A stretch of 64,000 nt of DNA from the NCBI RefSeq assembly GCF_022869165.1, contig NZ_CP094929.1:992001-1056000 (forward strand), written 5' to 3'. Within the stretch, counting starts at the first letter, position 1, and every line of letters starts with the position of its first letter. Below are positions 1 through 64,000 of this stretch, piece by piece. The notes beneath the pieces are model-generated. The model did not search any database and had not been told where the DNA came from. It saw only the letters and a program-made list of their open reading frames with translations. The translations under genes were made by a program, and so were the position numbers. This stretch comes from Sphaerochaeta associata. GTDB taxonomy: Bacteria; Spirochaetota; Spirochaetia; Sphaerochaetales; Sphaerochaetaceae.

Positions 1-443
1 ACTATCTGGGCGAGAATGTCCGTTCCTCCGGTATTTGCTCCGCTGCGAAGCACAAGTCCTACGCCCAAGCCCATCAAGACTCCGCCAGAGATGGCCGAGA
101 GGAGAATCGAGAGGGGGTTCGAGTAGTCCAGCACTCCGTCGTATCCTGCCCAGGTGTTGATGAGTGTGGTGAAAACGGAGAGCAGCACGGTTCCTGCCAA
201 GGATTTGACACCGTACTGTTTGCCGAATATCGCAACACCCAGCAAAAAGAGCGGGACGGAGAGAATGAATATGGAAAGGCCGGTATCGAGGTTGATTGTG
301 TGATACAGGATAATGGCAATGCCGCTTACACCGCCGCTGGCGATTTTGGCTGGAGAAGAAAAGAGTGCGATGCCGAGGGCCGTGAGAAACGACCCTGTTG
401 TGATGTAGAAGAGTTCCAACAGATGATAATGGCGTTTGGTCAT
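1..443 (-). CDS. YitT/DUF161-family membrane protein, partial
   Basis: The frame reads leftward from the ATG at 443 and runs off the window edge, giving about 147 N-terminal residues. It opens MTKRHYHLLELFYITTGSF and contains at least three hydrophobic segments, with the glycine-rich stretches ASGGVSGIA and SGANTGGTDILAQI. These are typical of the YitT/DUF161 family of multi-pass inner-membrane proteins, whose transport or sensing role is unsettled. An in-frame stop lies 14 codons upstream and no other start lies between. An AAGGA is about 13 nt before the ATG, which is a long spacing. The gene follows the LOG-family gene on the same strand with a 39-nt gap and may be cotranscribed with it. 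Confidence 0.8.
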   Translation of the reverse strand, partial: MTKRHYHLLELFYITTGSFLTALGIALFSSPAKIASGGVSGIAIILYHTINLDTGLSIFILSVPLFLLGVAIFGKQYGVKSLAGTVLLSVFTTLINTWAGYDGVLDYSNPLSILLSAISGGVLMGLGVGLVLRSGANTGGTDILAQI

Positions 444-482
444 GACGTAAGCATAGTCCTTGCCGGCGGTTTTTTCTACTGT

Positions 483-1064
483 TCAGCGTCCCAGCTTGTC
501 ACTGAGTCTTCCTTCAAAGCGCGCCAGTCTCTCGAAGAGTGCATCGATGTCCGACTCTACGATGAGGGCCTTCAGATGATCGGCCTTGAGAAAGCCTTCC
601 TGGACGCTATGCTGGAGAAATGCCAGCAGGCAGTCGTAGAATCCGGCAACGTTGAGCAGTGCGACTGGTTTGGTATGGAAGCCAAGCTGCAGCCAGGTGT
701 AGACCTCCAGGATTTCCTCGAATGTTCCGATGCCCCCCGGCAGTGCCACGAACGCATCGGCAAGCCTATACATGGTTGCCTTGCGTTCGTGCATAGTCGG
801 TACTACGATCAGCTGCTCTTCCACCGGACGTAGGCAAATATCACTGCGATTCAAAGCTTCGGGGATGACTCCGATCACCCTGCCGCCCAGTGAGTGGATG
901 CTCTCTGCGACAGTGCCCATCAGCCCTCGGTTTCCACCTCCATATACCAGGGTGGTTTGCCTCTGATACATCTGGTTCCCGAACAGCCTGGCTGTCTCTT
1001 GATAGATGGGCTTGGCCCCGTTGCTGCTTCCACAGAAAACTGCAATTGATCTGATTGTGTTCAT
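483..1064 (-). CDS. LOG-family protein (cytokinin riboside 5'-monophosphate phosphoribohydrolase-like)
   Basis: This 193-residue protein has a Rossmann-like start (SIAVFCGSSNG) and the family signature PGGIGTFEE, followed by WLQLGFHTKP. LOG-family enzymes, once annotated as lysine decarboxylases, cleave nucleoside monophosphates into base and ribose 5-phosphate. The bacterial substrate here is unknown. I chose the ATG at 1064 because the protein then starts like its relatives. A TTG at 1100 would add 12 residues but lies inside the best -35 box. There is no Shine-Dalgarno sequence before the ATG, and a candidate -10 box ends 7 nt upstream, which suggests a leaderless transcript. The YitT-type gene follows on the same strand. 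Confidence 0.85.
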   Translation of the reverse strand: MNTIRSIAVFCGSSNGAKPIYQETARLFGNQMYQRQTTLVYGGGNRGLMGTVAESIHSLGGRVIGVIPEALNRSDICLRPVEEQLIVVPTMHERKATMYRLADAFVALPGGIGTFEEILEVYTWLQLGFHTKPVALLNVAGFYDCLLAFLQHSVQEGFLKADHLKALIVESDIDALFERLARFEGRLSDKLGR

Positions 1065-1071
1065 GCAAGGT

Positions 1072-1100
1072 AGCGTAGCGATATGCAAAAGGTATGACAA
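1072..1100 (-). promoter_or_regulatory. Candidate promoter of the LOG-family gene, leaderless type
   Basis: Read on the minus strand: -35 TTGTCA, 17-nt spacer, -10 TACGCT, then 7 nt to the ATG. The -35 is close to consensus and the -10 is weak. The start point would fall on or next to the A of the ATG. Confidence 0.4.
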
Positions 1101-1138
1101 CAGGGTGGGGAAAAGGGGTTACCCATTGCGCATTTGCT

Positions 1139-1147
1139 TGTTATAAT
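1139..1147 (+). promoter_or_regulatory. Extended -10 promoter of the repeat-rich outer-membrane protein
   Basis: TGTTATAAT combines a consensus -10 hexamer with an upstream TGn extension. No good -35 is present. The predicted start near 1154 gives a leader of about 80 nt to the ATG at 1235. Confidence 0.6.
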
Positions 1148-1234
1148 CTATTGAGAAGTGTATGATGGTTGTAAGGAACACTGACTTGAAATTGTTGTGA
1201 CCCCGTTGAGGGTTATGTATAGGAGTTAAGCACT

Positions 1235-2473
1235 ATGAGAATGAAATTCATCGCTTTATTGGCAGCCTTGGTCTTATTGCCAGCCGTATTGTTCGCTGTC
1301 CCTGTCGTAGTGACATGGGAGTGGTTGCTTGAGGATCCGATGGTCACGACATTCAGGTATCAGGTGGATGGCGAAGACGACGACAAATGGACTGTTGTCG
1401 ATTCTTCTGTCACAAGCTATACCGAACGTGGCCTGGATGGGACCCTTGCACACACCTTGTATCTTCAACAGTCCTATGACGGTGTTCATTTCAGCGGCAG
1501 TGCAATCTCCGTAGCCGAGCCGATGTTCCCTGCGATCGAGGAGATGCCCGTCCTTGCCGAGGAACCGGCAATTGTTGCTGAACCTGAAGTACTGGCCCCC
1601 GTTGCTGAAGAGATACCGGTTGTTGTAGCAGAAGAGGAAATTGCTCCGGTTGCTGAAACCGAGGCGGTTGTCCCAGTTGCTGAAGAAGTGGTAGTGGCCG
1701 AAGAGGTTGTTCCTGTTGCTGAGGAAGTAATAGCAGCCGAAGAGGTTGTTCCCGTTGCTGAGGAAGTAATAGCAGCTGAAGAGGTTGTAGCTGCAGAAGA
1801 GCCGGTGATGGTAGCTGAAGAAGTTGCCGCACCTGTTGAGACTGCACCGGTTGAACCCGTGGTTGCAACACAGCCGGAGCCTGTTGTCGCTCCTGTTGAG
1901 CCGGTTGAGCTTCCCAAGGCAAAAGCTGAGAGCAGGTACTACACCACCATCAGTTTGGGTGGAACGTTCAATTGGCAAAGCGAAAAACCAGGGCTCTCAT
2001 ATGGAGATAAGGAATTGCAAGCTGAAATTGGAATCCATCTGAACAACCTGAAGACCTTCAATAAGTCTCTTGGATTTGGTGTTGATATCGGATTAGCATA
2101 TTCTCCTTATTTGAAGAATTACGGATTGGGAGATGTTATTAAAAATCTTTTGGATTTCGATTTTGCAACTCCCTTCAGCAAACTCGACCATGCTGCCACT
2201 ATCTCCATCGCCCCGATGCTGAACATGGAGTTCGGAAAGGTTGCTTTCGATCTTGGAGTCGGAGGGTTCTTCACCTATGGTCCTTCCTTGGCTACCACCG
2301 ATGGAGATTCCATGCTCTACGGCGCTTTCGCCAAGGCAGCTCTCGAGTACAAGTTCAACAAGAGCTTCAGCTTGGGGGCAAGTGGCAAATATGGCTTCAT
2401 CCTCAGCGAGGGTAGCCTTTCGAGTGCACCCCAATTTGCAGAGGGTTCGGTCTACATGGGTTTCTCCTTCTAG
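1235..2473 (+). CDS. Repeat-rich predicted outer-membrane protein
   Basis: I do not recognise a named family for this 412-residue protein. Residues 1-21 are a Sec signal peptide (MRMKFIALLAALVLLPAVLFA). Residues 22-90 look like a fibronectin III-type beta domain (VVVTWEW, TTFRYQVDG, SYTERGLDG). Residues 95-225 are a low-complexity linker of VAEE, VVPVAEE and PVEP units. Residues 230-412 alternate polar and hydrophobic residues and end in GSVYMGFSF, as beta-barrel proteins do with a terminal aromatic. The inferred form is a barrel anchor with a periplasmic or surface domain on a stiff acidic linker. An AGGAG lies 9 nt before the ATG, and a terminator follows directly, so it is probably monocistronic. 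Confidence 0.75.
   Translation: MRMKFIALLAALVLLPAVLFAVPVVVTWEWLLEDPMVTTFRYQVDGEDDDKWTVVDSSVTSYTERGLDGTLAHTLYLQQSYDGVHFSGSAISVAEPMFPAIEEMPVLAEEPAIVAEPEVLAPVAEEIPVVVAEEEIAPVAETEAVVPVAEEVVVAEEVVPVAEEVIAAEEVVPVAEEVIAAEEVVAAEEPVMVAEEVAAPVETAPVEPVVATQPEPVVAPVEPVELPKAKAESRYYTTISLGGTFNWQSEKPGLSYGDKELQAEIGIHLNNLKTFNKSLGFGVDIGLAYSPYLKNYGLGDVIKNLLDFDFATPFSKLDHAATISIAPMLNMEFGKVAFDLGVGGFFTYGPSLATTDGDSMLYGAFAKAALEYKFNKSFSLGASGKYGFILSEGSLSSAPQFAEGSVYMGFSF
1700..1777 (+). repeat. Two 39-bp in-frame tandem repeats
   Basis: Two near-identical 39-bp units (1700-1738 and 1739-1777) differ at two third-codon positions and encode EEVVPVAEEVIAA twice. A partial third unit starts at 1778 and related VAEE units flank both sides. 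The length is a multiple of three, so copy number could change without a frameshift. Confidence 0.9.
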
Positions 2474-2495
2474 GAGGGTTGCTCATTCACTATAG

Positions 2496-2523
2496 AAAAG
2501 GGCCCAGCAATGGGCTCTTTTTT
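2496..2523 (+). terminator. Rho-independent terminator
   Basis: A stem pairs AAAAGGGCCC with GGGCTCTTTT (one G-T wobble) around a 6-nt loop and leads into a T run. It closes the 1235-2473 gene. Confidence 0.85.
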
Positions 2524-2534
2524 CGCATAGTGCC

Positions 2535-2564
2535 TTGACCTCACTTCTTTGGTATGGCTATCAT
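2535..2564 (+). promoter_or_regulatory. Candidate promoter of the Fic gene
   Basis: -35 TTGACC (2535-2540), 18-nt spacer, -10 TATCAT (2559-2564). The predicted start near 2571 lies downstream of the first in-frame ATG at 2554, so that ATG could not be used from this promoter. Confidence 0.5.
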
Positions 2565-2652
2565 AGACCAAGATAGTGTAAAGGTTTCTTTCTCATTGCA
2601 GGTGCGAGTTCGACTTTCTCATCTGCATCACTTGCCTGTTACAGGTAAAAGG

Positions 2653-3420
2653 ATGGTTGGCGTTTTTATGAAAGCAGGCCGAGTGCAAGCATGCATCGAC
2701 TATATCAAGTTCAATCATGAAGCAGAAGGCTTCGAGTTTTCCGAGGATGAGGAGCATGCGATACGGAGGGTTCTTGAAGGCGATGTAAATGCCGACGAGT
2801 TGATCCAAGCATACATCGACAGTCATGCTCTCTCCACCGAGTATGTACCACCTCAGGATGAACTGTCCGTCTACCCCCATACTTCATCGTTGGTCAACTA
2901 CTTTTCCATCAAGGAACGAGCGAAGCTCAGAAGGGTGGAGGCCTACATGGCAAATATCCGTTCGGCGGAAATGCTGACCGAAACGGTGCAGAATACCTAT
3001 GATTTCGAGTATCTCAAGTCAATCCATGAAAGGATGTTTGGTGATGTCTATCCCTCGGCGGGGCTAATTCGTACTACAGTTGCAGCGAAGAGAACAGTGT
3101 TCTGCAATCCCGAGTACATCGACAGTGCTGCGGAGGATATATTCACTCGTCTGAGGAAGGACCGGTACCTTGTCGATATGGACCGTGAAACCTTCATCAA
3201 CGACCTTGCTTTCTATATGGGAGAGGTCGAGGCGTTGCATCCTTTCAGGGATGGAAACGGAAGGACCGCACGATTATTCTTCTATCAGCTCTCCATGAAT
3301 GCCGGATACGATATTGATTGGTCTCTTGTTGATGCTGATCGACTTTTGGAAGCCGACATCAGTGCCATCGACGGGGATTATCAACTTCTGATCGACGTTT
3401 TGGAAGAAGTCGTCATTTAG
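2653..3420 (+). CDS. Fic-domain protein with N-terminal VbhA-like inhibitory helix
   Basis: Fic proteins usually transfer AMP or another phosphate-linked group from a nucleotide onto target side chains. The active-site loop HPFRDGNGRT is complete at residues 196-205 of 255, with its catalytic His and phosphate-binding residues. Residues 15-58 resemble the VbhA-type antitoxin helix, with NHEAEG where the inhibitory motif (S/T)xxxE(G/N) is expected, so the inhibitory Glu-Gly is kept but Ser/Thr is replaced by Asn. Toxin and antitoxin therefore seem fused in one chain. The start is uncertain: ATG 2653 has a weak AGG, ATG 2668 has AAGGA at long spacing, and ATG 2554 lies within the promoter. ldhA follows 17 nt downstream with its own Shine-Dalgarno. 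Confidence 0.85.
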   Translation: MVGVFMKAGRVQACIDYIKFNHEAEGFEFSEDEEHAIRRVLEGDVNADELIQAYIDSHALSTEYVPPQDELSVYPHTSSLVNYFSIKERAKLRRVEAYMANIRSAEMLTETVQNTYDFEYLKSIHERMFGDVYPSAGLIRTTVAAKRTVFCNPEYIDSAAEDIFTRLRKDRYLVDMDRETFINDLAFYMGEVEALHPFRDGNGRTARLFFYQLSMNAGYDIDWSLVDADRLLEADISAIDGDYQLLIDVLEEVVI

Positions 3421-3437
3421 TACAAGGAGTACTGTCC

Positions 3438-4463
3438 ATGACAAAGATTGCATTTTTCGACACCAAGCCGTATGACAAGGTTTGGTTTGACCAGTTGTCT
3501 GGCGAACATGCGGTGGAAATTACGTATTTTGAATCAAAACTGAACGAACGAACGGCGGCGCTGGCCAAGGGCTATGAAGTAGTGTGTGCCTTCGTCAATG
3601 ATACAATTACCGAAGCAGTCATCGACGAATTGTATGCGGGCGGGGTTCGCCTGTTGGCCATGCGGTGTGCCGGATACAACAATATCGATTTCAAGGCCGC
3701 CTTTGGAAAGATTCATATCGTCAGGGTCCCTGCTTACTCTCCGTACGCTGTTGCAGAGCATGCAATGGCATTGCTTTTAAGCTTGGTGCGACAAACCCAT
3801 CACAGTTATGTGCGAACCCGTGAATTCAACTTCAGCCTCAATGGTCTGGTAGGGTTCGACCTCCATGGAAAAACAATCGGGGTGGTTGGTACGGGTAAAA
3901 TCGGGAAGGTCTTCATCAATATCTGCAATGGCTTCGGCATGAGGGTTCTCGCCTACGACCCGTATCCAGATCCGAACCTTGCAGTGACCTACTGCAGTTT
4001 CGAGGAGCTCTGCCGTCAGTCGGATATCATCAGTCTTCACTGTCCGCTCACCGAGCAGTCATTCCATCTGATCAACCGCGATACCATCGCACTGATGAAG
4101 GACCGGGTTGTCTTGATCAACACCTCACGCGGCGCCTTGGTGGAAAGCCAAGCCCTGCTGGATGGCATCAAGACCAAGAAGATCGGGGCAGCGGCCCTGG
4201 ATGTCTACGAGGAGGAAGCGGAGGTCTTCTATGAGGACAGGAGCACCACCATCCTCGATGACGACGTGCTGATGCTGCTCATCTCCATGCCCAATGTATT
4301 GGTGACCAGCCACCAAGCTTTCCTTACGAAAGAGGCCTTGCACAATATTGCCGAGACTACGCTGGGCAGTATTGATGCTTTTGTGTCGGGAGAGGTGATG
4401 GTGCACGAAATCTGCTACCAGTGCGATACCTGTCACAAAGTCACCGGTCAGCGCTGTTTTTAA
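3438..4463 (+). CDS. ldhA: D-lactate dehydrogenase (D-2-hydroxyacid dehydrogenase family)
   Basis: This 341-residue enzyme reduces pyruvate to D-lactate with NADH in fermentation. The NAD-binding motif GVVGTGKIG lies near residues 147-155. The catalytic Arg (NTSRGALV), Glu (DVYEEEAE) and His (TSHQAF) are all in place, and the N-terminal FDTKPYDKVWFD is typical of fermentative D-LDH. AAGGAG precedes the ATG. The tail is odd: the last 19 residues, HEICYQCDTCHKVTGQRCF, hold four cysteines in a CxxCxxC-x8-C pattern. The last 23 bp overlap the end of the convergent CpXC gene. Cotranscription with the Fic gene is possible, since the gap is only 17 nt. Confidence 0.93.
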   Translation: MTKIAFFDTKPYDKVWFDQLSGEHAVEITYFESKLNERTAALAKGYEVVCAFVNDTITEAVIDELYAGGVRLLAMRCAGYNNIDFKAAFGKIHIVRVPAYSPYAVAEHAMALLLSLVRQTHHSYVRTREFNFSLNGLVGFDLHGKTIGVVGTGKIGKVFINICNGFGMRVLAYDPYPDPNLAVTYCSFEELCRQSDIISLHCPLTEQSFHLINRDTIALMKDRVVLINTSRGALVESQALLDGIKTKKIGAAALDVYEEEAEVFYEDRSTTILDDDVLMLLISMPNVLVTSHQAFLTKEALHNIAETTLGSIDAFVSGEVMVHEICYQCDTCHKVTGQRCF

Positions 4464-5064
4464 TGCGCTCGTAAGCCCAGGTTTGGTCTACTGCAGTAAA
4501 GAACCCCTTTTGCAGGGGAAACTGTTGTGTAGTCTCAAGAAGCTGGTTGTACAGCTCATACTCGCACTCGATTGAACCTTCCAAGGCTCCCTCGCTGTCC
4601 AGAACAGAGAAGAGCAGCTTGTTTGCCTGTGTTTGATGTTCGGCAAAGAAGAGCTGCACTTCAGGCTTCTGCATGTACATGGCCAGATACAGCTTGCACA
4701 GCTCAATGGTTCGGTCGTCGAGATTGCTGTCCAGCAGAAGGATTTTCTCCTTCAGTGCAGCTGAGGTCGTAACCAGGCGAAGTGTGTAGGCTTGTAGATC
4801 CTGTCTGCCGGTGACTGCGCCGTCGAGTTCGCGCACTTGCGACCGGGGTGCCAAGAGCAGTGCCACCTGCTGCGTTTCATCGACAACCAGAAGTTCATGC
4901 AGGACGGTGAACTGCTTTGTGCACGATGGACAGGTCACCGAAAAGAGAGAGTCGGTGAGTATGGCAAGCTTTTGCTTGGGGTGCTTGGCCAGATCCAGAA
5001 ATGGATGCAGCGTATGCGTCACTTCACAGTGGCAGTGCGGACAGGTGAGGGCGGCTTCTTGCAT
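4441..5064 (-). CDS. CpXC-domain protein
   Basis: This 207-residue protein has two cysteine pairs, CPHCHC at residues 8-13 and CPSC at about 45-48. That is the CpXC-type zinc-ribbon pattern, found in bacterial proteins of unknown function. The remaining 150 residues are mostly helical, without membrane segments or a signal peptide, so it is probably cytoplasmic. Its 3' end overlaps ldhA tail to tail by 23 bp. There is no Shine-Dalgarno sequence, and an extended -10 box ends 6 nt before the ATG, so the mRNA may be leaderless. I cannot assign a function. Confidence 0.75.
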   Translation of the reverse strand: MQEAALTCPHCHCEVTHTLHPFLDLAKHPKQKLAILTDSLFSVTCPSCTKQFTVLHELLVVDETQQVALLLAPRSQVRELDGAVTGRQDLQAYTLRLVTTSAALKEKILLLDSNLDDRTIELCKLYLAMYMQKPEVQLFFAEHQTQANKLLFSVLDSEGALEGSIECEYELYNQLLETTQQFPLQKGFFTAVDQTWAYERIKNSADR

Positions 5065-5070
5065 GGCGAG

Positions 5071-5079
5071 ACTGTACCA
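5071..5079 (-). promoter_or_regulatory. Candidate extended -10 promoter of the CpXC gene
   Basis: On the minus strand TGGTACAGT is a TGn-extended -10, followed by CTCGCC and the ATG, 6 nt later. No -35 is visible. The expected -35 area is the T run of the rlmKL terminator. Confidence 0.4.
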
Positions 5080-5091
5080 TACTTGGAGTGC

Positions 5092-5117
5092 AAAAAGGAA
5101 GCTCCCTTGCGGGAGCC
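5092..5117 (-). terminator. Rho-independent terminator of rlmKL
   Basis: On the minus strand GCTCCC-GCAA-GGGAGC forms a 6-bp stem with a GNRA-type tetraloop, followed by TTCCTTTTT. It ends the hslO-rlmKL transcript just before the CpXC gene. Confidence 0.85.
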
Positions 5118-5125
5118 TCTCTCTG

Positions 5126-7357
5126 TTATTTCTTACGTACCGCCCTGATGGTCGGTTTCGTATCCTTGACGGTGACGACGGTCCGATGTTTGATCAGGAA
5201 GGTGTAGTGAATTTTCTGGTCCCTTGCAAAATCCTCGGCGATGGTGCTTGGTGTGATGTCCTGGACATCATACTCTTCAAGCAGGCGCTCATCGAGGCGG
5301 AACTTACGGTAGTTGTTGCTGAAGATCAAGGTGCCCTTTGGATCGAGGTGCATCATGCAGGCCTTGATCAGCCTGACTTGATCCCTATCCACATCGAAGT
5401 TCTGCCGTCCCTTTCCGTTGGAGAACGTAGGGGGATCGCAGAAGATCAAATCGTAGCGGTCGTAAGTATCGAAGAGGAACTCAAGGCAGTCACTGCGATA
5501 AAAAAAGTGGTTCATTTCGGTATACCCGTTGAGCTGCATGTTTTTTACCGCCCAATCAAGATATGTAGCCGATGCATCGACACTGACGGTACTCAGAGCT
5601 CCCCCTTTTGCCGCCTGTACGGTCGCCGTACCGGTATAACAGAAAAGATTGAGGAATCGCTTTCCTTCGGCCATTGAGGCTATCTGCTTCCGGATGGGCC
5701 TGTGGTCGAGGAAAATGCCTGTATCGAGATAGTCGGTGAAGTTGACCAGATATTTTACCCCGTTCTCATTGATGATGTAGAACTTGTCGGTACTGGCCAT
5801 TTTCTCGTACTGCTTCTCTCCCTTCTGCTGGGTTCTCTGCCTGACATAAATCTGTTCGCGGTCGATGCCTGTTGCACGTTCGGTTGCATCGATGAGCTCT
5901 CCCAGACGCCTGAGGGCATCTTCGGGATCGATTGTTTCAGGCGGAGCATACTCCTGCAGGCTGATGTACTTGTTCTCATAGAGATCGATGGCGGCACTGT
6001 ACTCAGGCATATCGGCATCGTAGATGCGATAGCAGGTTACGCCCTGTTGTTCCATGATCGGCTTGAGATTGCCCAGATTCTTCACCAAGCGGTTGTATGC
6101 CATCTGAGCCCCGTCACTGAGAGGTTGGGCAAGGCGCTCTTTCTTGCGTTCAATCGCCCGCTCGATCATCTGCTGACGCTCTTCGGCGGTAAATACATAG
6201 TAGTGGGCTATCTGACACGTCACGCCGCCGTTGTTGACGGTGTTGGTTCGATCGGGCTTCATGTCGACATGGCTGAGCAGTTCCTGCTGACCGCAGAGAA
6301 TGGCGACATTCCAGCCTCCGAACAGCGTACTGATCTGCCTGCCCAACTGGCGGTAGAGTACCTCCAAATTGGTATCGCTCTCCATTCTCAGCCCGTAGGG
6401 AGGATCGGTGATGATGTACCCCGTGCCCTGGGGGACATCCGCTGCAGTGATGGTGCAAAAGTCCTTGACCTGAAAATTGATGAGGTCTTCGACCTGGGCA
6501 AGCTCGGCATGCTTCTTGCTGATTGCCACAGCCTTGGGATCGATGTCCCAGGCATGGATGACGATATTGCGGGAACTTGCCTTCTCGGCTCGTTCAAGGG
6601 CCTCATCAACCACTTCCTCATAGATATCGGGATCGTGGATGGGCAGGTTGAAGAAGTTGAACTTGCGGTTGGACACCAAGCCGGGTGCTCTGTCGGCTGC
6701 CCAAAGGGCTGCTTCGATTGCGATGGTTCCCGAACCGCAGAAGGGATCGAGCAGCATCGGTACCCCTTCTCCTTTTTCGAGTGACTTTCGCCACTCGCTT
6801 CGATAGATGACCGAACAGGTGAGGTACTCACTGAGTACTGCATCGGTCTGGGCGACCCGGTAGCCCCTTCGGTGAAGACCCCGGCCTGAAAAATCCACAT
6901 ACCAAGCGACTTTGTCGCCGTCGATGTGCAAATGGAAGACTACGTCGCTGTTTTCTGTGTCAACCAAAGGTCTTTCTCCATCAAACTTCTCTCTGATGCG
7001 GTCTACAATGGCATCCTTGAGCCGGATGGCGGCGAAATGGGAGTTCTTCATGTACGGGCAGTTCTTCACGGTCTCGGTGACGGAGAACGTGATATTGGGA
7101 TTGACCCAATCCTCCCAGGGAATTTGCATGGAGGCTTCGTACAGCTCGTCTGCATCGAGGATGTCCTCATCCTCGAACAAACCGAGCAACACTCTGGTTG
7201 CAGTTCGTGACCAAAGACAGAATCTGTAGGCCGCAGCAAGGTCGGCTGAAAACTCAACCCCCCCGCTTATCGTCCGTATATCGGTAGCCCCTGCAGCTTT
7301 AGCCTCTTCCTCGATGATGTCGTTCATGTAGAGGGCGGATGTGGCAAAAAAAATCAT
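5126..7357 (-). CDS. rlmL: Bifunctional 23S rRNA methyltransferase RlmKL
   Basis: This 743-residue protein matches the fused RlmL/RlmK layout. In E. coli the protein makes m2G2445 and m7G2069 in 23S rRNA. Residues 1-165 hold the THUMP region. The first methyltransferase has DPFCGSGT (204-211) and the catalytic ITDPPYG (about 316-322). The second has an SAM site near FLNLFCYTGTATVQAA and a catalytic FCDPPTFSNGKG. It is slightly longer than the E. coli protein of about 700 residues. AGAAGGAG precedes the ATG, which overlaps the hslO stop as ATGA, so translation is probably coupled. A strong terminator follows. Confidence 0.93.
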   Translation of the reverse strand: MIFFATSALYMNDIIEEEAKAAGATDIRTISGGVEFSADLAAAYRFCLWSRTATRVLLGLFEDEDILDADELYEASMQIPWEDWVNPNITFSVTETVKNCPYMKNSHFAAIRLKDAIVDRIREKFDGERPLVDTENSDVVFHLHIDGDKVAWYVDFSGRGLHRRGYRVAQTDAVLSEYLTCSVIYRSEWRKSLEKGEGVPMLLDPFCGSGTIAIEAALWAADRAPGLVSNRKFNFFNLPIHDPDIYEEVVDEALERAEKASSRNIVIHAWDIDPKAVAISKKHAELAQVEDLINFQVKDFCTITAADVPQGTGYIITDPPYGLRMESDTNLEVLYRQLGRQISTLFGGWNVAILCGQQELLSHVDMKPDRTNTVNNGGVTCQIAHYYVFTAEERQQMIERAIERKKERLAQPLSDGAQMAYNRLVKNLGNLKPIMEQQGVTCYRIYDADMPEYSAAIDLYENKYISLQEYAPPETIDPEDALRRLGELIDATERATGIDREQIYVRQRTQQKGEKQYEKMASTDKFYIINENGVKYLVNFTDYLDTGIFLDHRPIRKQIASMAEGKRFLNLFCYTGTATVQAAKGGALSTVSVDASATYLDWAVKNMQLNGYTEMNHFFYRSDCLEFLFDTYDRYDLIFCDPPTFSNGKGRQNFDVDRDQVRLIKACMMHLDPKGTLIFSNNYRKFRLDERLLEEYDVQDITPSTIAEDFARDQKIHYTFLIKHRTVVTVKDTKPTIRAVRKK

Positions 7358-8298
7358 ACGGTAACTCCTTCTGCCTCAGAGAGCAGGTGTTCCAACTCGA
7401 AACGTTCGTAATGGTAGTGGGTATTGCAGTTCGCACACACCAACTCCAAGGGGAAGGGACCGTTCTCAAGAATGTCCTTCTGTTCCTCCTTGTTCAGCTG
7501 CTTCAGGTACCGAGTGTACTGCTCTCGGGAGCACGGGCAGGAGAATGCCATGAATTGACTGGCCAAATGGCGTACTTGAGAAGCTTCAAACTGCTTTTCC
7601 ACATAGGAACGGATGGTTTTTCCTTCCGCAAGCCAGGCTCCGATAGAGGGCAATTTGGAAGAGAGCTCCTCAAGTTCATCCAGAATGCCTTCACTGCAGC
7701 CAGGCATCGCTTGCAAGAAAAGAGCTCCGCTGCCGGTTACCTGTCCACGCTTGTCGAAGTGCAGCGAGAGGACGAACATGGTGGGAGTCTGCTCCGATTG
7801 ATGATAGTGCAAAGCCAGATCCTTCGCGAGGTCTCCATAGGCCATCATGGTCTGTCCGGTGAATGGTGTCTTGTGTCCCTCCAGTATTTTGGAAACTGAA
7901 AGGAAGCCTGGTCCATACAACTCATTCAGATCGAGGCTCTTCAGGCTCTCCTTGAGCGGGATGGGATTGTGCTTGAGGTATCCACGCACCGCACCCACCG
8001 CCCAGGATTCCACAAACACCCCTCCGATGGGTCCTCCGCACTCTATGTTCAACTGGATGCGGTCATTTCCTTTCACGGTGGCACTGAGCAGTCCCCCGGC
8101 AAGGAATGCCTGCCCCAGCACATACGTTTCGAGCAAGCCCAAATCGTGGTTCGCCCGCATTTGGTTTATGAGCTTGGTTGCCGATATTGCAGTAACGCGT
8201 ATTTGGTCGTCATGCAAAAGAAACACCTCGCGCCCATCATCACTCAGGGCGGCCAGGTGTTCCTGTAAGTCTCTATCTTCAATCTTTTTCTTTATCAT
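7354..8298 (-). CDS. hslO: Hsp33 redox-regulated chaperonin
   Basis: This 314-residue protein matches Hsp33, a holdase chaperone switched on by oxidation and unfolding. The C-terminal redox switch is complete: CPC (in AFSCPCSREQY) and CANC (in LVCANCNTHY) supply the four zinc-binding cysteines. The N-terminal domain carries the expected RVTAISAT and GNDRIQLNIECGG segments. It is followed by rlmKL with a 4-nt overlap. There is no Shine-Dalgarno sequence. A candidate -10 box ends 8 nt before the ATG and sits at the end of ftsH, so hslO-rlmKL probably has its own promoter besides readthrough from ftsH. Confidence 0.93.
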   Translation of the reverse strand: MIKKKIEDRDLQEHLAALSDDGREVFLLHDDQIRVTAISATKLINQMRANHDLGLLETYVLGQAFLAGGLLSATVKGNDRIQLNIECGGPIGGVFVESWAVGAVRGYLKHNPIPLKESLKSLDLNELYGPGFLSVSKILEGHKTPFTGQTMMAYGDLAKDLALHYHQSEQTPTMFVLSLHFDKRGQVTGSGALFLQAMPGCSEGILDELEELSSKLPSIGAWLAEGKTIRSYVEKQFEASQVRHLASQFMAFSCPCSREQYTRYLKQLNKEEQKDILENGPFPLELVCANCNTHYHYERFELEHLLSEAEGVTV

Positions 8299-8306
8299 AC
8301 GGAAGC

Positions 8307-8335
8307 AGATTAGACAATGACCTCACTTTTTGCAA
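8307..8335 (-). promoter_or_regulatory. Candidate hslO promoter inside the ftsH 3' end
   Basis: Minus strand: -35 TTGCAA (8335-8330), 17-nt spacer, -10 TAATCT (8312-8307), 8 nt to the ATG. TCTAAT, two bases upstream, is an alternative -10 with a better sequence but a 15-nt spacer. Either start point would leave almost no leader. Confidence 0.4.
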
Positions 8336-10265
8336 GAGCTTGGAACTCTGTTCCATTAATTACTTCATTCTCCAGCAATTTTGCAGTGATTACCTCAAGA
8401 GCCTTGCGGTTCTTCTCAAGGTTGGTCTTCACCACCTGATACCGTTCATTGACAATGCGGGCCGTCTCGGTATCGATGTACTCCTGGGCTTTCTCCGAGT
8501 ACTCTCGTGCTCCGCTGACTCCGGCTATTCCACTCTGGGTGGTGGGCAGGGTGATGTTCCGGTATCGATCACTCATACCGAACTCGGTGATCATCCGCCG
8601 GACCAGGTCACTGGCCCTTGAGATATCGTTTCCGGCACCCGTGGAGATTTCCTGAAAGATCACCTCTTCGGCGGCACGGCCTCCGAGGAGGGTGTCGATA
8701 TTGCCCAGGAGTTCACTCTGGCTGAGTAGGAATCGATCCTCGGTAGGGTACTGCAACGTATATCCCAAGGCTCCCAACCCACGAGGGATGATGGAAATCT
8801 TGCTCACCGGCTCGGACCCTTCGGTCATGAAGGCGGTAAGCGCATGTCCGGTCTCGTGATAGGCGACCCTCTCGCGTTCCTTGGCGTTGAGCAGCCGGCT
8901 CTTGCGTTCCAACCCTGCAACCGATTTCTCGATCGCTTCTTCAAAGTCGGCCTGCATTACCACCTTCCGGTTCTGTCGAACCGCCATCAAGGCAGCCTCG
9001 TTGGCAATATTGGCAAGGTCGGCACCGGCCAGACCTGCAGCACTTTGGGCGATTTTGCGAAGATCGACATCGTCGCCGAGCTTGATGTTGCGGGTGTGAA
9101 TCTTCAGGATTGCATGTCTTCCATCCAAGTCCGGCTTGTCGATCAGTACCTGACGGTCGAAGCGACCGGGTCTGAGTAGTGCGGGGTCGAGTATTTCCGG
9201 TCGGTTGGTTGCTGCAAGGATGATTACGCCGGTTCTGGAATCGAAACCATCCATTTCAACGAGCAACTGGTTCAATGTCTGTTCACGCTCATCGTTTCCT
9301 CCGATGCCCGCCGACACGCGCGAGCGTCCGATGGCATCGATTTCGTCGATGAAAATTATGCAAGGGGAGTTTTCTCGTGCCTGCCTGAAGAGGTCGCGTA
9401 CACGGGCGGCTCCTACGCCTACGAACATCTCGACAAAGTCGGCGCCGCTCATCTTGAAGAAGGGTACGCCGGCTTCGCCTGCCACGGCCTTCGCCAGCAG
9501 GGTTTTACCGGTTCCCGGGGGGCCTACCAGCAATACTCCTTTGGGAATCTTGCCGCCTATCTCTGTATATTTGTCGGGATGCTTGAGAAAGTCGACGACT
9601 TCCTCAAGTTCATATTTGCTTTCGTCAGCACCGGCTACGTCGTCAAAACGGACTCCGGTATCACCCTCGGCAACGATTTTGGCTTTATTTTGGTTGAAGG
9701 AGAGCACGCCCTGACCGCCCTGTCCTCCCATTTTTGAGAACAAGAAGCGCCAGATGAGCATAATGAAGACAAAAGGAAGTGCATAGCTGAGCAAGCTGGA
9801 CAGAATGCTCGGCTTGGCCGGCGGGACTGCGTAGAACTCAACCCCCTGCTTTTCAAGGAAGGGTATGAAGGCCGGGTCATCGACCTTGTAGGTGCTGAAG
9901 GACTGCAAGAGACTTGCCGCATTTGGCTCGCTGGCAAGCGATCGCAGGTCGGTCACGACTTGGTCTTTCGCGAACGGGTAGCCGACGTAGCGTTCTTCTT
10001 CGATGGCAACCCGCTTGATGGTTCCATTCTCGATCAAGGTCTTGAATTGGGTGTAGTCCACCGAGTATACGTTCGACTGCCTGGTCACCATGAAGGTGTT
10101 GAGGGCGAGAAACAACAGCAGGATGATGAAGAAGTACCAAAAGGAGAAGGTAAATTTCTTCTTGTCCTTGCCACCGCTTTCGTTGAGGTGAACCCCGGGT
10201 TCTATATTGAACTTCTTCTTAAAGGTGTCTTTCCAATCTTTCTCATTCTTATTGTCTTTGCTCAT
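8310..10265 (-). CDS. ftsH: ATP-dependent zinc metalloprotease FtsH
   Basis: This 651-residue membrane protease removes unneeded or misfolded membrane and regulatory proteins. Order of parts: TM1 near residues 38-60 ([19 protein letters not shown]), a periplasmic domain, TM2 near 165-185, an AAA domain with Walker A GPPGTGKT, Walker [13 protein letters not shown] and arginine-finger region, then the protease with HETGH. I place the start at the ATG at 10265 ([11 protein letters not shown]), which has AAGGA 9 nt upstream. The frame stays open upstream, but that part reads through the promoter and resembles no FtsH. The divergent neighbour is the SDR gene, with an interlocked promoter. Confidence 0.95.
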
Positions 10266-10311
10266 GCGTATGGTTCCTTGTAGGGAGCGTCTCGTGTAGT
10301 CCCTTGTTTCG

Positions 10312-10340
10312 AATATACTCCTGCAATTGCCAATCGGCAA
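10312..10340 (-). promoter_or_regulatory. ftsH promoter
   Basis: Minus strand: -35 TTGCCG (10340-10335), 17-nt spacer, -10 TATATT (10317-10312). The leader to the ATG at 10265 is about 40 nt. It overlaps the oppositely directed SDR promoter. Confidence 0.6.
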
Positions 10341-10355
10341 CAAGGTCGGTATAGT
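10327..10355 (+). promoter_or_regulatory. Promoter of the SDR gene, leaderless or near-leaderless
   Basis: -35 TTGCCA (10327-10332), 17-nt spacer, -10 TATAGT (10350-10355), then 9 nt to the ATG at 10365. Both boxes match consensus at five of six positions. There is no Shine-Dalgarno sequence. Confidence 0.65.
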
Positions 10356-10364
10356 GATAGACCT

Positions 10365-11090
10365 ATGAATAGCAAAGAAGTTGTGCTTATCACCGGAGGG
10401 GCCAAACGTCTTGGGAGAGCCATGGCTCTCTCTCTTGCTGCATCCGGGTACCGCGTGGTAATTCATTGCAATGAAAGCGTCGAACAAGCGGAAAAACTTG
10501 TACAAGAACTTGCTTTGCAAGGTTTTGACAGTGCGTATGTTCAAGGTGACCTAAGCGATTCAGGTGCACTTGCATCATTGTTTTCCCAGGCCGTTCAGGC
10601 TTTCGGACAGGTCGATCATCTGATCAACAACGCATCCCTCTTTCCTGCACGGACTATGGACGAAACAGATCTCGCCTTGTTCGAACAGGTGATGGCTGTA
10701 CACAGCACCGCCCCGTTCTTCTTGTCCAGAGAGCTGTATCTGCATCTCAAGGTTCGTGCAGTGAAGGGTTCGGTTATCAACATGCTGGATGCAAAGCTCA
10801 CTTCCCCCACTGCGTCCAGGCCGGCCTACTACTGTGCGAAAGGAGCGCTGGCCTATCAGACCAAGGCGCTTGCTGCGGCCCTTGGCCCGACTTTGCGCGT
10901 AAACGCCGTCTCTCCAGGCTTGGTGCTCAGTAATGGCGATGATGCGTATTTTACAAAGATGCAAAACCAGCTTCCTCTCAAGACGACGGGAAAAACTGAC
11001 GATATCTGTCAGGCTGTCTCGTATCTTCTTGGTTCTTCATTTGTTACAGGCACAGAGCTTTGTGTCGACGGCGGACAAAGACTTTTGTAG
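10365..11090 (+). CDS. Short-chain dehydrogenase, FolM/pteridine-reductase-like
   Basis: This 241-residue protein has the NADPH motif TGGAKRLGRA, in which Arg replaces the usual third-Gly context, as in pteridine reductases. It also has LINNASLF and the active-site YYCAK. The residue usually Ser in SDRs is Asp (NMLDAKLTSP), another pteridine-reductase trait shared with PTR1 and FolM. The likely role is reduction of dihydromonapterin or dihydrofolate. The C-terminal GTELCVDGGQRLL is the family's usual end. Transcription starts within a few bases of the ATG. The next gene, the TolC-like protein, lies 92 nt on and has its own Shine-Dalgarno. Confidence 0.82.
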   Translation: MNSKEVVLITGGAKRLGRAMALSLAASGYRVVIHCNESVEQAEKLVQELALQGFDSAYVQGDLSDSGALASLFSQAVQAFGQVDHLINNASLFPARTMDETDLALFEQVMAVHSTAPFFLSRELYLHLKVRAVKGSVINMLDAKLTSPTASRPAYYCAKGALAYQTKALAAALGPTLRVNAVSPGLVLSNGDDAYFTKMQNQLPLKTTGKTDDICQAVSYLLGSSFVTGTELCVDGGQRLL

Positions 11091-11182
11091 TTTATGTGTA
11101 GTTGGCCTCTCAGACATTGCCGTCAGCCTTCAGAATGTACGATAGTAGGGTAGTTAACCGAATATACGAGGAGCGTATATAG

Positions 11183-12616
11183 ATGTATATGCACAACCAC
11201 AGACGTTTGGCGGTACTCCTTCTGGTATTTGCCACAACAGTTCCCCTGATGGCTCTTCCCCTTCAGGACTTGATAGCCCAAGCATTATCCAAAAGCACCA
11301 GCATGCAGGATTTGGAGTACTCCAAGCAGAAAACGTTACTCACCATCGGGCTCAATCAGGTTGAGGATGAGCTGGGTATCGCCATAGCAGCTACAAACAT
11401 AGAAGCTGAGTACGATGCTACAACTAATGCGTACAAGTTATCAGCAGGAAGTGCTCAGGCAGGAGGTTTGCAGGCTACTTTTACTCTACCTAATGATGAG
11501 AAAACTACCATTATAGTATCGACAGGTTCGATGAGTACCAATCTCACTACGGGTACAAGTTATATAAATCCAGCATTAGGAGTCAGCCACACCCTTACCT
11601 ATGGCTATACTGCAGACAACCAGAAGTCTTTACTCAATCGTCAGACCGAAGTGCTGGCTCTCAGTACCTATGAGTCAAGCAAGCTGAATTTCACCACCAG
11701 TATCTACACCCAGATAGATTCGCTGTTGGAGAATGAGAAGTCGATCAAACAGACACAGAAAGAGCTTGCCGATTTGAAAACGAGCTTGGAGCAGAATCTC
11801 TCGCTGAAGTTGATCCGGAAGGAAAGCCTTGTGTATCAGGCCCAGGAGCAAACTATCAAAATGAAAGAGGCAACCCTGACCAATCTTCAGGCAACCAGGG
11901 AACTCCTGCTTCGCCAGTTCACCCTCCTTGCAGGCTTTGCCTGGGAAGGGGTGGAGGATATTGCACAGCCGAATCTTTCCTTTGCTTCCAATCCCAGTGG
12001 CAACAGCAGTGTTTCCTTGAAAGCCCTCGATTTGGATCTGGCCAAGGAAGAGCTTGCATTGAAGATGGCTGAGTTTACCAATAAGAGCTTGGTCTTGAAT
12101 GGGGGAGTTTCTTCCTCGGTTTCATCCTCTGCGACAGATGCTTTGTCGGTCTCTGCCTCAGCTACATTGCAGGCAAAGAATTTCTCTGCAAAAGCTGGAT
12201 TAAGCGGCACTTATACTTATTCCACAAACGGTTTTTCCCCTTCACTCTCTGTTTCCGGCTCCTGGAACAACAATCCCACACTCGCCAGTGATGCCCTGAC
12301 CTTGCAGAAGTTGGAAAATGAGGTTCTTATCGCCAACCTTGCCTACCAGACAGCCCTCAATGAGTATTTGCAGAATGCTGCTGCACTTGAGAGCAATATT
12401 GCTGCCTGGAACATGACGCATGCCTTGCAGAGACAGTCGATGGAGTATAATCTGGCACTGTTGAAACAACAGCAAACCCTGTTTGAGAAGGGACTTGCCA
12501 CCAAAGCGGATGTTGATGACGCTGCCTTTACGGTCGAAATGGATGCCTATACATTGGCTTCCACCTTGTTGGATGGACTGAAACTGGAAAACCAAATCCG
12601 CACACTGCAAATCTAA
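11183..12616 (+). CDS. TolC-family outer-membrane efflux protein
   Basis: This 477-residue protein starts with a signal peptide (cleavage probable after LMALP) and consists mainly of long helices (about residues 165-260 and 385-475) separated by beta-rich Ser/Thr segments. That is the two-fold repeat layout of TolC-type channels. The sequence is divergent, but the place in the operon settles the role: adaptor, ABC ATPase and ABC permease follow. GAGGAG lies 9 nt before ATG 11183; an ATG two codons later is possible. It would form the exit duct of a MacAB-like exporter across the spirochaete outer membrane. Confidence 0.78.
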   Translation: MYMHNHRRLAVLLLVFATTVPLMALPLQDLIAQALSKSTSMQDLEYSKQKTLLTIGLNQVEDELGIAIAATNIEAEYDATTNAYKLSAGSAQAGGLQATFTLPNDEKTTIIVSTGSMSTNLTTGTSYINPALGVSHTLTYGYTADNQKSLLNRQTEVLALSTYESSKLNFTTSIYTQIDSLLENEKSIKQTQKELADLKTSLEQNLSLKLIRKESLVYQAQEQTIKMKEATLTNLQATRELLLRQFTLLAGFAWEGVEDIAQPNLSFASNPSGNSSVSLKALDLDLAKEELALKMAEFTNKSLVLNGGVSSSVSSSATDALSVSASATLQAKNFSAKAGLSGTYTYSTNGFSPSLSVSGSWNNNPTLASDALTLQKLENEVLIANLAYQTALNEYLQNAAALESNIAAWNMTHALQRQSMEYNLALLKQQQTLFEKGLATKADVDDAAFTVEMDAYTLASTLLDGLKLENQIRTLQI

Positions 12617-12631
12617 GGGAGAAATGATTCC

Positions 12632-13738
12632 ATGCACGATACTTCGAACGAACTCAATACCGAACACCAAGTAAGAAATCAACTACGCAAGAAGCTGCGC
12701 AAGCAACGGGTCAAGCGTCTCATCACCACCTTTATAATTCTTGCCCTTATTGTCTTCGGGCTATACGTCTACACCTTTTACAAAGAGAACAATCGATTTC
12801 CATGGGCTCAGGAGAAAGAGCAGGTATCGGCTGTGAAGGAAGTGGAAGCGAAGGTGTACGAGAATGTATTTTCCACCACCATCGACTTGTCCGGGTATGT
12901 GGAGCCTATTGAAATCCAGAAGGTCATCCTTCGAGCGGCCGGTGCTGTCACCGATGTCTACGTCAAGGAAGGCGACCGGGTGCAGAAGGGGGACGTTCTG
13001 ATCGCCTTGGACAACACCAGCCAGTTGTATGAGGTTGCCAATTTGCAGGCGGAATTGGAACGAATCCAACTTACCGGAAGTCAACGGGAGTTGGAGCTGA
13101 CCGAGCTTCGGCTGAAATCGGCAATGAACCGTCTCGATTATACCAAGGCAATCGCCAACTTCGACGGAGTGGTTGCCGAAGTAAACGTGAGTGTCGGTGA
13201 CTATTTTGACGCAGGATCATCGGCGATGACAATCATTGACCGCTCACGGTTGAAGGCGACAGTGGAAATCGATGAGATTGACATGCAATACGTACAGCTC
13301 GGCCAGAAGGCCGTACTCTATTTTGACTCGTATTCAGAGTCTTCAATCGATGCAGAAGTATCCTATATTCCCATGCTCGGCCGGTACACCAACCAAGGCA
13401 TCGGAGTCATGGATGTCGAGCTGACCATCGCCAATCCCCCGGCCTCCGTCGCTCCAGGCTATACATTTGAAGGTTCGATCACCAGCGAGGGTGAAACAAA
13501 GCTTGTACTGCTTCCTCAATCGGCGGTGACAACCACAAGAGGCAGCAGCACCGTAACCAAGAAGCTTGCCGATGGAAGCACCGTCAGGGTTCCTGTGACT
13601 GTCAAATATTTGGGTGAAGGCATCAGCCAACTTCTCAATGGCGATTTGAAAGTAGGAGATACAGTTGTCATCAGGCGTACCGACACCTCCGCCGGAGCCT
13701 TTGCCGCCATGGGCGGCCCTGCAGTGAGGATGTTCTAA
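12632..13738 (+). CDS. Membrane-fusion (HlyD/MacA-type) adaptor
   Basis: This 368-residue protein has a cytoplasmic basic N-terminus, one TM segment (residues 34-51, FIILALIVFGLYVYTF) and a periplasmic part. The split biotinyl-lipoyl domain is clear: AAGAVTDVYVKEGDRVQKGDVL and later ANFDGVVAEVNVSVGDYF, joined by a short helical hairpin. The adaptor links the MacB-type permease to the TolC-like duct. It lies 15 nt after the channel gene and 1 nt before the ATPase gene, so all four efflux genes are probably one operon. The hairpin of about 45 residues is shorter than in E. coli MacA. Confidence 0.88.
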   Translation: MHDTSNELNTEHQVRNQLRKKLRKQRVKRLITTFIILALIVFGLYVYTFYKENNRFPWAQEKEQVSAVKEVEAKVYENVFSTTIDLSGYVEPIEIQKVILRAAGAVTDVYVKEGDRVQKGDVLIALDNTSQLYEVANLQAELERIQLTGSQRELELTELRLKSAMNRLDYTKAIANFDGVVAEVNVSVGDYFDAGSSAMTIIDRSRLKATVEIDEIDMQYVQLGQKAVLYFDSYSESSIDAEVSYIPMLGRYTNQGIGVMDVELTIANPPASVAPGYTFEGSITSEGETKLVLLPQSAVTTTRGSSTVTKKLADGSTVRVPVTVKYLGEGISQLLNGDLKVGDTVVIRRTDTSAGAFAAMGGPAVRMF

Positions 13739-13739
13739 T

Positions 13740-14426
13740 ATGGTTGAGAGTGTAATACGGCTGCAGGATGTCAGGCGTTACTATGTCATGGGGGAGTTCG
13801 TAGTCAAAGCCCTTGACGGGGTGACGGTAGACATCAAGCGCGGTGAGTTCACCTCGATCATGGGACCCTCGGGAAGCGGCAAATCGACGATGATGAACCT
13901 CATCGGATGCCTTGACACCCCGACCAGTGGCCTGATCGACATCGACGGTGAGAATACCGCCGGTCTCAACGAAACCGAACTTGCCTACATCAGGAACCGA
14001 AAAGTCGGCTTTGTCTTCCAGCAGTTCAACCTGTTGGGCAAGCTGACAGCCTTGGATAATGTCATCGTTCCCTTGCTGTACGGCGGAATGTCGGTGCGTG
14101 AGCGTAAACAAAAAGCAATGGATGCCTTGGAGCGGGTAGGACTGTCCGACCGCCTGTACCATCGACCGAATGAACTTTCCGGAGGCCAGAAGCAGCGGGT
14201 GGCCATCGCCCGGGCCCTGGTGAACAACCCGACGATTCTTTTGGCGGATGAGCCGACCGGAGCGTTGGATACCAAGACCGGGAACCAGATCATGGAGCTC
14301 TTTGAGGAGTTGAACAGCGAAGGTCGTACTGTGATTTTTGTCACCCATGACCGTGAATTGGGCATGCGTTGCCATCGGCAGATCCGTATCAGGGACGGAA
14401 GGTTGGAGGAGCAACATGCTGTTTGA
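13740..14426 (+). CDS. MacB/LolD-type ABC transporter ATPase
   Basis: This 228-residue ATPase has Walker A GPSGSGKST, the Q-loop VFQQFNLL, signature LSGGQKQRVAIARAL, Walker B ILLADEPTGALD and the H-loop VTHD. The GALD after Walker B and the SGLIDIDGENT segment are typical of the MacB/LolD/FtsE group. These power mechanotransmission rather than classical substrate translocation. It begins 1 nt after the adaptor stop and overlaps the permease gene by 11 nt. Likely cargo is a peptide, lipoprotein or amphiphile, but the sequence does not identify it. Confidence 0.93.
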   Translation: MVESVIRLQDVRRYYVMGEFVVKALDGVTVDIKRGEFTSIMGPSGSGKSTMMNLIGCLDTPTSGLIDIDGENTAGLNETELAYIRNRKVGFVFQQFNLLGKLTALDNVIVPLLYGGMSVRERKQKAMDALERVGLSDRLYHRPNELSGGQKQRVAIARALVNNPTILLADEPTGALDTKTGNQIMELFEELNSEGRTVIFVTHDRELGMRCHRQIRIRDGRLEEQHAV

Positions 14427-15597
14427 AAACATAAAACTTGCATTCAGTGCCATGCGCGGCAGCAAGATGAGGACGGCCCTGTCCCTGTTGGGTATTGTCA
14501 TCGGGGTTGCTTCGGTGGTCGCGATACTCACCATCGGGCAAAGTGCCTCACAGAGCATCACCGAGAGCATTGCCGTCGGCGGCTTGGACATGATCACCAT
14601 TTATCCATCCTATGGACAACGTACTACCGGAACCTTTACCGAGGAGTTTTCCGATATGCTCATTCGCGACGTTGAGGGGCTGCAGACGGTGTTGCCGCAG
14701 AACAACAGCAGCGCTCGTGTCCGCTATGGCAAGGAGTCCATGAACGCATCAGTATCAGGAGTTCTTTCCGACTATGGCAATGTATTGAACCTTGAATACG
14801 CAGAAGGCTCCTTCTTCAGTGATATGGACAACATCAACCGCCGTCAGGTGGTGGTGCTGGGTTCGTCGGTTGCAGAGACCTTGTTCTCTGAGCAGGAAGC
14901 ACTAGGTCAATATGTGAGCTTGTTCCGAAACCAGGCGAAAAGCTACTTGGTTGTCGGTGTTCTTGAAGCCAAGGATGCCACCTTCAACCTTTCGTACGAC
15001 AATACCGTCTTCATACCCTACAACACCTATGGCCAGCGATTCCTCAGAACCAGTGGGGTAGGCGCGTACGTGATAAAGGTAATGGATGGATATGATACCA
15101 TCGAGGTCTCCGACCGGGTTACCGAGTACTTGGACGATATCGTCGGTACCGATGGCTACAATCTCTTCAGTCCGGCCTCGCTGGCCGAGATGGCCAATCA
15201 GATTACAGGAACCTTCAGTGCATTCCTTGCAGCCATCGCCGCGATCAGCTTGTTGGTGGGTGGCATCGGCATCATGAATATAATGCTCGTTTCCGTAGCA
15301 GAGAGAACCAAGGAAATCGGCATCCGCAAGGCCCTTGGTGCAAGTCCCAGCGTAATCCGTGGACAGTTTATTGTAGAGGCTCTCACCTTGACGATTCTCG
15401 GCGGCCTGCTTGGTGTTGCCTTGGGTTCGCTGCTCAGTTATGCGGTGACCAACCTGATGGATTGGTCGTTGCATTTATCCTACGCCTCGTTCATACTTGC
15501 AATGGGCTTTTCCATGTTTGTCGGTGTCTTTTTCGGGTGGTATCCAGCGATGAAAGCCTCCCGTCTCGATCCGATTGATGCCCTCAATTATGAATAG
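14416..15597 (+). CDS. MacB-type ABC transporter permease
   Basis: This 393-residue protein has the FtsX/MacB plan: TM1 near residues 22-42 (TALSLLGIVIGVASVVAI), a periplasmic MacB_PCD domain of about 220 residues, then three TM segments. GGIGIMNIMLVSVAERTKEIGIRKALGA is split by the usual coupling region, and the end ERTKEIG...PIDALNYE matches the family. ATG 14416 has GGAGGA 6 nt upstream and overlaps the ATPase stop. It probably forms a homodimer with two ATPases. The kinase gene follows 20 nt later, which points to a shared transcript. Confidence 0.92.
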   Translation: MLFENIKLAFSAMRGSKMRTALSLLGIVIGVASVVAILTIGQSASQSITESIAVGGLDMITIYPSYGQRTTGTFTEEFSDMLIRDVEGLQTVLPQNNSSARVRYGKESMNASVSGVLSDYGNVLNLEYAEGSFFSDMDNINRRQVVVLGSSVAETLFSEQEALGQYVSLFRNQAKSYLVVGVLEAKDATFNLSYDNTVFIPYNTYGQRFLRTSGVGAYVIKVMDGYDTIEVSDRVTEYLDDIVGTDGYNLFSPASLAEMANQITGTFSAFLAAIAAISLLVGGIGIMNIMLVSVAERTKEIGIRKALGASPSVIRGQFIVEALTLTILGGLLGVALGSLLSYAVTNLMDWSLHLSYASFILAMGFSMFVGVFFGWYPAMKASRLDPIDALNYE

Positions 15598-15617
15598 GAT
15601 GCGCGGGGGATATACGG

Positions 15618-16946
15618 TTGAACGCTAAACGAACTCGATGGATGATTGTGGATGCAAGGGAGCCCTTCATTGTCATAACCAGCCTTGCATTCGCTTTCAT
15701 CGTACTCATAGCACTCGTTATTTTCTTGACCACAGCCATTCTGGAACGCGAGCAGCTTCGGATGCAAAGCGAGGCCGAACGGGCCTTCAATTCCGTGTTC
15801 CTTGCGTTGCAGGACAGTACAACAAAAGCTTTGAAAACCATGCAGGACGAGAATATCTCCGGTATCGGTGTGTATAGTTCGATGGGACGCAAGGTGCTCA
15901 GTCTTGGTAATGTTCCCATGACCATCCCCCTTGCCCGCTTCTCCACCTCTCTTGATGCCCTGAACAAGAGTAATCCCAATACGGGAATTGCAACGTACAA
16001 CCGGGAAACCGGGATGATCGAGTACATCCGGTTCAGTCGCCTCACCATTCTCCTCGATACCGGGGAGCTGACCCTTACCGAGAGCGGGCTGTTGCCCACT
16101 CCCATCGATTTCCCCGATGTCCTGTACCTCCATTTCGATGGACAGCGTTATCACCACCGCCTCGTGGTGATCATGGTCATCGGCATCATCTCCACCTTCA
16201 CCCTCATCAGCCTGTTTCTGTTGGTGCTCAGCATCTATCGCAACAACCGCAGGTATCGCGATGCATTGGCCAAACAGGAGAGTCTGGTCAATCTCGGGCA
16301 GGCTGCCCGAACCTTGACCCACGAGATCAAGAATCCACTCAGTGCCATCACGATTCAACTGGCTTTGCTGAAGAAGACACTTCCCAAGCAGCATACCAAT
16401 GACTTGATTCTGATTGAGCAGGAGGTTCAGCGTCTCACCCAGCTAACCAACAAAGTCAGTGACTTCTTACGCAACCCGGTTGGCACACCGGTCTCTGTGG
16501 ACCTGACGGAGCTGTTCACCTCCCTGATCAAGTGTTTTGACAAGCCGATACGGTTCTTCAGCGAGCAGAGGGTTCAGATTGTCATAGACAGCGACCGGGC
16601 TCGATCGGTTTTTGAAAACCTGCTCAAGAATGCAGTGGAAAGCACAACTGATCATGATCCCGAGGTGGAAGTGCGCATTACCACCGATAAGAAGAATTTT
16701 GTACATATTTTTGTCATGGACAGGGGGGAGGGAATCCGCCTTGGTGACGCGAAAAAGATATTCGACCCTTTCTTTACCACGAAAATACATGGCTCGGGCA
16801 TCGGCCTATCCATCAGTCGGCAATTTGTAAAAGCCCGGGGCGGAAATATTCGTTTGTATGGACGTGAAGGAGGCGGGACGGTGGCGGAGGTCATTCTCCC
16901 GCGGTCCCTCCATCCGGTGAAACTGGTTGAAAAGGATGAGAAATGA
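15618..16946 (+). CDS. Membrane sensor histidine kinase (NtrB/AtoS-like)
   Basis: This 442-residue kinase has a TM near residues 18-40, an extracytoplasmic sensor region of about 130 residues, a second TM near 178-202 and then the kinase core. The H-box is LTHEIKNPLS, with a conserved Pro as in NtrB-type kinases, followed by the N-box NLLKNAVES, G1 DRGEG, F-box DPFFTTK and G2 GSGIGL. I use the TTG at 15618 because GGGGGA sits 9 nt before it. The first ATG (15642) has no ribosome site. The stop overlaps the regulator start as ATGA, so the pair is coupled. It follows the efflux operon closely. Confidence 0.9.
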   Translation: MNAKRTRWMIVDAREPFIVITSLAFAFIVLIALVIFLTTAILEREQLRMQSEAERAFNSVFLALQDSTTKALKTMQDENISGIGVYSSMGRKVLSLGNVPMTIPLARFSTSLDALNKSNPNTGIATYNRETGMIEYIRFSRLTILLDTGELTLTESGLLPTPIDFPDVLYLHFDGQRYHHRLVVIMVIGIISTFTLISLFLLVLSIYRNNRRYRDALAKQESLVNLGQAARTLTHEIKNPLSAITIQLALLKKTLPKQHTNDLILIEQEVQRLTQLTNKVSDFLRNPVGTPVSVDLTELFTSLIKCFDKPIRFFSEQRVQIVIDSDRARSVFENLLKNAVESTTDHDPEVEVRITTDKKNFVHIFVMDRGEGIRLGDAKKIFDPFFTTKIHGSGIGLSISRQFVKARGGNIRLYGREGGGTVAEVILPRSLHPVKLVEKDEK

Positions 16947-18298
16947 AGATATTGATTGTTGATGATGAGCCTAATATTCGGGACCTGATGCATCGTTATC
17001 TGAGTCTGGACGGCATTGACAGTGATTGTGCAGAGAATGGTTTGTCTGCTCAACGCATGTTGGCTGAAGTTGCCTATGATGCATGTCTTGTAGACTTGAA
17101 AATGCCTGGCATGGATGGTCTTTCCTTGATCAGCTGGATTCGCAGTGAAGGGTTTCGCATGCCGATCATTATGATCAGCGCCCACGGGGAGATCACCGAT
17201 GCAGTCTGTGCCCTCAAGGAAGGCGCCCAGGACTATATCGTTAAACCCTTCGATCCTGAGGAGTTGGTCATCCGCCTGAAAAAGCTGGTGGAAGCCCAGC
17301 ACTTGAAGAACCTGGTTGAGAGTGAGACACGGAACAATACCGATGAGGACAAACAGATTTTTGTCGGTGAAAGTAATTCGATCAAGCGCATCAAGGATGT
17401 GATCGGTAAAATTTCCGATACCAACTCCACCGTTCTCATCACTGGAGAGAGCGGCACCGGAAAAGAGGTTGTGGCTCGGGAGATTCATGCTTCCAGCCCG
17501 GTCAAGGATGGTCCTTTTGTGGCCATCAATATCGGGGGAGTTCCTGAAAATCTTTTGGAAAGCGAGCTCTTCGGATATGAGAAAGGGGCATTCACCGGTG
17601 CAGCTTCTCGTAAGACGGGAATGTTCGAGCTCGCCAGCGGTGGAACGCTTTTCCTCGATGAAATCGGTGATATGCCGCTTTCGCTGCAGGTGAAAATCCT
17701 TCGCGTTTTGCAGGACAGGAAAATTACCAGACTTGGCGGTACTGCCGCCATGCCGATCAATGCCCGCATTATTGCCGCTACAAACAAGGACTTGGAGCAA
17801 CGTGTCCGTGATGGAGTCTTCCGTGAGGACCTGTTCTATCGCCTCAATGTCGTACGCATCGTCATACCTCCTTTACGGGAGCGCAGGGAGGATATCCCCT
17901 TGCTGGCTGCCGGAATCCTGAAACGGCTCAACCGTCAAATGGGCCATAAGGTTACCGGTTTCTCAGCCGATGCCTTGGCTTTGCTTTGCAGTCATGAGTT
18001 TTATGGCAATGTACGGGAACTGGAGAATATATTGGAGCGGGCTGTCATTTTCTCCAGCGGTGATGAGATTCAAAGTGACGATCTGGACCTGCGGGGTTCA
18101 GTCTCGCTGCATACCCAGTCCAAGGATGAACCAAAACTTTCCGATGCTGAGGCGAAGAGCCTGAAAGACGTGGAAATCGATGCTATCATCCGTGCACTGC
18201 ACCGCTGGGAGGGCAACCGCACCCGGGCGGCCGAGGAGTTGGGCATCAGCCGCCGCACCCTCATCAATAAAATTGCAGAGTACGATCTGAACCTTTAG
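16943..18298 (+). CDS. Sigma54-dependent response regulator (NtrC family)
   Basis: This 451-residue regulator has all three NtrC-type parts. The receiver (1-120) has DDE, phosphoacceptor Asp in LVDLKMPGMDG and Lys in IVKPF. The AAA domain (about 140-375) has Walker A GESGTGKE, the sigma54-contacting GAFTGA and Walker B GGTLFLDEIGD. The Fis-type helix-turn-helix is at the end (NRTRAAEELGISRRTLINKI). An intact GAFTGA means it should act with RpoN. Its targets are not visible here, because I found no convincing -24/-12 promoter in front of the efflux operon. It partners with the upstream kinase. Confidence 0.94.
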   Translation: MKILIVDDEPNIRDLMHRYLSLDGIDSDCAENGLSAQRMLAEVAYDACLVDLKMPGMDGLSLISWIRSEGFRMPIIMISAHGEITDAVCALKEGAQDYIVKPFDPEELVIRLKKLVEAQHLKNLVESETRNNTDEDKQIFVGESNSIKRIKDVIGKISDTNSTVLITGESGTGKEVVAREIHASSPVKDGPFVAINIGGVPENLLESELFGYEKGAFTGAASRKTGMFELASGGTLFLDEIGDMPLSLQVKILRVLQDRKITRLGGTAAMPINARIIAATNKDLEQRVRDGVFREDLFYRLNVVRIVIPPLRERREDIPLLAAGILKRLNRQMGHKVTGFSADALALLCSHEFYGNVRELENILERAVIFSSGDEIQSDDLDLRGSVSLHTQSKDEPKLSDAEAKSLKDVEIDAIIRALHRWEGNRTRAAEELGISRRTLINKIAEYDLNL

Positions 18299-18310
18299 AA
18301 GGAGTTGCGC

Positions 18311-20056
18311 GTGAAAACCTTACCCACATGGGACCTCACTCCCATTTATCCTGGCTGTGACAGCAAGGAGTTCTTATCCGATCTTCGTATTGTTGTAGCC
18401 GAATCAAAGGCATTGGAGGAGAGCCTCGGTACCGATTCAAGCGATTTGAAAGCGAATATCGAGCGCTATGAGCTGGTACTCGACTACTTGGAAAACCTCA
18501 ACGCATACAGTTCCGCCTGCCTTACCACTGATACTTCGAATCCACTTTTTCTCAAGGCGGTGAGCCAAGTTGAGGAAGCCTCTCTGGTAGTGCAACACCT
18601 GGAAGTGCTGTTTCTCAACTATTTGGCAACGCGGAAAGAGGAGGTTGCGAAGCGGACGAGTCAAGGCGGAGACCTTGCAGAGTATCGATTCCCCCTGCAT
18701 GAACTGCTACAAGAGCAGAAGCACCAAATGGCTCCTGAATTGGAGGCCCTTGCCAGCGACCTCGCTCGCTCTGGAACCGATGCTTTCTCCCGACTCCAGG
18801 AGTCCATGGGATCGAGTATCCATACTGAGTGGGATGAAAAGACGGATAAAACCGTCGTGCAATTGCGCAGCGATGCCACGAATGCCGACCGCAATGTCCG
18901 TAGGCGTGCGTTCGAAAAGGAGCTTGCTCTCTGGAAGGCTTATGAAGTGCCGTTCGCTGCAGCTCTGAACGGAGTGAAGGGGACGACGTTGACGCTGGAC
19001 AAGATGCGGGGTTTCACTTCTCCTTTGGACCGTTCTCTCTTTGAGTCACGCATCGATAGACCGATTCTTGACGCATTAATTTCCACTCTCGAACAAAGTA
19101 TTCCGCTTTTTCGCAAGTATTTGAAAAGAAAAGCCGAGTTACTCGGTCTTCCCGGCCTCAGTTTCTATGACTTATTCGCTCCGGTGGGAAAAGAAGGGAG
19201 CCATTTCTCCTACGACGAAGCTCATGCCTTCATCGTCAAGCAGTTCTCCACCTTCTCTGAAGAGATGGGTGCTTTTGCCGACCACGCTTTTAAGGCCCGA
19301 TGGATCGATCCCGAAAGCAGAAACGGGAAAGTGGGCGGAGCCTACGATACCGTTTTTCCCCTTGCCAGGCAAAGCCGGATCCTTTCGAATTTCGACTACA
19401 CCTACAGCGGGGTCTCGACCCTGGCTCATGAGCTGGGTCATGCATGGCATGACTCGGTGGTGCTTCCCAAAAGCAACCTGAAGAGGACCTATCCCATGAC
19501 ACTGGCGGAAACAGCCTCAATTTTCAGCGAGTTCCTCGTATTTCAGGGTGCTCTTGCTGAAAGCTCGTCAGAGCAGCGGTTGGCATTGGTTGAGCAGTTC
19601 GTCCAGGATGCAACCCAGGTATGCATCGACATTCTCAGCCGCTTCTACTTTGAATCGGAGGTTTTCGCAAGAAGACCTGAAGGAGAGTTGTCGGCAAGCG
19701 AGCTGTGTTCAATCATGGAGGAAGCCCAGAAGCGGACCTATGGCGATGGCTTGGTGGAGTACCACCCATACATGTGGGCGGCCAAAGGCCACTATTACTC
19801 CTCTGATTTCTCCTTCTACAACTACCCGTACGCTTTCGGCCAGTTGTTTGCCTTGGGGCTGTACGAGAAGAGCAGGCATGCCGGCTCTTCATTCCCCGAT
19901 CAATACAAGACATTGCTCGCAGCAACCGGAAGCTTTAGTGCCCGGGAAGTAGCTTCCCTGGTTGATATCGACCTTGCCGATCCTGGTTTCTGGCAGCAGG
20001 GTATGGCAGTCATCGCCACGTATATTGAAGAGTTGTGTGATGCGCCTCTTCATTGA
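18311..20056 (+). CDS. pepF: Oligoendopeptidase F
   Basis: This 581-residue M3-family zinc metallopeptidase cleaves short cytoplasmic peptides. The catalytic motif HELGH occurs in STLAHELGHAWH, with the downstream Glu in ETASIFSEFLVF. The size matches PepF (about 560-600). I choose the GTG at 18311 because GGAG ends 6 nt upstream; a TTG at 18305 would be too close to it. The gene lies 12 nt after the regulator. Its last 17 nt overlap the next gene. Grouping with nadE and an RNA methyltransferase seems to be housekeeping only. Confidence 0.92.
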   Translation: MKTLPTWDLTPIYPGCDSKEFLSDLRIVVAESKALEESLGTDSSDLKANIERYELVLDYLENLNAYSSACLTTDTSNPLFLKAVSQVEEASLVVQHLEVLFLNYLATRKEEVAKRTSQGGDLAEYRFPLHELLQEQKHQMAPELEALASDLARSGTDAFSRLQESMGSSIHTEWDEKTDKTVVQLRSDATNADRNVRRRAFEKELALWKAYEVPFAAALNGVKGTTLTLDKMRGFTSPLDRSLFESRIDRPILDALISTLEQSIPLFRKYLKRKAELLGLPGLSFYDLFAPVGKEGSHFSYDEAHAFIVKQFSTFSEEMGAFADHAFKARWIDPESRNGKVGGAYDTVFPLARQSRILSNFDYTYSGVSTLAHELGHAWHDSVVLPKSNLKRTYPMTLAETASIFSEFLVFQGALAESSSEQRLALVEQFVQDATQVCIDILSRFYFESEVFARRPEGELSASELCSIMEEAQKRTYGDGLVEYHPYMWAAKGHYYSSDFSFYNYPYAFGQLFALGLYEKSRHAGSSFPDQYKTLLAATGSFSAREVASLVDIDLADPGFWQQGMAVIATYIEELCDAPLH

Positions 20057-21191
20057 GAAGCTTATCAGCGGAGGAGACGGTCTTGCCATCGGAGAGGATG
20101 GAAAGAAGGTCTTTGTTGCGCAAACACTGCCGTCCGAGGTGGTTGAAGCCTCCCTTGAACAGACGAAGGGAGGCTATAACCTTGCCTCTGTCGATGCACT
20201 TGTTGAGGCGAGCGAGCATCGTGTACAACCTGCGTGTCCCTACTGGGGTATCTGCGGTGGTTGTGACTTCCAGTATGCCGATGCCGATTATCAGGCTCAA
20301 TGCAAACAGGAAATCGTAGTGGACAACCTCAGTCGATTGGGTGGTTTGGAACGAGGTTCCTACCACCTTGAGCCGACGGTGACCGGTCCTGCTTGGAACT
20401 ATCGAAACCGTGTCCGATTTCATGTGGACGTATCCAATAAACACGTTGGATTTCTCCAGCGCAAGTCTTCAAGCTTGGTACGCATCGAAAGCTGTCCAAT
20501 ATTGACAGGGCAGCTTAATGCCCTGCTTTCAGATTCCAAGCCATTGTTTGAAGCAGCCAGAAAATTGATGTTTGCCAATCGCGGGGGAAAAAGCAGGTAT
20601 CTGGAAGTCCCTGCGTTTGCTTCCGAGCGTAAAGTATCTCTTTTGGACAAGGAGATTGACATTACGGTAGGGGAAAAGCGCTTCTTTGTGACAAGCGAAG
20701 TGTTCTTCCAGTCAAACAGGTACCTGACAGCCGCTCTAGGTGAGTATGTGGCAGACAAGGCCATAGGCACCTCGGTCATGGATCTGTACAGCGGGGTAGG
20801 TACCTTCAGTGCATTTCTTGCCCAACCGGGTAGAAGGATTGTCGCAGTCGAACGGCAGAAGCAATGCCTTCAGTTGGCGAAAAAGCATCTCGGCGACTGT
20901 GAGTTTTACACCGATGCCGTAGAGGTGTGGGCCAAGCGCCAATACCCCAGCGTCGATACGGTGGTGGTCGACCCTCCTCGTACCGGGCTTGATCAGGGTG
21001 TACCCTCCTTGATTGCTTCCTGGAAGCCACAGCGTATCGTGTATGTGTCCTGCAACAGCGTTACGCTTGCACGAGACTTGCAACGGTTTGCTTCCGAGGG
21101 CTACACTGTCACTACGGTCAGGGTGTTTGATCTCTACCCCCAAACGTTCCACCATGAGGTGGTGGTAGTCCTCGACCGCAGGGAGAACTGA
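20040..21191 (+). CDS. RNA (uracil-5-)-methyltransferase, TrmA/RlmD family
   Basis: This 383-residue SAM-dependent enzyme should make 5-methyluridine in rRNA or tRNA. It has an N-terminal TRAM-like segment and the iron-sulfur cluster cysteines CPYWGICGGCDFQY. The SAM site is VMDLYSGVGTFSAFLAQ, the proline motif is DPPRTGL and the catalytic cysteine is in YVSCNSVTLARDL. The 4Fe-4S motif suggests an RlmCD-like rRNA enzyme rather than TrmA, but the exact target base cannot be told. The ATG at 20040 overlaps pepF by 17 nt. nadE starts 2 nt after the stop. Confidence 0.87.
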   Translation: MRLFIEKLISGGDGLAIGEDGKKVFVAQTLPSEVVEASLEQTKGGYNLASVDALVEASEHRVQPACPYWGICGGCDFQYADADYQAQCKQEIVVDNLSRLGGLERGSYHLEPTVTGPAWNYRNRVRFHVDVSNKHVGFLQRKSSSLVRIESCPILTGQLNALLSDSKPLFEAARKLMFANRGGKSRYLEVPAFASERKVSLLDKEIDITVGEKRFFVTSEVFFQSNRYLTAALGEYVADKAIGTSVMDLYSGVGTFSAFLAQPGRRIVAVERQKQCLQLAKKHLGDCEFYTDAVEVWAKRQYPSVDTVVVDPPRTGLDQGVPSLIASWKPQRIVYVSCNSVTLARDLQRFASEGYTVTTVRVFDLYPQTFHHEVVVVLDRREN

Positions 21192-21193
21192 GA

Positions 21194-23101
21194 ATGAAAG
21201 ACGGGTTTATCAAATGTGCTGTAGCCTCCGCCCAGGTCAAGGTTGCCGATTGTCTGTTCAATACCCAAACTGTACTGCAGCTTATGCGTCAAGCCGAGAA
21301 AGAGCAGGTACGTCTCCTCGTTCTTCCGGAATTGGTTACCAGCTCCTATACCTGTGCCGATTTATTTTTACAGCAATCACTGCAAACCGGGTGTCTTGAG
21401 GCTGTTGCTGCTATTGTCGAAGAGAGCAAGGATTGTGAACTTCTCTTGGTCTTCGGTTCCGCCTTGGTCGTCGAAGGCAATTTGTATAACTGTGCCGTGG
21501 TGGTTCACAAGGGAGTAATCCTTGGTGTAGTGCCCAAGCAGCATCTGCCCAATTATCAGGAGTTCTACGAAAAACGATGGTTCTGCACCCCAAGAGATGG
21601 TAACCGTGAAATTACCCTCCTTGGACAGACTGTGTGGTTCGGTACTCGCTTGCTCTTTCAGAACGTTGAGATTCGTGAGTTTGTCCTGGCCTGTGAAATC
21701 TGCGAGGACCTATGGGTACCCGACTCGCCCGGCATAGGATACGCTTTGGCCGGAGCTACAGTCATCACCAACTGCTCTGCCAGTGATGAGCTGGTGGGCA
21801 AGGAGGAGTACCGACGAAGCCTGGTTGCCGGTCAGAGCGCCAAGCTCGTGTGTGCATATTTGTACAGCAATGCCGGAGAGGGCGAGTCTTCGACGGACTT
21901 GGTCTTTACTCCGCATAATCTCATCTACGAGAACGGTTTGCAGCTTGCCCAGTCGTATGGAATTTCCAATACGCTGTTGATAACCGAGATCGATGTACAG
22001 AAGCTTGCACTCGAACGCATCAGGATGCAGACCTTCAACGCGGATAGGAGTGCCTACCGAACGATCTCCTTCTCTTGGAAGGTCGGTACCTGCAGTCTTA
22101 CCCGTTTTATCGATAAGGCTCCCTTCGTTCCTTCCGATGAAGCAAACCGCAGCGAGCGCTGTGAAAAGATTCTGATGCTCCAAGCCCTTGGCTTGAAGCA
22201 GAGGCTTGCCCACACCCAATCCAAATCGGTTGTGGTGGGGCTCTCCGGTGGACTCGATTCAACACTGGCCTTATTGGTCTGTGTACGGGCCTTCGACTTG
22301 TTGTCTCTGGATCGCAGTGGCATAGTGGCTGTGACCATGCCCGGTTTTGGGACTACCAAACGTACCAAAGGCAATGCAGTACAGCTTGCCAAGGCCTTGG
22401 GAGTCGAGCTGAAAACCATTTCCATTGCAAAGGCTGTCAGGCAGCACTTCAAGGATATCGGTCATGATCCGGCGGTGTTGGATGTCACCTATGAGAACAG
22501 TCAGGCCCGCGAGAGGACCCAGATATTGATGGATTTGGCCAATTCATTGAATGCCTTGGTGGTTGGTACCGGCGACCTGAGCGAGCTCGCTCTCGGGTGG
22601 GCGACTTACAACGGTGATCATATGTCGATGTACGGGGTGAATGCATCGGTTCCCAAGACGTTGGTCCGTCACCTGGTAAAGCATGTTGCCTCTCAGAGCG
22701 ATCCAGAGCTGAAAAAGGTTCTGCTCGATATTGCAGCTACTCCGGTCAGCCCTGAACTGCTGCCGGCCAGCAGTGATGGAACCATCATGCAAGTGACCGA
22801 GGACATCGTCGGACCGTATGAATTGCACGACTTTTTTCTCTACCATGCCATCAGATGGGGTTTCGGTCCGCAAAAGGTCTATCGCTTGGCTTCCCTTGCC
22901 TTTGCCGGCGAGTATGATGATGCTTTCATACTTCGTTGGATGAAGACTTTCTATCGCCGCTTCTTCAGCCAACAGTTCAAGCGATCCTGTCTGCCGGACG
23001 GGCCGAAAATCGGCTCTCTCGCCCTCTCACCCCGTGGGGATTGGCGTATGAGCAGCGATGCTTCCTATACGCTTTGGAAGCGGGAACTCGATACTTTGTG
23101 A
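21194..23101 (+). CDS. nadE: Glutamine-dependent NAD+ synthetase
   Basis: This 635-residue fusion makes NAD from deamido-NAD, ATP and glutamine. Residues 1-270 are a nitrilase-type glutaminase with the Glu-Lys-Cys triad in VLPELV, VPKQHLPNY and ACEICEDLW. The synthetase part has the PP-loop VGLSGGLDST, then GTGDLSELALGWATYNGDHMS split across the NAD site. The length fits the bacterial two-domain form. GGGAG lies 9 nt before the ATG. It closes the pepF operon, with only a weak terminator-like hairpin downstream. Confidence 0.94.
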   Translation: MKDGFIKCAVASAQVKVADCLFNTQTVLQLMRQAEKEQVRLLVLPELVTSSYTCADLFLQQSLQTGCLEAVAAIVEESKDCELLLVFGSALVVEGNLYNCAVVVHKGVILGVVPKQHLPNYQEFYEKRWFCTPRDGNREITLLGQTVWFGTRLLFQNVEIREFVLACEICEDLWVPDSPGIGYALAGATVITNCSASDELVGKEEYRRSLVAGQSAKLVCAYLYSNAGEGESSTDLVFTPHNLIYENGLQLAQSYGISNTLLITEIDVQKLALERIRMQTFNADRSAYRTISFSWKVGTCSLTRFIDKAPFVPSDEANRSERCEKILMLQALGLKQRLAHTQSKSVVVGLSGGLDSTLALLVCVRAFDLLSLDRSGIVAVTMPGFGTTKRTKGNAVQLAKALGVELKTISIAKAVRQHFKDIGHDPAVLDVTYENSQARERTQILMDLANSLNALVVGTGDLSELALGWATYNGDHMSMYGVNASVPKTLVRHLVKHVASQSDPELKKVLLDIAATPVSPELLPASSDGTIMQVTEDIVGPYELHDFFLYHAIRWGFGPQKVYRLASLAFAGEYDDAFILRWMKTFYRRFFSQQFKRSCLPDGPKIGSLALSPRGDWRMSSDASYTLWKRELDTL

Positions 23102-23131
23102 AGTTATAGCAAAATAGTACAAGAATTCAAC

Positions 23132-23150
23132 AAAGAATTCCTCATTCTTT
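23132..23150 (+). terminator. Weak terminator-like hairpin after nadE
   Basis: AAAGAAT and ATTCTTT pair around TCCTC and lead into TTTTG. The 7-bp stem is AT-rich, so termination may be partial. The rest of 23102-23203 holds a direct repeat of AGAATTC and the leader of the next gene. Confidence 0.4.
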
Positions 23151-23203
23151 TGTAGTAATCAGTATTCGATTGCTGTTATAGAGATGAGGAGTAACTACAC
23201 CAC

Positions 23204-23824
23204 ATGCGAAACAAGTCTCTGGCCGTGTTGGTCATCCTATGTGTTTTGCTTCCTGTCTCCGTTGGAGCAAGGAGCTTGTTGAACGTCAGTCTTGGGTTTG
23301 GAGCCGCCTACTCACCTGATGAAGGGACCGATTTCTCATTGGGCATGGAAAATCCGGATAATTGGTTGTTCGGTGGAGAGATCAGTGCCCGATTTGCCTT
23401 CATTCAGGCTCAGGCGATGATTTTCCCGATTGAGTGTACAAAGGATGAGTCAGGGGTGTTGATGATCGGCATGGGTTCTTTGAGCCTTCCAATTGTCGGT
23501 TCCTTGATTGCGCTGGAACTCGGTGCAGGTGTGGGCGTGACATACGTCCCGACCAATACAGCCGATTCACGTGCATATTATGCTTTGCCTCATGGAGCCA
23601 AGGCCGATGCCGAGGATATAACCTTCAGCGAAGCAGTTTGGGAGAGTCCGGTGTATCTGCAGGCGGGAATTGGAACCGAGATAGGTCCAATCGGCGTGAA
23701 ATTGCGGTATTTGATGGAAAGTCAGGAGACAGTAGGTTCAGTGTTGGCTTCTGATGCATGGTGGGGCGCTTTTGCAATAGAAAAGGGAACTCTTTCCCTT
23801 GCGTTGGCATTAAAAATGTTCTAG
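23204..23824 (+). CDS. Small predicted outer-membrane beta-barrel protein A
   Basis: I do not recognise a named family for this 206-residue protein. Residues 1-23 are a signal peptide (ending SVGAR or nearby). The rest is a series of amphipathic strands rich in Gly and aromatics (LNVSLGFGAAYS, EISARFAF, ALELGAGVGVTY) and ends in Phe (LSLALALKMF), like an 8-stranded barrel. GAGGAG lies 12 nt before the ATG, a long spacing. The next gene has a matching signal peptide (CVLLP core), similar size and the same beta pattern, so the two are probably diverged tandem duplicates. Confidence 0.7.
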   Translation: MRNKSLAVLVILCVLLPVSVGARSLLNVSLGFGAAYSPDEGTDFSLGMENPDNWLFGGEISARFAFIQAQAMIFPIECTKDESGVLMIGMGSLSLPIVGSLIALELGAGVGVTYVPTNTADSRAYYALPHGAKADAEDITFSEAVWESPVYLQAGIGTEIGPIGVKLRYLMESQETVGSVLASDAWWGAFAIEKGTLSLALALKMF

Positions 23825-23877
23825 ATTTAGAACACAATCGCGTATATGGCAGGAAAACTGGCAAAAAGGGGTACGAT

Positions 23878-24513
23878 ATGAAGAGAAAGTTTTTGGTAAC
23901 ATTGCTTGTCGTGTGTGTTTTGCTTCCTGCAGCCCTCAGTGCTGCAATCGTTGATCTGAGTCTTGGTGCTACTGCGCAGTACAACAAGAATCTTGGTGAA
24001 ATCAAGACAGACATGGACAACGAGGATTTTTGGCCCGGTCTTGGGGATTTTAAAAACTACACCATCGGTGCCGATGTAAGAATCAAGCTTCTTATTGCCG
24101 AAGTCGATGTAGTTGGAACTTTTGCAAATACCACTGTCAGCGGTGTTGATTACACTGAGATTTCCGCCCTGACCACAGCCGGCATCTCCCTCGACCTGCT
24201 TGGGTTTGCTCGTCTTGGCTTTGGCTTGGGACCCCGCTTCCGTGTCTTGATTGACGACGCTGGTAAGGCCAAGGTAATTGCAAGCGACAATTCCACTGTA
24301 GGAACTTGGCAGAACTTTGGTGATGCTTTCATCAAATCCCCTGTTGCTTATCGTGCAACGGTTGACTTCAATCTCGGCAGTCTGATGCTGGGCCTGAACT
24401 ACACCCTTGATACGCTCTACACTTTTGAGAATGCACAGGAAGTGAACAAGCTCTTTGATGCCGATATGGACAATGGCAAATTCGGTGTCTCCCTGCTTTT
24501 CTCACTATTATAG
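23878..24513 (+). CDS. Small predicted outer-membrane beta-barrel protein B
   Basis: This 211-residue protein resembles its upstream neighbour: signal peptide MKRKFLVTLLVVCVLLPAALS, then strands such as VDLSLGATAQY, IGADVRIKLL, GFARLGFGLGPRFR and GSLMLGLNYTLDT, ending in LLFSLL. Near residues 44-52 it has MDNEDFW, where protein A has MENPDNW, which supports a common origin. AAGGGG lies 7 nt before the ATG. A strong terminator closes the pair. Function is unknown; a small barrel at the outer membrane is inferred only from pattern. Confidence 0.72.
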   Translation: MKRKFLVTLLVVCVLLPAALSAAIVDLSLGATAQYNKNLGEIKTDMDNEDFWPGLGDFKNYTIGADVRIKLLIAEVDVVGTFANTTVSGVDYTEISALTTAGISLDLLGFARLGFGLGPRFRVLIDDAGKAKVIASDNSTVGTWQNFGDAFIKSPVAYRATVDFNLGSLMLGLNYTLDTLYTFENAQEVNKLFDADMDNGKFGVSLLFSLL

Positions 24514-24531
24514 AAATTGACCAATCATTTG

Positions 24532-24567
24532 CTCAGGCCCGGAGAAATCCGGGCCTGAGTTGCTTTT
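24532..24567 (+). terminator. Strong Rho-independent terminator
   Basis: An 11-bp perfect stem (CTCAGGCCCGG with CCGGGCCTGAG) around AGAAAT is followed by TTGCTTTT. It ends the barrel A-B transcript. Confidence 0.92.
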
Positions 24568-24611
24568 CCGCTTCGCCCAAGTGTGGTACATTTGCCTAGA
24601 GGAGTTCAGTC

Positions 24612-24938
24612 ATGGCCAAGAAAGGATTTTTTCATGCATTCTTGTCGTCGATCACCGTTGCGATACTTTCGTTTTTCATTATGTACTTCTTCATCCCCAG
24701 CATGAGCATGCAGTTTCTCGGGGTGAGCTTTGCCTTGCGTAAGGGTTCGGTGAACGCCCAGGTCCTGACTGCCTTGGAGGCTGTGAAGGTGAATCCTGAG
24801 TTTTCGCAGGAAGCCTTCGATCGGCTTCAGTCACTGCTCTCGAGCCCTGAAGTCCAACAGCGGCTCAAGGATGCAGCAAAACAAGGACAGCAAGCCCTTG
24901 AGGATGCGGTGAAGAACGTGTCGGAAATGGCAAAATGA
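24612..24938 (+). CDS. Small membrane-anchored protein of unknown function
   Basis: This 108-residue protein has one N-terminal TM segment (residues 7-28, FHAFLSSITVAILSFFIMYF) and a soluble helical C-terminus with high Gln and Glu content (SPEVQQRLKDAAKQGQQAL). I do not recognise a family. AGGAG lies 8 nt before the ATG, and the stop overlaps the next start as ATGA, so it is translationally coupled to the PhnP-like gene and heads the polA-coaE operon. A TGGTACATT extended -10 lies at 24583-24591, about 20 nt before the ATG. The helix probably faces the periplasm or cytoplasm as a coiled coil. Confidence 0.75.
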   Translation: MAKKGFFHAFLSSITVAILSFFIMYFFIPSMSMQFLGVSFALRKGSVNAQVLTALEAVKVNPEFSQEAFDRLQSLLSSPEVQQRLKDAAKQGQQALEDAVKNVSEMAK

Positions 24939-25708
24939 GTCAATTGGACGTTACATTTCTCGGAACTGGAACCAGCCACGGCATTCCCGTCATAGGGTGC
25001 AGCTGCCCTGTCTGCACCTCCTGCGACCCCCGCGATACACGCTATCGTGCAAGTATCCTGCTTCAGAGTGAGATTTTCAATATCTTGGTTGACACCTCTC
25101 CCGAGTTCAGGCTCCAGGCCCTGAGAGCAGGTTTGAAAAGTCTCGACGCTGTATTCTATACCCATGATCATGCCGATCACTTCAACGGGATTGATGACTT
25201 GAGGGTGTTTTGCAAAGATCACAGTCTGCCGGTATACTGTAAAGAGGATGTGGCCCTCGCAATTCAAAGTCGGTTCAGCTACGTTCTCAACGGTGATGAT
25301 ATCGCCGGGGGGATCCCGCATCTGGATTTAAGGATTCTCAAACCGTTTGAAGAGGTTGAAATCGGCAATTTCAAGGTAATGCCCATTCCAGTTCTGCATG
25401 GAAAGCGGGAGATATTTGCCTTTCGCATCGGCTCGTTCGCCTATGCGACCGACTGCAGTGAAGTACCAGAGCGGAGCCTGCCTTACTTTGAAGGGCTCGA
25501 TGCCTTGGTGGTGGGAGCATTGCGCTATTGGCCCCATCCCACCCACTACAGTGTCTTTGAAGCGGTAGCCTTTGGGCGCAAGGTCGGGGCCAAACGGGTG
25601 TATTTCACTCATTTGAGCCATGGCCTGAGCCACGCTACGCTGTCTGCCGAGCTGCCCGAGGGATTTTCGGTGGCCTATGATATGCTGCATATAGCAGTAG
25701 GGAGTTGA
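24935..25708 (+). CDS. Metallo-beta-lactamase-fold phosphodiesterase, PhnP-like
   Basis: This 257-residue hydrolase has the di-metal motif HDHADH (in YTHDHADHFNGIDDLR), plus downstream metal ligands in PIPVLHG, YATDCSEV and FTHLSHG. The N-terminal GTGTSHGIPVIGC and the cysteine cluster CSCPVCTSC are typical of PhnP-type enzymes, which cleave cyclic phosphodiesters and bind a structural zinc. No phosphonate genes lie nearby, so the substrate is open. It starts inside the stop of the preceding gene and ends 2 nt before polA. Confidence 0.88.
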   Translation: MSQLDVTFLGTGTSHGIPVIGCSCPVCTSCDPRDTRYRASILLQSEIFNILVDTSPEFRLQALRAGLKSLDAVFYTHDHADHFNGIDDLRVFCKDHSLPVYCKEDVALAIQSRFSYVLNGDDIAGGIPHLDLRILKPFEEVEIGNFKVMPIPVLHGKREIFAFRIGSFAYATDCSEVPERSLPYFEGLDALVVGALRYWPHPTHYSVFEAVAFGRKVGAKRVYFTHLSHGLSHATLSAELPEGFSVAYDMLHIAVGS

Positions 25709-25710
25709 AT

Positions 25711-28557
25711 ATGGACGAATTGTTTTCAAACCAGGACTTCGATCAGGAGAAACTTGCCTCTGAAGCCAAGGATCGGGTATTGTCCGTACCCCCCAAGCCG
25801 CAGGAACCTGCAGTTGCACCTCCAACCACACTCAGCAACCAGAAAAAATTGTACATCATTGATGGCTATGGCCTGATCTATCGTTCATTTTTCGGCTTTT
25901 TCGCCAATCCCATCAGGGATGCCCAAGGCAATAATGTATCGGCCGTCTACGGCTTTTTTTCCACCTTGCTCAAGCTCATTCGTGAGAACAACCCCGATTA
26001 CCTGGTGGTGGCGATGGACAGCATGGGCCCGACGTTTCGTCACACCCTGTACGAGCCGTATAAAGCCAATCGTGATGCAGCTCCCGAAGAGCTGCACACC
26101 CAGGTTCCGCTCATCCAGGATATTCTGAAAGCCCTCAAGGTTCCCACCATAGAGATGCAGGGGTTTGAGGCGGATGATATCATCGCCACGCTCAGCGAGG
26201 AGGCAACACGCCATCAAATTGACACCATAATGTTTACCGGTGACAAGGACCTGCTGCAGCTGGTCGATGACCACACCTTGGCCCTCCGACCGGCAAAGAA
26301 GAACGAGAAGTTCTACCGTCTTATGGGATGCGCCGAAGTAGAGGAGGAGTATGGGATCAAGCCGTCGCAGATAGTCGATTATCTCTCCCTGCTCGGTGAT
26401 TCGTCCGACAACGTCCCGGGTGTGAAGGGAATCGGGGAGAAGGGCGCTACAAAACTCCTGCAGCAATTCGGCTCCTTGGAAGGCATTTATGCAAATCTCA
26501 AGCTTATCGCTCCCGGCCTGCAGAAAAAGCTTGCCGAAGGTGAGGAGAACGCCAAGCTGAGCAAGCGTTTGGTTGAGTTGAAACGTGATCTCTTTACTGT
26601 CGATACCTTCGACACAGAGCAGTATCTGGTACGTGATGTCGACTACGATGCCGCTGTTCCGCTGTTTCAGGAAATCGGAATGCGCAGCATCATCAAGGAG
26701 CTTGGGAGAGCATCCAATGGGGATGCCTCCTCACCGATTCCTGCCAAGGCGGAGCCGAACGTCGAGCATGCAAAATCCTCGTATGAGGCTGTTACCGACC
26801 TGGCACAAGTCAAGCGTCTCTTTGATGAGGCTGTGAAGGCCACAGGAGTCATGGCTTTCGACCTCGAGACGACTGGTTTGGATGAGATGCTTGCACAGGT
26901 AATCGGCTTCTCCTTCTGTTGGGTTGAGGGTACGTCCTACTATGTGCCCCTCGTGCATGATGGCAAGGAGCTTATGGACAGACAGCAGGTTAGAGACCTG
27001 CTCGATTCATACTTCAGTACGGGAAAGCTTTCCTTGGTCGGGCAGAACATCAAATATGACTACAAGGTGCTTCACCAGTGGGGTGTCAAGGTAAAGAACA
27101 TGGTGTTCGACACCATGGTGGCTGCCTGGTTGTTGGACAGTGCTTCAGTCTTCAATATGGACTATCTTGCCGACAAGTATTTGAACTATAAAACCGTTCG
27201 GTACAGCGACATCGTCCCCAAGGACAAGCTGCTCTCGGACATTCCGCTCGATCAGGCGGTCTTCTACGGCGCCGAGGATGCCGATATAACCTTCCGCCTC
27301 TACAAACTCTTTGCCGAGTTGCTTGCAGCACGCAACCTGCGTTCGCTGCTCGATGAGGTTGAGATGCCTTTGCTCCGAATCATTGCCGATATGGAGCTTG
27401 CAGGCATCTACCTGGAGCGCAAGCTCATCGAACCGCTTTCGGCGGAATTTGAAGGGCGGATTGAAGCAATACGCAACCAGATATTCACCATCTGCGGCCA
27501 TGAATTCAATCTTAACTCACCACAGCAGTTGCAGGAGGTGCTCTTTGTTGAGCGGAACATCCCCACGGGCGCGAAAACCCGCTCGGGGTTCTCCACCTCC
27601 ACCGATGTGCTGGAACCGCTGAGGGACAGCTATCCTGAAGTCGAACTGATTTTGCAGTATCGGATGCTCAACAAGCTGAAGACAACCTATATTGATAAAC
27701 TGCCGCTGCAGATCAATGAGAAGACCCAAAGGATTCACCCCTCGTTCGCCCAGACCGGTACAGAAACGGGAAGGCTTTCCTGCAAGGACCCGAACCTGCA
27801 GAACATACCGGTCAGGACCGAGGAGGGAAGAAGAATCCGCTCGGCCTTCGTTCCCAAGGCCGGGCATCTCTTCCTCTCGGCCGACTACTCACAGATTGAG
27901 TTGGTGGTATTGGCCCATATGGCCGATGATCCAGGGTTGAAAGGGGCGTTTGCAGCCGGCATCGACGTTCACAGTTCGACTGCCAGCCTGATTTTCGATG
28001 TACCGCTTGATAAGGTGAGCGCTGAGCAGCGCAGGATTGCCAAGACGATCAACTTCGGGGTCATGTATGGTATGGGAACCCACAGCCTTGCGATGGACTT
28101 GAAGATTCCTCACTCCGATGCGAAACAGTTCATTGACCAATACTTCGAGCGGTACAGTGCGGTGCGTTCCTTTGTGGAAGCAACCAAAACATCTTCTCAA
28201 CAGGTCGGGTCGGTTTCGACACTGCTCGGGCATGTCCGGATGATAACAGAAATCAACAGTCGCAGTGCGGTTGAACGGGCGAAGGCTGAACGCATAGCCG
28301 TCAATACCGTCATCCAAGGAAGTGCCGCCGATATCATGAAGCTTGCCATGCTTCGCAGCGACGCCATGCTCAGGGAGCACAAACTGGGGGCACGCCTGCT
28401 GCTGCAGATCCACGACGAACTCATCTTCGAAGTTCCTGAAGACGAAGTAGAGAAGACCAAGGCTGTTGTCCAGGAAGCGCTGGAGAAAGCTGTTACACTC
28501 AGTGTTCCGCTGCGTACAAGCATCGAGGTGGGGAGTAACTGGGGAGACATCCACTGA
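25711..28557 (+). CDS. polA: DNA polymerase I
   Basis: This 948-residue enzyme has all three domains. A 5'-3' nuclease runs from about residue 49 (KKLYIIDGYGLIYRSFF) with GDKDLLQLV and GDSSDNVPGV. A 3'-5' exonuclease keeps its acidic residues (FDLETTGLD, QNIKYD, YGAEDAD), so proofreading should be active. The polymerase has TGRLSCKDPNLQNIP, SADYSQIELVVLAH and the catalytic HDE in LQIHDELIF. The first 48 residues are an extra, charged, proline-rich extension (PPKPQEPAVAPPTT). I use ATG 25711, with GGGAG 6 nt upstream. A TTG at 25705 is possible. coaE overlaps the stop by one base. Confidence 0.95.
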   Translation: MDELFSNQDFDQEKLASEAKDRVLSVPPKPQEPAVAPPTTLSNQKKLYIIDGYGLIYRSFFGFFANPIRDAQGNNVSAVYGFFSTLLKLIRENNPDYLVVAMDSMGPTFRHTLYEPYKANRDAAPEELHTQVPLIQDILKALKVPTIEMQGFEADDIIATLSEEATRHQIDTIMFTGDKDLLQLVDDHTLALRPAKKNEKFYRLMGCAEVEEEYGIKPSQIVDYLSLLGDSSDNVPGVKGIGEKGATKLLQQFGSLEGIYANLKLIAPGLQKKLAEGEENAKLSKRLVELKRDLFTVDTFDTEQYLVRDVDYDAAVPLFQEIGMRSIIKELGRASNGDASSPIPAKAEPNVEHAKSSYEAVTDLAQVKRLFDEAVKATGVMAFDLETTGLDEMLAQVIGFSFCWVEGTSYYVPLVHDGKELMDRQQVRDLLDSYFSTGKLSLVGQNIKYDYKVLHQWGVKVKNMVFDTMVAAWLLDSASVFNMDYLADKYLNYKTVRYSDIVPKDKLLSDIPLDQAVFYGAEDADITFRLYKLFAELLAARNLRSLLDEVEMPLLRIIADMELAGIYLERKLIEPLSAEFEGRIEAIRNQIFTICGHEFNLNSPQQLQEVLFVERNIPTGAKTRSGFSTSTDVLEPLRDSYPEVELILQYRMLNKLKTTYIDKLPLQINEKTQRIHPSFAQTGTETGRLSCKDPNLQNIPVRTEEGRRIRSAFVPKAGHLFLSADYSQIELVVLAHMADDPGLKGAFAAGIDVHSSTASLIFDVPLDKVSAEQRRIAKTINFGVMYGMGTHSLAMDLKIPHSDAKQFIDQYFERYSAVRSFVEATKTSSQQVGSVSTLLGHVRMITEINSRSAVERAKAERIAVNTVIQGSAADIMKLAMLRSDAMLREHKLGARLLLQIHDELIFEVPEDEVEKTKAVVQEALEKAVTLSVPLRTSIEVGSNWGDIH

Positions 28558-29165
28558 TGCTGGTCATCGGGATCACAGGGAGGGCCTGTGCCGGCAAGAA
28601 CGCCTATGCCTCGGTTTTCGCTTCATTCGGATTTCCAGTTGTGGATGTCGATACGTTGGGTCATGCTGCGCTTGAGCAAAGCAAAGAGGAGATTGTCCAA
28701 GCGTTTGGAAGCGGTATCTTGACCGATCATTCCATTGACCGGAAGAAACTGGGACAATTGGTGTTCTCCGATTCTTCCAAGCTCAAGATTCTGGAAAGTA
28801 TTTCCCATCCAAAAATGGTTGAGGCCTGCAAGGGCCTTATTGACGAGGCCAGGCAGCAGGACAAGGCTGCAATCATCCTCAATGCCGCTCTGCTCGGCCG
28901 CATGGGTTTGGATGTGCTGTGCGACCACATCCTCTTCATCCAGGCTCCGTTGTTGGTTCGATATGGTAGGGCGAAAGGTCGTGAACGACTTACCTGGAAG
29001 AGATTTCTTGCCCGTGAGCGTGCACAGAAGGATATCAACGCAGTCTCACTTGCCGGAAAAATACCCGTGAAGATCTTGCACAATACCCGCTCAAGGACGT
29101 TAATTCATCGACAAGTCGCAACCTATTGTGCTACGATAGGATTATCGATTTCACCACAGCTTTGA
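28557..29165 (+). CDS. coaE: Dephospho-CoA kinase
   Basis: This 202-residue protein should phosphorylate dephospho-CoA in the last step of coenzyme A synthesis. VVDVDTLGHAAL, IDRKKLGQLVFSD and the ISHPKM segment match the CoaE family. The P-loop is unusual: GITGRACAGKNA has Asn after the Gly-Lys where Ser or Thr normally coordinates magnesium. The end after the arginine lid (RYGRAKGRERLTWKRFLARE) also differs from typical CoaE. The ATG shares a base with the polA stop, so coupling is likely. Confidence 0.85.
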   Translation: MLVIGITGRACAGKNAYASVFASFGFPVVDVDTLGHAALEQSKEEIVQAFGSGILTDHSIDRKKLGQLVFSDSSKLKILESISHPKMVEACKGLIDEARQQDKAAIILNAALLGRMGLDVLCDHILFIQAPLLVRYGRAKGRERLTWKRFLARERAQKDINAVSLAGKIPVKILHNTRSRTLIHRQVATYCATIGLSISPQL

Positions 29166-29190
29166 AATCGTGGCAATATGAGGGTTTGAA

Positions 29191-30390
29191 ATGAGTAAAG
29201 CGGTTCGGATCAATGTACTGGTCATCACCATTGTGGTGACATTGTTTGTATTCGCAGGACTGTGGTATATGCGTCCTGGTGTACCAAATGAGATCCTTGA
29301 GCAAGCAAGGCAGCGACAGACCGTACCCTTGATGGAAGTGCAGCCTCCTCCGATAAAGCCATCAGTGGAGCAGGTGTCAAACACTCAGGCTCTCGCCAAG
29401 GAACTTCTTCCAACCCTTGCAAAGGAACTGGAAGGGACGCTTGCAACTTCCATTCGCTCCCGGCTTTTGGCTGACCAATCGTTGGTATCAGAATTATCGA
29501 AGGCTGTTGAACCCCTGCTGGTCGAAACATTGCAATCACAACTTGAAACGTTCCGTCAGGAGATGGGGCGTTCCATGCTTAACGATCTCCAGGCTCTGAA
29601 AACCAGCCTTGAGACTGAAGCAGCCGCCTATGGAAGCCGAATACAGTCGGAACTTTCAGAGAGAATTGCAAACAACAAGGCCGAGCTTCTGAGTCTCCTG
29701 CCCCAGCTTGTCGACGCAAAGCTTCCCCAGGTAGTGGAGCAGGTGGTCGCACAGTTGGAGGCCAACAAGGAGAGCTATCTGGCCAGCATGCGGGAGAGTC
29801 TTGCTCCTTCTTTGCAGGAATCGGACCTTCTTGTCCTGTACGACACCTATCGTGACCAGATTGTGCTCGACTTGGTACCATCCTTGCTTGACGGCATCGA
29901 GGAGACAGTCAGAACCGAAGTTAATGCATATGTAGCTGAAATGCCTCTTGTCAGGGTGCCGAAGGCCCCTACAATGAGCAGCCCATCGGTGAAGGTTGTG
30001 GCCCAACCTGAACCCATACCCGTTGTAGAAGCACCTCCCGCCCCGAAAGCCGAACCGATTCCTGCTCAGCCGATGGTTGTCCAGCCCAGGACAGAGCCTG
30101 TTCCTGTTGAACCCAAAACAGAGCTCGTTCCTGCTCAACCGGTGGTTGTAGAGCCCAAGGCCGAGCCTGTGCTCATACAACCGGTCGCTCCGTCAGTTCC
30201 CAAGACGGTTCAAACGACTGTAGTGGTGGAGGCCCCGCCTGTGCCGAAGCAAGGGCAGCCGATCATTACGGTTCCTGTCTTCGAGGAGAAGGAGACGATT
30301 GTGTTCCTGACTCCTGAAGAGTATGAGAAGCAGCGTCAGGAGATTCGGACCAAAGCCATCGAGGATGTTCTGAAGAGGATTGCTCCTTAG
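29191..30390 (+). CDS. Membrane-anchored coiled-coil protein with Pro/Val-rich tail
   Basis: I do not recognise this 399-residue protein. Residues 7-26 form a TM or uncleaved signal anchor (INVLVITIVVTLFVFAGLWY). Residues 60-250 are heptad-like helices (ELLPTLAKELEGTLATSI, LLSLLPQLVDAKLPQVVEQV). Residues 265-350 are repeats of PVPVEPKTE and VVVEPKAEP type, and the C-terminus is helical and charged (EEYEKQRQEIRTKAIEDVLKRI). This suggests a periplasmic spacer or scaffold. GAGGG lies 7 nt before the ATG. Its last 125 bp overlap the 3' end of epmB on the other strand. Confidence 0.72.
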   Translation: MSKAVRINVLVITIVVTLFVFAGLWYMRPGVPNEILEQARQRQTVPLMEVQPPPIKPSVEQVSNTQALAKELLPTLAKELEGTLATSIRSRLLADQSLVSELSKAVEPLLVETLQSQLETFRQEMGRSMLNDLQALKTSLETEAAAYGSRIQSELSERIANNKAELLSLLPQLVDAKLPQVVEQVVAQLEANKESYLASMRESLAPSLQESDLLVLYDTYRDQIVLDLVPSLLDGIEETVRTEVNAYVAEMPLVRVPKAPTMSSPSVKVVAQPEPIPVVEAPPAPKAEPIPAQPMVVQPRTEPVPVEPKTELVPAQPVVVEPKAEPVLIQPVAPSVPKTVQTTVVVEAPPVPKQGQPIITVPVFEEKETIVFLTPEEYEKQRQEIRTKAIEDVLKRIAP

Positions 30391-31447
30391 GATCTGGATA
30401 GGTTCTTATTTCACCGTCTACGGTCCTGAAGGACCACAGACCGCAACCAGACTGCTCAGAAAGGTATCCTTGTATCAAGGGTACCTTTCCTCCACCTTGT
30501 GGGAGGTCGATGGCATACAGGGGCATGGCAAGCCCGCTCAGACGCTTTCTAAGCTCCGCCTCGATGGCAAGTCCTTCCTTCAGTGGAACCCGAAAGTGAG
30601 CCGTCCCCGATACCAGATCGCCTTGGAAGAGGTAATAGGGCTTGATGCGGTTGAAGACCAAGCTGTTGCACAGCTCTTCGAGCGTGGGGACATCGTCATT
30701 CACTCCCTTGAGGAGCACAGTCTGGTTCATGGCGGGAATCCCTGCATCCACGAACAAACGAATCGCTTCAATTGCCTGTGTTGTCAACTCGCGTGGATGG
30801 TTGAATTGTGTCATCAGATAAAACGGGGCGCTGTTGAACTGTTTGAGCATGGTGATCAGTTCGGCTGTGATCCGCATCGGATACGATGCAGGCATCCTTG
30901 TACAGAGGCGGATGATCAAGTCGGGCCGCTTGTCTCGGAATGCTCTGATCATAGCCTCGAGTGCTTGGTTCGAGAGAGTGAGAACATCGCCTCCGGTGAA
31001 TAATATCTCCTTGACTTCAGGGTGAGCCTGAACGTAGGCAGCCGCCAGTCCTATCTGCTTCTCGTCTGCCGGACCCTGGAAGGTGCCGGTGAAACGCCTT
31101 CGGAAACAGTGGCGGCAGTGCAAAGGGCAGACATCGGTGGTCAAAAAGGCGACCCTGCTCTGATACCGGTGTATGAGGCGTTCGGTGACACTATGGTCGA
31201 CTTCCGAAAGTGGATCGATATGTTCTTCGGCCAGCACCTGCTGTTCGCATTTGGTTGGAACAACCTGACGGCGGATGGGGTCAAGAGGGTCGTTCTTGTC
31301 GATAAGGTTGAAAAAATAGAAGGGAATTTTCAGAGGCAGGATGTTTGTATCATCAGTATCAAACATCTTCTCATCCTCGGTGAGCACCAGGTGGCGTCTC
31401 AGCTCCTCCTTGGATGTGATGATGGTTGGATCTTCTCGTTTTTGCAT
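30266..31447 (-). CDS. epmB: EF-P (R)-beta-lysylation enzyme EpmB (lysine 2,3-aminomutase family)
   Basis: This radical-SAM, PLP-dependent enzyme (393 residues) turns L-alpha-lysine into (R)-beta-lysine for loading onto EF-P. The cluster motif CPLHCRHCFRR and the KamA-type EILFTGGDVLTLSN, NHPRELT and FNRIKPYYLFQGD are present. I favour EpmB over a catabolic KamA because efp and epmA are in this window and no lysine-fermentation genes are. The ATG at 31447 has only a weak AGGG 13 nt upstream; a TTG at 31495 is possible. Conserved sequence ends near SFRTVDGEIRTYPD. The last 37-40 residues lie antisense to the neighbouring gene and look non-conserved. Confidence 0.82.
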   Translation of the reverse strand: MQKREDPTIITSKEELRRHLVLTEDEKMFDTDDTNILPLKIPFYFFNLIDKNDPLDPIRRQVVPTKCEQQVLAEEHIDPLSEVDHSVTERLIHRYQSRVAFLTTDVCPLHCRHCFRRRFTGTFQGPADEKQIGLAAAYVQAHPEVKEILFTGGDVLTLSNQALEAMIRAFRDKRPDLIIRLCTRMPASYPMRITAELITMLKQFNSAPFYLMTQFNHPRELTTQAIEAIRLFVDAGIPAMNQTVLLKGVNDDVPTLEELCNSLVFNRIKPYYLFQGDLVSGTAHFRVPLKEGLAIEAELRKRLSGLAMPLYAIDLPQGGGKVPLIQGYLSEQSGCGLWSFRTVDGEIRTYPDPKEQSSSEHPRWLWSESPDAASHTLQESGTQSSPSPRRQEP

Positions 31448-31486
31448 GAAGTTGGTGTACCCTAATCTCGGAATTTCGTCCAGAGC

Positions 31487-31515
31487 ATAGTACAATGCTT
31501 ATCGCATTGTATCAA
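31487..31515 (-). promoter_or_regulatory. epmB promoter
   Basis: Minus strand: -35 TTGATA (31515-31510), 17-nt spacer, -10 TACTAT (31492-31487). The leader to ATG 31447 is about 32 nt. The spacer lies inside an inverted repeat. Confidence 0.55.
31491..31511. promoter_or_regulatory. Inverted repeat between epmB and the MFS gene (operator candidate)
   Basis: TACAATGC and GCATTGTA form perfect 8-bp arms around TTATC. The repeat covers the epmB promoter spacer and lies 10 nt upstream of the MFS extended -10, so a bound repressor could control both. Confidence 0.5.
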
Positions 31516-31520
31516 AATCG

Positions 31521-31529
31521 TGGTACACT
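31521..31529 (+). promoter_or_regulatory. Extended -10 promoter of the MFS transporter gene
   Basis: TGGTACACT is a TGn-extended -10. No clear -35 is seen. The predicted leader is about 26 nt and contains the AGGAG of the MFS gene. Confidence 0.45.
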
Positions 31530-31561
31530 GGAAACAACTGCACGCACAAAGGAGTTGCTGT

Positions 31562-32860
31562 ATGGCCAAAGCACAGAAACGAGGTCTGAAGGGGTACTAC
31601 CTGACCACCTTCCTCATCGGGCTCGGATTCTTCACCATGGGATTGATGGATCCTCTGTATGACACCTATGTTCCGATTTTCCTGGCACGATTTGTCGAGT
31701 CGAAGGCCTTGATCGGCTCCATCATGACCTTTGACAATATGTTGGCCATATTTCTCATACCGGTGTTCAGTGCGATAAGCGACAGGACCCATACCAGAAT
31801 CGGGCGCAGGATGCCGTTCATCGTCATCTGTCTGCCGGTCACAGCTGTTGCCTTCGGCCTGATTCCCATCTCCGCCCTCTTCAGCCTTTGGCTGCTCATC
31901 GTCCTGGTCTTCGTACTCAATCTGTTCAAGCAGGCTGTAAGAGGACCCGTTGTAGCCCTCATGCCCGATATGATCCCCGGCGACCTTCGCAGTGAAGCAA
32001 ACGGGGTCATCAATACCATGGGAGGCATCGCAACCATCGTCGGTACCGTCGGCTTGGCACGCTTGATGGATATTCCCATCAATTTGCCGGGCCTGGGACC
32101 TACAAAGGAAATCCTTGCATTCCCCATCTCATCGCTGCTCGTATTGCTGGCAGTCATCCTGCTCTTCTTTTTTGTGAAGGAAAAAAAGGCAGTCGAACAT
32201 GCGCAAACGGAGAAGAAGGTTCCGATATTGTCATCCTTGAAAGTAATCTTCGGTGAGCAGGACAGGAGTGCACTCTTCATTTTGTTCTCCTTGTTGTTCT
32301 GGTTCATCGGCTATCAAGGAATATTGCCGTTTGTCGGTCTCTATTCAAAGGATATCCTTAAGACCAGCAGTGGAACGGCGAGTCTGGCTGCCGGGATGGT
32401 CGGTATTGCCTATGCAATCTTCGCCATTCCATCGGGAATTGTGGCTCATCGCATCGGAAGAAAAAAGACCATCCGCATCTCTCTTTCCGTTCTGGTGGTG
32501 CTTTTAGCGGGAATTTTCTTCCATGATCCGCTTACTGCACACCTCAGCGCGGCACTCCGCCAGTATACATTCTGGGCGCTTTTGTTCTGCTTCGGCATAT
32601 TCTGGGTATCGGTGGTGACCAACAGTTTCCCGATGCTTTGGCAGATGTCGACGTACCAAACCGTGGGAATCTATACCGGTCTGTACTATTTCTTCAGCCA
32701 GCTGGCCTCAATAATCTCACCTCCGATTACCGGAGCGTTCATCGATTTCTTCGGATTCAGGGCGATATTCCTCTATGGTTCGATCTCCATGCTGGTTGCC
32801 TTCCTGTTGATGGGCAAGGTGACGCGTGGAGAGCCGGAGGATGATGCAACAGAGAACTAG
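31562..32860 (+). CDS. MFS/GPH-type sugar transporter
   Basis: This 432-residue protein has about 12 TM segments. DRTHTRIGRRMPFI in the loop after TM2 is the MFS signature in the form typical of GPH and SLC45-type sugar:cation symporters, and HRIGRKKTIR repeats it in the second half. The early acidic motif MDPLYDTYVPIFL also fits. The substrate is probably a sugar or glycoside but is not identified by context. GGAG lies 8 nt before ATG 31562. Its stop overlaps the convergent mntP stop by 4 bp. Confidence 0.83.
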   Translation: MAKAQKRGLKGYYLTTFLIGLGFFTMGLMDPLYDTYVPIFLARFVESKALIGSIMTFDNMLAIFLIPVFSAISDRTHTRIGRRMPFIVICLPVTAVAFGLIPISALFSLWLLIVLVFVLNLFKQAVRGPVVALMPDMIPGDLRSEANGVINTMGGIATIVGTVGLARLMDIPINLPGLGPTKEILAFPISSLLVLLAVILLFFFVKEKKAVEHAQTEKKVPILSSLKVIFGEQDRSALFILFSLLFWFIGYQGILPFVGLYSKDILKTSSGTASLAAGMVGIAYAIFAIPSGIVAHRIGRKKTIRISLSVLVVLLAGIFFHDPLTAHLSAALRQYTFWALLFCFGIFWVSVVTNSFPMLWQMSTYQTVGIYTGLYYFFSQLASIISPPITGAFIDFFGFRAIFLYGSISMLVAFLLMGKVTRGEPEDDATEN

Positions 32861-33432
32861 AACGTGACAACACCCAGGTGCTCGAGCAGGATTTTCAGAC
32901 CTATGAGTATGAGAGTCACCCCGCCTGCGATACCTGCCTTGCTTTGCAGGCGGTTGCCGAATCGGTTTCCGATTGCCACCGCCAGCAAGGAGAGGCTGAA
33001 GGTGACAATTCCGATCAGGGATACGGAGAGAAGGATGTCGGTCTTGAGGAAGGCTAATGTTATTCCCACTGCCAATGCATCGATGCTCGTGGCGATGGCC
33101 AGCAGCAGCAGTTCTTTCAGATCGAGTCGATCGACCGTTTGAACGGGGCAGGATGGATCTTCTGTAAGGGAGTCGTACAGCATTTTCGAGCCGATGACGG
33201 ATAACAGGATGAATGCTATCCAATGATCTACTGAAGTAATGTATCGTTCAAACTGGATGCCCAGCGTCCATCCAAGCAGCGGCATCAGGGCCTGAAAAAC
33301 ACCGAAGAAGAGAGCGATCACGACGGCTTGGGCGTAGTTGATGCGCCTCATTCTCAATCCTTTGCACAAGGATACGGCAAAAGCATCCATGGCAAGGCCG
33401 GTGGCGACCAACAAGAGTTCTAGGATTCCCAA
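32857..33432 (-). CDS. mntP: Manganese efflux pump MntP
   Basis: This 191-residue membrane protein has the two half-repeats of MntP: LVATGLAMDAFAVSLCKGL and IATSIDALAVGITLAF, each with the membrane Asp proposed to bind Mn2+. Six TM segments are visible. I choose the TTG at 33432 because GGGGGA lies 8 nt upstream and the protein then begins directly with TM1. The frame is open further upstream, but across the promoter. Many mntP genes carry a yybP-ykoY riboswitch; here the predicted leader is only about 24 nt, too short for one. Control must be by another route. Confidence 0.88.
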   Translation of the reverse strand: MGILELLLVATGLAMDAFAVSLCKGLRMRRINYAQAVVIALFFGVFQALMPLLGWTLGIQFERYITSVDHWIAFILLSVIGSKMLYDSLTEDPSCPVQTVDRLDLKELLLLAIATSIDALAVGITLAFLKTDILLSVSLIGIVTFSLSLLAVAIGNRFGNRLQSKAGIAGGVTLILIGLKILLEHLGVVTF

Positions 33433-33462
33433 ACCTGACTTCCCCCACAATTCATAGGGCTG

Positions 33463-33491
33463 AGTATAGGAGGTTTTGCAGGCTAGGACAA
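33463..33491 (-). promoter_or_regulatory. mntP promoter
   Basis: Minus strand: -35 TTGTCC (33491-33486), 17-nt spacer, -10 TATACT (33468-33463). The start near 33456 gives a leader of about 24 nt to the TTG. Confidence 0.6.
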
Positions 33492-33523
33492 GGTTGCAGG
33501 AAGAAAACATAAAATTCTGAATG

Positions 33524-33539
33524 TGTTGGAAATCCAACA
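33524..33539. promoter_or_regulatory. Palindrome upstream of cupin-hcp (operator candidate)
   Basis: TGTTGGA and TCCAACA are perfect 7-bp arms around AA. A second, looser inverted repeat, TTACA-N7-TGTAA, lies about 20 nt downstream. Both sit where a regulator of the cupin-hcp operon would bind. Confidence 0.45.
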
Positions 33540-33600
33540 TACGTGTTTTGAATTATGACTTACAGTACGGTTGTAAGCAAAGACAAGGAGTATAAGAACG

Positions 33601-33924
33601 ATGTTCAAGAATTTCAAGGCTGCCGAAGTGCACGCGTTTGCCGATCTGGTCCAGTATCAGGAAGGACAGGTGGTCAGTAAAACGTTTGCCCAGGACAAGC
33701 ATCACAGCCTTACGTTGTTTGCTTTCGAGAAAGGGGAGGAGATCAGCACCCACGCCAGCGGCGGGGATGCCCTGGTCATCGCCTTGGATGGAGTAGGGGA
33801 AGTGACGATTGACGGCAAGAAGTTCACCTTGGGTGCCGGCGAATCGATTCTCATGCCCAGCAACGTCCCTCATGCCGTATATGCACCAGAACGTTTCAAG
33901 ATGTTTCTGGTAGTCAGTTTCTAA
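33601..33924 (+). CDS. Small cupin-domain protein
   Basis: This 107-residue single cupin has motif 1 as ISTHASGGDALVIALDG and motif 2 as LGAGESILMPSNVPHAV. One His of motif 1 and the His of motif 2 are kept, enough for a metal site, but the usual HxH pair is reduced to HAS. Its partner is hcp, 26 nt downstream, and such cupins often accompany hcp. A role in nitric-oxide or redox sensing is only an inference. AAGGAG lies about 11 nt before the ATG. Confidence 0.85.
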   Translation: MFKNFKAAEVHAFADLVQYQEGQVVSKTFAQDKHHSLTLFAFEKGEEISTHASGGDALVIALDGVGEVTIDGKKFTLGAGESILMPSNVPHAVYAPERFKMFLVVSF

Positions 33925-33950
33925 TATAAGTTCGTAAGGAGAAAAAACGG

Positions 33951-35585
33951 ATGGACAGCAAGATGTTCTGTTTCCAGTGTCAGGAAGCCGCCCGGAATTT
34001 TGGATGTACCCAGGTCGGTGTTTGCGGCAAGCAGCCTGCAACCTCAAATTTGATGGATTTGATGATCTGGGTAACCAAAGGCCTGAGCCAGGTTGCCACC
34101 AGACTTCGTGCCGAGGGCAAGCAGATTGACAAGGATGTAAACCACATTGTCACCTACAATCTCTTCCAGACCATTACCAACGCCAACTTTGACGATGACA
34201 AGGTAGTGGAACGTATTCTGCTTACCATTGCTGCAAAGGAGCAATTGCTTGCTACGCTTGCTGACAAGAATAATCTCAGTACTGCAGCCCTGTTCAATAA
34301 CGCTGACGTTTCCACCTATGCAGAGCTTGCCAAGACGGTTGGAGTTCTCGCTGAGAGCAATGAGGATGTGCGCAGCCTCAAGGAGCTGATCACCTACGGT
34401 TTGAAGGGCGTTTGTGCATACACCAAGCATGCCAACAACTTGATCAATGAGAACGAAGAACTGGATGCTTTCATCCAGAAGGCTCTTTCTGACCTGCTTG
34501 AAGTCAAGAGCGTCGATGAGTTGGTGGCCCTTACCCTTGAGACCGGTAAATGGGGTGTTGCAGGCATGGCGCTGCTCGATACCGCCAATACCAGCACCTA
34601 CGGCCATCCCGAGATCACCAAGGTCAAGCTTGGAGTCGGCAAGAACCCCGGCATCCTGATCAGCGGTCACGACCTCCGAGATCTGGAGATGCTGCTTGAG
34701 CAGACACAGGGAACCGGAGTCGATGTATACACACACTCCGAGATGCTTCCCGCCCACTACTATCCTGCTTTCAAGAAGTATCCAAACTTCTACGGCAACT
34801 ACGGCAACGCGTGGTGGATGCAGAAGAAGGAGTTCGAATCCTTCAATGGTCCTATCTTGATGACCACCAACTGTATTGTTCCCCCGGCCCAGTCCTACAA
34901 GCCTCGCCTGTTCACCACCGGGGCCACCGGGTTCCCGGGCTGCAAGCATATTGCCGGCAACATCGGCGAGCAGAAGGACTTCAGCGAGATCATCGCCTTG
35001 GCAAAGACCTGCCCGGCTCCGACTCAGATCGAGGACGGGGAACTGGTCGGCGGTTTCGCCCACGAGCAGGTATTCGCCCTTGCCGACAAGGTTGTCGATG
35101 CTGTGAAGAGCGGTGCGATCAAGAAGTTCGTGGTCATGGGTGGTTGTGACGGCCGTTCCAAGAGCAGGGATTACTATACCGAATTTGCAAAGGCTCTGCC
35201 CAAGGACACCGTAATCCTCACTGCAGGGTGTGCCAAGTACAAGTACATCAAGCTCAACCTTGGTGACATCGGCGGCATCCCCCGTGTATTGGATGCCGGT
35301 CAGTGCAACGACTCCTATTCACTGGCACTCATCGCCCTGAAGCTGAAGGAAGTCTTCGGTTTGGATGACATCAACGATCTGCCGATCGCTTACAATATTG
35401 CCTGGTACGAGCAAAAGGCTGTTATAGTGCTGCTTGCACTGCTTTACCTTGGTGTGAAGAACATCCATCTCGGACCCACGTTGCCTGCATTCCTCTCTCC
35501 GAATGTAGCAAATGTGCTGGTTGAGAACTTCGGCATTGCTGGAATCAGCTCGGTAGAGGATGATCTGAAAGTCTTGGTTGGTTAA
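33951..35585 (+). CDS. hcp: Hybrid cluster protein (hydroxylamine reductase / NO reductase)
   Basis: This 544-residue enzyme carries a 4Fe-4S cluster at its N-terminus ([13 protein letters not shown] and GVCG, spacing CX2CX8CX5C). That is the spacing of anaerobe-type Hcp rather than the enterobacterial one. Hybrid-cluster ligands are seen in [46 protein letters not shown] and [10 protein letters not shown]. It protects against nitrosative stress by reducing nitric oxide or hydroxylamine. AAGGAG precedes the ATG. No hcr reductase gene is adjacent, so electrons must come from elsewhere. A hairpin terminator follows. Confidence 0.95.
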
Positions 35586-35604
35586 TCGTTTGGTCTAGGT
35601 TTTG

Positions 35605-35636
35605 AAGGGAGCTCCCGGCGTGAGGGAGCTCTCTTC
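35605..35636. terminator. Hairpin terminator after hcp
   Basis: GAGCTCCC and GGGAGCTC pair around GGCGTGA, with AAGG and TCTT extending the stem by G-T and A-T pairs. The following tract (TCTTCGTCTT) is only moderately T-rich. It lies between two convergent genes and may serve both. Confidence 0.65.
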
Positions 35637-35659
35637 GTCTTATATGGGCTCTGTTCGCT

Positions 35660-36919
35660 CTAGAAATACCAACGTAGAGCGGCCCAGGCCAGCGAATTGG
35701 AAGCATAGGTTCCGAACGTCCCGTCCTTGTCTCCCAAGAATACATCCAGGCCGCCTTCCAAGAGTACGCCATTGCCAAAGTTGTACGAAATTGATGGACG
35801 CAGGAGTGTATTGAGTGGTTCGACTTCGATATAGGTGAACAGTCGTACTGTCAACTGCTCGTCGAAGAAGGTGTCCTGCATCCGAAAGGTGAATGTATGT
35901 GCAAATTCCTTGACTGGTTTCATCTGGGAAACCAGGGAAGCGGTGTGATCGTGGGTGTACACCATCAGGTACTGGGTTGACCATTGGGATCCCAACATGT
36001 TCCAATCGAGGCCGACCAAGGCTTGCACCTGGGTATGCTTTTCAATCGTGATCGGAGGGTTTTTGGATGTATCAAGGCTGTTCATCGGCTTGTCCAATGC
36101 CAACGCAGTCTCTCCCCTGAGTACGAGACCTCCCAAGGCGGTATTGAAGCTGCCACCGATGAAGCTGTAGCGTTCATACCGTTGGGAAATCACCCGTGTG
36201 GCGGGATCGGGAGCGGTTACCTCACTCGCCAAGGGTTCGTCAGTGAACACATAGCCTCCGTTTAGTTTCCAGCTTACGGCATTGCCGAAACGACCGAGGG
36301 AGAGAAAGAATTCACTGTTTTCGAGCGTCGTTTCAGGCATGGCCGAGTCTGTGAAGGACACCGATGTGATTGCAGGCGGGAATGGAAGCGTAGGTGTTTG
36401 CGCCCACATGGAGTTGGAAGCGGGTAGGGATGTTGGAATGAAATGAGTAACCCAGATGCCTTGCATCGTGTACGGCCCTGCATAATAGTCCACTTTGATG
36501 GCGGGCACCGCCTTGCGGATCTCGCTGAAGTCGGCAAGAATGAAAGACCTCATGTCCCTTGGGCTCACCAAGTCGGTGATGAATGCTCCTTCGGCTTCTC
36601 CCCATATGACCTTCTGTTTTCCCACTCTCACGTCTGCATTTTCCAGATAGAAGTCAAAGTATGCTTCGGCCAGATTGAGTTGCAAGGCTTTGTTGGGATT
36701 GCTGTACACCACCGGGTGAAGGGTAAGCTTTCCCATGTCTGTACTATGTTCATAGAATGCATCCATCGTCTGTTCATGGACTGGCATATCCAGTGATTCC
36801 AACCGTACTGCAGCATAGTCGCGGACCATTCCACTGAATGTACTGTTTGCTGGTATGGCAGGCAGAACTGCCAAGACGAGGAAAAGGAATACTACGAATG
36901 TTTTCTGTCTTATGTTCAT
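35660..36919 (-). CDS. DUF1302-like outer-membrane beta-barrel protein of an RND export system
   Basis: This 419-residue protein has a signal peptide (residues 1-25, ending AIPANS) and many amphipathic strands. It ends in SLAWAALRWYF, with terminal Phe as in barrels. DVRVGKQKVIWGEAEGAFITD matches the start of DUF1302-type outer-membrane proteins, where a conserved G(K/R)Q..WG.. lies near the N-terminus. It is the last gene of the set with an RND exporter and a LolA-like protein and is inferred to be its outer-membrane acceptor or exit. GAGAGG precedes the ATG, 3 nt after the LolA-like stop. Confidence 0.72.
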   Translation of the reverse strand: MNIRQKTFVVFLFLVLAVLPAIPANSTFSGMVRDYAAVRLESLDMPVHEQTMDAFYEHSTDMGKLTLHPVVYSNPNKALQLNLAEAYFDFYLENADVRVGKQKVIWGEAEGAFITDLVSPRDMRSFILADFSEIRKAVPAIKVDYYAGPYTMQGIWVTHFIPTSLPASNSMWAQTPTLPFPPAITSVSFTDSAMPETTLENSEFFLSLGRFGNAVSWKLNGGYVFTDEPLASEVTAPDPATRVISQRYERYSFIGGSFNTALGGLVLRGETALALDKPMNSLDTSKNPPITIEKHTQVQALVGLDWNMLGSQWSTQYLMVYTHDHTASLVSQMKPVKEFAHTFTFRMQDTFFDEQLTVRLFTYIEVEPLNTLLRPSISYNFGNGVLLEGGLDVFLGDKDGTFGTYASNSLAWAALRWYF

Positions 36920-36922
36920 GAT

Positions 36923-37711
36923 TTATCCTCTCGGTCCAATTTTCATTTGTCGTTCGGTGAAAAAGTTGTCGTCAAAGTCGAGATTGAACGCAACCTCCTT
37001 CATCTGTATTCGTGTTGAAGTCTGTTTTTCCCAGTCTTTCATGATCATATCGGTGATCACATAGATACCGTCGACTTCTTCGAACGCCTCTATGCTCAAT
37101 GTTCTCCCCAAAGTCCCATCTTGCCTGTAGAACTCTTTCTTGAGGCCGAACCACTCTCCTTCGACCACCCAGGAAAGAGTGCGTGGATAATCTTCGTCTC
37201 CTTTTGCGATGCTTTCCACTACGAGTGTGGACTTTTCCTGAATCAGTTCCTTTCTGAGTACGGTATGGGTATCGAGATCAGGGTGGCGGCTTCCCATATC
37301 GTCATAGGTGAAGTCCGAGCCCATGAATGAGTCGTTTTTGCTGTCGGATGCAATTCGCTTGACCCGCTTCAGCGCAGGAAGATAGATGTACTGTGCATCT
37401 GAGCGGCCGTCCTCATAGCTGAGACTCAGAAAACTGGTATTGCGCACATCGTTGGGGGAAAGGAAGAACATCAACTTGCTCTCAACTCCCTCTTTGTCCA
37501 TCCGATATTGGACGATGCTTCGTTCGCGAACCGAGCCTCTGGCATTGGTCAAGGTCATGATCAGGTTTGCACGCATGGTATCACCGCTGTCGCGGTTATA
37601 CACTTCCCACATTACCTGCTCGCCGGAATAGTCGGCGGCAAACAAGGCAGACATTCCCAGCACAAGTGCCAGAACCAGGAAAATACGTCGATGTTGTTTG
37701 TGATTTTTCAT
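36923..37711 (-). CDS. LolA-like periplasmic (outer-membrane lipoprotein-sorting) protein
   Basis: This 262-residue protein has a signal peptide (LVLALVLGMSALFAAD) and then a LolA/LolB-type half-barrel pattern. Typical parts are IMTLTNARGSVRERSI, ESKLMFFLSPNDVRNTSFLSL, YIYLPALKRVKRI, SFMGSDFTYDDM and the end NLDFDDNFFTERQMK. It belongs to the LolA-like group that accompanies MMPL-type exporters, where it probably ferries a lipid or hydrophobic molecule across the periplasm. GAGGAG lies before the ATG. It overlaps the RND stop by 4 nt. Confidence 0.85.
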   Translation of the reverse strand: MKNHKQHRRIFLVLALVLGMSALFAADYSGEQVMWEVYNRDSGDTMRANLIMTLTNARGSVRERSIVQYRMDKEGVESKLMFFLSPNDVRNTSFLSLSYEDGRSDAQYIYLPALKRVKRIASDSKNDSFMGSDFTYDDMGSRHPDLDTHTVLRKELIQEKSTLVVESIAKGDEDYPRTLSWVVEGEWFGLKKEFYRQDGTLGRTLSIEAFEEVDGIYVITDMIMKDWEKQTSTRIQMKEVAFNLDFDDNFFTERQMKIGPRG

Positions 37712-40017
37712 GTGATGCTCCTCTGTGAAATGGTAGTGATATGTTTGGAAAAGAGATGGTTGTTGCGATCGAGATGATGGATCAACACCACCAGGACGGT
37801 AAGCGTTGCGATGGCGCTGGTGGCCATATTCAGGATGATCAAGGCTCCTACCTGCCTATTGGGAGGAAAAACACTGAAGAGAAGAATGGCGAAGCCTCCC
37901 ATCACAGCAATGGCATTGAAGACAATGGCCCTGCCGGTATGAAGCAGCGTTTCTACAGTCGCCTCCTCAAGGGTTTTTCCTTCGAGGCGGGTATTGGTGT
38001 AGTGTTCAAGGAAGTGGATGGCATAATCGACGCCGATGCCTATGGCTATGCTGGTGATCAAGGCAGTGGCCGAGCTGAGCGGGATATTGAGCAAGCCCAT
38101 GACTCCAAAGTTGACGATTGCCGTGATGGCGATGGGAACGGTTCCGACAATACCGATTCGTACATTGTGAAACAACAAGGCAAGCAGACCGAAGATGATG
38201 CCGAACGAGATGATCAGGCTGATGATCTGCCCTTCCAACAACAGCTCGCTGAAGACAAATGTCTTATAGCCGCTTCCTGCATACCCTACCTCGATGCCGA
38301 ACTTGCTGAACGCTTCTTGATAGGAGTCGATGGTTGTAAGCACGTCCTTGAGGACGGCCGAGCTGTCGCTCTTCAATTGTACTGTGATATTTGCTGTGGA
38401 ATAGGTATAGTCAATCACCTGCTCGAGCGTTTGGGGATCGCCGGAGAATTCGTACAGCAACAGATATTGGCTGATGAGTTCTTGGGAATCCGGAATGCTG
38501 AAACTGGCATCGGCATGCTCTTCCATGACTTGGTTCATCTGCTTAATGAACGTAGCAAGAGAAAGGGTATTGCCTACGATAGCATTCGATTCCAGGTCGG
38601 TTTGCATACTGTCCATGGTTTGCAATACCTGTGGATCTTTGAATAGATCTTCGTTTTCGGAGGTGAGGATGACATTCAAAGTTGAGGTCCCGCCGAATTT
38701 GGCATTCACATACTGATCGGTCTCTACGATGGAGTTGTTCTTCTCGAAATTGGCCAAAAAGCTTGTATCGATCCAGACCTTACTGGTTCCCCAGATGCCG
38801 ACTGCAAGAATGATCATTGAAAGGATTACCAAGAATTTCGGTCGGTTCATGATCAAAGCATTCAACCGTGTCATAGCCGAAGGTTTTGACAGGTTTTGTA
38901 TGTTTTGCTTGTACTTGGGAACACCCAGCAGGTAGATGGAGGCGGGAAACAACAACAATGCAAGTACCATTTCACCAAGAACCCCGATGGCTGCAAAGAG
39001 ACCGAAATATCGTACTGGTAGCACTTTGCTGCTCATCAAGGCAACAAATCCGATGGCTGTGGTGAGAGCAGTCATGAATATCGGTCTGATCATCGTCTGC
39101 ACCGATTTTCTTGCAAGCTCATCCTTACCGATAGTAGGAAATTCAGCTATCAAGTGATGGATGGTGTTGTGCATATGAATGCCGTAGGCGACTCCGATGG
39201 CAATCAACATGACCGGAATCATGGTATCCACTGCGTAGATTGGTATGCCCAGGAGGGTCATGCTGCCGAACGCAAGCAAAGTACCAAAAAGTACAATGAC
39301 CATGTTCAGGACCGTGTCTCTGACTGAGCGAAGCAGGAAGTAGAGTAGAATAATCATGGTAAGAATGACCAAGGGAAACATGATCGCCATGTCTTTCGGT
39401 CCCAATTCGGCAAGGGATCCCTCGATGACCGGACGGCCTGCAATTCTCAGCTTCTGCGGACCTTCCCATTGTCCTATCCACTGTTGCAGCGTTTTTTGCA
39501 GAGCCTTGGTATCTGCATCTTCACCCAATTCGGCAATGATGAGCGTGGCTGTCCCATCCCTGCTTACATTCCTGCCGTAGATCATGGGATTTGCTTCAAC
39601 ATCGGCCTTCATGGATAGCAAGGCTTTCTCGCTGGTATTGCCCGAGAAGAAAGGCTCAACTTCCAAGAAACCGTCAGTGCTTTGTATGTTATCGGCGTTG
39701 GTCAAAGATATTACACGTTCTATTGCCTCAAAATCCTCTTCCAAGGCCTTGGTGATTGCATCGATTTTCTCAATCGTTTCGGAATTGTAGATTCCTTGAG
39801 GGTCTTCAAGGACGATGAGTATTGCGTCACCGATGCCGAAAAGCTGCTCGGCATCATCGCTTGCAATGAAGGCCGGATGCGTTTTGGGCATATACTCACT
39901 CAGGTCGGTTTCAAGGCTTGCCGTTTGCGAGATTGAGACGGCAAACAGGATTGAGAGCACAAGTAGCAGGAGCAGCAAAGCATAGGGACGCTTTGCCAGA
40001 GCGATGATGAATTTCAT
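37708..40017 (-). CDS. RND/MMPL-family exporter (HAE3-like)
   Basis: This 769-residue membrane protein has the RND two-fold plan: TM1 (residues 11-30), a large periplasmic domain, five TM segments around residues 205-370, TM7 near 395, a second periplasmic domain and five TM segments near 610-760. GIGVDYAIHFLEHYTN and AIGVAYGIHMHNTIHHL are the family's TM4-type motifs. Related proteins (MmpL, HpnN, HAE3) export lipids, hopanoids or hydrophobic compounds. GGAGG lies 5 nt before the ATG. A candidate TetR operator lies just upstream, so control by the adjacent repressor is likely. Confidence 0.88.
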   Translation of the reverse strand: MKFIIALAKRPYALLLLLLVLSILFAVSISQTASLETDLSEYMPKTHPAFIASDDAEQLFGIGDAILIVLEDPQGIYNSETIEKIDAITKALEEDFEAIERVISLTNADNIQSTDGFLEVEPFFSGNTSEKALLSMKADVEANPMIYGRNVSRDGTATLIIAELGEDADTKALQKTLQQWIGQWEGPQKLRIAGRPVIEGSLAELGPKDMAIMFPLVILTMIILLYFLLRSVRDTVLNMVIVLFGTLLAFGSMTLLGIPIYAVDTMIPVMLIAIGVAYGIHMHNTIHHLIAEFPTIGKDELARKSVQTMIRPIFMTALTTAIGFVALMSSKVLPVRYFGLFAAIGVLGEMVLALLLFPASIYLLGVPKYKQNIQNLSKPSAMTRLNALIMNRPKFLVILSMIILAVGIWGTSKVWIDTSFLANFEKNNSIVETDQYVNAKFGGTSTLNVILTSENEDLFKDPQVLQTMDSMQTDLESNAIVGNTLSLATFIKQMNQVMEEHADASFSIPDSQELISQYLLLYEFSGDPQTLEQVIDYTYSTANITVQLKSDSSAVLKDVLTTIDSYQEAFSKFGIEVGYAGSGYKTFVFSELLLEGQIISLIISFGIIFGLLALLFHNVRIGIVGTVPIAITAIVNFGVMGLLNIPLSSATALITSIAIGIGVDYAIHFLEHYTNTRLEGKTLEEATVETLLHTGRAIVFNAIAVMGGFAILLFSVFPPNRQVGALIILNMATSAIATLTVLVVLIHHLDRNNHLFSKHITTISQRSIT

Positions 40018-40030
40018 GAATCCTCCAAAT

Positions 40031-40043
40031 AGTTAACGTTTAC
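40031..40043. promoter_or_regulatory. Candidate TetR operator upstream of the RND operon
   Basis: AGTTAACGTTTAC, 14 nt before the RND start, matches the site at 40687-40699 in 11 of 13 positions, including AGTTAACG. It lies in the 71-nt gap between the regulator and exporter genes. Confidence 0.5.
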
Positions 40044-40088
40044 TTACTTACAATAGACAAAGATTTGCATCCCTTGCCATCCGATGCA

Positions 40089-40670
40089 TTACATTACGGA
40101 GAACAGGGTGATAAGCGTGTTGACGATGGGCGTGGCTTGATTGGTGAGACTGGTGCTCGCTCCTTGCAGGTGCCAGCGGGAAACAGAAAGACGAATTGAA
40201 CCGAAGGTGATGACGGCAAGCTGGCGGGGGTCGAGATCCGAACGGCAGGCACTTTTTTCAATTGCTTTCTCAAAGAATTGAACCAAGCGAGCCAGATTGC
40301 CCTCCATGAGGGAAAGCAACTCAGTTTGCAGCTGCGGATCCACATTGAAGGTTTCTTCTGCAAACAACAAGAGGGTGAAGGCTGTATTGTGCTCCAACAA
40401 GGTAAAAAGTTCAGAAAAAAATGCACGCAACGCTTCAAACTCAGGTGCTTCAGATTCGAACAGGGCATCGAATCGGGGTGAAAGCATTGCATTGAGATAC
40501 GCCAGAATGGCCTTGAGAAGTTCGTGCTTGCTCTCAAAATGGCGATAGACCGCCGCCTCGCTGACGCCGATTGCCGATGCAACGTTTCGTATGGTAAGTT
40601 TCTGAATTCCATCGGTAGCGGTGAGCTTGATGGCTGCTTCTATCAATTCCAACTGTCTGGGGGTTTGCAT
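40089..40670 (-). CDS. TetR-family transcriptional regulator
   Basis: This 193-residue repressor has the TetR DNA-binding domain at residues 1-50, with helix-turn-helix LTIRNVASAIGVSEAAVYRHFESKHELL. The C-terminal ligand and dimer domain is helical and unassigned. It is the first gene of the same-strand set and lies 71 nt before the RND exporter. Similar 13-bp sites lie before both genes, which suggests autorepression and repression of the exporter, relieved by the exported molecule. GGAG lies 6 nt before the ATG. Confidence 0.92.
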   Translation of the reverse strand: MQTPRQLELIEAAIKLTATDGIQKLTIRNVASAIGVSEAAVYRHFESKHELLKAILAYLNAMLSPRFDALFESEAPEFEALRAFFSELFTLLEHNTAFTLLLFAEETFNVDPQLQTELLSLMEGNLARLVQFFEKAIEKSACRSDLDPRQLAVITFGSIRLSVSRWHLQGASTSLTNQATPIVNTLITLFSVM

Positions 40671-40686
40671 CCTCGGCTCCTTTGTA

Positions 40687-40699
40687 AGTTAACGATGAC
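40687..40699. promoter_or_regulatory. Candidate TetR operator upstream of the tetR gene
   Basis: AGTTAACGATGAC lies 16 nt before the regulator start and shares AGTTAACG plus three further positions with 40031-40043. A related CTAACGTAC follows at once. Confidence 0.5.
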
Positions 40700-40788
40700 T
40701 AACGTACAGCAATTTGGTTCGTTTGGCAAGAGGAATCACTCAATTTTTCACCAATTTCCTTGCCTCTCTACGCTCTTGAGGGGATACT

Positions 40789-42870
40789 ATGTTTATGGAC
40801 AGTGCAAAAAGTATGGCAAATGCCAGTGAATTTCAGAGTACAAAGGCTATCGTGGAGCGCTATCTCTCACTGCATGCAGAAGGTTCGTATACTTATCGTC
40901 CCTTCATGAAAAAAGGCATCTACCGCGGCAGTGATTACCGCTATCATGCCGATATGCATCAGCTGCTTCCGTCGGCAAAGCTTGGAACCTTTTCCTACCT
41001 GTGGGGGACGTATGAGGCCGCAGATGCGATGAAACTCCGTTTCGCCCTTATTCCCTATGGACCGGTACAAGTCTACGTAAACGGATTTCTTGAGGCGCGC
41101 AGCGATATATTCAGTGAGCGCTACCATTCCAAGCAGATCTTCGACCTTCCCATGCAAAAAGGAACCAACGAGTTGGTTCTGGTTTGCGAGAACACCAGCG
41201 GAGGTTTTGGATGTGAGTTCGGAACCTGGGTGGGAAAACTTGATTACTACTTTCTTATGCCATCCATCTATCCTGCCATGGAAGGGATTTGTTACTCAGA
41301 ACCACAAGTAACCCTGCTTGAGACTGTCCATCCCGAAGCATTGAAGAACCTGACCTGGCGACCCGAACTTCCTGATTTTTCCGCTGCCCATATTGACCTT
41401 GCAGAGGTGTTTCCCCACGCAGCTGATGACGAGTGGGCGGTCGTGGTTACTTCCTTCTCTGTTGCAAAGGACACGTGGTGCAACCTCAGCTGCAACTCTG
41501 AACTTGCACTCGATGGGCAGAGCGTCAGCAGTTCAGTGGAAGTGAAAAGCGGCACACATACCCTGACACTCTATGCCAAGATAGGAGAGGGAGTGGATTT
41601 GCATATCACCGATGCGAAGAAAGGCAATATACTTTCCTTGATGCATCCCGTGTTGGGTTCTGAATCGGCATATCACTATGCCATTGCAGGGCCTTTTGCT
41701 GTAAGGCCGAAGGGTTTTCCGGTAGAGTTCACCAAACCCTTTTCCACCTCGAATGGATTGGATTTCTGGCGCTTGGAGGGTGGTGAAACCTATCTGAGAA
41801 TGTACAACGACAATGTTCTGTTCGGACATTGGAACTATCCATTGGGAGTCACCCTCTATGGTTTGGTGGAAACCGAGCGCATGCTGAGGGATCTGGACCC
41901 TGAGTTGTCGGTGCAGATTCATGCATACCTGAAGCGTCATATACAAGCCAGCATCGATACCTATGAGTATGCCATGTGGGATAAAGACACTCTTGGGGGT
42001 GCGACCGCCGTCCATCATCTGATGACCAGTCTGGATAGTCTGGACGACTGTGGCAGCTTTGGATCGACCTTGCTTGAGATAGCGAAGGACCACGAGCTCT
42101 CAGGGTATGAGTCGCTGGTTGCCGTGGTGGGCGATTATATCTGCAAAACCCAGCCGCGGTTGGCCGATGGTACCTTTTTCCGCACCGGCCTCATGCACGA
42201 GTTCCATGAGAATACACTGTGGGTGGATGATCTGTACATGTCAGTCCCGTTTTTGTGCCGCTATTCCGGCTATAGTGGCAATATGGAACACTTGGATGAC
42301 GCTGTTCAACAGTTCTTCGGCTTTGCCAAGTATTTGTACATGCAGGATAAGAATCTGATGAGCCACGTCTACGACTTCGACCGCAACATCGCCACCGGCA
42401 TTCCCTGGGGACGGGGAAACGGCTGGGCTCTCTTCAGCCTTAGCGAGCTGTTGATGGTCCTGCCGCAGTCGCATCCGAAAAGAAAGTCTCTTATAGATCT
42501 GTTTAGAAATCTCAGCAGCGGGTATCTGAAATTGCAGGATGAGATGGGGCTGTTTCATCAGGTGCTGAACATGAAGGAGAGCTACCAGGAAAGCAGCTGC
42601 ACCGCCATGTTTGCCTGTGCCTTCTCCCGAGGTATCCGAAACGGCTGGTATGAAGATCCCGCTGTGTACCGGGAGGGGTGCATCAGAGCTTGTGAAGGGC
42701 TCAAAAAGATGGCCATCGATACCGACGGCCATGTCTGGGGAGTGTGCAGGGGTTCTGAGTTCTCCTGTTCCAAGCACTACTATGCCGAGCAGCTGTTGCC
42801 CCGCCTGGATGATACCCATGGAATAGGAATCATCCTGCTCGCACTCTGCGAGCGGATGAAGCTCGACTAG
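40789..42870 (+). CDS. GH105 unsaturated rhamnogalacturonyl/glucuronyl hydrolase with N-terminal beta domain
   Basis: This 693-residue protein has its catalytic module in residues 330-690. It resembles YteR/YesR enzymes, which remove the unsaturated uronic acid left by pectin lyases. WVDDLYMSVPF (near residue 478) carries the catalytic Asp, and WGRGNGW (near 540) is the family's signature. About 300 residues precede it, with a galactose-binding-like beta pattern (YGPVQVYVNGFLEARS, GTNELVLVCEN). No signal peptide is present, so it acts in the cytoplasm on imported oligosaccharides. AGGGG lies 5 nt before the ATG. The convergent ABC permease gene overlaps its stop by 4 bp. Confidence 0.88.
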   Translation: MFMDSAKSMANASEFQSTKAIVERYLSLHAEGSYTYRPFMKKGIYRGSDYRYHADMHQLLPSAKLGTFSYLWGTYEAADAMKLRFALIPYGPVQVYVNGFLEARSDIFSERYHSKQIFDLPMQKGTNELVLVCENTSGGFGCEFGTWVGKLDYYFLMPSIYPAMEGICYSEPQVTLLETVHPEALKNLTWRPELPDFSAAHIDLAEVFPHAADDEWAVVVTSFSVAKDTWCNLSCNSELALDGQSVSSSVEVKSGTHTLTLYAKIGEGVDLHITDAKKGNILSLMHPVLGSESAYHYAIAGPFAVRPKGFPVEFTKPFSTSNGLDFWRLEGGETYLRMYNDNVLFGHWNYPLGVTLYGLVETERMLRDLDPELSVQIHAYLKRHIQASIDTYEYAMWDKDTLGGATAVHHLMTSLDSLDDCGSFGSTLLEIAKDHELSGYESLVAVVGDYICKTQPRLADGTFFRTGLMHEFHENTLWVDDLYMSVPFLCRYSGYSGNMEHLDDAVQQFFGFAKYLYMQDKNLMSHVYDFDRNIATGIPWGRGNGWALFSLSELLMVLPQSHPKRKSLIDLFRNLSSGYLKLQDEMGLFHQVLNMKESYQESSCTAMFACAFSRGIRNGWYEDPAVYREGCIRACEGLKKMAIDTDGHVWGVCRGSEFSCSKHYYAEQLLPRLDDTHGIGIILLALCERMKLD

Positions 42871-43715
42871 CCCTTCAAGCCCGTAGTCACCAAGCCCTGC
42901 ACGATATACTTCTGGAAGATCAGGAAAATGACCAAGACCGGAAGCAGGGTGAGCGTTCCCATGGCGAAAATCGCCGACCAGTCGGTGGAAGTCATGGGAT
43001 CGCTGAACATGCGTAGGGCAAGGGAGACGGTGAACAGCCTGGGCTTGTTCAAGAAGAGCAAAGGTCCCAAGAAGTCATCCCATCGCCAGTAGAAACTGAA
43101 AATGGTGCTGGTGATGACTGCAGGTTTTATCAGGGGAAAGAGAATCCTGGAGTAGATCATAAAGCGGTTGCAACCGTCGATCTTTGCCGAATCATCCAAT
43201 TCATAGGGAATCTGACGGATGAACTGCACCATCAGGAAGATGAAGAAGGGAAGTCCTGCAAACTGGGGAATGATCAGGGGTTTGAAGCTGTTGATCCACC
43301 CAAGCTTATGGAAAATGATGAATTGGGGGACCATGACCACCTGGTAGGGAATCATCATGGTCATGAACATGCAGCCATACCAGAATGAGCGCCCCCGGAA
43401 GGGCACCCTGGCAAATCCATACGCCACCAGAGAGGAGGCGATTACCGAGCCGATGGTGGAAATGATCGTGTAGTAGAAAGAGTTGTAGAAGAAGGTGGAG
43501 AAGGTAACCGAATTGTTGAACCTCCATCCCCGTGCATAGTTGTCAAAGCGGAAGGTTTCGGGGATCAAGGAACTGGTGTTGAAAATGTCGGCATTATCCT
43601 TGAAGGAGTTGGAAACCATCCAGAGAATCGGATAGAGCATGATGAAGCCAAGCAGGATAACCACAATGTGGAATACTGTCTGGCCGAGGATGTGCTTGAT
43701 CTTATAGTTGGTCAT
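42867..43715 (-). CDS. Sugar ABC transporter permease (MalG type)
   Basis: This 282-residue inner-membrane permease has six TM segments and the EAA-type loop ELDDSAKIDGCNRFMIYSRILFPL that contacts the ATPase. The early TM ends in MLYPILWMVSNSFKDN, as in MalG/YesQ proteins. I use ATG 43715, with GAGGG 8 nt upstream and 1 nt after the preceding stop. No ATPase gene is present in this operon, so a shared MsmX-type ATPase elsewhere is probably used. Confidence 0.92.
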   Translation of the reverse strand: MTNYKIKHILGQTVFHIVVILLGFIMLYPILWMVSNSFKDNADIFNTSSLIPETFRFDNYARGWRFNNSVTFSTFFYNSFYYTIISTIGSVIASSLVAYGFARVPFRGRSFWYGCMFMTMMIPYQVVMVPQFIIFHKLGWINSFKPLIIPQFAGLPFFIFLMVQFIRQIPYELDDSAKIDGCNRFMIYSRILFPLIKPAVITSTIFSFYWRWDDFLGPLLFLNKPRLFTVSLALRMFSDPMTSTDWSAIFAMGTLTLLPVLVIFLIFQKYIVQGLVTTGLKG

Positions 43716-43716
43716 C

Positions 43717-44631
43717 TTATTTTCCCTCCTTGGCTTCATAGAAGACCCAGGAGCTGGAGGTCTTGAAGACAATGCCGGTCATCACGCCGATGATCAATAC
43801 CAAGACCCACGCCATGGCACTGCTGTAGCCCATGTTGTAGAACTTGAAGGCTCGCTGATAGAGATACAGTGCATACACCAGCGTTGAGTTGAGCGGGTCG
43901 CCCGATCCCCCGGAGACCACGAAGGCCTGGGTGAAGACGGTAAAGCCGTTGATCAGCTGCATGACCAGGTTGAAGAAAAGAACCGGGGTGATTTGCGGGA
44001 CGGTGATGTTGAGGAACTTTCTGAAGGAGCCCGCACCATCGATGGATGCAGCCTCATACAGTTCCTTGGGTATCTGGCGAAGGCCTGCCAGGAAAATGAG
44101 CATGGAGGATCCAAACTGCCAGATTGCAAGGACAATGAGTGTCCATATGGCGGTATCGGGATTTCCGATCCACGAATACTCAGTGATGATGCCGATTTTT
44201 GCTAAGGCGGCGTTCAAGGCACCGTCGGCCATGAAGAGCCTGCGCCACATAACAGCTACTGCAATCGAACCTCCCACGAGGGAAGGCACGTAGTAGACTG
44301 CCTGATAGAAACGGATGGCGCGTGTGCCGCGGTTGAAAAGCATTGCGACGAAGAATGCGAAAATCAGGCGAAGCGGTACTGATACAAATGCATAGAAGAA
44401 GGTGACTTTCAAGGATTGCCAGAAAAGCTGATCACCGGCCATCCTCCTGAAGTTGTTCAACCCATTAAAGACTGGATCTCCGAGGATGTCATAGTCTGTG
44501 AAGGAATAATAGAGCGAGAAGAGGATGGGTATGATGGAGAAGGCTACGAATCCAAGCAGCCAGGGACTGATGAATGCATACCCGGCGGCATCTTCCATCA
44601 GGGTTCTGGTACGTCTGTTGATGTGCTTCAT
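43717..44631 (-). CDS. Sugar ABC transporter permease (MalF type)
   Basis: This 304-residue permease has six TM segments and the coupling loop LYEAASIDGAGSFRKFLNITVPQI. It pairs with the MalG-type protein to form the channel. The N-terminus (AGYAFISPWLLGFVAFSIIPILFSLYYSF in two segments) is typical of the CUT1 family, which imports oligosaccharides. The ATG is preceded by AAGGAG. It lies between the binding-protein gene and the second permease gene. Confidence 0.92.
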   Translation of the reverse strand: MKHINRRTRTLMEDAAGYAFISPWLLGFVAFSIIPILFSLYYSFTDYDILGDPVFNGLNNFRRMAGDQLFWQSLKVTFFYAFVSVPLRLIFAFFVAMLFNRGTRAIRFYQAVYYVPSLVGGSIAVAVMWRRLFMADGALNAALAKIGIITEYSWIGNPDTAIWTLIVLAIWQFGSSMLIFLAGLRQIPKELYEAASIDGAGSFRKFLNITVPQITPVLFFNLVMQLINGFTVFTQAFVVSGGSGDPLNSTLVYALYLYQRAFKFYNMGYSSAMAWVLVLIIGVMTGIVFKTSSSWVFYEAKEGK

Positions 44632-44652
44632 GGAGGCTCCTTGAAGTATACA

Positions 44653-44678
44653 GGGAGACCTGCAAAGGCAGGCCTCCC
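44653..44678 (-). other. Intercistronic hairpin between binding-protein and permease genes
   Basis: GGGAG-A-CCTGC pairs with GCAGG-C-CTCCC around a 4-nt loop, leaving one mismatch. No T run follows, so it is more likely an RNA-stability or partial-termination element. It would raise binding-protein mRNA over permease mRNA. Confidence 0.55.
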
Positions 44679-44696
44679 GACTAACGTGAGGATGAG

Positions 44697-45974
44697 CTAT
44701 TTGAGAATCTGATTTCCCTGGGTCATGATCTTGGAAACCCCAGCATCCAAGCTTACGCGCTTGTACAGGATTTCCTGGGTTACGTCACGGACCATCTTCA
44801 GGAATTCACCGGAGGCAGTAGGATCGGGAGGATCAATCGGCCCTGCATTCTTGGATGCGAGGCTGATGTAATCGAAGATCTGCTTGTTGATTGCATCGAC
44901 CTTGGTGGACATATGGTCGCGCACATCATCAGGAATCGGAACACCGCGTTCGCCCATCAGCATATCGTTGACAGAGATGTCATTGAGGAAGTAGTTGAGG
45001 AACTTGGCGGCCGCTTCAGGATTCTCGGCGGAAGCGGGGATGGAGAAGAACATCGAGGGCTTGAGGAAGGTTCCCTTGGCCTTTGCGTTCTTGATGTTGG
45101 GCAAGAGGGCCAGCTTGAGCGGACGCTTTGCTGCAGCTTGGGTGGAGACGAACTGGTTAGACCAGATAAACTCTACCCATGAACGACCCTTGGCAAATTC
45201 ACCCTCTTCGGGGGTGACGGTGACAAAGGCGACTTCAGGACGAATGAGTGCACCGGCGTCGAGCAGTCTGAGCTGGATGGCGTAGAACTCGCGCAGGGCG
45301 GCAGGGTCGGTGAAGCCCAAGCCGGACTTGCCGAATGTTGCAGCTCCGGTCTGGCGGATCATGTTGTCGAATCCTACCTTCGGATCGGTGGTGAAGAACG
45401 GAATGGTCTGAACGCCGGTCTTGCGGTAGACCTCGAGGGCGATCCTTTCAAAGTCTTCCCATGTCCAGGTAGCACTGTCGGGTTCGGCGATGCCGGCCTT
45501 GGCAAGCACTGCCGGGTCGTAGGTCAGACAGACAGCGTTGGTTCCGAGGCTGATACCATAGAGCTTGCCGTCCACTCTTCCGCCGGAGAGGAAGGAGTCA
45601 TTGATCTTGGACAGGTCGATGATGCCTTTCTGGATGTACGGGGTGAGGTCAGCGAGCTGATTGCGGGATACCCACTGCAGCATGTACGCATAGTCGTGCT
45701 GCATCAGATCAGGAAGACTCCCTGCAGCGGCCTGGGTGTTCATCTTGTCCCAGTATCCGCCCCAACCGGTGGTCTCGGTCTCGATCTTGATCTCGGGATA
45801 CTTTGCCATGAACATGTCGGCGGCTTTCAACGTGCGTTCATCGCGAGTGGGGTTTCCCCACCAAGCCAGGCGCATGGTTCCACTTGTGCTCGCTTCAGCT
45901 GCAGGCTGGGCAAAGATAAAACTTGGCACCAGAAGCATGCATGCGAGTGCGATAATGAGAAGATTCCTTTTCAT
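44697..45974 (-). CDS. Sugar ABC transporter substrate-binding protein
   Basis: This 425-residue protein has a Sec signal peptide (residues 1-22, ending FIFA) without a lipobox. The mature part is a family 1 solute-binding protein: MRLAWWGNPTRDERT, WGGYWDKMNTQAAAGSLPDLMQHD and the later FEFLP-like SAENPEAAAKFLNYF. With the permeases and GH105 it resembles the YesO group for pectin-derived oligosaccharides. AAGGAGAG lies before the ATG. It is the first gene of the operon; a palindrome about 90 nt upstream may be its operator. Confidence 0.9.
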   Translation of the reverse strand: MKRNLLIIALACMLLVPSFIFAQPAAEASTSGTMRLAWWGNPTRDERTLKAADMFMAKYPEIKIETETTGWGGYWDKMNTQAAAGSLPDLMQHDYAYMLQWVSRNQLADLTPYIQKGIIDLSKINDSFLSGGRVDGKLYGISLGTNAVCLTYDPAVLAKAGIAEPDSATWTWEDFERIALEVYRKTGVQTIPFFTTDPKVGFDNMIRQTGAATFGKSGLGFTDPAALREFYAIQLRLLDAGALIRPEVAFVTVTPEEGEFAKGRSWVEFIWSNQFVSTQAAAKRPLKLALLPNIKNAKAKGTFLKPSMFFSIPASAENPEAAAKFLNYFLNDISVNDMLMGERGVPIPDDVRDHMSTKVDAINKQIFDYISLASKNAGPIDPPDPTASGEFLKMVRDVTQEILYKRVSLDAGVSKIMTQGNQILK

Positions 45975-46062
45975 GTACGTTCTCTCCTTTTTTCTTCGTT
46001 TCTGACTCTATTTTCATCCGGTTTCCCCAGAATCAAATACCCTTAGGACATACGTATCACAT

Positions 46063-46078
46063 ACTATACAGGTATAGT
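46063..46078. promoter_or_regulatory. Palindrome upstream of the sugar ABC operon (operator candidate)
   Basis: ACTATAC and GTATAGT form perfect 7-bp arms around AG. TCACA on the left and TGTGA on the right extend the symmetry imperfectly. It lies about 90 nt before the binding-protein ATG, as expected for a LacI- or GntR-type operator. Confidence 0.5.
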
Positions 46079-46231
46079 GTGACAGATATTTTGGATTCCG
46101 CAATAACTGAATAGTCAATTTTTAGCACAATTTTGTCAGCATAGAGGCGGATTTGTTTCTTTTTCAGGAATTTTTCACTAACAATTATGCAATCGGGAAG
46201 TTGTGTTAGAGAACGGATGTGTCACAACACA

Positions 46232-46266
46232 TAAAAGAACCTCCAAACACGAGGTTCGGAGGTTTC
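46232..46266 (-). terminator. Terminator of epmA-efp
   Basis: On the minus strand AACCTCC and GGAGGTT pair across a 13-nt loop and lead into CTTTTATG. It lies about 20 nt after the efp stop. Confidence 0.65.
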
Positions 46267-46287
46267 TGGATACTGAAAAGAATCCTG

Positions 46288-46851
46288 TCAGCTATTCACT
46301 CGTTCAAGGTATTCCTTGGTTTCCGTGTTCACCCGGATTTTCTCACCCTGCTTGATGAAAATGGGAACGCGTACCTTCAAGCCGGTTTCGGTGGTGATGT
46401 ACTTGGTTGCTCCCTGCACGGTGTCGCCCTTGACGGCTTCCTCGGCTTCTGCTACCAGGAAGACCACCTTCGGGGGGACTTGGATTTCCAACAACTGGGC
46501 TTCCCAAAAAGTGCAGCGGTAGGTCTCTCCGTCCTTCATCAGGTACTGGTAGTCGGGGAAGTTGCCCATCGGCACTTCAATCTGCTCGAAGTTGTCGGTC
46601 AACATCAGGTGAAAGTTCTCCCCATCGTTGTACAGATACTGGCAGTCCCTATCGACTACGGTGATATCCTCGGCGTTGTCCTGGCTCTTCATCGTTTCTT
46701 GGAGCGTCTGACCGGTGGAAGGGCTCTTCAGCTTCAGGCGAACGAAGGCGGAACCTTTTCCGGGGTTTACGAATTCACGGTCGACAACAACAAACGGCTG
46801 TCCTTTGATCAACAAGGCGGTTCCCTTATCGATTTGACCTGCTTTAATCAT
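46288..46851 (-). CDS. efp: Elongation factor P
   Basis: EF-P (187 residues) relieves ribosome stalling at consecutive prolines. The three beta-barrel layout is clear, with MIKAGQIDKGTALLIKGQPF at the N-terminus. The modified loop is NPGKGSAF, with Lys32 as the residue that EpmA would beta-lysylate (Lys34 in E. coli). I choose ATG 46851, where GAGG has 8-nt spacing; the ATG at 46857 would be only 2 nt from it. It follows epmA by 18 nt in the same operon, which supports lysylation rather than another EF-P modification. Confidence 0.95.
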   Translation of the reverse strand: MIKAGQIDKGTALLIKGQPFVVVDREFVNPGKGSAFVRLKLKSPSTGQTLQETMKSQDNAEDITVVDRDCQYLYNDGENFHLMLTDNFEQIEVPMGNFPDYQYLMKDGETYRCTFWEAQLLEIQVPPKVVFLVAEAEEAVKGDTVQGATKYITTETGLKVRVPIFIKQGEKIRVNTETKEYLERVNS

Positions 46852-46869
46852 GCTCATTACCTCGTATAT

Positions 46870-47862
46870 TTACAAATTGCGCGTATTGCCACTCTTCAGC
46901 ATACCAGAAAGGGGAAAAAGAATCACCCCCTGCAGGTCGGTTTTTCCCATCAGCAGCATCTGCAGCCGATCAAGCCCGATGGCAACACCCGAGCAAGGGG
47001 GCATGGAGGAGAAAACCGAGGCCAAATCAGGGTCTATATCAGGAATTACCGTCCCGCTTTCCTCACGTTTTTGTACCAACTTTGCATACTCGTCCCGATA
47101 GTAGTTCTCAATCGTTGTCTGGTCGCGGTCCTCATCGTAACAGTTAGCCACCTCGACTCCTTTCACGTAGAGTTCCCACCGCCGCCTGTATGCGCCTTCC
47201 TGTTTGGCAAGGCATTCGATCTGCTTGGGGTAACGCTCCAGTACAAGCGGACGGTCCTGAGGAAGGTTGGGTTCGACAAAGGTCAGAAAAATTCGGTTGA
47301 ACGTCTCCTCCCAGCTCTCCGGTTCATCAGGAACGCTCAGGCCCAGCCTGCGTGCTTCATCGGCGAGGGAGGATTGTTTCTGGTGTTTGTCCAAGTCCAC
47401 TCCGGCATAGGTTTGCATCGCTTGCGCCACCGTGAGGCGGGCGAACGGGGGGCACAGGTACTCTGCAGCATCGTCGGTAAGCAGGGATGCGAACAGCTCT
47501 TCGGTGATTCGAATCGAATCCTCATCATCGGCGCCCACCGTATAATATTCCAACATGGAGAACTCCGGGTTGTGGATATGCCCGAGCTGCTCGCTGTTGC
47601 GGAAACAGTGGCTGATCTGATAGATGCTTCCCCAGCCCTGGGCGATGAGCTGCTTCATGAATATTTCAGGGGAGGGAACCAGATACAACTCGACAGAGGG
47701 GAGAAAGGGATTTTGAAACCTGGTGGCGAAGTTCTCGATGGTGGACTCGGGAATGAGGGAGGTTGAGAGTATCGGTGTGTCGACTTCGGTGTAATCGCGT
47801 CCGTCGAAAAAGGTGCGGATGGTACGGTACATGGCCGAGCGAAATTGTGCTGCTGCTTTCAT
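46870..47862 (-). CDS. epmA: EF-P-(R)-beta-lysine ligase EpmA
   Basis: This 330-residue class II lysyl-tRNA-synthetase paralogue attaches (R)-beta-lysine to EF-P. It lacks the anticodon-binding domain and starts directly in the catalytic core. Motif 2 is ISHCFRNSEQLGHIHNPEFS and motif 3 is GVAIGLDRLQM. E. coli EpmA is 325 residues, which fits. I choose ATG 47862 because it starts the conserved part; it has no Shine-Dalgarno, and a good -10 (TATGAT) ends 6 nt upstream, so the mRNA should be leaderless. efp is the next gene. mnmE is divergent with a shared -35. Confidence 0.92.
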   Translation of the reverse strand: MKAAAQFRSAMYRTIRTFFDGRDYTEVDTPILSTSLIPESTIENFATRFQNPFLPSVELYLVPSPEIFMKQLIAQGWGSIYQISHCFRNSEQLGHIHNPEFSMLEYYTVGADDEDSIRITEELFASLLTDDAAEYLCPPFARLTVAQAMQTYAGVDLDKHQKQSSLADEARRLGLSVPDEPESWEETFNRIFLTFVEPNLPQDRPLVLERYPKQIECLAKQEGAYRRRWELYVKGVEVANCYDEDRDQTTIENYYRDEYAKLVQKREESGTVIPDIDPDLASVFSSMPPCSGVAIGLDRLQMLLMGKTDLQGVILFPLSGMLKSGNTRNL

Positions 47863-47868
47863 GAGCGA

Positions 47869-47898
47869 ATCATAGCCAAAGCTCTGCTTGTGTTGCAA
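47869..47898 (-). promoter_or_regulatory. epmA promoter (leaderless), sharing its -35 with mnmE
   Basis: Minus strand: -35 TTGCAA (47898-47893), 18-nt spacer, -10 TATGAT (47874-47869), then 6 nt to the ATG at 47862. TTGCAA is its own reverse complement and is also the mnmE -35. Confidence 0.6.
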
Positions 47899-47922
47899 GT
47901 GTCGCTGTCGCTGCAGTATACT
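47893..47922 (+). promoter_or_regulatory. mnmE promoter (leaderless), sharing its -35 with epmA
   Basis: -35 TTGCAA (47893-47898), 18-nt spacer, -10 TATACT (47917-47922), then 7 nt to the ATG at 47930. The first transcribed base should be at or next to the A of the ATG. Confidence 0.65.
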
Positions 47923-47929
47923 CGCCAGT

Positions 47930-49258
47930 ATGAAGCGATACGTTACTGACGACATCATCTATGCCCTTGCAACGGCTTGGGCGCAGAGTGCCTTGGCGGT
48001 GGTCAGGGTCAGCGGGGATGGGTGCAGAATCCTCCTTTCTACTCGGTTCTCCCGGCCCAAAGCCCTCCTGGATGCTGCTAATGCAACCTTGGTGCACGGC
48101 TATTTGATCGATGAGAACGGCTTGGCAATCGATGAGGTTGTTGCTGCTGTATATACTGACGGCCACGGCTATACAAAAGAAGAGTCCGTGGAACTCACCT
48201 GCCATGGTTCACTTGCTGTGATCAAGGAAATTCTGGCGCTTTTCAATCGTTTGGGCATGCGCAGCGCGGAAGGCGGAGAGTTCACTTTTCGTGCCTTTTT
48301 GCATGGCAGGCTGGACCTGACCCAGGCCGAAGCGGTACAGGAACTGGTCTCCAGCCAGAGCCAACGCTCACGCTCCCTTGCGTTGGGCCGATTGGAAGGG
48401 AGCCTTCGCAGCCGGATATCCGCCATGAAGGAACAGTTGCTGGGTATTGTTGCAGCAGTTGAAGTACAGCTCGATTATGCAGAGGATGAGTTGGATGAAT
48501 TTGTCTTTCCCCGATTGCAGTTGGTCGACCTCATCAAGCAAATCAAGGATTTGTCGGGTACCTACCAAATCGGCCGATTGTACCGCACAGGTGCCCGCAT
48601 TGTCCTGGCTGGTTCCACCAATGCCGGCAAGAGTTCACTGTTCAATCTCTTGTTGAAACAGGAACGGTCCATCGTCAGCCCGGTTCGCGGTACGACGCGG
48701 GACTACATCGAGGCAGACATGGATGTACATGGGATTCCGATTCGCTTGTACGATACTGCAGGATTGCGGGAAAGCGATGACGCCATCGAAAACGAAGGGA
48801 TTAGAAGGACCGAGCGTCTTATCGGACAGGCTGACTTGGTGGTGTATCTGGTGGACAGCACCGAGCTCGGCCATGTTCCCGAGGAGGATGAGCGAACCTT
48901 GGTTGTCTACAACAAGAGCGACTTGGTCAAACCTCCCATGGGCAGGATGGCCATCAGCGCCCAGACCGGCGAGGGGGTTCTTTCCTTGTTGGATGAGATT
49001 GCCAAACGCTTGGCCAAGGGCAGTGTGGCAACCGGCGATGAACAGGTGGTTATTGAATCAGAGCGGCAGTACACCTTGCTTGAGAATGCAGCCCAGGCTT
49101 TACAGCGCTCCTTGGTCCTTGTCGATCAGGATATCCCGCTGGATATTACCGCAGTGGAATTGGGCGAAGCGCTACAGAATCTCGGGGAGCTGACCGGTGA
49201 AGTGACACCTGCCGATATTCTGCAAAAGATTTTCAGCGGATTTTGTGTAGGAAAATAA
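47930..49258 (+). CDS. mnmE: tRNA uridine-5-carboxymethylaminomethyl(34) GTPase MnmE
   Basis: This 442-residue GTPase works with MnmG to modify the wobble uridine of several tRNAs. Parts: an N-terminal tetrahydrofolate-binding domain (DDIIYALATAWAQSALAVVRVSG), a helical region, and an inserted G domain with GSTNAGKSS, the G2 loop RGTTRD, DTAGLR and NKSD. The C-terminal motif is FCVGK, the conserved C(I/V/L)GK end. ATG 47930 matches the family start. An upstream frame extension crosses the promoter and is Cys-rich noise. There is no Shine-Dalgarno. mnmG begins 1 nt after the stop. Confidence 0.95.
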   Translation: MKRYVTDDIIYALATAWAQSALAVVRVSGDGCRILLSTRFSRPKALLDAANATLVHGYLIDENGLAIDEVVAAVYTDGHGYTKEESVELTCHGSLAVIKEILALFNRLGMRSAEGGEFTFRAFLHGRLDLTQAEAVQELVSSQSQRSRSLALGRLEGSLRSRISAMKEQLLGIVAAVEVQLDYAEDELDEFVFPRLQLVDLIKQIKDLSGTYQIGRLYRTGARIVLAGSTNAGKSSLFNLLLKQERSIVSPVRGTTRDYIEADMDVHGIPIRLYDTAGLRESDDAIENEGIRRTERLIGQADLVVYLVDSTELGHVPEEDERTLVVYNKSDLVKPPMGRMAISAQTGEGVLSLLDEIAKRLAKGSVATGDEQVVIESERQYTLLENAAQALQRSLVLVDQDIPLDITAVELGEALQNLGELTGEVTPADILQKIFSGFCVGK

Positions 49259-49259
49259 T

Positions 49260-51071
49260 ATGGATTATGATGCAATAGTTGTGGGGGGCGGCCACGCCGG
49301 AATCGAGGCGTGCCTCGCCCTTTCAAGAATAGGATTTTCGACTCTTTTAATCACCCAGAACCTCGATACCATCGGCAAGCTCTCATGCAATCCTGCAATC
49401 GGGGGATTAAGCAAGGGCAATTTGGTGCGGGAGGTTGATGCCCTCGGCGGTGAGATGGCGCACCTGATCGATCACTCCATGATCCAGTATCGCATTCTCA
49501 ACCGCAGACGCGGTCCTGCCGTGCAGGCTCCCCGAGCCCAAGCGGACAAGTTCACCTATGCACGCCTTGCAAAGGAGACGCTGGAAGCCCAGTCCAACCT
49601 TGCCTTGTTCATGGATACGGTGGTGGACATTCTTCTCGATGACCACAATGCCCTGGTAGGGGTGGTGACCGAGAGACGGCATACCATTACCTGCAAGGTG
49701 ATGGTCCTGACCACCGGTACCTTCATGGAAGGCCGTATTTTCATCGGCGAGTACGATGCTTCAAACGGACGGCTGGATGAGCCGGCCGCCATCGGGTTGG
49801 GCAGTGCCCTGCGCAAAAAGGGCTTTCCGGTAGGGAGACTGAAAACAGGCACCCCTGCACGGGTCAGGCGCTCGAGCCTGGACTTTGACAGAATGGAAAT
49901 CCAGGACGGGGAAGAGACGATGATGCCCTTCAGTTTCGACTATGACAGCGTCGATCGGCCGGCTCTCCCCTGCTATATCACCTGGACCAATGATAATACG
50001 CACCGGATCATCAGGGAGAACATCCATCGTTCCCCGTTGTACGGCGGAAAGATCGTCGGCAAGGGACCGCGATACTGCCCTTCGATCGAGGACAAGGTGG
50101 TCAGGTTCCCAGACCGTGAACGCCACCAGATATTTGTCGAACCAGAGGGTGTGGGGACTGAAGAGATGTATCTGAACGGAATCTCCTCCTCACTTCCTGA
50201 GGATGTGCAGCATGCATTCATCCACAGTATTGCAGGGCTTGAACACGCCCAGATCATGCGTCCTGCATACGCGGTCGAGTACGATTTCATCGATCCCCAA
50301 GCACTTTTCCCCTCACTGGAGAGCAAGCTGGTGGAGAACCTGTTCATCGCCGGGCAGACCAACGGCACCAGCGGGTACGAGGAGGCGGCATGCCAGGGCC
50401 TGATGGCCGGCATCAATGCGGCGCAGAAGCTCAAGGGTGAAAAACCCTTGGTGCTCAGTCGCAACGAGGCTTATACCGGTGTTCTCATCGATGACTTGGT
50501 CACGATGGGGACGCAGGAACCCTATCGCATGTTTACCAGCCGTGCTGAATATCGCTTGAACCTACGCCACGACAGCTGTGACCAGCGGCTCACGGCCAAA
50601 GGGTTCTCCGTCGGGTTGCAGAAGCAGGAAGCACTGGATCGCCTGAAGGATAAACTGTCAAGAATGGATGCAGTGAAAGACCTGCTTCGTGCGCGAAGGT
50701 ACGAGGAAAAGAGCGCCCTTCAGGCTTTGAAAATGCCCGAGGTGACCATTGAGGATGTCTCCAAGCGGATTCCTGAATTACAAGCATTTGAAGAACCGAT
50801 TCTCTACCAGGTTGAGCTCGATGTGAAATACGAAGGGTATATCAACCGCCAGGATCGGCAGATCAGCAGGTTTGAGAAGTTGGAGAGCCTTCTGATCGAC
50901 GAGAAGTTGGACTGGGATGCCATCGAAGGGTTGAGTGCCGAGGGCAAGGAGAAACTGAAGAAGGTCCGCCCGCTTTCAGTTGGACAGGCGACAAGAATCA
51001 ACGGGGTGCGCAACAGCGACATTGCAGTCCTTATCGTACATCTCGACCGGGGAGGGAGACATGGCAGGTAA
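49260..51071 (+). CDS. mnmG: tRNA uridine modification FAD enzyme MnmG (GidA)
   Basis: This 603-residue FAD protein is the MnmE partner. The FAD motif VVGGGHAGIEACLALSRIG opens the protein, followed by SCNPAIGGLSKGNLVREVDALGG and the RGPAVQAPRAQAD segment with conserved residues. The C-terminal helical domain binds MnmE. AGGAAAA lies before the ATG. The end overlaps rsmG by 11 nt, the classic gidA-gidB order often near the replication origin. No dnaA or origin repeats are visible in this window. Confidence 0.95.
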   Translation: MDYDAIVVGGGHAGIEACLALSRIGFSTLLITQNLDTIGKLSCNPAIGGLSKGNLVREVDALGGEMAHLIDHSMIQYRILNRRRGPAVQAPRAQADKFTYARLAKETLEAQSNLALFMDTVVDILLDDHNALVGVVTERRHTITCKVMVLTTGTFMEGRIFIGEYDASNGRLDEPAAIGLGSALRKKGFPVGRLKTGTPARVRRSSLDFDRMEIQDGEETMMPFSFDYDSVDRPALPCYITWTNDNTHRIIRENIHRSPLYGGKIVGKGPRYCPSIEDKVVRFPDRERHQIFVEPEGVGTEEMYLNGISSSLPEDVQHAFIHSIAGLEHAQIMRPAYAVEYDFIDPQALFPSLESKLVENLFIAGQTNGTSGYEEAACQGLMAGINAAQKLKGEKPLVLSRNEAYTGVLIDDLVTMGTQEPYRMFTSRAEYRLNLRHDSCDQRLTAKGFSVGLQKQEALDRLKDKLSRMDAVKDLLRARRYEEKSALQALKMPEVTIEDVSKRIPELQAFEEPILYQVELDVKYEGYINRQDRQISRFEKLESLLIDEKLDWDAIEGLSAEGKEKLKKVRPLSVGQATRINGVRNSDIAVLIVHLDRGGRHGR

Positions 51072-51720
51072 GTATCGGAAATTGCTTGACGAGGGCCTTT
51101 CTTCCCTGTCATTGGATCTGGACCAGGGCCAGAGAGAGCAGCTCGATGCCTATATTGCAGAGCTGGAACTATTCAACCCCGTCTATAAGCTGGTGGCGGC
51201 ACAAGGGGAAGACCTTGTGATTCGTCATATTTTTGACAGCCTGAGCGGTGTCCAGACACTTCGTGCACTCTCTGCAGCATATCCTTCCTGCAGGATTGCC
51301 GACTTCGGTTCGGGTGCCGGTCTTCCCGGCATCCCTCTTGCCATCGCATTGCCGTCCTGTTCCTTCACCCTTGTGGAAAGAATGGGAAGAAGAGTCGATT
51401 TTCTACGCAACGCCCTGCTTCGTGCCTCGCTCTCCGACAGGGTCCAGGTTGTTGACAGGGATTTGAAGGAAGTGAAGGACCGTTTTGAAATCATTACGTT
51501 CCGGGCCTTCCATCCTCTTGCCGACATCCTCGATGTTGTTGCCGACCTGCTCTCTGAAGACGGGTATGTATGCGCCTACAAGGCAGTGCAGGAGCAAGTG
51601 GAAGAGGAGCTTGTCCAGGTAAAGCGAACGTGTAAAAGTTCCTGGACAGCGAACTTTGTACCTTTGCAGGTGCCCCGCCTGGAGGCAAGCCGTATGCTTT
51701 GCCTCCTGCAAAAGATTTGA
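51061..51720 (+). CDS. rsmG: 16S rRNA (guanine-N7)-methyltransferase RsmG (GidB)
   Basis: This 219-residue methyltransferase makes m7G527 in 16S rRNA. The SAM site IADFGSGAGLPGIPLAI and the family segments LVERMGRRVDFLRNALLRASL and ITFRAFHPLADIL (consistent with the RAF motif) are present. Start ATG 51061 has GGGGAGGGAG closely upstream and overlaps mnmG by 11 nt, so translation is coupled. The ftsK gene follows 48 nt later. Confidence 0.94.
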   Translation: MAGKYRKLLDEGLSSLSLDLDQGQREQLDAYIAELELFNPVYKLVAAQGEDLVIRHIFDSLSGVQTLRALSAAYPSCRIADFGSGAGLPGIPLAIALPSCSFTLVERMGRRVDFLRNALLRASLSDRVQVVDRDLKEVKDRFEIITFRAFHPLADILDVVADLLSEDGYVCAYKAVQEQVEEELVQVKRTCKSSWTANFVPLQVPRLEASRMLCLLQKI

Positions 51721-51768
51721 TACCATTTTGCAAATGGGGTGTTTACCGAATTTAGGGAGGAGGTTCTT

Positions 51769-54600
51769 GTGAAGGGAAGGAAGGGTCGATTGTCATTGGT
51801 TTTAGGAGTCAGTTGCCTGACAGCATCACTTTTGGTGACTGCTCTCATCGTGCTGCCGCTTTTGGGAGTGACCAATACGCTGTTGGTGCAGGTGCATGCA
51901 CTTGTAAGCCGCATCTTCTCCTTCACCATCGTTCCTTCCCGCTTCGGACTGGCCCCGCTTGCTTTGCTGCTGCTTATCTGGAGCATCATGATCTTCAGCT
52001 TCCGCTCCAAGAAGCATTTCTCGTATATCCTCATCCCGCTCACAGCCGTCATGACCTACACCCTGTACACCCTTTCCCACCTGTTGCAGGAGAGCAGTCG
52101 TCCTTTTTTCTCAAGCGTTTTACTCTCCTCTTCAAGCGACCTGCGCAGTGCATCTTTCAAGGTGGTGTTGCTTTTCCTGGCTGAAACAGCCTTGTTCGTA
52201 CTCTTTACCTTGCTCAGCGATGCCTTGGACCGGTATCGTGCAGCCAAACTGGAGCGGGAGGAACGCCGACGACAGGCCTTGGAACTGAAAGCCGAGCAAC
52301 AAAAGCAGAACGAACAGAAAAAACCGAAAAAGCACTCCTTGTTCGGGAAGCGGTCAAAACGAAAGGAAGCAGCGAATGAGACCCTTGATGAGGAAGAGCA
52401 TGTCACACTGGTGAAAAAGCCGGTTGTAAAGGAGACGGTTGAGGAGGGCGACGAGCTCGGTCGGCAACAGGTCAATTTCCCTCCCATCGCCGAAGTTCCT
52501 TCCTTGGGCAGCCTTTCCAAACGTCGCTCATCCGTTTCCAAGCCTTTGGAACGGGATATCATCCAGGTTGAGGAGATCCAAGTAAACGGCAAGGTCAGCA
52601 TTGGAGCGTTGCACACCCTTACCGAAGAGCGAAAACGCAACAATGGTCTTTCCTATCTTGAGCGCAAGCAGCTTGAGCTTGCGCAGGCCAAGACAGAGGA
52701 GCAACCCCAACCCAAACAACCGGTGCAACTGTCGGGCTTTCTTCAAGGTGCCTTGGAAGCAGTGGGCAAGGCCCCTCATAAGAAGCATGACAAGAATATG
52801 GAGCCGAAGGGCAGGGCGAGAGGAATGCTTGCAGAGGCAGTCGAGCAGCATCAGACCAGGGCGGATGAACCCGTTCCGGTTGCTTCCAGTCAAGCCGATG
52901 ATACGCTTTCCATCAGGGAGAGGATTCTGTCGGTGCAATACGAGGAGAAGCCTTCCCAACCCCTTTTTACACCGGAGGAGCCGGCCGCCAAGCCTGCCCC
53001 GCTTGTCGAGAAGAGACCTGTTGTTCAACCCACCTTTTTTGCCCAGAGTACGGCAAAGCCGATCAACGGGGGCTTCAGTGAGGATGTCCCGATGAGCGAA
53101 GAACCTGCCGTTGAAGAGGAGGACCTGCTTGAACCTGCCAGCGGGGTGGGCGGCCTTAGTGGCAGTGCCCTGATCAACCAGAGCCGCATCAGATACCAAT
53201 TCCCCTCCGACTCCATGCTGGTGACCTATCCCAAGGTATCTGATGTCATCGACGAAACCACGCTCAAACGGGGGGAAGTGCTTGTAACCACGTTGCAGCA
53301 GTTCAATATCATTGTCGAGTTGGTCAATATCGTACGAGGCCCGACGGTTACCATGTTCGAGTTGCTTCCCGCTCCGGGGATACGAGTCAACTCCATCGTC
53401 AATCTCGCTGATAACATCGCCCTTGCTTTGGCCGCCACCCAGGTGCGCATCGTAGCCCCGATTCCCGGCAAGTCGGCGGTCGGGGTGGAGATTCCCAACC
53501 TAAAGCGGGACATCATCGGCTTTCGGGAGATGCTGGGCTCGCTTTCCGACGGTCTTGGCATTCCGATGGTACTCGGGCGCAACCTGATGGGAGAGCCCAT
53601 CGTCATTGATGTGATCAAGGCTCCGCACCTGCTGATCGCCGGCTCCACCGGCAGTGGAAAGAGCGTCTGTGTCAATTCGCTGATTTGTTCGGTTCTCTTC
53701 AGGCGCAGCCCCAAGCAGGTGCGAATGATTCTGGTCGATCCGAAGATTGTCGAACTGAACATCTATAATGGCATTCCTCATCTGCTGACTCCGGTCATCA
53801 CCGAAGCGAAGCGGACCCTCAAAGCCCTGGATTTCTGTCTGTACGAGATGGATAGACGCTACAAGCTGCTTCAGGGCATCAATGTCCGAAACATCATCGG
53901 GTACAACGAAAAGATAGAGACCAGTCGTTTGGCACGAGAGAAACTGCCGTATATTTTAGTGGTCATCGATGAGTTTGCCGACCTGATGCACCTCGTAGGC
54001 AAGGACATGGAAAGCAAAGTCAGCCGTCTTGCAGCCATGAGCCGGGCGGTGGGCATCCATTTGGTGCTGGCCACCCAGCGTCCTTCTGTAGACGTCATCA
54101 CCGGTGTCATCAAGAACAACATCCCAACCCGTATTGCCTTTGCTGTAACCAGCGCCACCGACAGCCGCATCATCCTCGACGAACAGGGGGCCGATAAACT
54201 GCTTGGCAAAGGTGATATGCTCTATATGTCAAGCAGCAATCCTGCGGCTGAACGCATCCAGGGTTCCTTCCTCAGCGATCATGAGGTCGAGGAGGTTGTA
54301 AAATTCGTATCGAGTCAGGGTGTTCCCGATTTCATCGATGAGTCTTTCTTCGAGGATGAGGAACAGAAAGCCTCGGGGAGCGAAGGGGAAGATGGCGTAG
54401 ATGCAAATGACGATGATGAGCTCATGCAGCGGGCATTGTCGATAGTCGTCGAGCGCAAGTGCGCATCAGCCTCCTACTTGCAGAGAAGATTGAAGATAGG
54501 GTACAACCGGGCTGCACGTCTGGTCGAACAGATGGAAGAGATGGGATATGTGGGGCCTCCCAATGGAAGCAAACCCCGCGAATTGATCAAGTATCCCTGA
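51769..54600 (+). CDS. ftsK: DNA translocase FtsK/SpoIIIE
   Basis: This 943-residue protein pumps chromosomal DNA through the closing septum. Four TM segments lie within residues 10-160, followed by a long charged Pro/Gln/Lys linker (about 165-470). The motor domain has Walker A GSTGSGKSVCVNSL and Walker B LPYILVVIDEFADLM. A C-terminal gamma winged helix is present (ASYLQRRLKIGYNRAARLVEQ), the part that reads oriented chromosome motifs. I use GTG 51769 because AGGGAGGAGG lies 5 nt upstream. A GTG at 51739 lacks a ribosome site. Confidence 0.93.
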   Translation: MKGRKGRLSLVLGVSCLTASLLVTALIVLPLLGVTNTLLVQVHALVSRIFSFTIVPSRFGLAPLALLLLIWSIMIFSFRSKKHFSYILIPLTAVMTYTLYTLSHLLQESSRPFFSSVLLSSSSDLRSASFKVVLLFLAETALFVLFTLLSDALDRYRAAKLEREERRRQALELKAEQQKQNEQKKPKKHSLFGKRSKRKEAANETLDEEEHVTLVKKPVVKETVEEGDELGRQQVNFPPIAEVPSLGSLSKRRSSVSKPLERDIIQVEEIQVNGKVSIGALHTLTEERKRNNGLSYLERKQLELAQAKTEEQPQPKQPVQLSGFLQGALEAVGKAPHKKHDKNMEPKGRARGMLAEAVEQHQTRADEPVPVASSQADDTLSIRERILSVQYEEKPSQPLFTPEEPAAKPAPLVEKRPVVQPTFFAQSTAKPINGGFSEDVPMSEEPAVEEEDLLEPASGVGGLSGSALINQSRIRYQFPSDSMLVTYPKVSDVIDETTLKRGEVLVTTLQQFNIIVELVNIVRGPTVTMFELLPAPGIRVNSIVNLADNIALALAATQVRIVAPIPGKSAVGVEIPNLKRDIIGFREMLGSLSDGLGIPMVLGRNLMGEPIVIDVIKAPHLLIAGSTGSGKSVCVNSLICSVLFRRSPKQVRMILVDPKIVELNIYNGIPHLLTPVITEAKRTLKALDFCLYEMDRRYKLLQGINVRNIIGYNEKIETSRLAREKLPYILVVIDEFADLMHLVGKDMESKVSRLAAMSRAVGIHLVLATQRPSVDVITGVIKNNIPTRIAFAVTSATDSRIILDEQGADKLLGKGDMLYMSSSNPAAERIQGSFLSDHEVEEVVKFVSSQGVPDFIDESFFEDEEQKASGSEGEDGVDANDDDELMQRALSIVVERKCASASYLQRRLKIGYNRAARLVEQMEEMGYVGPPNGSKPRELIKYP

Positions 54601-54612
54601 TAGGAGGAAGCG

Positions 54613-55425
54613 ATGGAAGGTGTTCATGCCATACATAATGGACAGGTGATTCTTGCCAAGGATGCGGTTGTCCCGGTCACGCTCAGGGAGGTCCAATTCG
54701 GTTTCTCCACCTATGAAGCCCTGAGGGTCGTCAAGGGTCATGCAGTGCATCTCGACGACCATCTGATCCGACTTGAGAACTCCTGCCGGGGCATCAAGCT
54801 CTCCCATCCCTTCACCAAGGAGCAGATCAGCACCTGGGTCTACAATCTGATCGATGTCGATGCAATCGAGCAAGCCTCCTTGAGAATTCAGCTCTATGGG
54901 GGCAAGGACCCGCAGTTGTTTGTGCTTGCATCCTCTCTGCTCTCCTATCCCGACGAGTATTATACCCAGGGAGTCGGGGCTATAACGTTTGCAGGCGAGC
55001 GCTTGTATCCTTCGTGCAAGACCGGAAATCTATTGCTCAACTACATGGCCCTTGAGCAGGCCCGCAGCCTAGGTTGCTTTGAAGCCTTGCTGGTTGACCG
55101 TCATCACAAGGTCTTGGAAGGGACGAGAAGCAATTTCTTTGCTTTCAAGGGCAAAGAGCTGTATACGGCCTCCGATGAGCAGGTGTTGCTGGGTATCACC
55201 CGAGACCGGGTGCTGAAGGCCGCCGTTCGGTTGGGATTCCGGATTGTCTTTGATGCTCCCGATGCGGATGAAGTAGGTAAAGGGGTATTTGATGAAGCCT
55301 TCATCAGCTCCACCAGCATGGCGGCCATGCCGCTTTCCAGGATAGACAGCCGTAATTTTTCTGGTTCGTATGAAAAAACCCTTGCCATCATGCGTCTTGT
55401 CAGAAGTTGGGAACTGGACGATTGA
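54613..55425 (+). CDS. Class IV PLP aminotransferase (branched-chain aminotransferase/ADC-lyase-like)
   Basis: This 270-residue fold-type IV enzyme has the PLP lysine in SCKTGNLLLNYMALEQA and the cofactor Glu in VLEGTRSNFFAF. GFSTYEALRVVKGHAVHLDDHLIRL matches the family N-terminus. Members include BCAT, D-amino-acid aminotransferase and aminodeoxychorismate lyase. RVVKGHAVHLDDHL and small size suggest BCAT-like or DAAT-like, but I cannot choose. GGAGGAAGC precedes the ATG, 12 nt after ftsK, so it shares that transcript. Confidence 0.85.
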   Translation: MEGVHAIHNGQVILAKDAVVPVTLREVQFGFSTYEALRVVKGHAVHLDDHLIRLENSCRGIKLSHPFTKEQISTWVYNLIDVDAIEQASLRIQLYGGKDPQLFVLASSLLSYPDEYYTQGVGAITFAGERLYPSCKTGNLLLNYMALEQARSLGCFEALLVDRHHKVLEGTRSNFFAFKGKELYTASDEQVLLGITRDRVLKAAVRLGFRIVFDAPDADEVGKGVFDEAFISSTSMAAMPLSRIDSRNFSGSYEKTLAIMRLVRSWELDD

Positions 55426-55434
55426 TAAACTGTA

Positions 55435-55552
55435 TCCACTGAGGTGGACAATAGTGGTAATTTCCTCTATCTTTATAGAGAAGGGTCCTTCCTCAAGGTC
55501 CCTCCTTTCTGTGTAACACAGCTATTTCTTGTAAAGGCGATATATAGTACCA
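55435..55552 (+). promoter_or_regulatory. Hairpin-rich leader upstream of the DEAD-box helicase gene
   Basis: Four symmetric elements follow one another: TCCAC-TGAG-GTGGA (55435-55448), CTCTAT-CTTT-ATAGAG (55465-55480), an imperfect GGGTCCTT/AAGGTCCC stem (about 55483-55502) that may terminate the upstream operon, and CTGTGT-A-ACACAG (55509-55521). TATATA and TATAGT -10-like boxes lie just before the ATG, without a clear -35. Confidence 0.5.
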
Positions 55553-57169
55553 ATGAAATTTACTGAACTACCCTTAAGTGAGCAAGTGCTCAAAGGCATT
55601 GAGGCTGCGGGTTTCACCGATTGTACGGAAGTACAAGAAAAGGTGCTCCCGGTCAGTCTTTCCCATCGTGATGTCATGGCCCAGTCCAAGACTGGAAGCG
55701 GAAAAACCGCAGTGTATGTGCTGACCATTCTTCAGTCATTCGTCGAAGCCCAACAGAAGGGCAAAAGCAAACCCAAGGCCCTCATCGTAGCCCCTACCAG
55801 AGAACTTGCCGTGCAGATCGAGGAAGACACCCTCAAACTCGCTTCTGCAATGGATGATGTAACGGTGGGGTGTTTTTTTGGCGGTGTTGGCTACGGCAAG
55901 CAGGATGAGATTCTGGAAAAGGGGTGCGATATCTTTGTCTGTACTCCCGGTCGTATCCTGGACTACCAGAAAATGCACAAGATTGATTTCCGTCAGTTTG
56001 ACATCTTCGTCGTTGATGAAGCGGACCGACTCTTCGATATGGGGTTCTACCCCGATATCCAAAAGATGTTCAGCCTGCTCAGGGGCTGCACCGAGCGGCA
56101 GACCATGCTTTTCTCCGCCACCTTGGGCACCAAGGTCCGCAACCTTGCTTGGTCTTTCATGAATGAGCCGGTTGAGCTTGAGGTGCAACCCGAGGAGATT
56201 ACCGTCAAGGCAATCACCCAGGAGTTGTTTCATGTATCCAAGAGTGAGAAGTTCGGTCTCTTCCTGAAGCTGATGAAAAAAGAGGATCCTGAGAACTGCT
56301 TGATTTTCACCAATACCAAGGCCCGCTGCATTGAAGTCTCCAAGCGTCTTTCGCTCAACGGGTATCCAACCAAGTATCTGATGGGTGATATGCCGCAGAC
56401 AAAACGACTTCAAACGCTCGATCGAATGAAAGAGGGGAAGATCAAGTTCCTTGTGGCCACCGACGTTGCCGCACGCGGACTGCAGATCGATGACCTTCAG
56501 TTGGTTGTAAACTACGACATCCCCGATGACTTTGAGAGTTATGTACACCGCATCGGCCGAACCGCAAGGGCAGGCAAGAGCGGCAAGTCCATCACTTTGG
56601 CCGATGAAGAGTATGTATTCAACCTGGAGCCTATCGAAAATTACATCCAGATGAAAATTCCGGTAATCTGGCCTGAAGAGGGGGACCTTCCTCAGGTTGA
56701 GGATGCAAGTGCTTCCTACTCGTTCCGTGATTTGGTGAGCAACGATGAGTATGCATCATCTCCTGCTCGTTCCAAGGGCGGTCTTCGGCCGAGAGGCAGG
56801 AAGGGTCCGCTGCCCAGGGCAAAGAGGGAAGAACGCCCGCGTATGGGTAGAAAGACAGACGAGAGCAACGAGACCAGAAACAGAAGGCCGCGCGTGGAGC
56901 AGGCTCGTCCGGCGGAGACCCGTCGCAGGAGACCAGGTTCGAAGAGCTATGCAGAGATTCAGAATCTTTCCCTCGAAGAGAGACTGGCCTACTACAAGCA
57001 GCAGTATCAAAATGAGGGAGGACAGGTCAGTCCACCTCAAACGAGCCTAGTTCCCAGAACCCCTGTAAAGAAGGCAGCTGCCGCACCTGTGGCAAAGGAG
57101 CAGGATCAGGCCAAGAAACCCGAGCAGAAACTCGGTTTCTTCGCAAGATTGTTCAGGAGGAAGAAGTAG
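55553..57169 (+). CDS. DEAD-box RNA helicase
   Basis: This 538-residue helicase has the full motif set: Q-motif region FTDCTEVQ, motif I SKTGSGKT, Ia PTREL, II VDEADRLFD, III SATLG, V ATDVAARGLQID and VI HRIGRTARAGKSG. Residues 400-538 are a basic, disordered RNA-binding tail (RPRGRKGPLPRAKREERPR). The family unwinds RNA in ribosome assembly and mRNA decay. Relatives include RhlE, DeaD and CshA. No Shine-Dalgarno at normal spacing is present before ATG 55553 (AAAGG is 16 nt away). The ABC exporter follows 1 nt later. Confidence 0.93.
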   Translation: MKFTELPLSEQVLKGIEAAGFTDCTEVQEKVLPVSLSHRDVMAQSKTGSGKTAVYVLTILQSFVEAQQKGKSKPKALIVAPTRELAVQIEEDTLKLASAMDDVTVGCFFGGVGYGKQDEILEKGCDIFVCTPGRILDYQKMHKIDFRQFDIFVVDEADRLFDMGFYPDIQKMFSLLRGCTERQTMLFSATLGTKVRNLAWSFMNEPVELEVQPEEITVKAITQELFHVSKSEKFGLFLKLMKKEDPENCLIFTNTKARCIEVSKRLSLNGYPTKYLMGDMPQTKRLQTLDRMKEGKIKFLVATDVAARGLQIDDLQLVVNYDIPDDFESYVHRIGRTARAGKSGKSITLADEEYVFNLEPIENYIQMKIPVIWPEEGDLPQVEDASASYSFRDLVSNDEYASSPARSKGGLRPRGRKGPLPRAKREERPRMGRKTDESNETRNRRPRVEQARPAETRRRRPGSKSYAEIQNLSLEERLAYYKQQYQNEGGQVSPPQTSLVPRTPVKKAAAAPVAKEQDQAKKPEQKLGFFARLFRRKK

Positions 57170-57170
57170 G

Positions 57171-58889
57171 ATGCTCAAACGGTTCATCGGCTACTACCGC
57201 CCCTACAAGGGGCTCTTCTTTCTGGATATCGGAGTGGCCGTCCTGGCCTCCGCACTCTCCATCCTGTTTCCGACATTGACCAGACAACTGCTTCGCGTCG
57301 AGATTCCTGAGAAGAATCTCGAGCATATGCTCGTCATTTTCGCCCTGATGCTGCTCATCTACATCCTGCAGGCTGTCTGCCAGTATATCCGAGTCACGTG
57401 GGGGCATATCCTGGGAGTGCGAATGGAGACGGATATGCGCAGCGAGCTGTTTGCACATTTGCAGAAACTCTCCTTCGGCTACTTCGACAAGACCAAGACC
57501 GGTCATATGATGAGCCGAATCACCAACGATCTCTTCCAAATTACCGAGATGGCCCATCATGCTCCCGAGGACCTGATCATCAGTGTGGCTACAATACTGG
57601 GTTCGTACATTCTGATGTTCAGCTACAGTCTTCCTTTGGCACTCATCTCTCTTATTCCTTTTCCAATCATGGTGTTCTACGGGGTGTATTTCGGCATGAA
57701 AATGAAGGCTACATTCCGTAAGGTCCGGACCACCGTCGCCGATGTGAACAGCAATGTCGAGAACTCGCTGATGGGCATCCGTGAAGTGAAGTCCTTCGGC
57801 AGGGAGTCCTATCAGGAGCAGAAGTTCAATCAGGTCAACGATGTGCTCCGTAACAGCAAAATGGAGCAGTACAAGGTGATGGGCCGCTATCATTCGGTCA
57901 TCGGGTTTTTCCGCGAACTGTACTATTTCTGTACCATAGCCGGAGGAGCAGTACTTATTTTCATGGGCAAGGTCGAGTCATACGACCTGGTGACATTCAT
58001 CCTCTATGTCGGGGTTGTGCTTCCGCCCATCGATCGACTGATCAACTTCACCGAGCAGCTGCAGCAAGGAATGGCAAGCTTCGAGCGTTTCACCCAAGTT
58101 ATGGATGAACATCCCGGCATCACCGATACGAAGGACGCCAAGGATTTAAAAATCAAGAAGGGGACCGTTCGATTCGAGCATGTCTCGTTCGCTTATGAGA
58201 ATTCAGCCGACTTGATTCTCAAGGATATCGATGTAACCATTCCCGGAGGCTCAACCGTAGCTTTGGTCGGAGAATCGGGTGCCGGTAAAAGCACCTTTGC
58301 CTCCCTGTTGCCACGGTTCTATGAACCCAAGCAAGGGAGAATCCTCATCGACGGCCAGGATGCCAAATACCTGAGGCAGAATTCGCTGAGACAGCATATC
58401 GGCTTCGTGCAGCAAAATATATTCCTCTTCGATGACACCATCCGGGAGAACCTGAAGTACGGCAAGGTGGATGCAACCGATGAGCAGCTCTGGGCCGCAC
58501 TCGATGCTGCAAACCTTGGTACATTCGTCCGTTCGCTTCCTCATGGTCTGGATACCCAGGTCGGCGAACGAGGAACGCTGCTCAGCGGCGGGCAGAAGCA
58601 ACGGATCTCCATCGCACGGGTATTCTTGAAGAATCCTTCGATTCTTATGTTTGACGAAGCTACCAGCAGCCTGGATACCGAGAGCGAGGAGCTCATCACC
58701 GAAGCGTTTGCACGTCTGTCGGTAGGAAGAACCGCCATCGTCATCGCTCACCGTCTTGCCACGATAAAAAATGCCGATTGCATCTTGGTCCTTGATGAGG
58801 GTACACTAGTCGAGTCGGGTACACATGCCGAGCTGCTTGAGAAAAACGGCCACTATGCAAAGCTGTACAAGACGCAGGACTTTTCCTAG
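57171..58889 (+). CDS. ABC exporter, MsbA/multidrug type (fused TM and ATPase)
   Basis: This 572-residue half-transporter has six TM helices (residues 1-310) and an ATPase domain with Walker A GESGAGKST, Q-loop FVQQNIFLF, signature LLSGGQKQRISIAR and Walker B ILMFDEATSSLD. It works as a homodimer that flips lipids or drugs. plsC next door makes a lipid substrate more plausible. AGGAGGAAG lies before the ATG, at the helicase 3' end. Confidence 0.92.
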   Translation: MLKRFIGYYRPYKGLFFLDIGVAVLASALSILFPTLTRQLLRVEIPEKNLEHMLVIFALMLLIYILQAVCQYIRVTWGHILGVRMETDMRSELFAHLQKLSFGYFDKTKTGHMMSRITNDLFQITEMAHHAPEDLIISVATILGSYILMFSYSLPLALISLIPFPIMVFYGVYFGMKMKATFRKVRTTVADVNSNVENSLMGIREVKSFGRESYQEQKFNQVNDVLRNSKMEQYKVMGRYHSVIGFFRELYYFCTIAGGAVLIFMGKVESYDLVTFILYVGVVLPPIDRLINFTEQLQQGMASFERFTQVMDEHPGITDTKDAKDLKIKKGTVRFEHVSFAYENSADLILKDIDVTIPGGSTVALVGESGAGKSTFASLLPRFYEPKQGRILIDGQDAKYLRQNSLRQHIGFVQQNIFLFDDTIRENLKYGKVDATDEQLWAALDAANLGTFVRSLPHGLDTQVGERGTLLSGGQKQRISIARVFLKNPSILMFDEATSSLDTESEELITEAFARLSVGRTAIVIAHRLATIKNADCILVLDEGTLVESGTHAELLEKNGHYAKLYKTQDFS

Positions 58890-58904
58890 AGCGGAGGCGA
58901 TTGC

Positions 58905-59645
58905 ATGAGAAAAATACGCATTGCATTTGCAGCATTGTTTATCATACCTATCCTGATACTTTCCTTGGTGTACGCATTCCTTCCTGCACTGTTCTTACGT
59001 CTGTTCCGGCTCAAAGAAGCGGAGAATCGTCACCTCAGGCGGTGCGGACATTTCATTGGAAACAGCATCATGTTCTTTTTGGGAATTACCGTGCATGTCG
59101 ACGGCAGGGATAACCTGCCTGATGGCACCAACATCTGTTACATGGCCAATCATCAAAGTCTGCTCGATATCGTTGCCTTTGTCGGGCCGGCAAACCTTTG
59201 GGCGGCTATTCTGGCAAAGGCCGAAGTGAAGAGAATCCCCATCATCAACCTGTGGTGCTATGCTCTTGACTGCATCTTCATCGATCGTAAGAGCCCCCAC
59301 GATGCCATCAAGGCAATCCTCAGAGGTGTGGAGCAACTCAAGCAGGGTAAGAGCATGCTGGTGTTTCCCGAAGGGACGAGAAGCAAGAGCGGCCGGATCG
59401 GGGAGCTTAAAAGCGGAAGCCTGAAGCTTGCAACCCGCTCAAAGACTGTCATAGTTCCCATCACCATCAAAGGAATGCGTGCAGGGTTCGAGCACTTGAA
59501 AGGTTTTGGAAGGGTGCATGCCTACTTCTCCATCGGCAAACCGATTCCAACCGCCACCCTGAGCAGTGAGGAAATTGCTTCGCTTCACGAGGTGGTTTAT
59601 GGGGCCATCGCCAAACGGTTCGACGAGCTTCCCGGTCAAGTTTAG
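58905..59645 (+). CDS. plsC: 1-acyl-sn-glycerol-3-phosphate acyltransferase
   Basis: This 246-residue membrane enzyme makes phosphatidic acid from lysophosphatidic acid. The acyltransferase motif NHQSLLD (HX4D) and FPEGTRSKSG are present, after a TM segment at residues 8-28. The length is typical. GGAGG lies 9 nt before the ATG and 15 nt separate it from the ABC exporter stop, so both are probably cotranscribed. The next ABC ATPase starts 7 nt after the stop. Confidence 0.93.
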   Translation: MRKIRIAFAALFIIPILILSLVYAFLPALFLRLFRLKEAENRHLRRCGHFIGNSIMFFLGITVHVDGRDNLPDGTNICYMANHQSLLDIVAFVGPANLWAAILAKAEVKRIPIINLWCYALDCIFIDRKSPHDAIKAILRGVEQLKQGKSMLVFPEGTRSKSGRIGELKSGSLKLATRSKTVIVPITIKGMRAGFEHLKGFGRVHAYFSIGKPIPTATLSSEEIASLHEVVYGAIAKRFDELPGQV

Positions 59646-59652
59646 GCCCATT

Positions 59653-61077
59653 ATGCAACACGCACTTCGGCTCTCCCATCTGCATTTCACCTACCGTTCC
59701 TGGAAGGAAGAGGTGTGCGACAGCCTATTCGTCGATCTCAACCTGGATTTGCAGGAGGGCGGCAAAACATTGTTGCTTGCCCCCTTCAACAAGGGTAAAA
59801 CCACGTTGGCGAAAATTCTGTGCGGTGTCTGCCCGAAGTACTTCCCTGGTACATTACAGGGAACCATTGAATTGTTCGAGAGAGACCTCAGCACTATGGA
59901 ACCTTGGGATCTGCTTGGTGTTTGTTCCTATGTTTCACAAAATCCTCAGGAACAGTTCATCGCCACCAGTGTTGAGGAAGAGCTTGCCTTTCCTCTGGAG
60001 TCGCTGGGACTCGAACGCGAAGAGATGGCACGACGCATCACTCGTGCTTTGGAGCATTGGGGTTTGGAGGATCTGAGAACTTCGAGCCAACAGGAGCTCA
60101 GCGGAGGAGAGCGCAAGCGTGTATTGCTTGCAGTCCAAGAGGTGATTCAAGCACGCTTGTGGATTCTTGACGAAGCCTTCGATGACTTGGACCAGAGGTG
60201 GCGCAACCAGCTTAAGGAGACTATACAAGCATCCGATAAAACCATTTTGGTGCTTGCAAGCAGGTATTTGGAGGAATTCACCGGTCTGTTCGACCAGGTG
60301 GTGCTGCTCGACCAGAAAGCAATCCAGAATCCCTCCCTTGATGAAATTCTTCCCAGATTCTCTCACCTTTGCGGGGACGACCTGCCCAATCCCTTGGAAG
60401 GCCAAGTGTTGGAAATGTCGAAAAAGCAAAAGCTTTCTTGTATGGATTTGGAAGCCGAACGAAAGAGGCTGAGTACCCTGCAGGGCCGGTCGTTCTCTCT
60501 GCATGTCCCTGACTTTCATATGGAGAGCGGAGAGCTTGTCACCTTGGTGGGCCCCAATGGAAGCGGCAAGAGTTCGTTTTCGCGGTTGCTGTGCGGCTTG
60601 GATGACCCGATCGGCGGTGTAATCAAACTCGACGGGCAACCGCTGGCGGGCAAGGAGCTTTCCAAAAAGGTAGGGTATCTCTTTCAGAATCCCGACTTGC
60701 AGATTTTCCTTCCAACTGTTGAAGAAGAGCTTTCCTGGTCTTTGAAACGGCGCAAGGACCTCAAAAGTGAAGAGATGAGGGCCAGGGTGGCCGAGTGTGC
60801 CGATTTGTTCGGACTCACCTTGTCTGATACGCCTTCCACCATGAGCTATCCACAAAGAAAAGCCCTGCAGGCTGCTGTTTACTTTCTCCTGGAACGACCG
60901 TTCTACATCCTTGATGAGCTTGACAGTTCCTTGACCTACTACAGCGCCCTTGCAATCATTGCACGGCTACGAAAGCGGGGAGCCGGCCTGCTACTCATCA
61001 CCCACGACCGCCAGTTCGCCGCTCGGGTCGCCCAACGCAGCTACGCCATCGAGGACGGAAGGATGGCAAGCCTATGA
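59653..61077 (+). CDS. ECF transporter ATPase with two fused domains (EcfA-EcfA')
   Basis: This 474-residue protein joins the two ATPase subunits of an energy-coupling-factor vitamin importer. Domain 1 (about 1-235) has a degenerate Walker A, APFNKGKTT, where the first Gly is Ala, a normal LSGGERKR signature and Walker B LWILDEAFDD. Domain 2 (about 270-474) has a normal GPNGSGKSS, Walker B FYILDELDSS, but a degenerate signature MSYPQRKA in place of LSGGQ. One ATP site would thus be degenerate and the other normal. The start at 59653 has only a weak AGG. The stop overlaps ecfT as ATGA. Confidence 0.9.
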   Translation: MQHALRLSHLHFTYRSWKEEVCDSLFVDLNLDLQEGGKTLLLAPFNKGKTTLAKILCGVCPKYFPGTLQGTIELFERDLSTMEPWDLLGVCSYVSQNPQEQFIATSVEEELAFPLESLGLEREEMARRITRALEHWGLEDLRTSSQQELSGGERKRVLLAVQEVIQARLWILDEAFDDLDQRWRNQLKETIQASDKTILVLASRYLEEFTGLFDQVVLLDQKAIQNPSLDEILPRFSHLCGDDLPNPLEGQVLEMSKKQKLSCMDLEAERKRLSTLQGRSFSLHVPDFHMESGELVTLVGPNGSGKSSFSRLLCGLDDPIGGVIKLDGQPLAGKELSKKVGYLFQNPDLQIFLPTVEEELSWSLKRRKDLKSEEMRARVAECADLFGLTLSDTPSTMSYPQRKALQAAVYFLLERPFYILDELDSSLTYYSALAIIARLRKRGAGLLLITHDRQFAARVAQRSYAIEDGRMASL

Positions 61078-61841
61078 CGACCAGCACCTTTGTTGCAGGA
61101 AAGGGGTGGCTTTACCGCTTCGACCCGAGGGCGAAAATCCTCTTGATGCTGCTGCTTTGCGTATGGTTCTTCCTTCCTGTCCATCTGGTCGGCTTGTACT
61201 GTGCAGTTGCCCTGATCGTGTTCACTGGTGGATTGAATACCGGATTCTCCCATGTCTGGAAGATCTTTCGTTCAATTTTGCCCATGCTGTTGTTCATGGT
61301 GTTGTTCATGCCGTTCAATGTCCGCACCGGCCGCCCTCTTTTTTCAGTCGGATCGGTGACGATAGTCACTGAGGAGGGCCTCATGCAGGCAGCCCGGCTT
61401 GCAGGCCGGTTCATCGGCATCTCCTATGTGTGTACGCTGCTCTTTGCCACCACCATCATGAACGAGGTGATGCTCGCCCTCAGATGGTACCGTCTTCCCT
61501 ATAAGGCTGGCTTGGTGGTGACACTCGCCTTCACCTACATCCCCTTCATCGCCGACAGCTTCAGTCAGATCGCAGAGTCACACCGGCTTCGGGAAGCCGA
61601 CCGGGAGCAAGGGAGAAAGTTCCTGCAGCGTCTGAAGGATTTAGTGCCGACTTTGACCAGTGCCTTGGTTGTAGCGTTGCGCTCCATCCCCAATTTGGCG
61701 ATGAGTCTGGAGATGCGGGGCTTCGGTCTGCAAAATCGGCGAAGTCAGTATCACAACCTTGGCTCGTATCGGCATCCCTTTACCCACTTTCTGCTTTCGG
61801 TTATCATCCCAGTAGTGCTTTGGTTGCTATGCAAAGCTTGA
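61074..61841 (+). CDS. ecfT: ECF transporter membrane subunit EcfT
   Basis: This 255-residue protein has five or six TM segments and the EcfT coupling helices with Ala-Arg-Gly-type motifs: SHRLREADREQGRKF and SLEMRGFGLQNRR. These contact the two ATPase domains. FDPRAKILLMLLLCVWFF is the family's usual start. It shares bases with the ATPase stop and is followed 13 nt later by the substrate subunit. Confidence 0.92.
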   Translation: MTTSTFVAGKGWLYRFDPRAKILLMLLLCVWFFLPVHLVGLYCAVALIVFTGGLNTGFSHVWKIFRSILPMLLFMVLFMPFNVRTGRPLFSVGSVTIVTEEGLMQAARLAGRFIGISYVCTLLFATTIMNEVMLALRWYRLPYKAGLVVTLAFTYIPFIADSFSQIAESHRLREADREQGRKFLQRLKDLVPTLTSALVVALRSIPNLAMSLEMRGFGLQNRRSQYHNLGSYRHPFTHFLLSVIIPVVLWLLCKA

Positions 61842-61854
61842 GGAGTGAATCATC

Positions 61855-62376
61855 ATGCAACAGAACAGGAATGCCTTGAAGGTAGCCGTCGTCGCTGTGC
61901 TTACTGCAGTGGTCGTCGTGTTTACCATGGTTGTCCGTATCCCGACTGCGAAGGGATATCTCAATCTTTGTGATGTGGCTATTTGCTTTATAGCCTTCAC
62001 ATTCGGCCCTTGGTCGGCTTTCATTGCAGCCGGCTTGGGAACCGCCCTCGCCGATCTAATCAGCGGCTACGCCCAGTGGGCACCCATTTCGTTTGTGGTA
62101 CATGGCGTGGAGGGTCTTTTGATTGCTCTCATCGTCCGCCGGCAGGGTGATAAGGAAGCCTCCCTGATTCGCAAGCTTTTTGCCGGACTTGTCTGTATTG
62201 CAACCGTATCCCTTGGGTATTTTGCCCTCTCTTCACTGTTTATCAGCACAGTCAGTGTTGCGGCTGCGGAGATTCCCGGCAACATTGCACAGAGCGGTGT
62301 GGGCTTTGTGCTCGGTTTAGGCGTAGCAAGCGCAGTAAAACGCGCATACCCGCCGGTACGTTCACTGGCTTGGTAG
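61855..62376 (+). CDS. ECF transporter substrate-binding (S) component
   Basis: This 173-residue membrane protein has about five TM segments. VFTMVVRIPTAKGYLNLCD, GPWSAFIAAGLGTALADLISGY and the VVHGVEGLL helix match the DUF1393 type of S component, which includes HmpT- and PdxU-like proteins. The substrate may be a pyrimidine precursor of thiamine or vitamin B6, but no vitamin gene or TPP riboswitch is nearby to decide. It is the last gene of the ECF set. GAGGAG precedes the ATG. Confidence 0.85.
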   Translation: MQQNRNALKVAVVAVLTAVVVVFTMVVRIPTAKGYLNLCDVAICFIAFTFGPWSAFIAAGLGTALADLISGYAQWAPISFVVHGVEGLLIALIVRRQGDKEASLIRKLFAGLVCIATVSLGYFALSSLFISTVSVAAAEIPGNIAQSGVGFVLGLGVASAVKRAYPPVRSLAW

Positions 62377-62402
62377 CAATTCACTCAATTTTTCGCTATA
62401 CT
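62374..62402 (+). promoter_or_regulatory. Candidate guaA promoter
   Basis: -35-like TAGCAA (62374-62379), 17-nt spacer, -10 TATACT (62397-62402). A leader of about 25 nt would include the AGAGGAA ribosome site. The -35 overlaps the stop of the S-component gene. Confidence 0.45.
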
Positions 62403-62434
62403 CGCAACAAATTTCCAACAAAGAGGAACGCAGC

Positions 62435-63988
62435 ATGCAACAATTCCCCCATGATACCATCGTAGTGCTCGACTTTGGTGCCCAATACAGCCAGTTGATA
62501 GCACGCAGGGTGAGGGAGATGCACGTCTACAGCCAGATAGTCCCCTATACCACTAGTGCGGCGGAGCTCAAGGCAATGCAACCCAAAGGAATCATATTCT
62601 CCGGCGGCCCGGCATCGGTGAGAACCGAAGGATCTCCTCGTCCGGACCAAGAGCTCTACTCATTGGGCATTCCCATTCTGGGCATTTGCTATGGGCTGCA
62701 GGTCATGAGTGTTCAAAACGGGGGCTCGGTGGAGCGGCCCGATAAACGCGAATACGGATTTGCCGATTTAAAGATTCTAAATCATGATTCTCAGTTGTTG
62801 AAGGGCATCTCCCAGAATTCAAGGCTCTGGATGAGCCATGGCGATTCGGTGAGTTCTCTTCCCAAAGGCTTCGAGCATACAGGCAGCACCGAAAACTGCA
62901 CCTTTACAGTCGTTGAGAACAAGGAGAAGCAATTCTACGGTGTGCAGTTTCACCCCGAGGTCGTTCATACCGCTGAAGGGAAAACCTTCCTTGAGAACTT
63001 CGTCCTGGGTATTTGCAAGGCCCAGCCCAATTGGGACATGGGCTCCTTCATCGCAAGTGCGATTGAGGAAATTCGGGCCAAGGTGGGAGACAAGCAGGTG
63101 CTCTGCGGCCTGTCCGGTGGTGTTGACTCGGCTGTAGCCGCCGTCTTGATCCATAAGGCCATCGGCGACCAGCTTGTTTGCGTCTTTGTAAACAACGGTC
63201 TGTTGCGTAAAGGCGAGGCTGAGATGGTGCTCAAGCTTTTCAGGGACAACTATAAGATAAGGTTGCAGTATGCCGATGCACAGGAGGCCTTCCTCTCTGC
63301 TCTGAAGGGTGTGACCGAGCCTGAAGCCAAGAGAAAGATCATCGGCAAGGTTTTTGTCGATACCTTCTACAGCGAAGCCCGTAAGGCCGGCGAGATTTCA
63401 TTCCTTGCCCAAGGTACACTCTATCCTGATGTAATCGAGAGCAAGAGTCCCTCCGGTGGTCCTTCTGCAACGATTAAGAGCCATCACAATGTCGGAGGTC
63501 TTCCTGACGATCTCAAGTGGGACCTGTTGGAACCGCTTCGCGAGTTGTTCAAGGACGAGGTGCGTGCCTTGGGCCGTGAGCTTGGGCTTCCCGAAGTATT
63601 GGTAACCCGCCACCCCTTCCCGGGACCGGGTTTGGGTGTCCGTTGCGTCGGTGAGGTCACCAAGGAGCGCCTGGATACCCTGCGCGAAGTCGATGCCATC
63701 TTCATCGATGAGATCCGCAAAGCCGGTCTCTATCACGATATCTGGCAGGCTCTTGCATGCCTCCTGCCTGTCAAGAGCGTCGGAGTGCAGGGAGATGAAC
63801 GCACTTACGAGGAAGTCTGCTCGCTCAGGGCGGTAACCAGCGAGGATGCCATGACAGCCGACTGGTTCCGGTTCCCCCCGGATGTCCTGCAGCGCTCTGC
63901 AAGCAGAATCTGCAACGAGGTAGCCGGAGTAAACCGGGTGCTCTATGACATCACGAGTAAACCTCCCGGGACGATCGAGTGGGAGTAA
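62435..63988 (+). CDS. guaA: GMP synthase (glutamine-hydrolysing)
   Basis: This 517-residue enzyme converts XMP to GMP with glutamine and ATP. The glutaminase domain has ILGICYGLQ with the catalytic Cys and GVQFHPEV with its His. The synthetase has the PP-loop GLSGGVDSAVAAV, and the dimer domain ends in the typical TSKPPGTIEWE. It is complete, with its stop 12 nt before the window end. AGAGGAA lies about 10 nt before the ATG. Confidence 0.97.
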   Translation: MQQFPHDTIVVLDFGAQYSQLIARRVREMHVYSQIVPYTTSAAELKAMQPKGIIFSGGPASVRTEGSPRPDQELYSLGIPILGICYGLQVMSVQNGGSVERPDKREYGFADLKILNHDSQLLKGISQNSRLWMSHGDSVSSLPKGFEHTGSTENCTFTVVENKEKQFYGVQFHPEVVHTAEGKTFLENFVLGICKAQPNWDMGSFIASAIEEIRAKVGDKQVLCGLSGGVDSAVAAVLIHKAIGDQLVCVFVNNGLLRKGEAEMVLKLFRDNYKIRLQYADAQEAFLSALKGVTEPEAKRKIIGKVFVDTFYSEARKAGEISFLAQGTLYPDVIESKSPSGGPSATIKSHHNVGGLPDDLKWDLLEPLRELFKDEVRALGRELGLPEVLVTRHPFPGPGLGVRCVGEVTKERLDTLREVDAIFIDEIRKAGLYHDIWQALACLLPVKSVGVQGDERTYEEVCSLRAVTSEDAMTADWFRFPPDVLQRSASRICNEVAGVNRVLYDITSKPPGTIEWE

Positions 63989-64000
63989 ACAAAGAAAGGC

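Follow-up and report, generated by a model that had tools for sequence, protein, structure and literature searches.

What do a TetR-type regulator, an RND pump, a LolA-like protein and an outer-membrane barrel accomplish together, and for which cargo? The question is raised by a compact gene cluster in Sphaerochaeta associata, found in a 64,000-nucleotide stretch (the window) that covers bases 992001-1056000 of the one-contig genome of 3,554,903 bases. The TetR, RND, LolA_like and barrel genes follow each other in that order, all on the minus strand at 35660-40670, with intergenic gaps of 71, -4 and 3 nt. This arrangement, already given in a preliminary description of the locus, was confirmed from the list of open reading frames together with Pfam searches, in which all four proteins scored above a Pfam cut-off (Table 1).

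Table 1 Coordinates of the cassette features within the window
Feature	Position	Strand	Length	Family or remark
TetR regulator	40089-40670	minus	193 aa	PF00440 + PF08359
MMPL/HAE3-like RND pump	37708-40017	minus	769 aa	PF03176
LolA3-type periplasmic carrier (LolA_like)	36923-37711	minus	262 aa	PF17131
Outer-membrane beta-barrel, DUF1302-like	35660-36919	minus	419 aa	PF06980
Predicted operator 1, GTTAGTCATCGTTAACTTAC	40684-40703	minus		tetR promoter region
Predicted operator 2, GTAAGTAAACGTTAACTATT	40028-40047	minus		gap between tetR and RND
Candidate promoter, TTGCCA-17 nt-TACGTT	40701-40729	minus		putative, read from sequence
Terminator-like hairpin, 14 pairs	35603-35637	listed on + strand		weak

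The second hexamer of the candidate promoter overlaps operator 1; the promoter falls under the threshold of the promoter scan and is absent from its list. The hairpin sits between the barrel gene and a converging prismane gene, and as the region holds four terminator-like sites against a shuffled mean of 5.1, the evidence for it is weak.

The RND protein matches PF03176 (MMPL) in two stretches with 123.7 bits (cut-off 20.5), and its best NCBIfam model is HAE3 TIGR00921 at 272.5 bits, below the cut-off of 351.9. Asp664 is conserved in 128/128 aligned relatives and His668 in 127/128; the MMPL domains and the transmembrane Asp place the protein in the MMPL/RND superfamily. Its scores against the HpnN and BstABC models are far below the cut-offs (86.4 of 751.85 and 21.9 of 1400, respectively). 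RND pumps of this family are exporters that are driven by the proton gradient and pick up their cargo on the periplasmic side of the inner membrane.

The top Pfam match of the carrier is PF17131 (LolA_like, 190.9 bits, cut-off 30) and not the LolA family, while DUF1329 (PF07044) ranks after it with a partial match of 34.8 bits (cut-off 23.1, profile positions 77-208 of 368). The structure model (pLDDT 88.5) is most similar to LolA3 of Porphyromonas gingivalis (9tp6; Z = 25.7, 230 residues, rmsd = 3.0), followed by the DUF1329 protein 4z48 (Z = 23.2) and by 3bk5 (Z = 22.2). Comparison with LolA and LolB gave mostly Z = 9 to 12, with 14.0 for LolB of P. gingivalis. The carrier profile also matches LolA3 over the whole protein with 322 bits. 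Conservation peaks at FMGSDFTYDD, where the model is least confident (pLDDT <50 at 126-138), which would fit a moving loop. In the accessible text of PMC13103446, LolA3 is described as having a hydrophobic groove, as lacking both the LolA Arg and the LolB Leu, as binding LolB weakly and as having a separate function. The product of the next locus tag, PGN_0946, is termed a predicted exporter in the accessible part of PMC5378342. We infer that LolA3 is itself the carrier of such a cassette.

Like the carrier, the barrel begins with a signal-like N-terminal stretch, and the first 30 residues of both proteins are devoid of Cys. The barrel ends in -RWYF and matches DUF1302 (PF06980) with 40.2 bits (cut-off 23.2). 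Its structure model (pLDDT 93.2) resembles MOMP (Z = 23.1), Occ/OprD (Z about 22) and AlgE (Z about 21), all of which are 18-strand channels, and it thus looks like an OprD/MOMP-like outer-membrane channel. Barrels of the OprD and MOMP type are mostly uptake or diffusion channels. At the level of profiles, the barrel had no match to solved structures better than E = 0.22.

The regulator contains TetR_N (PF00440, 51.7 bits, cut-off 24) and, marginally, the YsiA/FadR(Bacillus)-type ligand domain PF08359 (22.9 bits, cut-off 21), which was matched by 35/40 cassette TetRs at E <= 0.001. This type of ligand domain binds long acyl-CoA. Filing the protein as FadR itself was rejected, as it scored 52.1 bits against a cut-off of 200 for the equivalog NF053878.

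A comparison of 13 spirochaete cassettes revealed the palindrome GTTAGTNANNNNTNACTAAC, which is present twice, upstream of tetR and in the gap between tetR and the RND gene. When the whole genome was searched with the Sphaerochaeta form at <=3 mismatches, two places were found, both in the cassette. Sites with <=2 mismatches are present in 59/73 cassettes and absent from the other 14, Prevotella included. Among 38 non-spirochaete cassettes, which are independent in that they were not used in finding the palindrome, 25 have it with <=1 mismatch and 17 exactly. The reversed palindrome was found in 0/38; of 20 palindromes with shuffled halves, one reached 16/38, perhaps as a near copy of the true one, and the others reached <=2. 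In 30 other genomes, the exact 20-mer gave 24 listed places, 23 of which adjoin a cassette tetR, compared with four places for the reversed 20-mer; 11 of these genomes lack the exact 20-mer. A wider TetR regulon was rejected, since the sole extra place (G277) is one of the 23 again, seen through a 141-nt contig overlap. The palindrome is thus the predicted operator of the cassette TetR.

The nearest named relatives are in Sphaerochaeta and Sphaerochaetaceae (L156-L158), with carrier identities of 81, 63 and 57%. Within the same genome, a profile search located PF17131 at three places, namely the window, L012 and L013. L012 consists of an RND pump, a carrier, a barrel and a LuxR-type regulator, and L013 of an ABC ATPase, two FtsX permeases, a carrier and a barrel, where the ABC, FtsX and LuxR names were assigned by reading the translations. 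Pfam recognizes DUF1302 only at the window barrel in this genome. The three barrels probably belong to one family because iterated profiles started from each end with 110, 113 and 108 of the ORFs in the collected loci.

The cassette extends well beyond the spirochaetes. From a scan with the carrier alignment, the best 80 named loci were kept, so that the counts below should not be read as natural frequencies. Almost all of these loci come from metagenome assemblies, and single taxon labels may be wrong. They span Spirochaetota, Bacteroidota, Cloacimonadota, Neomarinimicrobiota, Calditrichia and Ignavibacteriales as well as WOR-3, Aminicenantes, Latescibacterota, Fermentibacteria, Delongbacteria, Eisenbacteria and others. 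All four genes lie on one strand in 50 of these 80 loci. The remainder lack TetR only (18), TetR and RND (six, each no more than 400 nt from the start of a contig), the barrel only (three), TetR and the barrel (two) or the labelled carrier (one), leaving the RND pump in 74 and the barrel in 75. In 44 complete cassettes, the pairwise distances of RND, carrier and barrel agree with r = 0.86-0.87, and those of TetR agree with the other parts with r = 0.64-0.68; 0/2000 permutations were as high, and these r values include shared species history. Together, these results support the view that the four genes are inherited as a unit whose products span the envelope from inner to outer membrane.

We then turned to relatives within Spirochaetota, where PF17131 is present in 97/120 genomes of the phylum list and 33/61 of the family list. 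From the family list, 68/73 PF17131 rows were taken, leaving out three from the window genome itself, one fragment and one weak row; from the phylum list, 72 of the higher-scoring rows were taken, which places weak relatives outside the sample. The 140 regions fetched, together with L012, L013 and the window, gave 142 LolA_like places, with the fused L141 counted apart. Within <=4.5 kb on the same strand, an RND pump accompanies 80 of these places, an ABC/FtsX pump 52, neither 10 and both 0. A barrel is near 128/142 (72/80 RND, 46/52 ABC/FtsX and 10/10 with neither). Among the 80 RND places, the pump is directly upstream in 76 (gap <=250 nt) and the barrel directly downstream in 69 (gap <=300 nt). 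By hand count, 30/33 barrel matches in the family have a PF17131 match no further than 1 kb away, and the other three are on other contigs. This linkage is far more than chance would give. In L141, the RND pump is even fused to the carrier (1195 aa) and is followed by a barrel.

Trees of these proteins bear on the pump as well. Among 153 carriers, the tree requires one change of pump label (RND versus ABC), compared with a shuffled mean of 42.7, and a tree of 136 barrels requires two; places without a pump label, short carriers and short or long barrels were left out. In a 66-row carrier tree under a better model, from which nine long-branched rows were also dropped, the RND/ABC split has an SH-aLRT of 97. 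Free swapping of pump engines was therefore rejected: with one change in the carrier tree and two in the barrel tree, the engines mark two old carrier lineages and not casual swaps. In Spirochaetota, one LolA_like lineage is tied to RND pumps and the other to LolCDE/MacB-like ABC pumps.

The preliminary description had proposed a path from the inner to the outer membrane for a lipid-like cargo and had pointed to the unusual glycolipids of spirochaete envelopes. It had suggested surveying the co-occurrence of the three families across genomes and had named separate occurrence of the genes in relatives as a point against the proposal. The survey supported the path, in that most of the best named loci are complete and the genes are found together, not separately, in relatives. 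The link to glycolipids was not supported, because the cassette occurs in many phyla, and a spirochaete-specific glycolipid exporter was rejected for the same reason.

Genes next to the cassettes offer a clue to the cargo. An OMPLA-type phospholipase gene is present in 13 of the best 80 loci, in Bacteroidota and relatives. In 12 loci it encodes a protein of about 300 aa (11 full length) with an invariant HHSNGQ motif, which we take to be OMPLA-like. Pfam PLA1 was matched by 4/8 aligned proteins at E <= 0.1 (best 2.3e-5), with scores below the cut-off, so that the label OMPLA-like is weakly suggested by this match and the HHSNG motif. A single OMPLA-like match is present in 11/12 of those genomes, and the remaining genome carries a truncated copy at the end of the cassette contig plus a full copy elsewhere. 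Among 80 genomes of one order, eight have an OMPLA-like gene, and in 6/8, including the centre genome, a strong carrier match is located no more than 2.5 kb away from it. Copies away from a cassette were found in G264, which has no carrier match, in G214 on another contig, and as the full copy in G191. One locus (L186) has a clear PLA1 protein after the barrel (4.9e-32, above the cut-off). Other lipid-related neighbors are a CDP-alcohol phosphatidyltransferase in L161 and L180, an inositol-phosphate synthase in L180, a phospholipid methyltransferase (PEMT) in L207 and a patatin in L189.

All spirochaete loci examined lack the OMPLA-like gene, and the OMPLA-like profile had no match among solved structures; a comparison with PHROGs likewise gave none. 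Pfam scanning of 39 of the 101 listed hitchhiking ORFs, mostly in the cassette or first after the barrel, often gave proteins with no lipid link, such as rubrerythrin, QueG, a cation exporter and ArsP-like permeases. Because the cassette often carries an OMPLA-type phospholipase in Bacteroidota and relatives, an acyl lipid appears to be the likeliest cargo where that gene occurs. For the window genome, a phospholipid cargo should be read as a lead taken from other phyla and not as a result.

Taken together, the cassette likely works across the envelope. By way of the two palindrome copies, TetR would shut off the pump genes along with its own promoter, and a ligand, perhaps a fatty acyl derivative, would release it. 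The proton-driven RND pump would collect the cargo on the periplasmic side of the inner membrane and may hand it to the LolA3-type carrier, whose putative groove would shield the acyl part in the periplasm. The carrier would then deliver it to the barrel, which, judged by its predicted fold, could place the cargo in or across the outer membrane. We rank acyl lipids first as cargo and toxic hydrophobes second; the likeliest class would be a glycerophospholipid or similar acyl lipid, as suggested by the phospholipase and phospholipid-synthesis genes of other phyla. That the cassette is an export line dedicated to an amphiphile bearing an acyl chain and kept under local repression is supported by a gene order conserved across phyla, the distance agreement, an operator found twice and, within the genome, only here, the 23 exact operator sites at cassettes of other genomes, the L141 fusion and the likeness to LolA3. 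Counting against it are the OprD/MOMP-like barrel, the lack of an OMPLA-like gene in the spirochaete loci examined, the iron response of a similar operon, the non-lipid hitchhikers, the 14/73 cassettes without an operator at <=2 mismatches and the part that shared species history has in the distance agreement. On balance, we consider the chances of this export line evenly poised.

The cassette could instead serve detoxification by efflux of hydrophobes, foreign or metabolic, similar to AmeABCD, with TetR sensing the toxin and no lipid being put in the envelope; we regard this as possible but unlikely. A dedicated TetR fits efflux, and the DUF1329 match of the carrier at 34.8 bits points the same way. 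However, phospholipid genes, not degradation genes, recur in the cassettes of other phyla, and while AmeABCD includes AmeC (COG4447), the window genome has no match to PF14870, which we take to stand for COG4447. As reported in the accessible part of PMC6394551, AmeABCD joins an HAE3 RND pump to a DUF1302 barrel and a protein of the LolA superfamily, and tolerance to monoterpenes falls when it is deleted.

A rather improbable possibility is that in many phyla the cassette is a proton-driven counterpart of Lol that delivers phospholipids to the outer membrane, with LolA3 as its carrier. The barrel would then act as an outer-membrane insertase or exit, OMPLA as a frequent finishing enzyme, and TetR as a sensor of lipid overload that switches the cassette on.

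The path by which phospholipids and other acyl lipids get to the outer membrane has long been an open question. A compact one-operon system that carries a dedicated switch and is found in culturable groups such as Sphaerochaeta and Prevotella would make it testable. The cassette also gives LolA3 concrete proposed partners, the RND pump and the barrel, and links RND and ABC engines to sister lineages of one carrier.

It is quite doubtful that the cassette is a branch of lipoprotein sorting, in which the carrier moves lipoproteins, the RND pump replaces LolCDE and the barrel replaces LolB. The carrier does have a LolA/LolB fold (Z = 9-12 to both), sister carriers adjoin LolCDE/MacB-like ABC pumps, and in L210 the barrel gene is followed by Lnt. 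However, LolA3 lacks the LolA Arg and binds LolB weakly (PMC13103446), and deletion of lolA3 left gliding and type 9 secretion intact in Flavobacterium johnsoniae, as given in the accessible part of PMC11885536. In addition, the Pfam match is to PF17131 and not to the LolA family, and the place of the LolCDE-type engine expected beside a Lol carrier is taken by the RND pump, with both engines at 0/142 Spirochaetota places.

Uptake or iron traffic, in which the barrel is a channel and a compound moves inward or an iron-binding amphiphile such as a siderophore is exported, is very improbable: the barrel fold is nearest to MOMP and Occ/OprD channels and TetR/MMPL/LolA-like operons of P. gingivalis and P. 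intermedia are strongly iron-regulated (see below), but RND pumps of this family are known as exporters and the Pfam scan of cassette genes named none for iron uptake.

In the open-access papers searched, we found no account of a four-gene cassette shared among phyla, of its operator, of the split between two engines or of LolA3 as the carrier. The export line proposed here can be set beside several known systems. The nearest described one is AmeABCD of Castellaniella defragrans (PMC6394551), which likewise encodes an RND pump, a LolA-superfamily protein and a DUF1302 barrel together. However, its carrier is a 451-aa DUF1329 protein, whereas that of the window is a 262-aa PF17131 protein; its substrates are monoterpenes, and the accessible text mentions no TetR or operator. 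In the accessible parts of PMC13103446 and PMC11885536, LolA3 of P. gingivalis (9tp6) and F. johnsoniae is treated as a stray LolA, with neither an RND pump nor a barrel as partner.

The PG1175-81 operon of P. gingivalis and operons of P. intermedia share the TetR, MMPL and PF17131-type annotation (PMC10434189). They differ in carrying two further ABC genes, as do L022/L158 and L088, and in being iron-regulated, and the accessible part of that report treats them as expression data only; related operons of both species are further described in PMC10101095. The strong induction of the similar P. gingivalis operon by iron shortage (PMC10434189) is not explained by lipid export.

Borrelia BBJ23-29 (PMC13078400) is reported to combine a LolA-like carrier, an outer-membrane barrel and its own inner-membrane engine, as in the window, but the engine is of the ABC type and the barrel of the Omp85 type, so that it resembles the ABC lineage such as L013. 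TOL_3187 of Thalassolituus oleivorans (PMC6304351), induced by long-chain alkane and encoded next to a porin-like gene, combines an MMPL with a LolA-like domain in a single protein, comparable with L141; it is likened to the cassette by description only. Finally, in the accessible part of PMC10942540, HpnN and BstABC, the latter being sterol carriers, likewise use an MMPL-type RND pump for lipid movement toward the outer membrane, but with periplasmic partners other than those of the cassette.

The S. associata genome holds a second RND–carrier–barrel set and an ABC-driven sister system of the cassette. The second set has no TetR gene upstream and a LuxR-type gene in its stead, 3' of the barrel gene; among the LolA_like places of Spirochaetota, a LuxR label lies near 14 of the 80 with an RND pump and near none of the 52 with an ABC pump. 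The sister system comprises a LolD-like ATPase, two FtsX permeases, a PF17131 carrier, and a barrel, a type that accounts for 52 of the 142 places. Elsewhere in this genome, judging from the translations, two mutually similar glycosyltransferase-like genes adjoin two more MMPL genes that lack a LolA_like or barrel partner; the group may encode a glycolipid exporter.

In the window, the tetR and GH88-type glycosidase genes start 118 nt apart on opposite strands, and operator 1, the palindrome in the tetR promoter region, therefore lies in a divergent promoter region.

Among the 80 best loci, drawn from many phyla, the barrel gene is followed by a DUF2147 gene in five and by a DUF3943 gene in three (L173, L174, and L184). 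ArsP_1-type permeases, as fragments or pairs, occur within or after the cassette in three loci. In locus L141 of the Spirochaetota set, a barrel gene follows the natural RND–LolA_like fusion. Apart from the cassette, an OMPLA-like gene adjoins two small genes similar to those of locus L187 and an RND-like gene, which scores 41.8 bits with the MMPL profile and looks AcrB-like on visual inspection.

Coordinates of cassette flanks and related arrangements (L numbers, fetched genomic regions; G000:C1, S. associata contig)
Feature	Coordinates	Region in G000:C1	Remark
Cupin and hybrid-cluster (prismane) genes	window 33601-35585		convergent with barrel gene
GH88-type glycosidase gene	window 40789-42870		strand opposite tetR
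Second RND-carrier-barrel set	L012:7416-12721	3198000-3214000	
ABC-driven sister system	L013:4461-9465	3215000-3230000	
Two MMPL and two glycosyltransferase-like genes	L014:8023-16425	1130000-1149000	translations read by eye
RND-LolA_like fusion	L141:7367-10954		single 1195-aa frame
DUF2147 gene after barrel	L172:5658-6158		
DUF2147 gene after barrel	L173:9068-9574		
DUF2147 gene after barrel	L196:9094-9543		
DUF2147 gene after barrel	L201:8080-8535		
DUF2147 gene after barrel	L218:5052-5471		
ArsP_1-type permease	L175:4602-5638		
ArsP_1-type permease	L190:3765-4199		
ArsP_1-type permease	L227:7974-8977		
OMPLA-like gene and neighbours	L269:4926-10001		apart from cassette

Follow-up and report, generated by a model that had tools for sequence, protein, structure and literature searches.

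The genes epmA and mnmE of Sphaerochaeta associata, which diverge from a 67-bp gap, are probably transcribed from two back-to-back sigma70-type promoters that pivot on one palindromic -35 hexamer, TTGCAA; both mRNAs would start leaderless, and the shared hexamer would have arisen by compaction. The gap was analysed within a stretch of 64,000 nucleotides (the window; positions 992,001 to 1,056,000 of contig NZ_CP094929.1). Promoter activity and the start points of both genes were inferred from the sequence.

The gap between epmA and mnmE

From the epmA ATG on the minus strand to the mnmE ATG on the plus strand, the gap reads CAT-6-ATCATA-18-TTGCAA-18-TATACT-7-ATG (spacers in nt). Inspection of the sequence showed that the hexamers, spacers and ATG distances listed in the original prediction, and the absence of Shine-Dalgarno sequences (SD), were exact to the base: an SD was sought ahead of the epmA and mnmE ATGs of the window and found at neither. 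The features are as follows.

46288..46857, minus strand: efp (elongation factor P), after epmA; TIGR00038, 205 bits
46870..47862, minus strand: epmA; best family TIGR00462, 254 bits, under the 287-bit cut-off
47862-47860, minus strand: epmA ATG; predicted leaderless start at 47862
47869..47874, minus strand: TATGAT, predicted epmA -10, separated by 18 nt from the -35 and by 6 nt from the ATG
47891-47899, no strand: TGTTGCAAG, invariant 9-bp block TG-TTGCAA-G
47893..47898, no strand: TTGCAA, core of this block and predicted palindromic -35 for both directions, from sequence and conservation (TTGCAA in 25/25 Sphaerochaeta loci)
47917..47922, plus strand: TATACT, predicted mnmE -10, separated by 18 nt from the -35 and by 7 nt from the ATG
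47930-47932, plus strand: mnmE ATG; predicted leaderless start at 47930
47930..49258, plus strand: mnmE; TIGR00450, 360 bits, cut-off 253
49260..51071, plus strand: mnmG, downstream of mnmE and in the same direction; TIGR00136, 826 bits

The efp gene is adjacent to epmA in relatives too and is presumed to be the second gene of the epmA transcript; its start has an SD-like GAGGT (GAGGTAATGAGCATG) of its own. On the other side, rsmG follows mnmG, giving the order mnmE-mnmG-rsmG. A match to the EpmB (lysine 2,3-aminomutase-like) family was observed on the minus strand of the window at about 30485-31426 (231 bits, under the cut-off), and a better one elsewhere in the genome (G000:C1:2991303-2992262; 265 bits, also under the cut-off). 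A phage comparison gave no match.

Each predicted promoter agrees with the sigma70-type consensus at 9 of the 12 hexamer positions (-35 plus -10), and the 18-nt spacing of both lies inside the sigma70-type range of 16-18 nt; the fit is at the level of sequence, and conservation agrees with it. Against the two-promoter account, TTGCAA shares only 4 of 6 positions with TTGACA, and the spacer is one off the favoured 17 nt. Consensus match alone did not lift the promoters significantly above chance, as a plain scan of 3.1 kb found 4 promoters versus 2.3 +/- 1.5 in shuffled sequence. In random gaps of matching composition, the probability that one side has a TTG -35 together with a -10 placed 5-8 nt from its ATG was about 1.4e-4, and both sides together occurred in 0 of 400,000. 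The full two-sided pattern had a single occurrence in a search of the whole 3.55-Mb genome, where it is listed on both strands owing to its near-symmetry. This genome-wide uniqueness, together with conservation in 25 of 25 congeneric loci, confirmed the layout as real.

A strict scan for the whole pattern in 84,980 species gave 11 matches, eight in Sphaerochaeta or its order and three elsewhere; as exact 18/18 spacers and 6/7 distances were required, and the window's own or near genomes may be missing, this is an undercount. The three outside matches (Bacteroidia, Clostridia and Anaerobutyricum) were judged to be due to chance, since the frame flanking them on one side or both has 1-14 codons. 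Background counts were taken from an 864-kb sample of the genome, made up of the window and two blocks of 400 kb. The automatic search of its 116 divergent pairs for shared -35s found none; it was uninformative, since longest-ORF starts missed the window's own pair.

Conservation in Sphaerochaeta and variation outside the genus

In all 25 Sphaerochaeta loci that have the two genes, TTGCAA lies at offset 0 for both promoters, the spacers measure 17-18 nt and the -10-to-ATG distances 6-7 nt, so that the conserved symmetric spacing expected by the original prediction holds across the genus. These loci represent 19 distinct sequences with MnmE identities down to 61%. Column statistics were taken from an anchored alignment of the gaps, which measure 66 nt in six loci and 68 nt in one. 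The only columns invariant in the 19 distinct gaps were TA..AT of the epmA -10, TGTTGCAAG, and TATA.T of the mnmE -10. Pairwise identity across the genus was 100% in the -35, 98% in the mnmE -10 versus 45% in the mnmE-side spacer, and 90% in the epmA -10 versus 55% in the epmA-side spacer; the start regions between -10 and ATG drifted like the spacers (34-50%). The TG and G flanking TTGCAA were invariant as well, three bases beyond what a pure -35 needs. In two loci (L020, L024) epmA has additional N-terminal residues, yet its first ATG still lies 6 nt from the -10.

Other genera often keep the divergent epmA-mnmE pair, usually with separate -35s; that they manage without a common hexamer weighs against the two-promoter account. 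The offset between the two -35s outside Sphaerochaeta ranged from -17 to +92, the largest separation being that of L044. Sister genera had offsets of +17 or +20, with TTTACA and TGGACA as -35s. Ten of their loci (L036-L040, L043, L045, L051-L053) retain TGTAAAG ... ATGGACAC, two separate -35s whose spacing is fixed at 17 or 20 bp while the bases between them vary. In L049, L050, L060, L061 and L063 the promoters were interleaved, with an offset of -17 and a gap of 47-52 nt. Each -10 of the interleaved loci abuts the -35 of the opposite promoter (e.g. ATTGTA-TTGCCC ... TTTCAA-TACTAT), a tighter overlap than in the window. Exact sharing of the -35 was also found in L033 and L069, and weakly in L075, which has a poor epmA -10 (GAACCT).

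Conservation of the hexamer wherever the gene pair is kept, on which the original prediction had been made to depend, was found within Sphaerochaeta (25/25) and not outside the genus, where the poor conservation named in that prediction as evidence against it was observed. In the EpmA tree, all Sphaerochaeta fall into one well-supported clade, and the label 'shared' needs four changes. The simplest account places a single origin of -35 sharing at the base of Sphaerochaeta, with apparently two or three further origins elsewhere.

Leaderless starts and the predicted mechanism

The epmA and mnmE mRNAs are likely to be leaderless. The original prediction that both look so is borne out as likely by the missing SDs and by a -10-to-ATG distance of 6-8 nt that is kept across most of the family, and the leaderless reading of both genes is well supported at the level of predicted features. 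In Sphaerochaeta, all 18 distinct mnmE loci have the -10 at 6-7 nt. A strong epmA -10 lies at this distance in 16 of 19 distinct loci, and the remainder have a weaker box (e.g. TAAGAT) at the same position. SD-like 4-mers were found upstream of epmA in 0/19 and upstream of mnmE in 2/18 distinct congeneric sequences. In the other genera of the family, the commonest distance of a strong -10 is 7-8 nt for mnmE (22/44 loci) and 6 nt for epmA (12/32 loci), each with scattered counts elsewhere, and SDs are few. In several other families of the class, in which epmA was not detected beside mnmE, some mnmE genes again have a -10 at 6-9 nt (e.g. L132, L133, L142, L146, L153); for these five together with L143 and L150 the distance is about 7-8 nt. 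The leaderless state of mnmE may be ancient in spirochaetes.

SD-less genes of the 864-kb sample had 24 strong -10s at 5-8 nt, where the counts at other distances predict about 5; the surplus amounts to roughly 3% of the genes examined. This fits the 1.8-6.9% published for Spirochaetes in which leaderless genes occur (PMC3160421) and is consistent with the mapping of many leaderless mRNAs in Leptospira (PMC5243855). TTG-type -35s were enriched 17 nt from strong -10s, and TTGCAA occurred 16-18 nt from strong -10s four times versus 1.1 expected, with small counts.

The shared palindromic -35 of the original prediction, serving two divergent promoters of predicted sigma70 type, is supported by conservation and layout. 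According to the proposed mechanism, sigma region 4 would read TTGCAA on either strand, and polymerase would load facing either mnmE-mnmG-rsmG or epmA-efp, never both together. With the -10s 6-7 nt before the ATGs, the mRNAs would begin at the start codons, or within a base or so of them, and would both be translated without a leader. Leaderless starts would pin both -10s and so leave limited ways for the gap to change; the shared hexamer would have arisen by compaction of two promoters pinned in this manner. As TTG in both directions on the same six bases must be TTGCAA, the palindrome is explained without a special factor. Purifying selection, presumably the cause of the invariance, would then hold the hexamer, because a change would harm both genes.

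Alternative readings and known promoters

It is quite unlikely that a transcription factor controls both genes from TGTTGCAAG as its operator, with the -35 overlap being secondary. The palindromic core would suit an operator, as would the nine invariant bases, of which the three in excess of a pure -35 count against the two-promoter account. The flanks are asymmetric, however, both -10s keep to a distance of 17-18 nt, as they must from a -35, and the sister genera carry recognisable -35s (TTTACA, TGGACA) in its place. Furthermore, TGTTGCAAG was not enriched between genes (2/20 occurrences versus 11% non-coding DNA in the 864-kb sample), which argues against a regulon operator. Very improbable is the reading that both genes are leadered, from farther promoters or alternative starts, and that the near -10s are incidental. 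Both frames are indeed open for some distance upstream in the window, and a TTG start would be possible for mnmE at 47888, but almost all loci are without an SD at either start, the position of the -10 relative to the ATG is maintained across the family, and the upstream sequence drifts as non-coding DNA does. In L021, L022 and L030 an in-frame stop lies 12 nt upstream of the epmA ATG, inside the -10, and makes this ATG the first possible start there.

The original prediction had also concluded from the shared hexamer that mutual exclusion would tie EF-P modification to tRNA wobble modification. From the geometry it follows that two polymerases could not occupy the predicted -35 at once, and this part stands; a regulatory link between the two modifications is not supported, as the overlap is not maintained in other genera that have the pair. 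That the hexamer is a selected switch, with epmA-efp and mnmE-mnmG expressed at each other's expense, is unlikely. A single hexamer read both ways cannot hold two polymerases, and overlapping layouts have turned up repeatedly: Sphaerochaeta and two or three further lineages have a common -35, and still others have interleaved promoters. Elsewhere in the family, however, the pair persists with -35s 17-92 bp apart, and an activator site to tip the balance is not evident. Basal transcription from E. coli bidirectional promoters is, moreover, too low for competition, which appears once one direction is strengthened (PMC12825309). It is similarly unlikely that the orientation of polymerase at one hexamer partitions transcription between epmA-efp and mnmE-mnmG and that the overlap was selected for this coupling. 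Compaction of two promoters is the simpler account.

Bidirectional promoters described for E. coli and other prokaryotes share a pseudo-symmetric -10 (Warman, Grainger and co-workers; PMC12825309, PMC10268837), and their divergent starts lie 7-25 bp apart (PMC10268837). The epmA-mnmE pair resembles them in having one symmetric core element at which loading could occur either way, one orientation barring the other. It differs in that the predicted common element is the -35 and the -10s are separate, and in that the predicted starts, at about 47862 and 47930, are some 68 bp apart. The pair is therefore not placed in the shared -10 class, judging from its predicted elements, and may work similarly.

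TA-led leaderless genes were reported in 6 of 18 Spirochaetes genomes, with an average of 3.9% (Zheng et al. 2011, PMC3160421). Like these, both genes have TANNNT about 12 nt before the start codon (12-13 nt from the first T to the start) and no SD at either start. Whereas that work and the Leptospira study, in which leaderless mRNAs were mapped (PMC5243855), rest on a genome-wide signal and on mapped 5' ends, respectively, the present case consists of a single pair of orthologues with family-wide conservation, known from sequence; a map of transcription start sites for Sphaerochaeta was sought and not found. Closely spaced divergent promoters of M. tuberculosis (e.g. prpD and its regulator; PMC3898074) likewise combine divergent neighbours with leaderless transcripts; the relevant passage describes no shared -35, and one gene of the pair there is a regulator, unlike epmA and mnmE.

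A described case of a -35 common to divergent promoters was not found in the open-licence literature, which was searchable without the term '-35'. Within the limits of this search, the predicted shared -35 with its genus-wide conservation appears to be new. Described bidirectional promoters share the -10, whereas Sphaerochaeta would offer a clean genus-wide case of a shared -35, coupled to two predicted leaderless genes. Since leaderless starts would pin the -10s, the family would form a natural series, with separate, shared and interleaved -35s between one and the same two genes, and what polymerase competition costs could be measured on it directly.
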